IMG/VR virus record: IMGVR_UViG_3300025395_000038
Coordinates: 1 to 23,823 of that record
Strand: one strand, 5' to 3'
DNA from: a virus
DNA length: 23,823 nt
Shown: piece after piece, positions 1-23,823 of the stretch
Numbering within the stretch: position 1 is the first letter of the stretch
How the letters are laid out: each line of letters starts with the position of its first letter
The notes under the pieces: model-generated
The model's database searches: none
What the model was told of the DNA's origin: nothing
What the model saw: the letters and a program-made list of their open reading frames with translations, nothing else
Position numbers and translations under genes: made by a program

Positions 1-159
1 GCCCAGGCTCAAGCTGATGCACAGGCACAGGCGCAAGCTCAGGCCGCTGCTGCAGCACAAGCTCAAGCTGCCGCTCAGGCGCAAGCACAGGCAGATGCAC
101 AAGCTCAGGCACAAGCCGCAGCGGCTGCCCAGGCTCAGGCCGACGCATTAAATGCTGCA
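1..159 (+). repeat. Ala-Gln dipeptide repeat tract
   Basis: Alternating Ala and Gln codons, with occasional Asp, fill the first 159 bases. All four Ala codons and both Gln codons are mixed irregularly, so the repeat is clear in protein but blurred in DNA. That points to an old tract kept by selection on the protein rather than recent slippage. Confidence 0.8.
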
Positions 160-402
160 GCACCCCAAGTGGATAATACTGTTGTAAATCCATACGTTCA
201 GCCAATTGATTCATCTTTAACGGGTTACAACTACAGCTCTGGCCCGTTTGAAAATGGCGGCTTTGGTCCTGGCGATGCTAATGGCGGCGGTGATTTTGGT
301 GGAGATTACGTTGGTGGTGGCGGTTTTGGCGGTAAATACGCTATTGAAGCTTACGCACATGGTGGGATAATTAACCTACTAAGGAACTACTACTATGGCT
401 AA
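1..402 (+). CDS. C-terminal part of an Ala-Gln-rich / Gly-rich phage protein (5' truncated)
   Basis: The frame is open from the first base, so the start lies upstream; a GTG at 169 is an internal valine. The first ~53 residues are an almost pure Ala/Gln tract with a few Asp, likely a flexible or helical low-complexity arm. Next comes a Gly/Asn/Asp-rich stretch (GGGDFGGDYVGGGGFGG), and the protein ends in a hydrophobic, Tyr-rich tail (HGGIINLLRNYYYG). The next gene's SD (AAGGA, 381-385) and ATG lie inside this gene, with an 8-nt overlap. Position before the adaptor gene suggests a head-region structural protein, but no family is recognised and the function is unknown. Confidence 0.75.
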   Translation, partial: AQAQADAQAQAQAQAAAAAQAQAAAQAQAQADAQAQAQAAAAAQAQADALNAAAPQVDNTVVNPYVQPIDSSLTGYNYSSGPFENGGFGPGDANGGGDFGGDYVGGGGFGGKYAIEAYAHGGIINLLRNYYYG

Positions 403-1342
403 CCTTGTCACTTCAGGCGGTGCAGTCTACAACCCTCAATTGACCGAGATCATTGAGGAAGCCTTTGAGCGTGCTGGCTCTGAGCTGCGGTCTGGTTACG
501 ATTTGCGTACTGCTCGACGTTCGTTGAACCTGATGTTCGCCGACTGGGCTAACCGTGGTATCAACATGTGGACAATGGACCAAGGCGTGATTACCCTAGT
601 CCAAGGGCAGTCTACCTATGCCTTGCCTTCCGATACCGTTGACCTGCTTGAGCACGTTATCCGCACGCAGGCTAACAGCACCAGCAATCAGGCTGACTTG
701 ACCATTACGCGCATCAGCGTCTCAACCTATGCAACGCTGCCTAACAAACTGCAACAGGCCCGTCCTATTCAGGTATTGGTCAACCGTCAAGACGCCCAGC
801 AGAGCCCCACAACGATCACTGTTGCCAGTGCAGCATCGGCTACTGACACAACCATTACGCTGACTTCTACTGTTGGCTTGCCCGCCTACGGATTTGTGCT
901 GATTGACAGTGAAGTTATTTTTTATCAGTACATCTCGGGCAACACGATTAACACCTGCGCCCGTGGTCAGAACAACACTACTGCCGCCTCACACGCCGTA
1001 GCTGCGCCGGTCAGCATTCAGTACTTGCCTTCGGTCACCGTGTGGCCGATTCCAGATGGGGCTCAGCAGTATCAGTTTGCTTACTGGCGCTTGCGTCGCA
1101 CTCAGGATGCCGGTAACGGTGTTAACGTGATGGACATCCCATTCCGGTTTTTGCCTGCTATGGTGGCTGGATTGGCCTATTATTTGATTCTGAAGCTTCC
1201 ACCTGCGCCGGACACCCAGGCTCGCCTGCAGGTCCTTAAAGCGCAATATGATGAGGCTTGGCAGTTGGCATCGGATGAAGACCGTGAGAAAGCTGCTGTG
1301 CGGTTTGTGCCCCGTCAGATGTATATCGGGAATAGCTACTAA
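395..1342 (+). CDS. Head-tail adaptor protein 1 (T7 gp11 / P22 gp4 class)
   Basis: This 315-aa protein matches the pattern of podovirus adaptor proteins joining the portal to the tail. Its N-terminal helical part (residues 14-90) includes RTARRSLNLMFADWANRG and a following LPSDTVDLLEHVIR. The C-terminal half has VTVWPIPDG, a WRLRR segment and a long helix. Between them (~139-207, nt 809-1015) sits a beta-rich insertion with TITLTS, DSEVIFYQ and ARGQNNTTAASH, a module type seen in other phage structural proteins. The start is supported by AAGGA nine nt upstream. The stop overlaps the next ATG by one base (TAATG). The adaptor role is inferred from family resemblance and position. Confidence 0.8.
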   Translation: MANLVTSGGAVYNPQLTEIIEEAFERAGSELRSGYDLRTARRSLNLMFADWANRGINMWTMDQGVITLVQGQSTYALPSDTVDLLEHVIRTQANSTSNQADLTITRISVSTYATLPNKLQQARPIQVLVNRQDAQQSPTTITVASAASATDTTITLTSTVGLPAYGFVLIDSEVIFYQYISGNTINTCARGQNNTTAASHAVAAPVSIQYLPSVTVWPIPDGAQQYQFAYWRLRRTQDAGNGVNVMDIPFRFLPAMVAGLAYYLILKLPPAPDTQARLQVLKAQYDEAWQLASDEDREKAAVRFVPRQMYIGNSY

Positions 1343-1731
1343 TGGGTAATAGGTTCGCATCCGGTAAGAACGCGATTGCCGAATGCGATCGGTGTGATTT
1401 CCGCTACCCGTTAAAAGTTCTTCGCCGTGAGGTTATCAAGGGCAAGAACTATGAGCTGTTGGTGTGCCCTACCTGCTGGGATCCTGATCAGCCGCAGTTA
1501 CACTTGGGTGAGTTTCCTGTTGACGATCCGCAGGGCTTGCGTAATCCTCGGCCTGACCGGAGCTACTATGCTTCTGGCCTGGATGCACAGGGATATACAT
1601 CAGGCGGCTCTCGGGATATCCAGTGGGGATGGAATCCGATTGGTGGATCAAGATTATTTGATAACGCATTGACGCCAAATTACTTGGCAACAGTGACAAG
1701 TGTTGGTACAGTTACGATTGCAACTACTTAG
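1342..1731 (+). CDS. Small zinc-ribbon phage protein
   Basis: This 129-aa protein has two CxxC knuckles, CDRC (residues ~15-18) and CPTC (~42-45), spaced as in a zinc ribbon. A conserved-looking segment follows (PQLHLGEFPVDDPQGLRNPR). The C-terminal half is Gly/Ser/Tyr-rich and probably beta-structured or disordered. It is translationally coupled to adaptor 1 through TAATG. Similar zinc-ribbon proteins sit beside adaptor genes in other phages, so a minor structural or assembly role is plausible. The exact function is unknown. Confidence 0.7.
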   Translation: MGNRFASGKNAIAECDRCDFRYPLKVLRREVIKGKNYELLVCPTCWDPDQPQLHLGEFPVDDPQGLRNPRPDRSYYASGLDAQGYTSGGSRDIQWGWNPIGGSRLFDNALTPNYLATVTSVGTVTIATT

Positions 1732-1740
1732 GAGTAGAAC

Positions 1741-2067
1741 ATGGCTAAGAAAATGATGGAAGAATCTAAAGCCGAGTCTCGCAAAGAGATGGCTGAAGAC
1801 AAAAAGCAGGACGTTGCTTTGATTAAGAAGGCGTTCAAGCAACACGACAAGCAAGAGCACAAAGGTGGTAAAGGCACCACTTTGAAGCTTGCTAAGGGCG
1901 GTGATGCTAAAAATGCAAGTATGACTTACATGACGTATGGCAAGACGGGCAAGCCAGAAGGATTGAAAACAATCAAACTTGCCAAGGGTGGTGTGACCGG
2001 TCAAGCCATGCGTGCTGTTGGTCGTAACCTGGCTCGCGCTCACAACCAAAAAGCCGGGAGCAAATAA
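1741..2067 (+). CDS. Small Lys-rich phage protein with AKGG repeats
   Basis: The 108-aa product is highly basic. Its N-terminal helix is rich in Lys, Glu and Met, and a KQHDKQEHKGG segment follows. Two internal copies of a short motif stand 30 residues apart: LKLAKGGDAK (48-57) and IKLAKGGVTG (78-87). A good SD (AGGAG, 1730-1734) overlaps the preceding stop. The stop overlaps the next start as TAATG. No enzymatic domain is visible; a nucleic-acid- or virion-associated role would fit its charge and place, but this is inference. Confidence 0.7.
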   Translation: MAKKMMEESKAESRKEMAEDKKQDVALIKKAFKQHDKQEHKGGKGTTLKLAKGGDAKNASMTYMTYGKTGKPEGLKTIKLAKGGVTGQAMRAVGRNLARAHNQKAGSK

Positions 2068-2336
2068 TGGCCAAGTTTTCTCACAAGAAAATGGGTAAAG
2101 AAGTGGGCTCTGCAGAAGAGTACGCTCAGCCCCACGGTAAGGCTAACAAACAGCCTAACCTGAAAGACCCCAACAAGCTGTTGGCCGGTCAGTTCAAACC
2201 TGGTGCAGAGAAGCAAGGCACTCCTCGCGTGAGCTTGGGCGATCCTGCTGATCCTGATTTGGAAACCCAAGGCGTTAAGATTCGCGGCACTGGTGCGGCT
2301 ACTAAGGGTCTGTACGCCCGAGGCCCGATGGCATGA
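2067..2336 (+). CDS. Small conserved-type phage protein
   Basis: This 89-aa basic protein is rich in Lys, Gly and Pro, with no membrane segment. Its C-terminus (GVKIRGTGAATKGLYARGPM) resembles small proteins found between adaptor genes in other phages. It starts at the TAATG junction with the gene before and ends in an ATGA overlap with adaptor 2. That tight coupling supports it as a real late gene. Its function is unknown; a minor virion or assembly protein is the best guess. Confidence 0.65.
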   Translation: MAKFSHKKMGKEVGSAEEYAQPHGKANKQPNLKDPNKLLAGQFKPGAEKQGTPRVSLGDPADPDLETQGVKIRGTGAATKGLYARGPMA

Positions 2337-3430
2337 ATTACTATCAGCTCGTAACTGCTGTTCAAGACTACACGGAGAATACCTTTTCGACGGTAGACAT
2401 AAACACGTTTATCGAGCAGGCAGAGCAGCGGATCTACAACGACATTCAGTTTCCTTCGCTGCGTAAAAATGTTACCGGTACAGTAAGTTCGTCCAACCCC
2501 TACCTATCCGCCCCGGCGGACTATTTGTCTACCTATTCGCTGGCTGCATATTCCACGTTCAGTACAACAGCTACGGGTACATCGGGCACGAATGTCATTA
2601 GTGTCTCAAGCGCCAGCGGAATCGCCATCGGGCAAAACGTCACGGGTACAGGTATTGGTTCAGGTGCAATCGTCTACGGCGTCAACGGCACAAGCATTAC
2701 GCTGAGCGTGGTCAACACTGGTACAGTATCCGGTACAGTTAGCTTCCAAGGCGCGTATCAGTACCTGCTGAACAAGGACGTTAACTTCATCCGCGAAGCG
2801 TTCCCCTACCCGTCTGTGTCCGGATTCCCCACACACTACGCCATCTTTGGCCCTCAGTCTGCAGCACCTAACGAGTTGTCGTTCATGGTTGGCCCAACGC
2901 CCGATCAAAACTACGGTGTTGAGCTGCACTACTTCTTCTACCCACCGTCGATCATTCCGGGCATTATCATCAGTTTGAACAGTTCTTTCACTGCTGGTTC
3001 AGGGTATACCAATGGAACGTATTACAACCAAGCTTTGACTGGTGGTACAGGTTCTGGCGCTACTGCAAATATTGTGGTGTCTGGTGGTGCGGTGACTTCT
3101 GTCAGTTTAGAAACGGGAGGGTCTGGTTATGCCGTGGGAGATTCTTTATCTATTAGCCTTGGCAGTGGCGGTGGGTTTGCCGTTACTGTTCCCAACGCAG
3201 CCAGCTTGAACCAAACTAACGGCATGACTTGGCTTGGTGACAACTACGATGCAGCCCTGCTGTACGGCGCTTTGGTTGAAGCCATCACCTTCATGAAAGG
3301 CGAACAAGATTTGGTTCAGTTGTACAACGGCAAGTATGTTGAAGCACTTGCACAAGCCAAACGTCTGGGCGATGGTCTGGAACGTCAGGATGCTTTCCGC
3401 AGCGGTCAATACCGTCAGAAGGTCGAGTAA
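2333..3430 (+). CDS. Head-tail adaptor protein 2 with two inserted beta-rich domains
   Basis: This 365-aa protein has the phage adaptor core. The N-terminal helices (TFIEQAEQRIYNDIQFPSLR) are followed by YQYLLNKDVNFIREAFPYP, GPTPDQNYGVELHYFFYPP, WLGDNYDAALLYGALVEA and a C-terminal DAFRSGQYR. Two extra modules interrupt the core. Residues ~78-139 carry NVISVSSASGIAIGQNVTGT and resemble an Ig-like phage module. Residues ~212-290 are a Gly-rich module with two GSGY motifs (AGSGYTNGTYYNQ, GGSGYAVGD). The start overlaps the upstream stop (ATGA). It probably acts with adaptor 1 in head completion or tail joining. Confidence 0.75.
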   Translation: MNYYQLVTAVQDYTENTFSTVDINTFIEQAEQRIYNDIQFPSLRKNVTGTVSSSNPYLSAPADYLSTYSLAAYSTFSTTATGTSGTNVISVSSASGIAIGQNVTGTGIGSGAIVYGVNGTSITLSVVNTGTVSGTVSFQGAYQYLLNKDVNFIREAFPYPSVSGFPTHYAIFGPQSAAPNELSFMVGPTPDQNYGVELHYFFYPPSIIPGIIISLNSSFTAGSGYTNGTYYNQALTGGTGSGATANIVVSGGAVTSVSLETGGSGYAVGDSLSISLGSGGGFAVTVPNAASLNQTNGMTWLGDNYDAALLYGALVEAITFMKGEQDLVQLYNGKYVEALAQAKRLGDGLERQDAFRSGQYRQKVE

Positions 3431-3433
3431 TAG

Positions 3434-3856
3434 ATGTCAATCCTTCAAGGCCAGACGACGAGTTTCAAGGTTGGGCTGTACAACGGTCAGTTCAATCTTG
3501 CGTCCGATACCATCAAAATGGCGCTGTATACAGGCAACGCCAATTTAAACCCCAGCACTACTGCGTACTCAAGCACCAACGAAGTATCAGGCACAGGCTA
3601 CACCGCTGGCGGTCAAACCATGACGGGCGTGACAATTAGCTACGACGCAACAAACAGCGTGGCGTACGTTAACTTTAACAACGTGGTTTGGAACCCTGCC
3701 AACTTTACGGCACGGTGTGCTTTGATTTATGATGCTACGGCCTCCAATGCTTCGATTGCTGTGATTGATTTTGGTTCAGACAAGACCTGCACCAATACGT
3801 TTACGGTAACCATGCCAGCCAATACTTACTCAACTGCGCTGATTCGGAGCGCATAA
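3434..3856 (+). CDS. Small virion-type beta-rich protein
   Basis: This 140-aa protein is rich in Thr, Asn and aromatic residues, with no signal peptide or membrane segment. It contains KMALYTGNANLNPSTTAY, YTAGGQTMTGVTISY and CALIYDATASN, a pattern seen in small proteins of unknown function encoded near phage adaptor and tail genes. The ATG lies three nt after the preceding stop. A decoration or minor tail protein is plausible, but no specific role can be assigned. Confidence 0.65.
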   Translation: MSILQGQTTSFKVGLYNGQFNLASDTIKMALYTGNANLNPSTTAYSSTNEVSGTGYTAGGQTMTGVTISYDATNSVAYVNFNNVVWNPANFTARCALIYDATASNASIAVIDFGSDKTCTNTFTVTMPANTYSTALIRSA

Positions 3857-3865
3857 GGAAATACC

Positions 3866-4447
3866 ATGAACCATGTTGAAACACTGAATGTCCAAGATGC
3901 TCCTAGCGCATCGGTCACTGTTGGCACAAAAGCCAAGGAACAAATGACCATCGTCGGTCGTTTTACCGCTACCTGTTACGACTCTAAAGGCAACGTCAAA
4001 TGGGTTGAGAACTTCCCCAACTTGGTTGTGAACGTCGGTAAAGCCGATATGTTGAACAAGTATTTTGCTGGTTCTTCGTACACTTCCGCTTGGTACTTGG
4101 GTCTGGTTAACACCGGCCCTACATACAACGCTGCCGACACGATGGCCTCTCACGCTGGCTGGACTGAAGTTACCGCTTATTCCAACTCTACTCGTCCTGC
4201 TGCTGGCTTTACCGCCAACGCGACTGGCACTGGTGGCGGCGCTGGTACTGCTGGTACTGGTTCTATTTCTACCCCTGCTACTGCGTTCAACATCAACGGT
4301 ACTGCTACCGTGGCCGGTGCGTTTTTGACCACCAACAGCACTATCTCTGGCACGACTGGTACGCTGTTCTCGGCGGGTAGTTTTGGTACTGCCCGTTCTG
4401 TTTTGTCTGGTGACGTGCTGAACGTTACTTGGACTGGCAACAACTAA
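3866..4447 (+). CDS. Structural-type phage protein with Gly/Thr-rich C-terminus
   Basis: The 193-aa product begins with a likely ordered domain: FTATCYDSKGNVKWVENFPN, GKADMLNKYFAGSSYTSAWY and LGLVNTGPTYNAADTMASH. The region from about residue 105 is dominated by Gly, Thr, Ala and Ser and is probably beta-rich or flexible. The start is set by AAGGAA just upstream (3856-3861). Similar proteins occur beside tail genes in many phages, so a minor tail or appendage protein is likely. No enzyme motif is present. Confidence 0.65.
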   Translation: MNHVETLNVQDAPSASVTVGTKAKEQMTIVGRFTATCYDSKGNVKWVENFPNLVVNVGKADMLNKYFAGSSYTSAWYLGLVNTGPTYNAADTMASHAGWTEVTAYSNSTRPAAGFTANATGTGGGAGTAGTGSISTPATAFNINGTATVAGAFLTTNSTISGTTGTLFSAGSFGTARSVLSGDVLNVTWTGNN

Positions 4448-4456
4448 GGACTCAAT

Positions 4457-4636
4457 ATGGCTGCAAATTTTAAAGTTGGCGAAGTCGTCAAACTGGTGGC
4501 TACGATTCCTACTGGCCCCGTGGAAGAGCTGCGCTTGGACTCAGCTGGAAATATTTCCTACCTTGTGCAGTGGACTGATGCAGAAGGTAACCCACAGCAA
4601 ACTTGGTTCCCAGAGGCAGACCTAGCGGCTGCTTAA
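4457..4636 (+). CDS. 59-aa YodC/DUF2158-like small protein
   Basis: A short gene with its own SD (AAGGA, 4445-4449) fills the gap between two larger genes. The product begins MAANFKVGEVVKLVA, continues with YLVQWTDAEG and ends TWFPEADLAAA. The layout of a VGxVVxLxS-like strand, a central W and a terminal FPxxxL resembles the small YodC/DUF2158 family, thought to form an SH3-like barrel. The role in phage is unknown. The stop lies three bases before the next ATG. Confidence 0.6.
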   Translation: MAANFKVGEVVKLVATIPTGPVEELRLDSAGNISYLVQWTDAEGNPQQTWFPEADLAAA

Positions 4637-4639
4637 CCC

Positions 4640-5728
4640 ATGTCGGCAACGGGCGGCTGGGGATCAGGATGGTGGGGTCAGGCCGGTTGGAGTAGATCGG
4701 TCTTTGATAACTCGACTTCTGAAACAGCCACTGTTACCGACTCTGAATCCTCGGCTCAGTCTTTTGCCAGCTCGGTCAGCGAAACAGCCACAGTAACCAC
4801 TTCTCAATCGGGGCAGACTGTCTACGCCAGCGCGGTATCAGAAACCGCCACAGTAACTGATTCTGAATCAAATACGCTTGTGATGAACATGAGCGTGAGC
4901 GAAACCGCCACAGTAACGGATACAGAAACCCCATCCAACGTCATTAGCGCAACGGTCACTGAGGTGGCTACGGTAACGGATACCGAGACCAATACGATGG
5001 TCATGAATGCGTCGGTCTCTGAGACTGCGACGGTAACGGACTCCGAAACTGGGGGCGTGGTCTACGCCAGTAGCGTATCTGAAACGGCAACGGTAACTGA
5101 CTCCAACTCTGCTACCCTGACAATGAACATGTCGGTCAGTGAGACCTCTGTGGTCACAGATACGGTTACGCCTTCCAACGTGATGGGCGCTTCTGTAACT
5201 GAGGTGGCGACGGTAACGGATTCTGAATCGGTGCAAGCGATCTTTAACCCTACGCTGACCGAAACGGCCACTGTAACTGACTCCCAGTTCGGTGGTAATA
5301 TTTACAACAATACGCTGACTGAGACTGCGACAATTACGGATGCCGTCAATGGGGTCAATAGCCTACCTGCCTCTGTGGTGGAGACGGCGACTGTAACGGA
5401 TAGCGTTACACCCTCGAATGTGATTCAGGCTGCAGTGACTGAGACAGCGACGGTAACGGACGTTTGGGCTTCTTACCTTGTTATGATGGCGAACGTGATT
5501 GAGACGGCTACGATGGCTGACTCGTTCTTGGGTGCGCTGCTGTGGAATCCGATCCCTGACAACCAAACGCCGAACTGGTCACAAATAAATGATTCTCAAA
5601 CGGTAACATGGGCAAATATTAGTGACAACCAAACTCCGAACTGGCAAAATGTTAACGATGCTCAGTCGGTAACGTGGTCGCAGGTTGATACCGCGCAAAC
5701 CAGAACTTGGACTCAGACGAAGAATTGA
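4640..5728 (+). CDS. Tandem-repeat protein, candidate appendage or adhesin
   Basis: This 362-aa protein has three parts. The first is a Trp-Gly-rich head (GGWGSGWWGQAGWS, residues 5-18). Fourteen 20-residue repeats follow (27-306), each starting with a variant of SETATVTDS. The last part is five 11-residue repeats (307-362) of the type DNQTPNWSQIN. There are no Cys residues, membrane segments or enzyme motifs. The Thr/Val/Ser-rich repeats suggest an extended beta-structure. Lying directly upstream of the fibre region, it is most likely an elongated virion appendage, though this is inference. There is no strong SD, so translation is probably coupled to the gene ending at 4636. Confidence 0.75.
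   Translation: MSATGGWGSGWWGQAGWSRSVFDNSTSETATVTDSESSAQSFASSVSETATVTTSQSGQTVYASAVSETATVTDSESNTLVMNMSVSETATVTDTETPSNVISATVTEVATVTDTETNTMVMNASVSETATVTDSETGGVVYASSVSETATVTDSNSATLTMNMSVSETSVVTDTVTPSNVMGASVTEVATVTDSESVQAIFNPTLTETATVTDSQFGGNIYNNTLTETATITDAVNGVNSLPASVVETATVTDSVTPSNVIQAAVTETATVTDVWASYLVMMANVIETATMADSFLGALLWNPIPDNQTPNWSQINDSQTVTWANISDNQTPNWQNVNDAQSVTWSQVDTAQTRTWTQTKN
4718..5557 (+). repeat. 14 tandem 60-bp (20-aa) repeats with a 240-bp higher-order period
   Basis: Each unit begins with a variant of (S/T)ETATVTD and runs exactly 60 bp without indels. Every fourth unit shares a second signature. Units 4, 8 and 12 (starting 4898, 5138, 5378) carry TPSNV. Units 2, 6 and 10 carry a Gly then Tyr pattern (SGQTVY, TGGVVY, FGGNIY). 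Units 3 and 7 carry MNMSV. This shows an 80-aa super-repeat made by duplication of a four-unit block. Third-position differences between copies show the array is not very recent. Confidence 0.85.
5558..5725 (+). repeat. Five 11-residue repeats (33 bp) at the end of the repeat protein
   Basis: Units read DNQTPNWSQIN, DSQTVTWANIS, DNQTPNWQNVN, DAQSVTWSQVD and a final degenerate TAQTRTWTQTKN. The invariant Gln at position 3 and Trp at position 7 mark the register. Alternation of PNW and VTW gives a 22-residue super-period. The family differs from the 20-residue repeats before it. Confidence 0.8.
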
Positions 5729-5729
5729 A

Positions 5730-6398
5730 ATGCAGGTGTACAAGATTACCAACACTGTTAATGGGCATGCTTACGTAGGCATTACCCAGTGCGACCTGCA
5801 CAAACGGTGGCGGGAACATCAGTGCGCTGCCCGAACTAATAAGATGCAACGTCTATACAGGGCTATGCGCAAATACGGTGTAGAGAATTTCACCATTGAA
5901 GCCTTATGCCAAGCTGCTGATGAACAAGAACTCAAAGCGCTAGAACGCAAATACATTGCTGAGCTAAATACCTATGCTGGTAACGGCAACGGTTACAACT
6001 TAACAGACGGTGGCGACGGCCCTCTGAGGTTTAGCCTGAAGACGGGCGAAAAAGTCTATAACGCCAAGTTGACCGAAGAGGTTGTGGCTTTTATCCGGCT
6101 GGACGAAAACCGTACATTGAACAACCGAGAATTGCTTGAGTTGGTCAAAGAAAAGTTTGGAATTTTGTGCGCACGGGATACACTACGGGATGCGCGTCGT
6201 GGTGATGCTTGGGCACATTTAAATGAAAAGTATCCCCCGGTACGTGTTGGTCAAGGTGGAAACAAGAAACCTACGGAAGAAGCAATTCAAAGGTCAATTA
6301 CAGCTTTGCACAAATACCGCCCGATGGCAAACGCAAAGCTCAGAGAAAATACTGCAAAGCGACAAAGATTAGCAAAGGAAATTAGTCATGGCAATTAA
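5730..6398 (+). CDS. Free-standing GIY-YIG homing endonuclease
   Basis: The 222-aa protein starts with a GIY-YIG nuclease domain (residues 1-95) closely patterned on I-TevI: VYKITN...AYVGI, catalytic-type Arg26 in KRWREH, and the metal-binding Glu72 in LERKYIAELN. Residues ~112-163 (from KLTEEVVAFIR to WAHL) look like the helix-turn-helix DNA-binding segment attached to many homing endonucleases. The remaining tail is Lys/Arg-rich. The ATG at 5730 is preferred over an upstream ATG at 5685, because the nuclease fold begins at MQVYKITN and the longer start would run into the repeat gene. A-rich codon use differs from neighbouring genes, consistent with transfer. The end overlaps the fibre start by 11 nt. 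Confidence 0.85.
   Translation: MQVYKITNTVNGHAYVGITQCDLHKRWREHQCAARTNKMQRLYRAMRKYGVENFTIEALCQAADEQELKALERKYIAELNTYAGNGNGYNLTDGGDGPLRFSLKTGEKVYNAKLTEEVVAFIRLDENRTLNNRELLELVKEKFGILCARDTLRDARRGDAWAHLNEKYPPVRVGQGGNKKPTEEAIQRSITALHKYRPMANAKLRENTAKRQRLAKEISHGN
6375..6387 (+). promoter_or_regulatory. Ribosome binding site of the fibre gene inside the endonuclease gene
   Basis: AAGGA (6375-6379) lies eight nt before the fibre ATG at 6388, within the last codons of the GIY-YIG gene. The fibre initiation region therefore doubles as endonuclease coding sequence. Confidence 0.6.
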
Positions 6399-8514
6399 CT
6401 ACACTTCTCTACTGGCCTTAATTCAGCCGGTAGATGGAACAGAAGTTTCGGTTTGGGGCGATGATGTAAACAACGGCGTTTCGTCTATTCTGGATGTTGC
6501 TGTTGCCGGTACACAGAACATTACGACCGATGCCAACGTCACGCTGACCATCACACAGGCGACCAGCTCGGGCACTAACCTTTCCGGCACTTCAGCCCAA
6601 TACGCCATTCTCCTGCTGTCCGGCGCACGCACTGCAACACGCACGATTACTCTGCCCGCTTCGAGCAAGACCTATACGGTCATGAACAGCACCACTGGCG
6701 GCTACGCCCAGACGGTTGGTGGCTTGACTATTGCAGTCGGTGAAGTGGCTAAGATCGTTTACAACATCTCGACCTCGGCTTGGGTTAAGGCGTCTACGTT
6801 CAGCGGTGCGGGTACGTTCTCGACTGTTACGGCTACTGCAGCTACCACTGCTTCGTCCAACCTCGGTGCGTACAACTACGGCACGTTGAATTTCAGCGAC
6901 ACGGGCATCGTTCAATCTGCTCAGACTAGCGTTAACAGCTACTTCCAGAACGTCATCCAAAATACCAGCAACGGTACTGCGGCATCTGCTGAGTTTATTG
7001 CATATAACGACCAAGGCACGGCCACAACCAACTACGCTACGGTTGGTATCAACTCAAGCGGTTATAGCGGCACAGGCTCAATCAATGCGCCCGGTTATGG
7101 TTACTTCTTAACTGCCTCTACGGACTTGGTGCTGGGTACGATTGGCGCTAACGGTATTCACTTTACGACAAACAGTTCTGCTACGGATGCGCTGGCTATC
7201 AGTTCTGCTGGTGCGGTGTCTTTACCGGGCGGCACAGCCAACGGTGTAGCCTATTTGAACGGCTCTAAGGTGCTGACTACGGGTTCTGCGCTGACGTTTG
7301 ATGGGACAAACTTAGGTTTAAGTTCGGGGAATATTTTTGTCCCCACGACTTCGGGCGTTTTCTTTTCTTCGCCCGGAACCTTTGTGAATGGCGTATACGG
7401 TGTAGGAACCAATAACGTAGCATTTAATGCCAACGGCTCCGAACAAATGCGCCTGACCAGCACAGGTCTGGGTATTGGGACAAGTTCGCCTTCTTATAAG
7501 CTGGATGTAAATGGTTCTGGCAACATTATTCGAGCCATAAATTCATCAACAAGCTCTGCTTTTATACTCTCTACCAACTCAGGGGCAAGTAGTATTCTTG
7601 TCATGGGTAATGAGTCAACGACTGCGGGGTCGTCTGCAACAGGCTCTGCCTCTTACGCAGGTCTTTTGTTTACTACTGGATCAAAGCCGTTACAGTTTGG
7701 AACGAATAGCACTATTCAGGCAACCCTCGATACATCCGGCAACCTAGGACTAGGGGTTACGCCTAGTGCTTGGAGTGCGTACAAAGCGATTCAAGTTAAC
7801 ACAGGCTTAACGGCATATAGCAGCGGTACTGGGGGCGATAGCGGCTTAACACACAACGCATATTATAACGGTGCAAATTGGATATACATTGGAACTGGTT
7901 ATGCCACACAGTACGATATGTACCTAGGCGCACATCGTTGGTATTCTGCTGGCTCTGGTTCTGCTGGCGGAACCATCTCCTTTACCCAAGCAATGACGCT
8001 GGATAACAGCGGGAATTTGTTGGTGGGAGCTACGAGTGCTTTTAATACATCTCGTGCAACTTTTACATCTCAAGCTAATAATACTATTGCGGCAGTTCAA
8101 GGAACCGCTGGTGGATACTGTTTTGTTTCAAGCGCTTTATCAAATGGCGGTACGTATTATCATTGCTCTTTTACTGAGAACGGAACTCAACGTGGTTCTA
8201 TTACTTCAAACGGGTCAGTAACTGCTTACAACATTACTTCTGACCAACGCCTAAAAGAAAACATCGTTGACGCTGATACAGCCTCAAATTTGATAGATGC
8301 TTTACAAGTACGCCAGTTTGATTGGAAATCAGACGGTTCACATCAGCGTTATGGTTTTGTGGCTCAAGAACTTGTGGCCGTGGCTCCAGAGGCCGTACAC
8401 CAACCAGCAGACCCAGAAGAAATGATGGCTGTGGACTACTCCAAACTTGTCCCCATGCTGGTTAAAGAAATCCAATCCCTCCGTGCCCGCCTCAAAGCGG
8501 CAAACATTGCTTAA
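6388..8514 (+). CDS. Tail fibre with C-terminal peptidase S74 intramolecular chaperone
   Basis: This 708-aa protein opens with a segment seen in many phage fibres (LIQPVDGTEVSVWGDDVNNG). A long Ser/Thr/Gly-rich shaft follows, with repeated blocks of the form LGIGTSSPSYKLDV (near residue 362), LGLGVTPSAW and LLVGATSAF. The end (SDQRLKENIVDAD, then FDWKSDGSHQRYGFVAQEL and VDYSKLVPMLVKEIQSLRAR) is a peptidase S74 / endosialidase-type chaperone. In that family the domain assists trimerisation and cuts itself off at a conserved Ser. Here Ser618-Asp619 is the expected site, releasing ~90 residues. It is the main candidate for receptor binding. Confidence 0.88.
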   Translation: MAINYTSLLALIQPVDGTEVSVWGDDVNNGVSSILDVAVAGTQNITTDANVTLTITQATSSGTNLSGTSAQYAILLLSGARTATRTITLPASSKTYTVMNSTTGGYAQTVGGLTIAVGEVAKIVYNISTSAWVKASTFSGAGTFSTVTATAATTASSNLGAYNYGTLNFSDTGIVQSAQTSVNSYFQNVIQNTSNGTAASAEFIAYNDQGTATTNYATVGINSSGYSGTGSINAPGYGYFLTASTDLVLGTIGANGIHFTTNSSATDALAISSAGAVSLPGGTANGVAYLNGSKVLTTGSALTFDGTNLGLSSGNIFVPTTSGVFFSSPGTFVNGVYGVGTNNVAFNANGSEQMRLTSTGLGIGTSSPSYKLDVNGSGNIIRAINSSTSSAFILSTNSGASSILVMGNESTTAGSSATGSASYAGLLFTTGSKPLQFGTNSTIQATLDTSGNLGLGVTPSAWSAYKAIQVNTGLTAYSSGTGGDSGLTHNAYYNGANWIYIGTGYATQYDMYLGAHRWYSAGSGSAGGTISFTQAMTLDNSGNLLVGATSAFNTSRATFTSQANNTIAAVQGTAGGYCFVSSALSNGGTYYHCSFTENGTQRGSITSNGSVTAYNITSDQRLKENIVDADTASNLIDALQVRQFDWKSDGSHQRYGFVAQELVAVAPEAVHQPADPEEMMAVDYSKLVPMLVKEIQSLRARLKAANIA

Positions 8515-8533
8515 TCAACTGAAAGGCTAAACC

Positions 8534-9175
8534 ATGTCAGCGGCAGACCCCCAAGGAAAACGTGCAATCGCCAAGCAAAACGGCGATAAGACGTACTTTA
8601 CGGGTGTGCCCTGCAAACGTGGTCACTTGGCTCCTCGCTATACGTCTATGGGGATTTGCGTAACTTGTAAACAAGAAACTTTTGCAAGAAGGTATGTCAA
8701 AGACAGAGAGAAAGTGTTAGCAGAAGGTCGAGCATGGAAAGATGCCAACGCAGAACGTATGATGGAATACGCTAAAAAGTACCGTCAAGACAACATTGAA
8801 AGAATTAGAGCAAGAGACCGAAAAGATGGTCAAGAAAATCGAGCGTACTACACCAGCATGGAACGCAAGCGGCAAGCAAACAAACTGCAAGCAACGCCCA
8901 AATGGTTGACGCAAGATGATTGGCAATACATTCATTCTGTTTACTTAACCGCCAAAAAAATACAAGAACAGTCCGGTATGAAAATGGCGGTTGACCACAT
9001 AGTCCCATTGCAGGGGAAAACGGTTTCCGGCTTGCACGTTCCTTGGAATTTGCGGGTCATTAGTTGTAGTGAAAATTCTCGCAAACACGCCGCATTAAAC
9101 GATGATGCGTATTTGCCTAAACAAATAGGTGTAATGGTCGGGCAGTCCGGCCTGCCTTGGAACTGGAGTATTTAA
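8534..9175 (+). CDS. HNH endonuclease with N-terminal zinc-binding motif
   Basis: The 213-aa protein carries an HNH core at its C-terminus: VDHIVPLQGK with Asp154-His155, then GLHVPWNL with His168 and Asn172, and Asn181 in SCSENSRKH. Near the N-terminus Cys27, His31, Cys42 and Cys45 (VPCKRGH...ICVTCKQ) form a probable zinc site often paired with this HNH type. The middle is a charged Arg/Lys/Glu-rich helix (~50-125). The start has GAAAGG eight to nine nt upstream. Codons are A-rich compared with the structural genes. It is probably a free-standing homing nuclease; a packaging-linked HNH role is less likely this far from a terminase. Confidence 0.85.
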   Translation: MSAADPQGKRAIAKQNGDKTYFTGVPCKRGHLAPRYTSMGICVTCKQETFARRYVKDREKVLAEGRAWKDANAERMMEYAKKYRQDNIERIRARDRKDGQENRAYYTSMERKRQANKLQATPKWLTQDDWQYIHSVYLTAKKIQEQSGMKMAVDHIVPLQGKTVSGLHVPWNLRVISCSENSRKHAALNDDAYLPKQIGVMVGQSGLPWNWSI

Positions 9176-9176
9176 C

Positions 9177-9524
9177 ATGAGCGCACAAATAACTTGGGTT
9201 ACTGATTGGTTGAAAACCTCTACTACCGAAATTAACGGCTTCACCTCTGTGGTGGTCACTTGCGGCTGGCGTGCTACCGGCACAGAAACCGCTAACGGCA
9301 AGGAATACAGCAACTCTATATACGGCACTTGCACATTTACAGAACCCCCTGCTGGCGACCCTAACTTTGTGCCTTTTGCCAACCTGACGCAAGATATTGT
9401 GAACGGCTGGGTGTGGGGTTCTGGCGTGAACCAAGAAGCTACTGAGGCTGCTATTAACGCAAACTTGGCTGCTCAGATTACACCCGCCACTACGCAACCA
9501 CCCTTGCCTTGGGTTCAGTCGTAA
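9177..9524 (+). CDS. Small conserved-type phage protein (DUF7936-like)
   Basis: This 115-aa protein begins with ITWVTDWLKTSTTEINGFT, has NFVPFANLTQDIVNGWVWG in the middle, and ends with a Pro-rich tail (PPLPWVQS). The layout resembles a small protein family (DUF7936) frequent beside fibre and lysis genes in tailed phages; the match is from memory and moderate. The ATG follows the HNH stop by one base, so translation is coupled. No membrane segment or enzyme motif is present, and the function is unknown. Confidence 0.65.
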   Translation: MSAQITWVTDWLKTSTTEINGFTSVVVTCGWRATGTETANGKEYSNSIYGTCTFTEPPAGDPNFVPFANLTQDIVNGWVWGSGVNQEATEAAINANLAAQITPATTQPPLPWVQS

Positions 9525-9527
9525 TTC

Positions 9528-9547
9528 TGTAGCCTACTCGGGCTACA
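9528..9547. other. Inverted repeat, 7-bp stem with 6-nt loop
   Basis: TGTAGCC and GGCTACA pair perfectly around TACTCG, three bases after the preceding stop. No T-run follows, so an intrinsic terminator is not supported; an mRNA structure such as a processing or stability element is possible. Confidence 0.5.
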
Positions 9548-9564
9548 ATAAATATGGGGTTACA

Positions 9565-9584
9565 CGGCTGCCCCCTCTCAGCCG
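9565..9584. other. Inverted repeat, GC-rich 6-bp stem with 8-nt loop
   Basis: CGGCTG and CAGCCG pair around a C-rich loop (CCCCCTCT), 17 nt after the first inverted repeat and shortly before the SD of the next gene. Its position could affect initiation at 9602. No T-run follows. Confidence 0.4.
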
Positions 9585-9601
9585 CTGCGATTAGGAAAAT
9601 T

Positions 9602-9823
9602 ATGTTTGACTTTACTCACACTGAACAAGAGTTGCGTTTGATTTTGGCTGGCTTGGAAGAGCTGCCCCATAAAATCTCCCGTGCTCTGATTGATAAGTTG
9701 GTTAATGGCGCTGTTGCTCAACAACCTGCTGCTCCTACAGGAGATGTGGCCGCTAATATGGACGCTGCTCCCAGTGCTGATACCAGCGCTGGCGATGTTG
9801 CTTCTACTGCGACTTCATCTTAA
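9602..9823 (+). CDS. 73-aa small phage protein
   Basis: The start at 9602 is chosen because AGGA lies six nt upstream, and the product then opens with a helical segment (FDFTHTEQELRLILAGLEEL) followed by KISRALIDKL. This pattern is seen in small proteins of other tailed phages. A longer reading from 9554 would run through an inverted repeat and has no SD. The C-terminal half is Ala/Pro/Asp/Thr-rich and probably disordered. The function is unknown. Inverted repeats lie on both sides of the gene. Confidence 0.6.
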   Translation: MFDFTHTEQELRLILAGLEELPHKISRALIDKLVNGAVAQQPAAPTGDVAANMDAAPSADTSAGDVASTATSS

Positions 9824-9833
9824 CCCGGTGGTT

Positions 9834-9850
9834 AGGCTCTTACTGAGCCT
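9834..9850. other. Inverted repeat, 6-bp stem with 5-nt loop
   Basis: AGGCTC and GAGCCT pair around TTACT, ten nt after the stop of the 73-aa gene. No T-run follows, so it is not a standard terminator. Confidence 0.4.
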
Positions 9851-9851
9851 G

Positions 9852-9881
9852 CCATTGTTGTACATGATGACTCACCAATGG
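9852..9881. other. Inverted repeat, 6-bp stem with 18-nt spacer
   Basis: CCATTG and CAATGG are separated by 18 nt, directly after the previous inverted repeat and eight nt before the ATG at 9889. It could be a weak hairpin or a dyad binding site; chance is also possible. Confidence 0.3.
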
Positions 9882-9888
9882 TATTAGT

Positions 9889-10407
9889 ATGATCGACCCA
9901 GTAAGCATAGGCCTAGCCCTGACGGGCATACAAAAAGCAGTTAAGCTGGTCAAACAAGCCAGCCAGACTGTAGATGATGTCGCGTCTCTAGGCCCGGTAC
10001 TGGGTCGATATTTCACTGCCAAAGACGTTGCAGTCAAGGCCGTTACCGAGGCCAAAAAATCCGGTAATGCTTCCAACATGGGTGCGGCCATTGAGATCGA
10101 GATGGCGCTGGAACAAACCCGCCAATTTGAAGCCGAGCTGCAGATGCTATTCATGCAGGCCGGTAAGATCGACGTTTGGAACAAGATCAAGCAACGCGCA
10201 GGTGAGATGGACAAGGCCGACAAGTTCGCAGCCCAAGCTGCCGAAGACCGCGCCAAGGCCCAAAAGAAAGAGCAAGAAGAGTTTTTCCTAGCCGCCCTCA
10301 TCGTCGTGCTGGTGGTTGTATTGGGTGTTGTTGGGTATTATTTTGTTCAGGAAGCTGTGGACTATGCAAAAACTAATAGCCGCCCTGCTCATCATCGCAA
10401 GTCTTAA
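9889..10407 (+). CDS. Membrane-anchored phage protein at the head of the lysis cassette
   Basis: The 172-aa protein has an N-terminal helical region (DPVSIGLALTGIQKAVKLVK), a Lys/Ala/Glu-rich probable coiled coil (~70-130) and one strong transmembrane segment at 132-153 (from FFLAALIVVLVV to GYYFV). A short tail follows. Similar proteins stand next to lysis lipoprotein genes in other tailed phages. A lysis-associated membrane role is plausible from its place, but it lacks the features of a known holin or spanin. Its last 44 bases overlap the lipoprotein gene in another frame. Confidence 0.65.
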   Translation: MIDPVSIGLALTGIQKAVKLVKQASQTVDDVASLGPVLGRYFTAKDVAVKAVTEAKKSGNASNMGAAIEIEMALEQTRQFEAELQMLFMQAGKIDVWNKIKQRAGEMDKADKFAAQAAEDRAKAQKKEQEEFFLAALIVVLVVVLGVVGYYFVQEAVDYAKTNSRPAHHRKS

Positions 10408-10582
10408 TTTGGGTGGATGCTATGAGCGAACCAGATACGCCTGTCAAGAACCCAGAAACTTTGCAGCCGCGCAATGCCAACGGCCAGTTTGCGCCTTCAG
10501 CCAGACGTGCCCGGAATACCTCGTTGCACCTGTCAACGAAAAATATGTTCAACCGCCCCCGCCTGACGCCGGAAGAAATTAA
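10364..10582 (+). CDS. Small Cys-rich lipoprotein overlapping two genes
   Basis: The 72-aa product has a lipoprotein signal (MQKLIAALLIIASLNLGGC) with Cys19 as the lipidated residue. Four more Cys follow (27, 38, 43, 49) in YERTRYACQEP and CQRPVCAFSQTCPEYL, and the C-terminus is Pro-rich (PPPP). The Cys/Pro pattern resembles small lipoproteins in other phage late regions. ATG 10364 has AGGAAG nine nt upstream and gives a proper signal peptide; a longer start at 10316 does not. It overlaps the upstream gene by 44 nt and the holin-like gene by 161 nt. It may act in outer-membrane disruption, but Rz1 further down is the better outer spanin. Confidence 0.65.
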   Translation: MQKLIAALLIIASLNLGGCYERTRYACQEPRNFAAAQCQRPVCAFSQTCPEYLVAPVNEKYVQPPPPDAGRN

Positions 10583-10838
10583 AATCCGCATTTGGGCCGT
10601 TGTGGTCTTAATGATCGTCTTTGTGTTTGTCGGCATTACCAGCATGATGCTGTATTCGCTAACCTTTGTTGAGCAGCCCATGAAGGCAATGGCTCCGATC
10701 GACCAAGCCTATACCAAGATGCTAAACGACATTGTGCTGCTGATCGTAGGCGCTATTGGCGGTATAGCTTCTGAAAAAGGCTTGGGCATGGTCACTACTG
10801 CTATTAACCAGAACCATGATGCACAGGAGCCCAAATGA
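10422..10838 (+). CDS. Putative holin
   Basis: This 138-aa protein has a polar N-terminal region (QPRNANGQFAPSARR, ~15-30) and two transmembrane segments: ~57-80 (IWAVVVLMIVFVFVGIT) and ~101-116 (NDIVLLIVGAIGGI). A short charged tail follows. Size, topology and its place just before the spanin and endolysin genes suggest the holin that controls inner-membrane hole formation. The start at ATG 10422 has GGGTGG just upstream; an in-frame GTG at 10413 would add three residues. The first 161 nt also encode the C-terminus of the lipoprotein. Assignment rests on topology and context, not on a recognised holin family. Confidence 0.6.
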   Translation: MSEPDTPVKNPETLQPRNANGQFAPSARRARNTSLHLSTKNMFNRPRLTPEEIKIRIWAVVVLMIVFVFVGITSMMLYSLTFVEQPMKAMAPIDQAYTKMLNDIVLLIVGAIGGIASEKGLGMVTTAINQNHDAQEPK

Positions 10839-11299
10839 TACTTAACCCCTACTTCTGGGTCGCCATTGTCATGAGCTGGGTGGTTGTGGCCGTGTCGGTC
10901 TACGAGCATGAGCAAACTGAATTTGATAAAGAACGTGCAGTAGCCCAAGCTGCACTGGACGCCGCCAACAAACATTCGCAGGAGATCACCGATGAACGAA
11001 ACAAAACAGTTGCCTACATTTCTCGCAGTCTGGCCGACACGCAAACAAAAGCTGCTGCGGCTTCTAAAGCTCTCGACGATAAGCTGGCCTCTGGTTCTAT
11101 GCAGCTGCACATCGCTGGTTCCTGTGGTAGCCCAGTGCCCGGTAATTCCTCCACTCCCAGCAGCGATAACGCCGGAACCTGCAACATTGACCCAAGAGCT
11201 GCTCAAACTCTTGTCTCCCTTACAGAACGAGGCGATGCCGCCATCGAAAAACTGAACGCCTGCATAGCAGCCTATAACTCACTTTTGGAGAAGCAATGA
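10835..11299 (+). CDS. Rz: Rz-like inner-membrane spanin subunit
   Basis: The 154-aa protein has an N-terminal transmembrane anchor (residues ~5-22), then a long Ala/Glu/Lys-rich coiled coil (~25-85). The C-terminal region resembles lambda Rz: MQLHIAGSC, DPRAAQTLVSLTERGDAAIE and LNACIAAYNSL. Rz proteins span the periplasm and, with an Rz1 lipoprotein, fuse inner and outer membranes at the last step of lysis. The start overlaps the holin stop (ATGA) and the end overlaps the endolysin start (ATGA). A second gene with Rz1 features lies within it in the +1 frame, the classic arrangement. Confidence 0.82.
   Translation: MILNPYFWVAIVMSWVVVAVSVYEHEQTEFDKERAVAQAALDAANKHSQEITDERNKTVAYISRSLADTQTKAAAASKALDDKLASGSMQLHIAGSCGSPVPGNSSTPSSDNAGTCNIDPRAAQTLVSLTERGDAAIEKLNACIAAYNSLLEKQ
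10992..11255 (+). CDS. Rz1: Rz1-like outer-membrane spanin lipoprotein nested in Rz
   Basis: This 87-aa gene lies wholly inside Rz in the +1 frame. Its ATG has a strong SD (AGGAG, 10980-10984) seven nt upstream. A basic, Leu-rich leader (KQKLLRLLKLSTISWPLVL) leads to a lipobox Leu36-Cys37-Ser38-Cys39, with Cys39 the likely lipidated residue. The mature part starts CTSLVPVVAQCPVIPPLP, close in style to lambda Rz1 (CTSKQSVSQCVKPPPPP), with the second Cys ten residues on and a Pro-rich stretch after. The leader is longer than in lambda Rz1. It should form a spanin complex with the Rz product. Confidence 0.78.
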   Translation: MNETKQLPTFLAVWPTRKQKLLRLLKLSTISWPLVLCSCTSLVPVVAQCPVIPPLPAAITPEPATLTQELLKLLSPLQNEAMPPSKN

Positions 11300-11892
11300 A
11301 CGTAGAACAACTTCACGAACTTGGTATTGACGCCAAATGGTTTGACCCCCTGCTGGAGACCTTTGCTCGGTTTGATATCAACACGCCGTTGCGCCAAGCT
11401 GCGTTCATGGGTCAGTGCCAACATGAGTCGGGCAACTTTAAGACGCTGCAAGAGAACCTGAACTACAAGCCCGAAGCGCTGATGCGTGTGTGGCCCAGCC
11501 GGTTCCCCGACATGGAAACTGCACTTGAGTACGCTCATAACCCTGAGAAGATCGCCAACAAGGTTTACGCCGGTCGCATGGGCAACGGCGACGAAGAGTC
11601 TGGTGATGGATGGTTGTACCACGGACGCGGTCTCATCCAGTTGACTGGCAAGGACAACTATGCTTTGTGCGGCGACTCTCTGATGTTGGATTTGCTGCGC
11701 GATCCTGACATTCTCTTGACTCCCCAAGGCGCGGCCTTATCCGCAGGCTGGTTCTGGCGCAAACACGGCTTAAATGAAGTTGCCGATGCAAAAGAATACG
11801 TACTGATGACAAAACGCATCAATGGTGGTAACCTTGGGTATGACGACCGCGTTGCTAAAATGGACACTGCGCTCGGTGTACTGACAGCCTAA
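11296..11892 (+). CDS. GH19-type (chitinase-like) endolysin
   Basis: This 198-aa protein degrades peptidoglycan at the end of infection. The catalytic region shows the GH19 phage-lysin pattern: CQHESGNFKTLQENLNY, with Glu44 as probable general acid and Glu53 nine residues later as the second carboxylate. WLYHGRGLIQLTGKDNY and a C-terminal TKRINGGNLGYDDRV follow, both typical of the family. The length is normal for a single-domain phage lysozyme of this kind. There is no signal peptide, so release should depend on the holin. It is coupled to Rz by an ATGA overlap. Confidence 0.9.
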   Translation: MNVEQLHELGIDAKWFDPLLETFARFDINTPLRQAAFMGQCQHESGNFKTLQENLNYKPEALMRVWPSRFPDMETALEYAHNPEKIANKVYAGRMGNGDEESGDGWLYHGRGLIQLTGKDNYALCGDSLMLDLLRDPDILLTPQGAALSAGWFWRKHGLNEVADAKEYVLMTKRINGGNLGYDDRVAKMDTALGVLTA

Positions 11893-11901
11893 AAAAGCAC
11901 T

Positions 11902-13899
11902 ATGGCCCTAATTAAGCTCCAATTCTCACCGGGTATCAATAAAGAAATCACGACGCTCGGTGGTAAGGGGGGCTGGTTTGCGTGCAACAACGTGCGCTTT
12001 CGCTTTGGCGTTGCTGAAAAACTAGGTGGCTGGACAGCGGACAATGGGGTAACTTCCTCTACGCTAAAACCCACAACGGGCAGCTACTGGGGTATTGCTA
12101 AGTCTCTTTTCAGCTGGGCCAGCCTTTCTGGGTTTAACCTGATGGGCATTGGTACTAACGTCAAGTACTACATCCAGAACGGCAACGGCGGCATGTTTTA
12201 TGACGTAACGCCTATTACTACGACCACCTCGGCGGGGGCAATTACTTTTTCTGCTTCTAACGGCTCGACAACCCTTACTGTTAATAGTTCCACTGCGCTG
12301 ACGATTACAGCGAACACATTTGTGACTTTCAGTGGTGCAGCCAGTCTGGGTGGTAATATTACCAGCACGATCCTGAACGCTGAGTTCCAGATCACCAAAG
12401 TCGTTAGTAATACGCAGTTCCAGGTAGTCATGTCTGTTGCTGCGAATTCCAGCGATACAGGCACGGGCGGCAGTTCAACGGTTGGTGCTTTCCAATTAAA
12501 CGCTGGGCCGACTCAGTATTCGGTCGGTGTGGGTTGGGGCGCTGGTGGTTGGGGCGGCAGTACTCCGGGCTTTGCGTCTACCGGCTGGGGTCAGTCTACG
12601 GGCGGCTATCAACTGCGCTTGTGGAGCCAGTCTAACTACGGTGAAAACTTGGTCATGAACCCCCGTGGCGGGGCTCTGTACTACTGGGTGACCTCCTCGT
12701 CGCCCTCAAGCTTCTACCGTGCACAAGTTCTTTCAAACAGCAATACCAACTATTTCAATGGCGATGCAGGGAACGCGCAGTATTGGAAAACAGATACTGC
12801 CTGCCCGACCATTGCTAACTTTGTGCTTGTTTCTGACCAGTCTCGGTTTGTGATTGCGTTTGGCACAGATAACAACGGCAACGGCACTCAAGACCCCATG
12901 CTGGTCTCTTGGTCAGACCAGTCAGATATCTTGACGTGGACACCTCAATCAGGCAACCAAGCCGGTAACTACCGCCTCTCTCAAGGCTCTTCAATCATTA
13001 CAGCCGTTCAAGCCCGCCAAGAAATTTTGGTGTGGTCGGATACCTCGCTGTATTCCATGCAGTACCTTGGGCCACCGTATGTGTGGGGCTTCCAGATCAT
13101 GGGCTCCAACGTGTCCATCGTCTCGCCTAACGCTCGGGTGGTGGCAAACAACAACGTCTACTGGATGGGTGTTGACAAGTTCTACATGTATAACGGTACG
13201 GTTCAAACGCTGCCGAGTACCTTGCGTAAATACGTGTTTGAAAATATCAACATGCAGCAAGCGTTCCAGATTTTTGCGGGCTCCAATGAGGGCTTCAGTG
13301 AAGTTTGGTGGTACTACTGCTCGGCAAACTCAAACACCATCGACAGCTATGTGATCTACAACTACGTGGATAACACTTGGGCCTACGGCTCGATGGCTCG
13401 TACGGCATGGACTTACAGCCCCCTGCGCGGCCTGCCAGTGGCAACGGGATATAGCAACGGCGGCAGCACCAGTGGTAACCTGATTTATCACGAATCTGGA
13501 GTGGATGATGGCACAACTAACCCCGCTTCTCCTATCAATGCTTACATCCAATCATCCGACTTCGATATTGGTGATGGTGACAAGTATGGGTTTGCTTGGC
13601 GCATGATTCCTGACGTATCGTTTGATGGCTCAAACGTGAATGATCCGTCCATGTATATGACGCTGCTGCCTCGTCAAAACCCCGGCGCTGCTTACAGCAC
13701 CACTATTTACCCAACGGTTGCCAGCACCCAAGACTACACAGCCGCGCCTTTTTACGGCACACAGCAGTTCACCCAACAGATCAACATTCGGGTGCGCGGT
13801 CGTCAGATTGCGGCGGTGTTCGGTTCCAACACGCTGGGCACGCAGTGGCAATTAGGAGTTGCCAGAATGGATGTGCGTCTTGATGGCCGCCGAAGCTAG
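11902..13899 (+). CDS. P22 gp10-like tail nozzle / packaged-DNA stabilisation protein
   Basis: The 665-aa protein opens with LQFSPGINKEITTLGGKGGW, a hallmark-like start of the phage stabilisation (gp10) family. Characteristic later segments are WSDQSDILTWTPQSGNQAG, VYWMGVDKFYMYNGTVQTLP and VRGRQIAAVFGS. The family forms the nozzle part of the short tail, below the adaptor ring. Residues ~108-196 form a beta-rich inserted module (TFSASNGSTTLTVNSST, then SLGGNITSTILNAEFQI). Residues 211-230 are a Trp-Gly-rich patch. It follows the lysis cassette by nine nt and begins the second group of virion genes. Confidence 0.85.
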   Translation: MALIKLQFSPGINKEITTLGGKGGWFACNNVRFRFGVAEKLGGWTADNGVTSSTLKPTTGSYWGIAKSLFSWASLSGFNLMGIGTNVKYYIQNGNGGMFYDVTPITTTTSAGAITFSASNGSTTLTVNSSTALTITANTFVTFSGAASLGGNITSTILNAEFQITKVVSNTQFQVVMSVAANSSDTGTGGSSTVGAFQLNAGPTQYSVGVGWGAGGWGGSTPGFASTGWGQSTGGYQLRLWSQSNYGENLVMNPRGGALYYWVTSSSPSSFYRAQVLSNSNTNYFNGDAGNAQYWKTDTACPTIANFVLVSDQSRFVIAFGTDNNGNGTQDPMLVSWSDQSDILTWTPQSGNQAGNYRLSQGSSIITAVQARQEILVWSDTSLYSMQYLGPPYVWGFQIMGSNVSIVSPNARVVANNNVYWMGVDKFYMYNGTVQTLPSTLRKYVFENINMQQAFQIFAGSNEGFSEVWWYYCSANSNTIDSYVIYNYVDNTWAYGSMARTAWTYSPLRGLPVATGYSNGGSTSGNLIYHESGVDDGTTNPASPINAYIQSSDFDIGDGDKYGFAWRMIPDVSFDGSNVNDPSMYMTLLPRQNPGAAYSTTIYPTVASTQDYTAAPFYGTQQFTQQINIRVRGRQIAAVFGSNTLGTQWQLGVARMDVRLDGRRS

Positions 13900-13907
13900 G
13901 AGTAAAA

Positions 13908-14222
13908 ATGGCAAATGCAAACGTAACGCAGCCCCGACTGCAAAGTGCTCCCGCAGAATACGACCAAGCGTGGATGAACAACTTGGTTAGCCAGTTGCGC
14001 TTGTACTTCACTCAGCTCGATAATGCTGGGCCGATGGTGGCGGCGTCGTCAAATATTGGCACAACCAGTGTAAAGTCTGGTTTAACCTTTTCCCATCCTG
14101 ATCCGAGTAACCCAAATAAATTCGTTTCCAGCTTGCCAACGCAGGCGGATTTGTCTAACCTACGCAGTGGGGACGTTTACTACGACACTTCTGCCAGCAA
14201 CGTACTGAAGATCAAACCATGA
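13908..14222 (+). CDS. Small virion-associated protein downstream of the nozzle gene
   Basis: The 104-aa protein contains a helical segment (EYDQAWMNNLVSQLRLYFTQ) followed by LDNAGPMVAAS, and ends with LRSGDVYYDTSASNVLKIKP. This combination recurs in small proteins encoded directly after gp10-like genes in other phages. The SD is strong (AGGAG, seven nt upstream). The stop overlaps the next start (ATGA). It may be a tail accessory component; there is no enzymatic motif. Confidence 0.7.
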   Translation: MANANVTQPRLQSAPAEYDQAWMNNLVSQLRLYFTQLDNAGPMVAASSNIGTTSVKSGLTFSHPDPSNPNKFVSSLPTQADLSNLRSGDVYYDTSASNVLKIKP

Positions 14223-15715
14223 GCTTACAAAACTTAGCCCGTCAAGTCGCCGCCCAGGGTCGCGGTAACGATACACAGCTTGTCCACATGTCCACCCAAG
14301 AGGTGGCTGGTCTTCAGGCTCTTGCAGCCCAACATGGTATGCGTCTGCCCCGCAATCCTCAGACTGGTCTGATTGAGGCTAACTTCCTTGACTCAATTCT
14401 GCCTACTATTGCCGGTATTGGACTGATGGCATTTGCTCCAGAGGCAATGGGTGCTCTGGGCGGATTCTTTGGTGGCGGTGCTTCATTGGGCGCTGGTTTG
14501 GCTGTTGGCGCTGCTGATACCTTGGCCACCGGTAGCTTGAAGAAAGGTCTTGTAGCTGGTTTGGGCGCTTACGGTGGTAGTGAGATTGGTAACGCATTGT
14601 CTGCCGCTGCGCCGACAACGACTGCCATTTCTGCCGCTCCTACGGTGGGTGAATCTGCTGGTATGCAAAATGCCGGTGATGTGCTACGTGCGGCTCAGAA
14701 TTCTGCTCTGGCATCTCCCGTGCCGACCACTATGGGTCCTATTCCCACTGGTATGCAAAGTGCTGACGAAGTATATAGAGCGGCTCAGGGCATTCCTAGC
14801 GTTACAGCAACTTCGTCAACAGGTTTGCAAAATGCCGGTGATGTGTTGCGTGCTGCACAGGGTTATCCAAACGTAGTGGCTCAAGCTGTTCCGAACGTGG
14901 CGGAAGTTTCTCAGATTCCAATTACAGCAACCAGCTCTCAGCTTGAAACTGCCGCTCAGGCGCGTGATGCTTTGAGTCCGGCAACTTCGACTATTAGCAA
15001 AATGGGTCAAGGCCTTGGTAGCTTGGGAACCACAGAAGGTCGCTCGGCATTCATGGGTGCGCTTGGCAGCTCCGGTCCTTTTAGCACTCCTGGCTATAAC
15101 CAGATGTTTGCCGCAGGGTCGGCATTGGCTCCATCTATCATGAACACGCCAACATACGCACCAAGCTCTGCTCAAACGAATCTGCAGAATACTGTGCGCC
15201 CTTGGTCGTTTAGCCAGACGGCCAATCCTGCTGGCATGGGCACGACCTACATGCAGCCTTTGACTCAAACTTGGACTGCTGGCCAGCCTTACAACGCGAT
15301 TACAGGTCAGCCTATGGCAGGTGGCGGTTTAACAGCCGGATCTACGCCTGGAGAAGGATTGCACCGTACTGTCAGCCAGATGCGCGGCGTCGAGCGTCTG
15401 ATGAAATATGCTGATGGTGGCATCTCTAACTTGGGCAGCTACTCTGATGGCGGCCAACTGTTGCGCGGTCCTGGCGACGGCGTGTCGGACAGTATCCCTG
15501 CCCAGATTGGTCAGCACCAGCCTGCACGTTTGGCTGAAGGCGAGTTTGTGGTTCCTGCCCGAATTGTTTCTGAACTTGGTAATGGTTCCACCAACGCTGG
15601 CGCTAAGCAGCTCTACGCCATGATTGATCGAATCCAGAATGACCGTAGGCACACCTTGGGTAGCAAGCACGCTTACGCTAATGATACTAAGGCTGCGAGA
15701 GCATTGCCCGCATGA
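14219..15715 (+). CDS. Internal virion / ejection-type protein with NAGDVLRAAQ repeats
   Basis: This 498-aa protein has a recognisable N-terminal segment (TQLVHMSTQEVAGLQALA, then NPQTGLIEANFLDSILPTIA) and a Gly/Ala-rich hydrophobic region (~60-125) that could enter membranes. Three copies of a GMQNAGDVLRAAQ-type motif lie at 148-160, 178-190 and 202-214. The C-terminal part holds KYADGGISNLGSYSDGG (396-412), RGPGDGVSDSIPAQIG and LAEGEFVVPARIVSELGNGS, a pattern recurring in large phage structural proteins. A role as an internal protein ejected with DNA is inferred from its place after the nozzle genes and its composition. Confidence 0.7.
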   Translation: MSLQNLARQVAAQGRGNDTQLVHMSTQEVAGLQALAAQHGMRLPRNPQTGLIEANFLDSILPTIAGIGLMAFAPEAMGALGGFFGGGASLGAGLAVGAADTLATGSLKKGLVAGLGAYGGSEIGNALSAAAPTTTAISAAPTVGESAGMQNAGDVLRAAQNSALASPVPTTMGPIPTGMQSADEVYRAAQGIPSVTATSSTGLQNAGDVLRAAQGYPNVVAQAVPNVAEVSQIPITATSSQLETAAQARDALSPATSTISKMGQGLGSLGTTEGRSAFMGALGSSGPFSTPGYNQMFAAGSALAPSIMNTPTYAPSSAQTNLQNTVRPWSFSQTANPAGMGTTYMQPLTQTWTAGQPYNAITGQPMAGGGLTAGSTPGEGLHRTVSQMRGVERLMKYADGGISNLGSYSDGGQLLRGPGDGVSDSIPAQIGQHQPARLAEGEFVVPARIVSELGNGSTNAGAKQLYAMIDRIQNDRRHTLGSKHAYANDTKAARALPA

Positions 15716-16119
15716 AACTGCAGCATGTAGCGACTGATCTGGTCCATCAAGTATGGCCGTCAATTGTAGGGATGGTGGATAGGGCCAACGAGTTTGGCGG
15801 TGATGATTACACGACAGATCAGATTAAGGTCTATCTGGCGACGGGACAGTGGACTTTAGGCGTCTTTGTGGACGATGAAAATGTGATTCGCGGTGCGGTC
15901 AGTTTATCGTTTATCAACTACCCCAATGACCGTGTTGCGTTCATTACGTTTATTGGTGGGAAGAATATTTTTACAGAAGATCTGTCTGAGCAGCTGAAAG
16001 TATTTGCCAAGAATTTTGGTGCGACTAAACTACAGGGTGCGGTCAGAGATTCGGTGGCTAAGCTTGCAAAGCGGCTAGGCTATTACAAACGGTATACGAC
16101 CATTGAAATTAGGATTTGA
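15712..16119 (+). CDS. GNAT-like acetyltransferase-fold phage protein
   Basis: The 135-aa protein follows the order of a GNAT-like fold: an N-terminal helical region (VWPSIVGMVDRANEFGG), strands with GQWTLGVFVDD, VIRGAVSLSFINYPNDRVAF and ITFIGGKNI, and a final helix-strand part (FAKNFGATKLQGAVRDS, LGYYKRYTTIEIRI). The canonical acetyl-CoA loop (Q/RxxGxG/A) is not clear, so activity is uncertain. GNAT-like proteins of this size are common among phage structural genes and their substrate is usually unknown. The start overlaps the upstream stop (ATGA). Confidence 0.6.
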   Translation: MKLQHVATDLVHQVWPSIVGMVDRANEFGGDDYTTDQIKVYLATGQWTLGVFVDDENVIRGAVSLSFINYPNDRVAFITFIGGKNIFTEDLSEQLKVFAKNFGATKLQGAVRDSVAKLAKRLGYYKRYTTIEIRI

Positions 16120-16127
16120 GGTGAGTT

Positions 16128-18437
16128 ATGTTTAAAGAAATGCTGAAACTTTTGATGCCCGACTTCAAATTCTATTTGGGTGGCGGCGGTGGCGGCAGTT
16201 CTTCTACGCCTTCTTCGATGCAGTCTACCTCCGGTGTGCTTGCTCCCTATGCGGCAACGACGGGTCAGAACCTATTGGGAATGGCTGCTGGCCTGGTTGG
16301 TGTTCCATCCACCACCGGCGGCACCAGCAATGGTTTGACACCTTATCAGCCTTACACCGGCGGGCAAGCTGGTCCCAGCGGTCAGGTGGCAGGCTTTAGT
16401 AATCTGCAGAATCAATCCTTCAATGCTGCCGGTAACATGCAGGTAGCCCCTCAAATCGGCAATGCCAGCACGATGGCAGCCACGGCAGGCATGAATGCGC
16501 TGAATGCCCAGTACGGCGGTCAGCAATACGGCAGTACATATCAGAACCAACCCGGATATAACCCTGGCCAGTACAGCATGATGGTTGCTCAGGGGCCAAG
16601 CCTGCAGAACTATCAGATGCAGAACCCTGGTAATATTACCGGCGTTCAGGCTCAGTCTGCCCAAATGGGTAATGCGCCCCAAGCGTATGCTCAGAATGCC
16701 AATGCTACCAGCGTAAACGCCGCCCAAGGCCAAGCTGCTCAGGCTGGTGCTGCGCCTACCATTAACGCCGCAGGATTTAATCAGCCTGGTAACGTTACCG
16801 CCCAGCAGATCAGCGCACTGAATCCCAACTACTTCCAGATGCAAGCTGCCCAAGGCGTGTCTGGGCCTAGCCTTCAGAACTATCAAATGGGTCCCGCCTC
16901 GCAAGTGCAGGCTCAAGACTTTACGTCGCCCGGAACTGTTCAGCAGTTCATGAACCCCTATCTTCAGGCATCGTTGGCTCCGCAAGAGCAACTGCTTGCA
17001 CAGCAACAGGGCCAACAACAGGCTGCAAACCAAGCGCGTCAGACCCAAGCCGGTGCCTTTGGTGGTAGCCGTGCCGCCGTGGAAGATGCCCTGCAGAACC
17101 AATCAAACCAGCTGGCCATGTCCAACCTGATTGGTCAAGGTTACAACACTGCCTACGGTCAGGCAGCTCAGCAGTTCAACGCCCAGCAACAGGCTAACCT
17201 GCAAGCACAGCAAGCCAACCAACAAGCTGGTCTTACCGTGGGTCAGCAGAACCTTGGAGCTAACTTACAGACTCAGAATCTGGGCGCTACGTTGGGCCAG
17301 CAAGCCGCTCTGGCAAACCAGTCAAACCAACAGCAAGCCAATTTGCAGAATCTGTCGGCTAACTTACAAACTCAAGGCTTACAGGCTCAGACTGGTTTAC
17401 AGGCTCAGCAGTCAAATCAATCGGCCAACATGCAAGCTGGTCTGGCAAATCAACAGATGGGCTACAACACTGGTCTGCAGAATGCCCAGTTGGCTCAGCA
17501 AGCTGCTTTGGCTAACCAGTCTTTGGCTGGTCAGTACGGTTTGCAAAATGCGTCTATGGCTCAGCAAACTGGCATCGCTAATCTGTCGAACCAACAGGCT
17601 GCCAACTTGGCTAACCAGCAATACGCCAACCAATTTGGCTTGGCTAATCAGGCTGCACAAAATCAGTTCTCTCTGGCCAACCAAGCTCTGGCTGGTCAGT
17701 ATGGTTTACAGCAAGGTCAGTTCAATCAAGCGGCCAACATGAACACCGCTGCCAACCAGCAGGCGGCTAACCTTGCCAATCAGCAAATGGGCTACAACGT
17801 TGGCAATACCAACTTGCAGGCTTTGCTCGGCGTTCAGAGCTTGGGATCCGGTCAGAACATGCAATCGCAGTTGGCCAACCAAAGCACCAATTTGGCAACG
17901 CAACAAGCACAGCAGGCGGCTAACCAGTTTGGCTATTCGCAACAAATGCAAAACGCTTTGAATGCTGCCAACTACGGTCAGCAAGCTAATGCGCTTAATG
18001 CCAACCAGCAGCAGTTTGGTGCCAACTATTACATGCAGGGTCAGCAAGCGGCCAATACGGCGGCAGCTAACTTGGGTAACTTGGGTAACACTCAGTATCA
18101 ACAGCAGACTGGTATTGCTAACTTGCAGAACCAGTTGGGCGCTCAACAGCAACAGTACCAACAAAACTTGGATACTGCTGCTTACCAAAACTACCTCAAC
18201 CAACAACAGTTGCCATATCAGCAGCTCAGCTTCTTGAACAGCATCATGAATGCTATGCCAACCAGTGGAAGCACTACCAGCATCTACTCCAATCCTTCGC
18301 CCATTTCTATTGCGGCTGGTTTGGGTACAGCGGCTATTGGTGCTAGTAAACTTGGCGGCAAGAAGGGCGGCGGCGTAGTAGAGGGCGGTATGCGTAAGGG
18401 CGGCTTGGCTGCACTGGCTGTTTCCAAATTGCACTAA
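16128..18437 (+). CDS. Large Gln/Asn/Ala-rich internal virion protein
   Basis: This 769-aa protein has a short basic-hydrophobic N-terminus (MFKEMLKLLMPDFKFYLG) and a Gly run. Most of the rest is Gln, Ala, Asn, Leu and Gly in irregular repeats such as LANQALAGQYGLQ and NQQAANLANQQ. SLQNYQM occurs twice. An ordered-looking segment at ~309-355 (AFGGSRAAVEDALQNQSNQL, then GYNTAYGQAAQQFNAQQ) resembles other phage internal proteins. The C-terminus is Gly/Lys-rich (KKGGGVVEGGMRKGGLAAL). The SD is strong (GAGGTGAG). The ejection-protein role is inferred from composition and position; there is no enzyme motif. Confidence 0.7.
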   Translation: MFKEMLKLLMPDFKFYLGGGGGGSSSTPSSMQSTSGVLAPYAATTGQNLLGMAAGLVGVPSTTGGTSNGLTPYQPYTGGQAGPSGQVAGFSNLQNQSFNAAGNMQVAPQIGNASTMAATAGMNALNAQYGGQQYGSTYQNQPGYNPGQYSMMVAQGPSLQNYQMQNPGNITGVQAQSAQMGNAPQAYAQNANATSVNAAQGQAAQAGAAPTINAAGFNQPGNVTAQQISALNPNYFQMQAAQGVSGPSLQNYQMGPASQVQAQDFTSPGTVQQFMNPYLQASLAPQEQLLAQQQGQQQAANQARQTQAGAFGGSRAAVEDALQNQSNQLAMSNLIGQGYNTAYGQAAQQFNAQQQANLQAQQANQQAGLTVGQQNLGANLQTQNLGATLGQQAALANQSNQQQANLQNLSANLQTQGLQAQTGLQAQQSNQSANMQAGLANQQMGYNTGLQNAQLAQQAALANQSLAGQYGLQNASMAQQTGIANLSNQQAANLANQQYANQFGLANQAAQNQFSLANQALAGQYGLQQGQFNQAANMNTAANQQAANLANQQMGYNVGNTNLQALLGVQSLGSGQNMQSQLANQSTNLATQQAQQAANQFGYSQQMQNALNAANYGQQANALNANQQQFGANYYMQGQQAANTAAANLGNLGNTQYQQQTGIANLQNQLGAQQQQYQQNLDTAAYQNYLNQQQLPYQQLSFLNSIMNAMPTSGSTTSIYSNPSPISIAAGLGTAAIGASKLGGKKGGGVVEGGMRKGGLAALAVSKLH

Positions 18438-18446
18438 GGATTAAAC

Positions 18447-20285
18447 ATGGCGACTTCACCTAACGCGATGATGGGACAGGTGGCACCTGGTGCTCCGTCA
18501 AATTTATCTCCTTCTGTCATTGCTCAGCTGCAGCAGGAAATGATGGTTATGCCGCTGGACCAGCTTCAGCAGTATGCCCAACAACACATGGACGACCCCG
18601 TCTACGGTCCTACGGTTGTATCGATGGCGTCGTATGTCGCCAACATGAAGAAGTCTGCCCAGGCTCCTCAAGTTAACGCTACCCAGCCTACCGTGGCCCA
18701 ACAGGCCGTGCAAAACATTGCTCCTCAACAAGCGCCTCAAGGTATGCCCATGCAGGCTCCTCAGGCGCGCCCTACCCAAGGACCGGTAACGCCTGCCCTG
18801 CCGGAAGATCAGGGTATTGGTCAGCTGATGGCCAAGAACATTGAGAACATGGCTGGCGGCGGTATTGTTGGTTATGCGGGCGGTGGTCATGTTCCAAGCT
18901 ATGCCGGAAGCACTGACGGTAGTTTGGTAACAGGGACGAGTACTGGAGATATCAACTCTCGGTTCTCCAACTTGGCCTCGCAGGTAAATCAAGCTCAGAA
19001 TCAATTGGCGGGCGCTTATGCCTCTGGCGATCCTCAGTCCATATCCCTGTATCAATCTCGTCTAGCAGATCTGAAATCTCAACTGAATAATCAGGCTGGT
19101 AATCAGGCGGACCTATTGCTTAGGCAGAATCCTCAACCAATGGGTGCAGCCATTCCTACTACGGCTCCTGCAACGGCGGCGGCTATGGCGGCTCCTCCTG
19201 GTGAAGCTAGTAATGCGTCGCCTACTACGCCTGCGCCAGCCCCTGCTGCTGCACCGGCAACACCCGGAGCAACTGGTAATATTACCAGCGGCAACTCAGC
19301 AATGAGTCAAGGTTTGGGATCGTTTGTATCGCCCACCGGTAAGATGATTGCAGATGCCAAGAAAGCCTTGGGTGATGATGCTAATATGACTTTGAAAGAT
19401 CACGTTGCTCAGGCCCAAGGTATGCTGCCTCAGGTATATAGCTCTGATGATGCTGATCTTGAGATCCAAGCACAGAAGTTTAGAGATGCTGTGGGCGGTG
19501 ATCCTGCATTCAAGAAAGACCTTGACCGACTGGATAAGTTGGATAGCAAGTTGGAAAAGAACAAGCAAGATTCTGTTGGAATCAATACCTTGTTGGCTGG
19601 CTTGAGCATGATCAGGTCTGGTAATCCTTGGGAGGCTATTGCACAAGGTGCGGGCACTGGTCTCAAGAGTTACAAAGATGATATGGACAAGATTGACAAA
19701 GCCCAAGAAGAGCATGAAAAGATGCGTCAGAACTTGGATGTTGCGGCTATGGCTAACAACATGGGCTTTACCCGTATGGCTGCTGACAGCGTTAAGGAAG
19801 CCAAGTCGGCTCAGGTTCGCTCGGCTGAAGCTGCTTTGAGTGCGGGCTCTCATGCTTTTGATGCTGAGCAGCAACGCATGACTACTTTGGCAGGCGAAAA
19901 TATTCGCGGTCAGTATGGTCTGCAGCAAGCGGCAATTGGTGCTAATGCTCCGTCTCAAGAAATCAAAACCTTGTCGGCATTCGCAAGCAATCCGCAGTTG
20001 GCTGAGCAATACAAAAACTCGCCTCAGTATCAGGCCCAGTTGCGGAATGATATTGTGAGCGCCATGAATACTGCACAAAAGACGCTTGGTGATTTGACTG
20101 CCAGCGAAGATGACCGCGCAGAGGCTCGCAAGAAGATTGTTGGCTACCAGAACCAGCTTCAAGCAATGTTCAATCAAAATGCACCATTACCGGCTGGCCT
20201 GCCGACTGGCGCAAAGTTTGTGGGCACCAGCGGTGGCAAGCGCGTATATGAATTGCCAAACGGTAAGCAAGTGGTTGAACAATAA
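18447..20285 (+). CDS. Internal virion / ejection-type protein, helical
   Basis: The 612-aa product has a helical N-terminus (LSPSVIAQLQQEMMVMPLDQ), Pro/Gln/Ala-rich linkers, and a Gly-rich motif at 135-147 (MAGGGIVGYAGGG). A long Ala/Pro linker (~235-275) leads to a highly charged, mostly helical C-terminal half (~295-570) including FRDAVGGDPAFKKDLDRL and QEEHEKMRQNLDVAAMANN. The last residues (GTSGGKRVYELPNGKQVVEQ) look like a small beta element. The SD AAGGA lies six to seven nt before the ATG. It is probably one of the proteins delivered with the genome, together with its neighbours; no domain of known activity is visible. Confidence 0.65.
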   Translation: MATSPNAMMGQVAPGAPSNLSPSVIAQLQQEMMVMPLDQLQQYAQQHMDDPVYGPTVVSMASYVANMKKSAQAPQVNATQPTVAQQAVQNIAPQQAPQGMPMQAPQARPTQGPVTPALPEDQGIGQLMAKNIENMAGGGIVGYAGGGHVPSYAGSTDGSLVTGTSTGDINSRFSNLASQVNQAQNQLAGAYASGDPQSISLYQSRLADLKSQLNNQAGNQADLLLRQNPQPMGAAIPTTAPATAAAMAAPPGEASNASPTTPAPAPAAAPATPGATGNITSGNSAMSQGLGSFVSPTGKMIADAKKALGDDANMTLKDHVAQAQGMLPQVYSSDDADLEIQAQKFRDAVGGDPAFKKDLDRLDKLDSKLEKNKQDSVGINTLLAGLSMIRSGNPWEAIAQGAGTGLKSYKDDMDKIDKAQEEHEKMRQNLDVAAMANNMGFTRMAADSVKEAKSAQVRSAEAALSAGSHAFDAEQQRMTTLAGENIRGQYGLQQAAIGANAPSQEIKTLSAFASNPQLAEQYKNSPQYQAQLRNDIVSAMNTAQKTLGDLTASEDDRAEARKKIVGYQNQLQAMFNQNAPLPAGLPTGAKFVGTSGGKRVYELPNGKQVVEQ

Positions 20286-20296
20286 AAGGATCGGTC

Positions 20297-23200
20297 ATGC
20301 CGTTTCAAGAATTTACGGGGCAGTTGGATGCGCCTTCGATGGCCCCCAAGTGGCAAGAGTTCAATGGAACCCTTGACGATTTAACTCCCAAGGCCGTCCC
20401 CAAACCGGAGGCTCCTAAGCCACAGGCTGGTTTGATGAGCGAGCTGGAGCGCGGCGGTCATGAGATCTACTCTAATCTCCGCACGGCGCTCACTGCCCCG
20501 TTCGTTGGCTCTGATGTAGCCGCTCGGGCCGGTGCAGAGCGTGCAGAGGAATACAACAAGACTGCCGCTCCCTCGGTGGATGTGCTGGGCGATATCCAGA
20601 AAGCGTACCAAGAGAAGGGCATCCTAAGCTCTATTGGCGCTGGCTTAAAAGACCTGCCTGCTTTGGTGGGCCAGGTTGCTCCTACGGTGGCTGAGTATGG
20701 TGCTGCTGAAGCGCTGCTGCCCGTGGTTGGTCCTGCTGCTTTGTTCTTGGCTCAGCACTACGGTCAAAACGTCGCCCAGACTGCGGCCACTCAGATGGCT
20801 CAAGGTCGTGATGTGGATGTGGATTCCCTGAAGGCGCTGGGTTATGCCGTGCCTCAGGCCGCTCTGGACGTGGCACATATTTCCATTCCTCTTGGTAAGC
20901 AAGTCATCGGCAAGATCTTTGGCAGAGGCGTAGAGGAAGCTGTTGAGAAGGGTGCGATGAGCGAGGCTGAGAAGCTGGCTCAAGAGCAGCTGGCCAAGAA
21001 GAGCTTTGGCGAATCCATTCAAGACGGCCTCAAGACTGGTTTGGTCAGCGGCGTGCCCATCATGGTAGCGCAGACAGCCTTGGAACGCGCATACAACGGC
21101 GATAAGCTGTTCGACGATGATGCCCTACACCAATACGGTAGCGCTGCTTTAAGTGGCGCTCTGATGGCTCCTATGGGCGTGCTCGGTGCTTTGTCCGAGA
21201 AGAGCCAAGCTGCCAAGGCTGTAGGCGAGCGTGATTCCGCTGCCGCCAAAGCTGCTGCTGAGGCCGCTGAAGCTGAGGCAAACAAGCCTGAGAATCTGCT
21301 CAAACTGCACGAAGATTTCCAGAATGCCAAGGCGGAGCAGGCTGATCTGCGTAACCAGATTCCAAGCAAGCCTAAGAAGGATGCGCCCGAGGAAGAGGTC
21401 CAGGCTTACAACGATGCCAAGACTGCTGCCGATCAGCATTTGAACGACGTTCTCAAGCCGTTGAAGTTGGAATTTGACCAGCGCAAAGATGCCATCATGC
21501 CGGTGGTATTGGCCGACCAAACGGCCAAGATCAATGCTGCGGCTCAAGCCCAGTCGGCTATGGAGACGGCTATCCCTCAAGAGACGGCTGCTGCTCCTAT
21601 TAACAATGCCCCTCCGATTACACGCGCTACCTTGCCCGGTCGGGACATGGCCGCTCAGCTCACTGGTAACGTTGGCTTCAATCAGAACCTGTTGCAGGCT
21701 GGCCGTGAAGGCGCAGAACAGCGTGATGTTGCCACCCAGAATGCCATGCGCGTTGCTGCTGATAAACGTGCCAACCAGATCCTGAGCACGACGTTCAGCA
21801 ACGACCCTGCCATGAATATCATGAAGCAGACCTCGGCCCTGAAACAGATGGGCTATGAGGCCGTGCCGGACAAGAAGGGTAACCTGGTAGCCAAGCCTAT
21901 CGCTGAGCCCGCACCAGTTGAGGCGCCAGCACCAACTGCTCCGCTGCAAGCCAACCCTGAGACCATGCGTGCAAACTTGGAAGCACCTGCTGGCCAAGCC
22001 AATGCCGCCTTCATGCAAGCTGCCAGAGAGGCGCGTGAGGCTACTGCCAAACGTGATGCTGCCGCTCAGAAGGCGCAGGAGCAGGCTAAGCAAGCTCAGG
22101 CTAACCAAGTCCTGTCCACCACGTTTAGTCCCGATCCATCTATCAATGCGCTGCGTCAGAACGCCGCCTTGAAACAGTTGGGTTATGAGTCTGTGCTGGA
22201 TAAAAACGGCAAGCAAGTTGCTCGTCCAGTGGTAACGTTACCACCTGAGCTCGCTCCTGAGCCCGCACCAGCCCCTGCTCCGTCGCCCGTTGGTAATGCT
22301 GACGCCTTGCGCGCACGTCTGGCCACTGCTGGTAACGAAGCCAACCAGAATATGCTGCAGGCTGCCCGCGATCGACTGGCCGCCCTTGAGAAACAGAAGG
22401 CTGCCGACACTACCGCCCAAGCTCAGAACATTGTCAAGAGCACGATGAGCGCTGATCCGGCGATCGATATTGCCCGTAAGAAGAGCGCCCTGGCTGAGAT
22501 TGGCCATGAGTTGGTTCAAGATCCGAAGACCGGCGAGATTACAGCGCAACCCATCAAGGAAGCTGCTCCCGAGATGTCAGACGTTCGTAAGAATGTTTTG
22601 AGCCGTCAGTACGACGAAGAGTTCAAGAGCCTTTTCCCTGATCATGAGCCTGAGCATTTGGAACAGTTCCGCTCCATGCCTGCTGAGTCCAAGGATGCCT
22701 TCTTGCAGTTATTCTCTGATGCCAAAGAGCGTCAGACCATAGAGAATCCTTCGTTTGACGAGTTGGCATCTAAGCAGACTAAACCTGTCGCTGGGCCAAA
22801 GAACGTTCCCGAGAATCCTGATGTTGTTGAATCATCCAAAGAAAGCAAACAGCTGACTGCCGATATCAACAAGCTGAAGAACAGCAAAGACAACTTAAAG
22901 AACGCGCTGAAGGGTTCGTTGAATGCCAATGACGCTACCGATGTAAGCCCTGAGAAAGATTTCCTGCGTTACTTTGCCAGCAAAGACGGTCGAGGCCGGT
23001 CTATTTCCGAATTGGTTTCAGACAAAACGTTGGATCGTTTCTTGCCAGAAAATATGCGCCCAGGCTCTGATGACTTTGACGCTCAGGTCTCGGAGGAGTA
23101 CATCAAGCAAAAGCTGCGTGATGAGGACTACGCAACCCCTGAGGATGCACAAGAGATCAGCAGGTTGAGCGATCAGAAGTGGGAGCTGGAAAGCTATCTC

Positions 23201-23823
23201 GAAGAGCAAGAGCGTGCCAAGAAGGCCAACGAATCTGTAGCTGGAATTTCTACCGAAGTAACGCCTGAGGGTTTACCCGTACGTACAGATAATCTGTACC
23301 GTGTGCAGGGCGAGGCCAAGGGCGTGCCGGTTAACTTGGTACAAAGACTGGTTAACCAGATCAGAGAAGGCTGGGCGAATGCCCCTGAGATACAAGTTCA
23401 CGCCGATGAATCTACTTTGCCTGATCACATTCGTGCCCAAGCTGAGCGCGATAAGGTGACTGGCCAGATCCCTGGTGTCTACGATCCCAACTCCAAGATT
23501 GTTCACATCGTCAGCAGTAACTTGGCAGATGTTAAAGATCTGTTTGCCACTGTGGCCCACGAAGCAGCAGGCCACTTTGGTTTGCGCGAGATGCTGGGTG
23601 ACCAGTATGGCCGCACGATGGACAAGATCTACGAAGGCAACAAGGCCGTTCGTGAAGCTGCTGATGAGAAGCTGAAGGGCTCTAACCTGTCGCGTCAGGT
23701 GGCCACAGAAGAAGTCTTGGCGGAAATGGCTGAGAGCGAGAAGACCTCGACACCGGCTGAGCGCAGTGCCCTGAAGCAGATCTATGACACCATTCGTCGC
23801 TGGGTCTACGACAAGTTTGGTAT
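20297..23823 (+). CDS. Giant polyvalent-type protein with zincin-like motif (3' truncated)
   Basis: The reading frame is open from ATG 20297 (SD AAAGGA just upstream) to the window end, 1175 codons with no stop. The N-terminal ~300 residues are helical, with a hydrophobic stretch at ~120-160 (ALVGQVAPTVAEYGAAEALL). Residues ~220-450 are charged and probably coiled coil. Residues ~448-755 hold three ~108-residue repeats. The last part contains GVYDPNSKIVHIVSSNLAD followed by HEAAGHFGLREMLG (His1088, Glu1089, His1093) and EEVLAEMAE. That resembles zincin-like domains of large multidomain phage proteins thought to be injected with the DNA. The histidines are one residue further apart than in HExxH, so activity is uncertain. 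More domains probably follow beyond the window. Confidence 0.75.
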   Translation, partial: MPFQEFTGQLDAPSMAPKWQEFNGTLDDLTPKAVPKPEAPKPQAGLMSELERGGHEIYSNLRTALTAPFVGSDVAARAGAERAEEYNKTAAPSVDVLGDIQKAYQEKGILSSIGAGLKDLPALVGQVAPTVAEYGAAEALLPVVGPAALFLAQHYGQNVAQTAATQMAQGRDVDVDSLKALGYAVPQAALDVAHISIPLGKQVIGKIFGRGVEEAVEKGAMSEAEKLAQEQLAKKSFGESIQDGLKTGLVSGVPIMVAQTALERAYNGDKLFDDDALHQYGSAALSGALMAPMGVLGALSEKSQAAKAVGERDSAAAKAAAEAAEAEANKPENLLKLHEDFQNAKAEQADLRNQIPSKPKKDAPEEEVQAYNDAKTAADQHLNDVLKPLKLEFDQRKDAIMPVVLADQTAKINAAAQAQSAMETAIPQETAAAPINNAPPITRATLPGRDMAAQLTGNVGFNQNLLQAGREGAEQRDVATQNAMRVAADKRANQILSTTFSNDPAMNIMKQTSALKQMGYEAVPDKKGNLVAKPIAEPAPVEAPAPTAPLQANPETMRANLEAPAGQANAAFMQAAREAREATAKRDAAAQKAQEQAKQAQANQVLSTTFSPDPSINALRQNAALKQLGYESVLDKNGKQVARPVVTLPPELAPEPAPAPAPSPVGNADALRARLATAGNEANQNMLQAARDRLAALEKQKAADTTAQAQNIVKSTMSADPAIDIARKKSALAEIGHELVQDPKTGEITAQPIKEAAPEMSDVRKNVLSRQYDEEFKSLFPDHEPEHLEQFRSMPAESKDAFLQLFSDAKERQTIENPSFDELASKQTKPVAGPKNVPENPDVVESSKESKQLTADINKLKNSKDNLKNALKGSLNANDATDVSPEKDFLRYFASKDGRGRSISELVSDKTLDRFLPENMRPGSDDFDAQVSEEYIKQKLRDEDYATPEDAQEISRLSDQKWELESYLEEQERAKKANESVAGISTEVTPEGLPVRTDNLYRVQGEAKGVPVNLVQRLVNQIREGWANAPEIQVHADESTLPDHIRAQAERDKVTGQIPGVYDPNSKIVHIVSSNLADVKDLFATVAHEAAGHFGLREMLGDQYGRTMDKIYEGNKAVREAADEKLKGSNLSRQVATEEVLAEMAESEKTSTPAERSALKQIYDTIRRWVYDKFG
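21638..22560 (+). repeat. Three ~108-residue degenerate repeats in the giant protein
   Basis: Each copy has an Ala/Gln/Arg-rich helix (LLQAGREGAEQR; FMQAAREAREAT; MLQAARDRLAAL), then a core (ANQILSTTFSNDPAMN; ANQVLSTTFSPDPSIN; AQNIVKSTMSADPAID) and an end element (LKQMGYEAV; LKQLGYESV; LAEIGHELV). Pro/Ala-rich linkers separate copies 1-2 and 2-3. Cores begin at residues 492, 602 and 709, spacing 110 and 107. Confidence 0.8.

Follow-up and report, generated by a model that had tools for sequence, protein, structure and literature searches.

The window analyzed here is the whole of a 23,823-nt stretch of viral DNA (IMG/VR record IMGVR_UViG_3300025395_000038, positions 1 to 23,823). It carries the gene of a repeat protein, hereafter REP, among genes for virion structural and tail-fibre proteins (Table 1).

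Table 1. Features of the window around the REP gene, in gene order, with the basis of each assignment
Feature	Coordinates	Strand	Basis
adaptB, virion structural protein, adaptor-like by position	2333..3430	+	phrog_2941, E = 3.4e-13; 100 of 113 loci
phrog_644 protein, usual upstream neighbour	3434..3856	+	E = 3.4e-23; 101 of 113 loci
phrog_8123 protein, context, missing in some relatives	3866..4447	+	PHROGs; 22 of 113 loci
59-aa protein, context	4457..4636	+	weak DUF2158-like match, below cut-off
REP, repeat protein, 362 aa, pI 4.05	4640..5728	+	ORF, dN/dS, composition
REP N-terminal cap, aromatic triplet W7-x4-W12-x4-W17 (GGWGSGWWGQAGW)	4640..4711	+	pattern common in relatives
REP rod, 14 x 20-aa units	4712..5551	+	unit alignment, family consensus
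REP C-terminal Gln/Trp tail, 11-aa repeat (22-aa pairs)	5552..5725	+	Trp spacing, matches to relatives
GIY-YIG endonuclease, outside the REP system	5730..6398	+	Pfam GIY-YIG, E = 7e-10
Tail-fibre gene, conserved N-terminal domain plus S74 (endosialidase) chaperone	6388..8514	+	Pfam PF13884, E = 1.4e-13; PHROG tail fibre
"Stabilization"/nozzle-type virion structural protein, context	11902..13899	+	phrog_3287, E = 5.4e-56

The rod spans residues 25-304 (from nt 4712), and its 14 units are each exactly 20 aa long with no indels, in agreement with the fourteen uninterrupted 60-bp units of the original prediction. Among the lags scanned, amino acid self-identity exceeds 0.25 solely at multiples of 20 (0.40-0.56). 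The rod contains 33 Asp/Glu residues and no Lys or Arg. The switch to a paired Gln/Trp repeat at the C-terminus, also predicted, is equally regular, with Trp at residues 302, 313, 324, 335, 346, and 357 at a spacing of exactly 11 and an alternation in 22-aa pairs (DNQTPNW...DxQ[ST]VTW). The most alike units have 41 of 60 nt in common, so the tandem array is old and holds no recent tandem copy. A Pfam search found no Peptidase_S74 domain in REP; this domain is present in the adjoining fibre gene.

The cap contains an SGTWG motif (window 4658-4690; GSGTWGQ in several relatives), which also occurs in the N-terminal domains of fibres encoded 3' of REP in related loci (NSGTWGQ / ESGTWGD) and may be a shared docking motif or a chance likeness. 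Elsewhere in the window, the phrog_3287 protein has a stretch akin to the REP GW cap (GVGWGAGGWGG...GWGQSTGG) that departs from the strict triplet; this protein is 37% identical, over its full length, to the stabilization protein of phage DSL-LC04. At 1-402, the window edge truncates an ORF, whose remaining C-terminal part contains a long repeat rich in Ala and Gln (TRF periods 18 and 24).

Scans of IMG/VR confirmed 246 relatives with the window REP as query, 225 with gp68 of HTVC027P, and 115 with WJZ48131 of DSL-LC04, three sets that may overlap. From the best 80 of each scan, 193 distinct proteins were drawn and compared. An aromatic triplet ([WFY]-small-x3 repeated, with W/F every 5 aa) lies within the first 90 residues of 153 of the 184 distinct 5'-complete relatives, against 1.4 expected from shuffles. 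At the other end, 391 of 472 counted tail Trp intervals are 11 aa, and W-x10-W is found within the last 90 aa of 120 of 183 3'-complete relatives (18.6 expected). Both features are present in the window REP, as the W7/W12/W17 triplet and as the Trp tail from W302 to W357, at 11-aa spacing after [LV]W. Across the family, the modules stay combined even where overall similarity is low.

Between these ends, the rod occurs in different types. The first consists of exact 20-aa units with the consensus SVSETAT-x-TDSVSA-x3-F-x2 (419 units; Glu4 in 88%, Asp10 in 81%), and the second of 22-aa units of the TGVSATGSVGTVTV type. Both carry the same N-terminal aromatic triplet and C-terminal 11-aa Trp spacing, and these shared ends, together with an alignment by eye, suggest that one fold may be common to both. 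A third type was observed in one locus (L047:4897-6240), where SLYTNTQTFYSATV repeats of about 22-25 aa precede a small number of TGV-type units and a Trp tail of the usual kind. Nine relatives, each over 800 aa, have a large extra N-terminal part, mostly of the YWVGGTGNW type. In seven loci (L013, L021, L024, L025, L026, L029, and L045), the rod and Trp tail stand behind very large N-terminal domains; these fusions measure 1162 to 2479 aa and carry a YWVGGTGNW...W motif. Taken by itself, the tail matches distant relatives with 42-63% identity and is the most widely conserved module of the family, while the N-terminus, rod type, and rod length vary.

The earlier remark that no nameable phage protein matches REP holds for Pfam, PHROGs, NCBIfam, and PDB sequences. 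The first three gave only sub-threshold or composition-driven matches to REP (4HB_MCP, SurA), and a profile search against PDB sequences gave none. The sole match above the Pfam cut-off among the relatives, Spt5 CTD in L018, was rejected as due to the T-P-x-W composition of the tail. Repetitive proteins are already known among phage appendages, and no literature naming this protein was found; REP belongs to a large aquatic-phage family whose modular architecture appears undescribed in the sources searchable here. Bacterial genomes yielded a single match (L088), a 22-aa-type REP with its fibre gene at about 3000-6970 of CP070693.1, the Dehalococcoidia MAG bin61. This phage fragment is flanked by runs of N inside apparently bacterial genes on the opposite strand, an arrangement suggestive of faulty scaffolding rather than of a prophage.

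Gene order around REP was assessed with iterated profiles in loci picked via REP, and the counts hence describe the surroundings of REP only. A fibre N-terminal domain was found in the gene 3' of REP in all 119 loci with at least 2.5 kb downstream, and in 163 loci in total (weakest E 7.6e-18), with a median gap of 32 bp. Upstream, an adaptor, phrog_644, or phrog_8123 gene is present in 102 of 113 loci, the phrog_644 gene lying a median of 17 bp before the REP open frame. The same order is seen in the cultured HTVC027P and in DSL-LC04. This adjacency shows a functional linkage between REP and the fibre, as distinct from physical contact. Such fibres in general do not require REP, as judged from the Roseobacter phages CRP-902 and CRP-603 and from MW202675, in which a phrog_644 homologue is directly followed by the fibre gene.

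An appendage role had been proposed from the position of REP immediately before endonuclease and fibre genes. The fibre part of this argument is upheld by the invariant place directly before the tail-fibre gene, but the endonuclease is meaningless as a clue: the GIY-YIG gene is missing from L003, L004, L005, and L008, where REP adjoins the fibre gene, and was therefore rejected as part of the system; it is a mobile insertion. In L009, the GIY-YIG copy is 97% identical to that of the window, against only 34% for the adjoining fibre and 70% for REP; this contrast suggests recent mobility. A further HNH-like gene, named by eye and with no Pfam match above cut-off, follows the fibre gene (window 8534-9175); distant copies (34-35%) lie between adaptB and phrog_644 in L003, L005, L006, and L008.

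The original prediction held that the length of the rod can change by recombination, and its proposed comparison of repeat number in related phages revealed rods of about 10 to at least 28 units. Differences come as whole units. The REP of L005 has 18 units against 14 in the window, a difference of exactly 80 aa, and in L008 and L009 the tail is shorter by precisely one 22-aa pair. Recombination inside the gene is visible in the nucleotide identity of single units, which between the window and L003 is 93-100% in units 11-14 and 47-55% in units 3-4. Between the window and L006, it is 92-100% in most units, with exceptions in unit 5 (73%), unit 6 (83%), and unit 11 (58%). This patchiness reflects swapping at the scale of a single unit, and in the family single units as well as blocks are gained, lost, and exchanged. 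The gene as a whole is under purifying selection. With a dN/dS of 0.16-0.18 in comparisons of the window with relatives that are about 75-79% identical, REP is an ordinary constrained gene evolving at a pace like that of its phrog_8123 neighbour (0.14-0.17); adaptB has 0.05-0.09.

A first AF2 model (28 sequences) placed strands along the whole rod at a mean pLDDT of 53.8 and was set aside as too weak. A second model of units 9-14 and the tail (76 sequences) reached pLDDT 70-82 in the units and mostly below 50 in the tail, with two predicted strands per unit (residues 1-6 and 9-18). AlphaFold2 is prone to invent solenoids for sequence repeats, 20-residue units being among those tested (Pratt et al., PMC11795689). 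Even positions of the unit consensus are largely hydrophobic; the exceptions, Glu4 and Asp10, could sit on the same face. Given both the bias of AF2 and these two acidic residues, a parallel beta-solenoid of stacked coils, one per unit, is only a candidate for the rod. Foldseek searches of the PDB with the model gave nothing significant (best E 0.15 for FapC; 0.42 for CsgA). VIA-align matched the AF2 model to beta-helix proteins with Z up to 11.2, a value to be read with the solenoid bias of AF2 for repeats in mind (PMC11795689), and to CsgA with Z 10.8 but an rmsd of 8.8 over 101 residues. Such resemblances in fold, to the CAP C-terminal domain, pectate lyase, CsgA, and ice-binding proteins, were dropped as evidence of identity, since the second model improved on the first in the units but not in the tail. 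Calcium binding by Glu4 and Asp10 was likewise dropped, as the 22-aa relatives have Thr/Gly there in an alignment by eye. The predicted fold can be described no further than as "beta-rich".

Most likely, REP is a rod-like part of the phage host-contact apparatus, and it is probably a structural component of the tail-fibre cassette in podovirus-like aquatic phages. A connector or stalk is favoured by the unvarying association with the fibre, by the constancy of the tail, and by a rod of adjustable length. Such a protein would be carried in the virion as a beta-rich, very acidic, and elongated element acting together with the tail fibre, the product of the next gene. At its N-terminus would stand a short aromatic cap (a large fused domain in some relatives), and the number of 20- or 22-aa repeats would set its length. 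The constant C-terminal Trp tail would most likely serve for docking, either to the particle or to the fibre/phrog_644 module. As whole units are gained, lost, and swapped, probably by in-frame homologous recombination, the protein would change in length and surface.

Tail fibres mostly keep the attachment end constant and vary at the distal end. The C-terminal tail is suggested as the docking end of REP because it is the conserved end; taken singly, this assignment is tentative. A more far-reaching version would make REP a new class of appendage part, a length-adjustable mosaic connector with a constant fibre neighbour and inverted polarity (the C-terminal Trp ladder docking, the variable N-terminus distal), with one fold common to the 20-aa acidic and the 22-aa Gly/Val-rich repeats. 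In this full form, the proposal is rather doubtful.

The connector reading has to be weighed against REP being itself a receptor-binding or adhesive short side fibre, with its own tip and parallel to the S74 fibre, which is unlikely. In such a fibre, the variable halves of the units and the N-terminus would touch the host surface. The exchange of units between phages and the large additional N-terminal domain of some relatives would fit this role, as would the faster evolution of the variable half of the unit (dN/dS 0.15-0.28, against about 0.11 in the constant half; 0.28 against 0.105 between the window and L003). These values for the variable half are nevertheless no sign of positive selection, and searches of Pfam, PHROGs, and NCBIfam gave no match to a receptor- or sugar-binding domain. 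Moreover, most tail fibres have their tip at the C-terminus, and in REP it is this end that is best conserved.

It is less likely still that REP acts outside the virion, on the infected cell, for instance as an adhesin or a self-assembling amyloid-like fibre, and is encoded among late genes by chance. This would be in line with the beta-rich 20-22 aa repeats, the weak and non-significant fold resemblance to FapC and CsgA, and the curli-type genes reported in HTVC023P-type pelagiphages (PMC9599517). The latter phages, however, carry these genes alongside their own csgF/csgG secretion genes (PMC9599517), and none were seen beside REP, which occupies a strict slot in the structural cassette between the adaptor/phrog_644 and fibre genes. 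The unit also lacks the conserved Gln/Asn positions of the curli type, as neither Gln nor Asn exceeds 23% anywhere in the consensus of 419 units.

The signatures on which the four-unit block was proposed are present, namely TPSNV in units 4, 8, and 12 and Gly...Tyr in units 2, 6, and 10. Self-comparison of REP gave higher identity at a lag of 80 aa than at 20 aa (0.555 vs. 0.496), and likewise at 240 bp than at 60 bp (0.560 vs. 0.527), so the self-alignment outcome that the original prediction named as refuting did not occur. The lag-4 excess has p ~0.0035 in shuffles of unit order and p 0.03 after correction over lags 2-7. It is borne chiefly by units 2-4/6-8 and unit 12: pairs 2/6, 3/7, 4/8, and 8/12 are alike at 14-16 of 20 residues, and pairs 1/5, 7/11, 9/13, and 10/14 at just 6-8. 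The near-identical L006 shows the pattern of the window (p 0.004-0.005 for the two). Five relatives at about 75-79% identity to the window REP (L003, L004, L007, L008, and L009) have the SNV-type unit at 3/8/12 instead of 4/8/12 and no significant lag-4 signal (p 0.06-0.20), and none was significant in distant relatives with 9-27 contiguous units.

The 80-aa super-repeat is thus real but weak and is confined to the window phage and near-identical ones; the block stands for the window, where few pairs carry the excess, and is no property of the family. It reads as the product of block copying followed by reshuffling rather than as a conserved second level of architecture. That the block was designed as such a level, with four units per superhelical turn kept by selection, is very improbable: the excess in the window and L006 and the difference of exactly four units in L005 would agree with it, but the restriction to few pairs, the shifted SNV units, the lack of signal in distant relatives, and total unit counts that are not multiples of four all go against it.

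Many uncultured phages of lakes and the sea carry REP, among them relatives of a cultured SAR11 phage, and the family has neither a name nor a profile. Its tight pairing with the fibre offers a concrete target for work on how fibres are held and deployed in common podoviruses of aquatic habitats, and its modular rod is a good natural case of length evolution through unit exchange. gp68 of HTVC027P offers a cultured handle for such work.

Among known systems, curli CsgA and FapC resemble REP in repeat length (near 20-22 aa) and in the two strands that the model gives each repeat, but REP has no match among PDB sequences and no Gln/Asn ladder, and its rod is very acidic and free of Lys and Arg. 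The tail fibres with S74 chaperones are repetitive as well and are encoded next door; unlike them, REP has neither the S74 domain nor a match to the fibre N-terminal profile, and it is a neighbour of such a fibre rather than one itself. The single cultured member of the family is the hypothetical protein gp68 (QGZ17849.1) of the Pelagibacter podovirus HTVC027P, which occupies the same slot, with the phrog_644 homologue gp67 upstream and the tail gene gp69 downstream. It has the N-terminal W-x4-W-x4-W cap, degenerate repeats, and an ALIWNQI...GWREV end. It differs from REP in its three GW caps along the protein and in the TGV-like character of its degenerate repeats, and it shares with its subgroup a shorter tail with only two Trp, 15 rather than 11 apart. 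The hypothetical protein WJZ48131.1 of DSL-LC04, a phage metagenome-assembled from Dishui Lake, has several caps and a 22-aa TGVxATGxxGxVxV rod in place of the 20-aa ETATVTD rod, but shares with REP the GW cap type, the Gln/Trp tail at 11-aa spacing, the phrog_644 homologue upstream, and the S74-type gene downstream.
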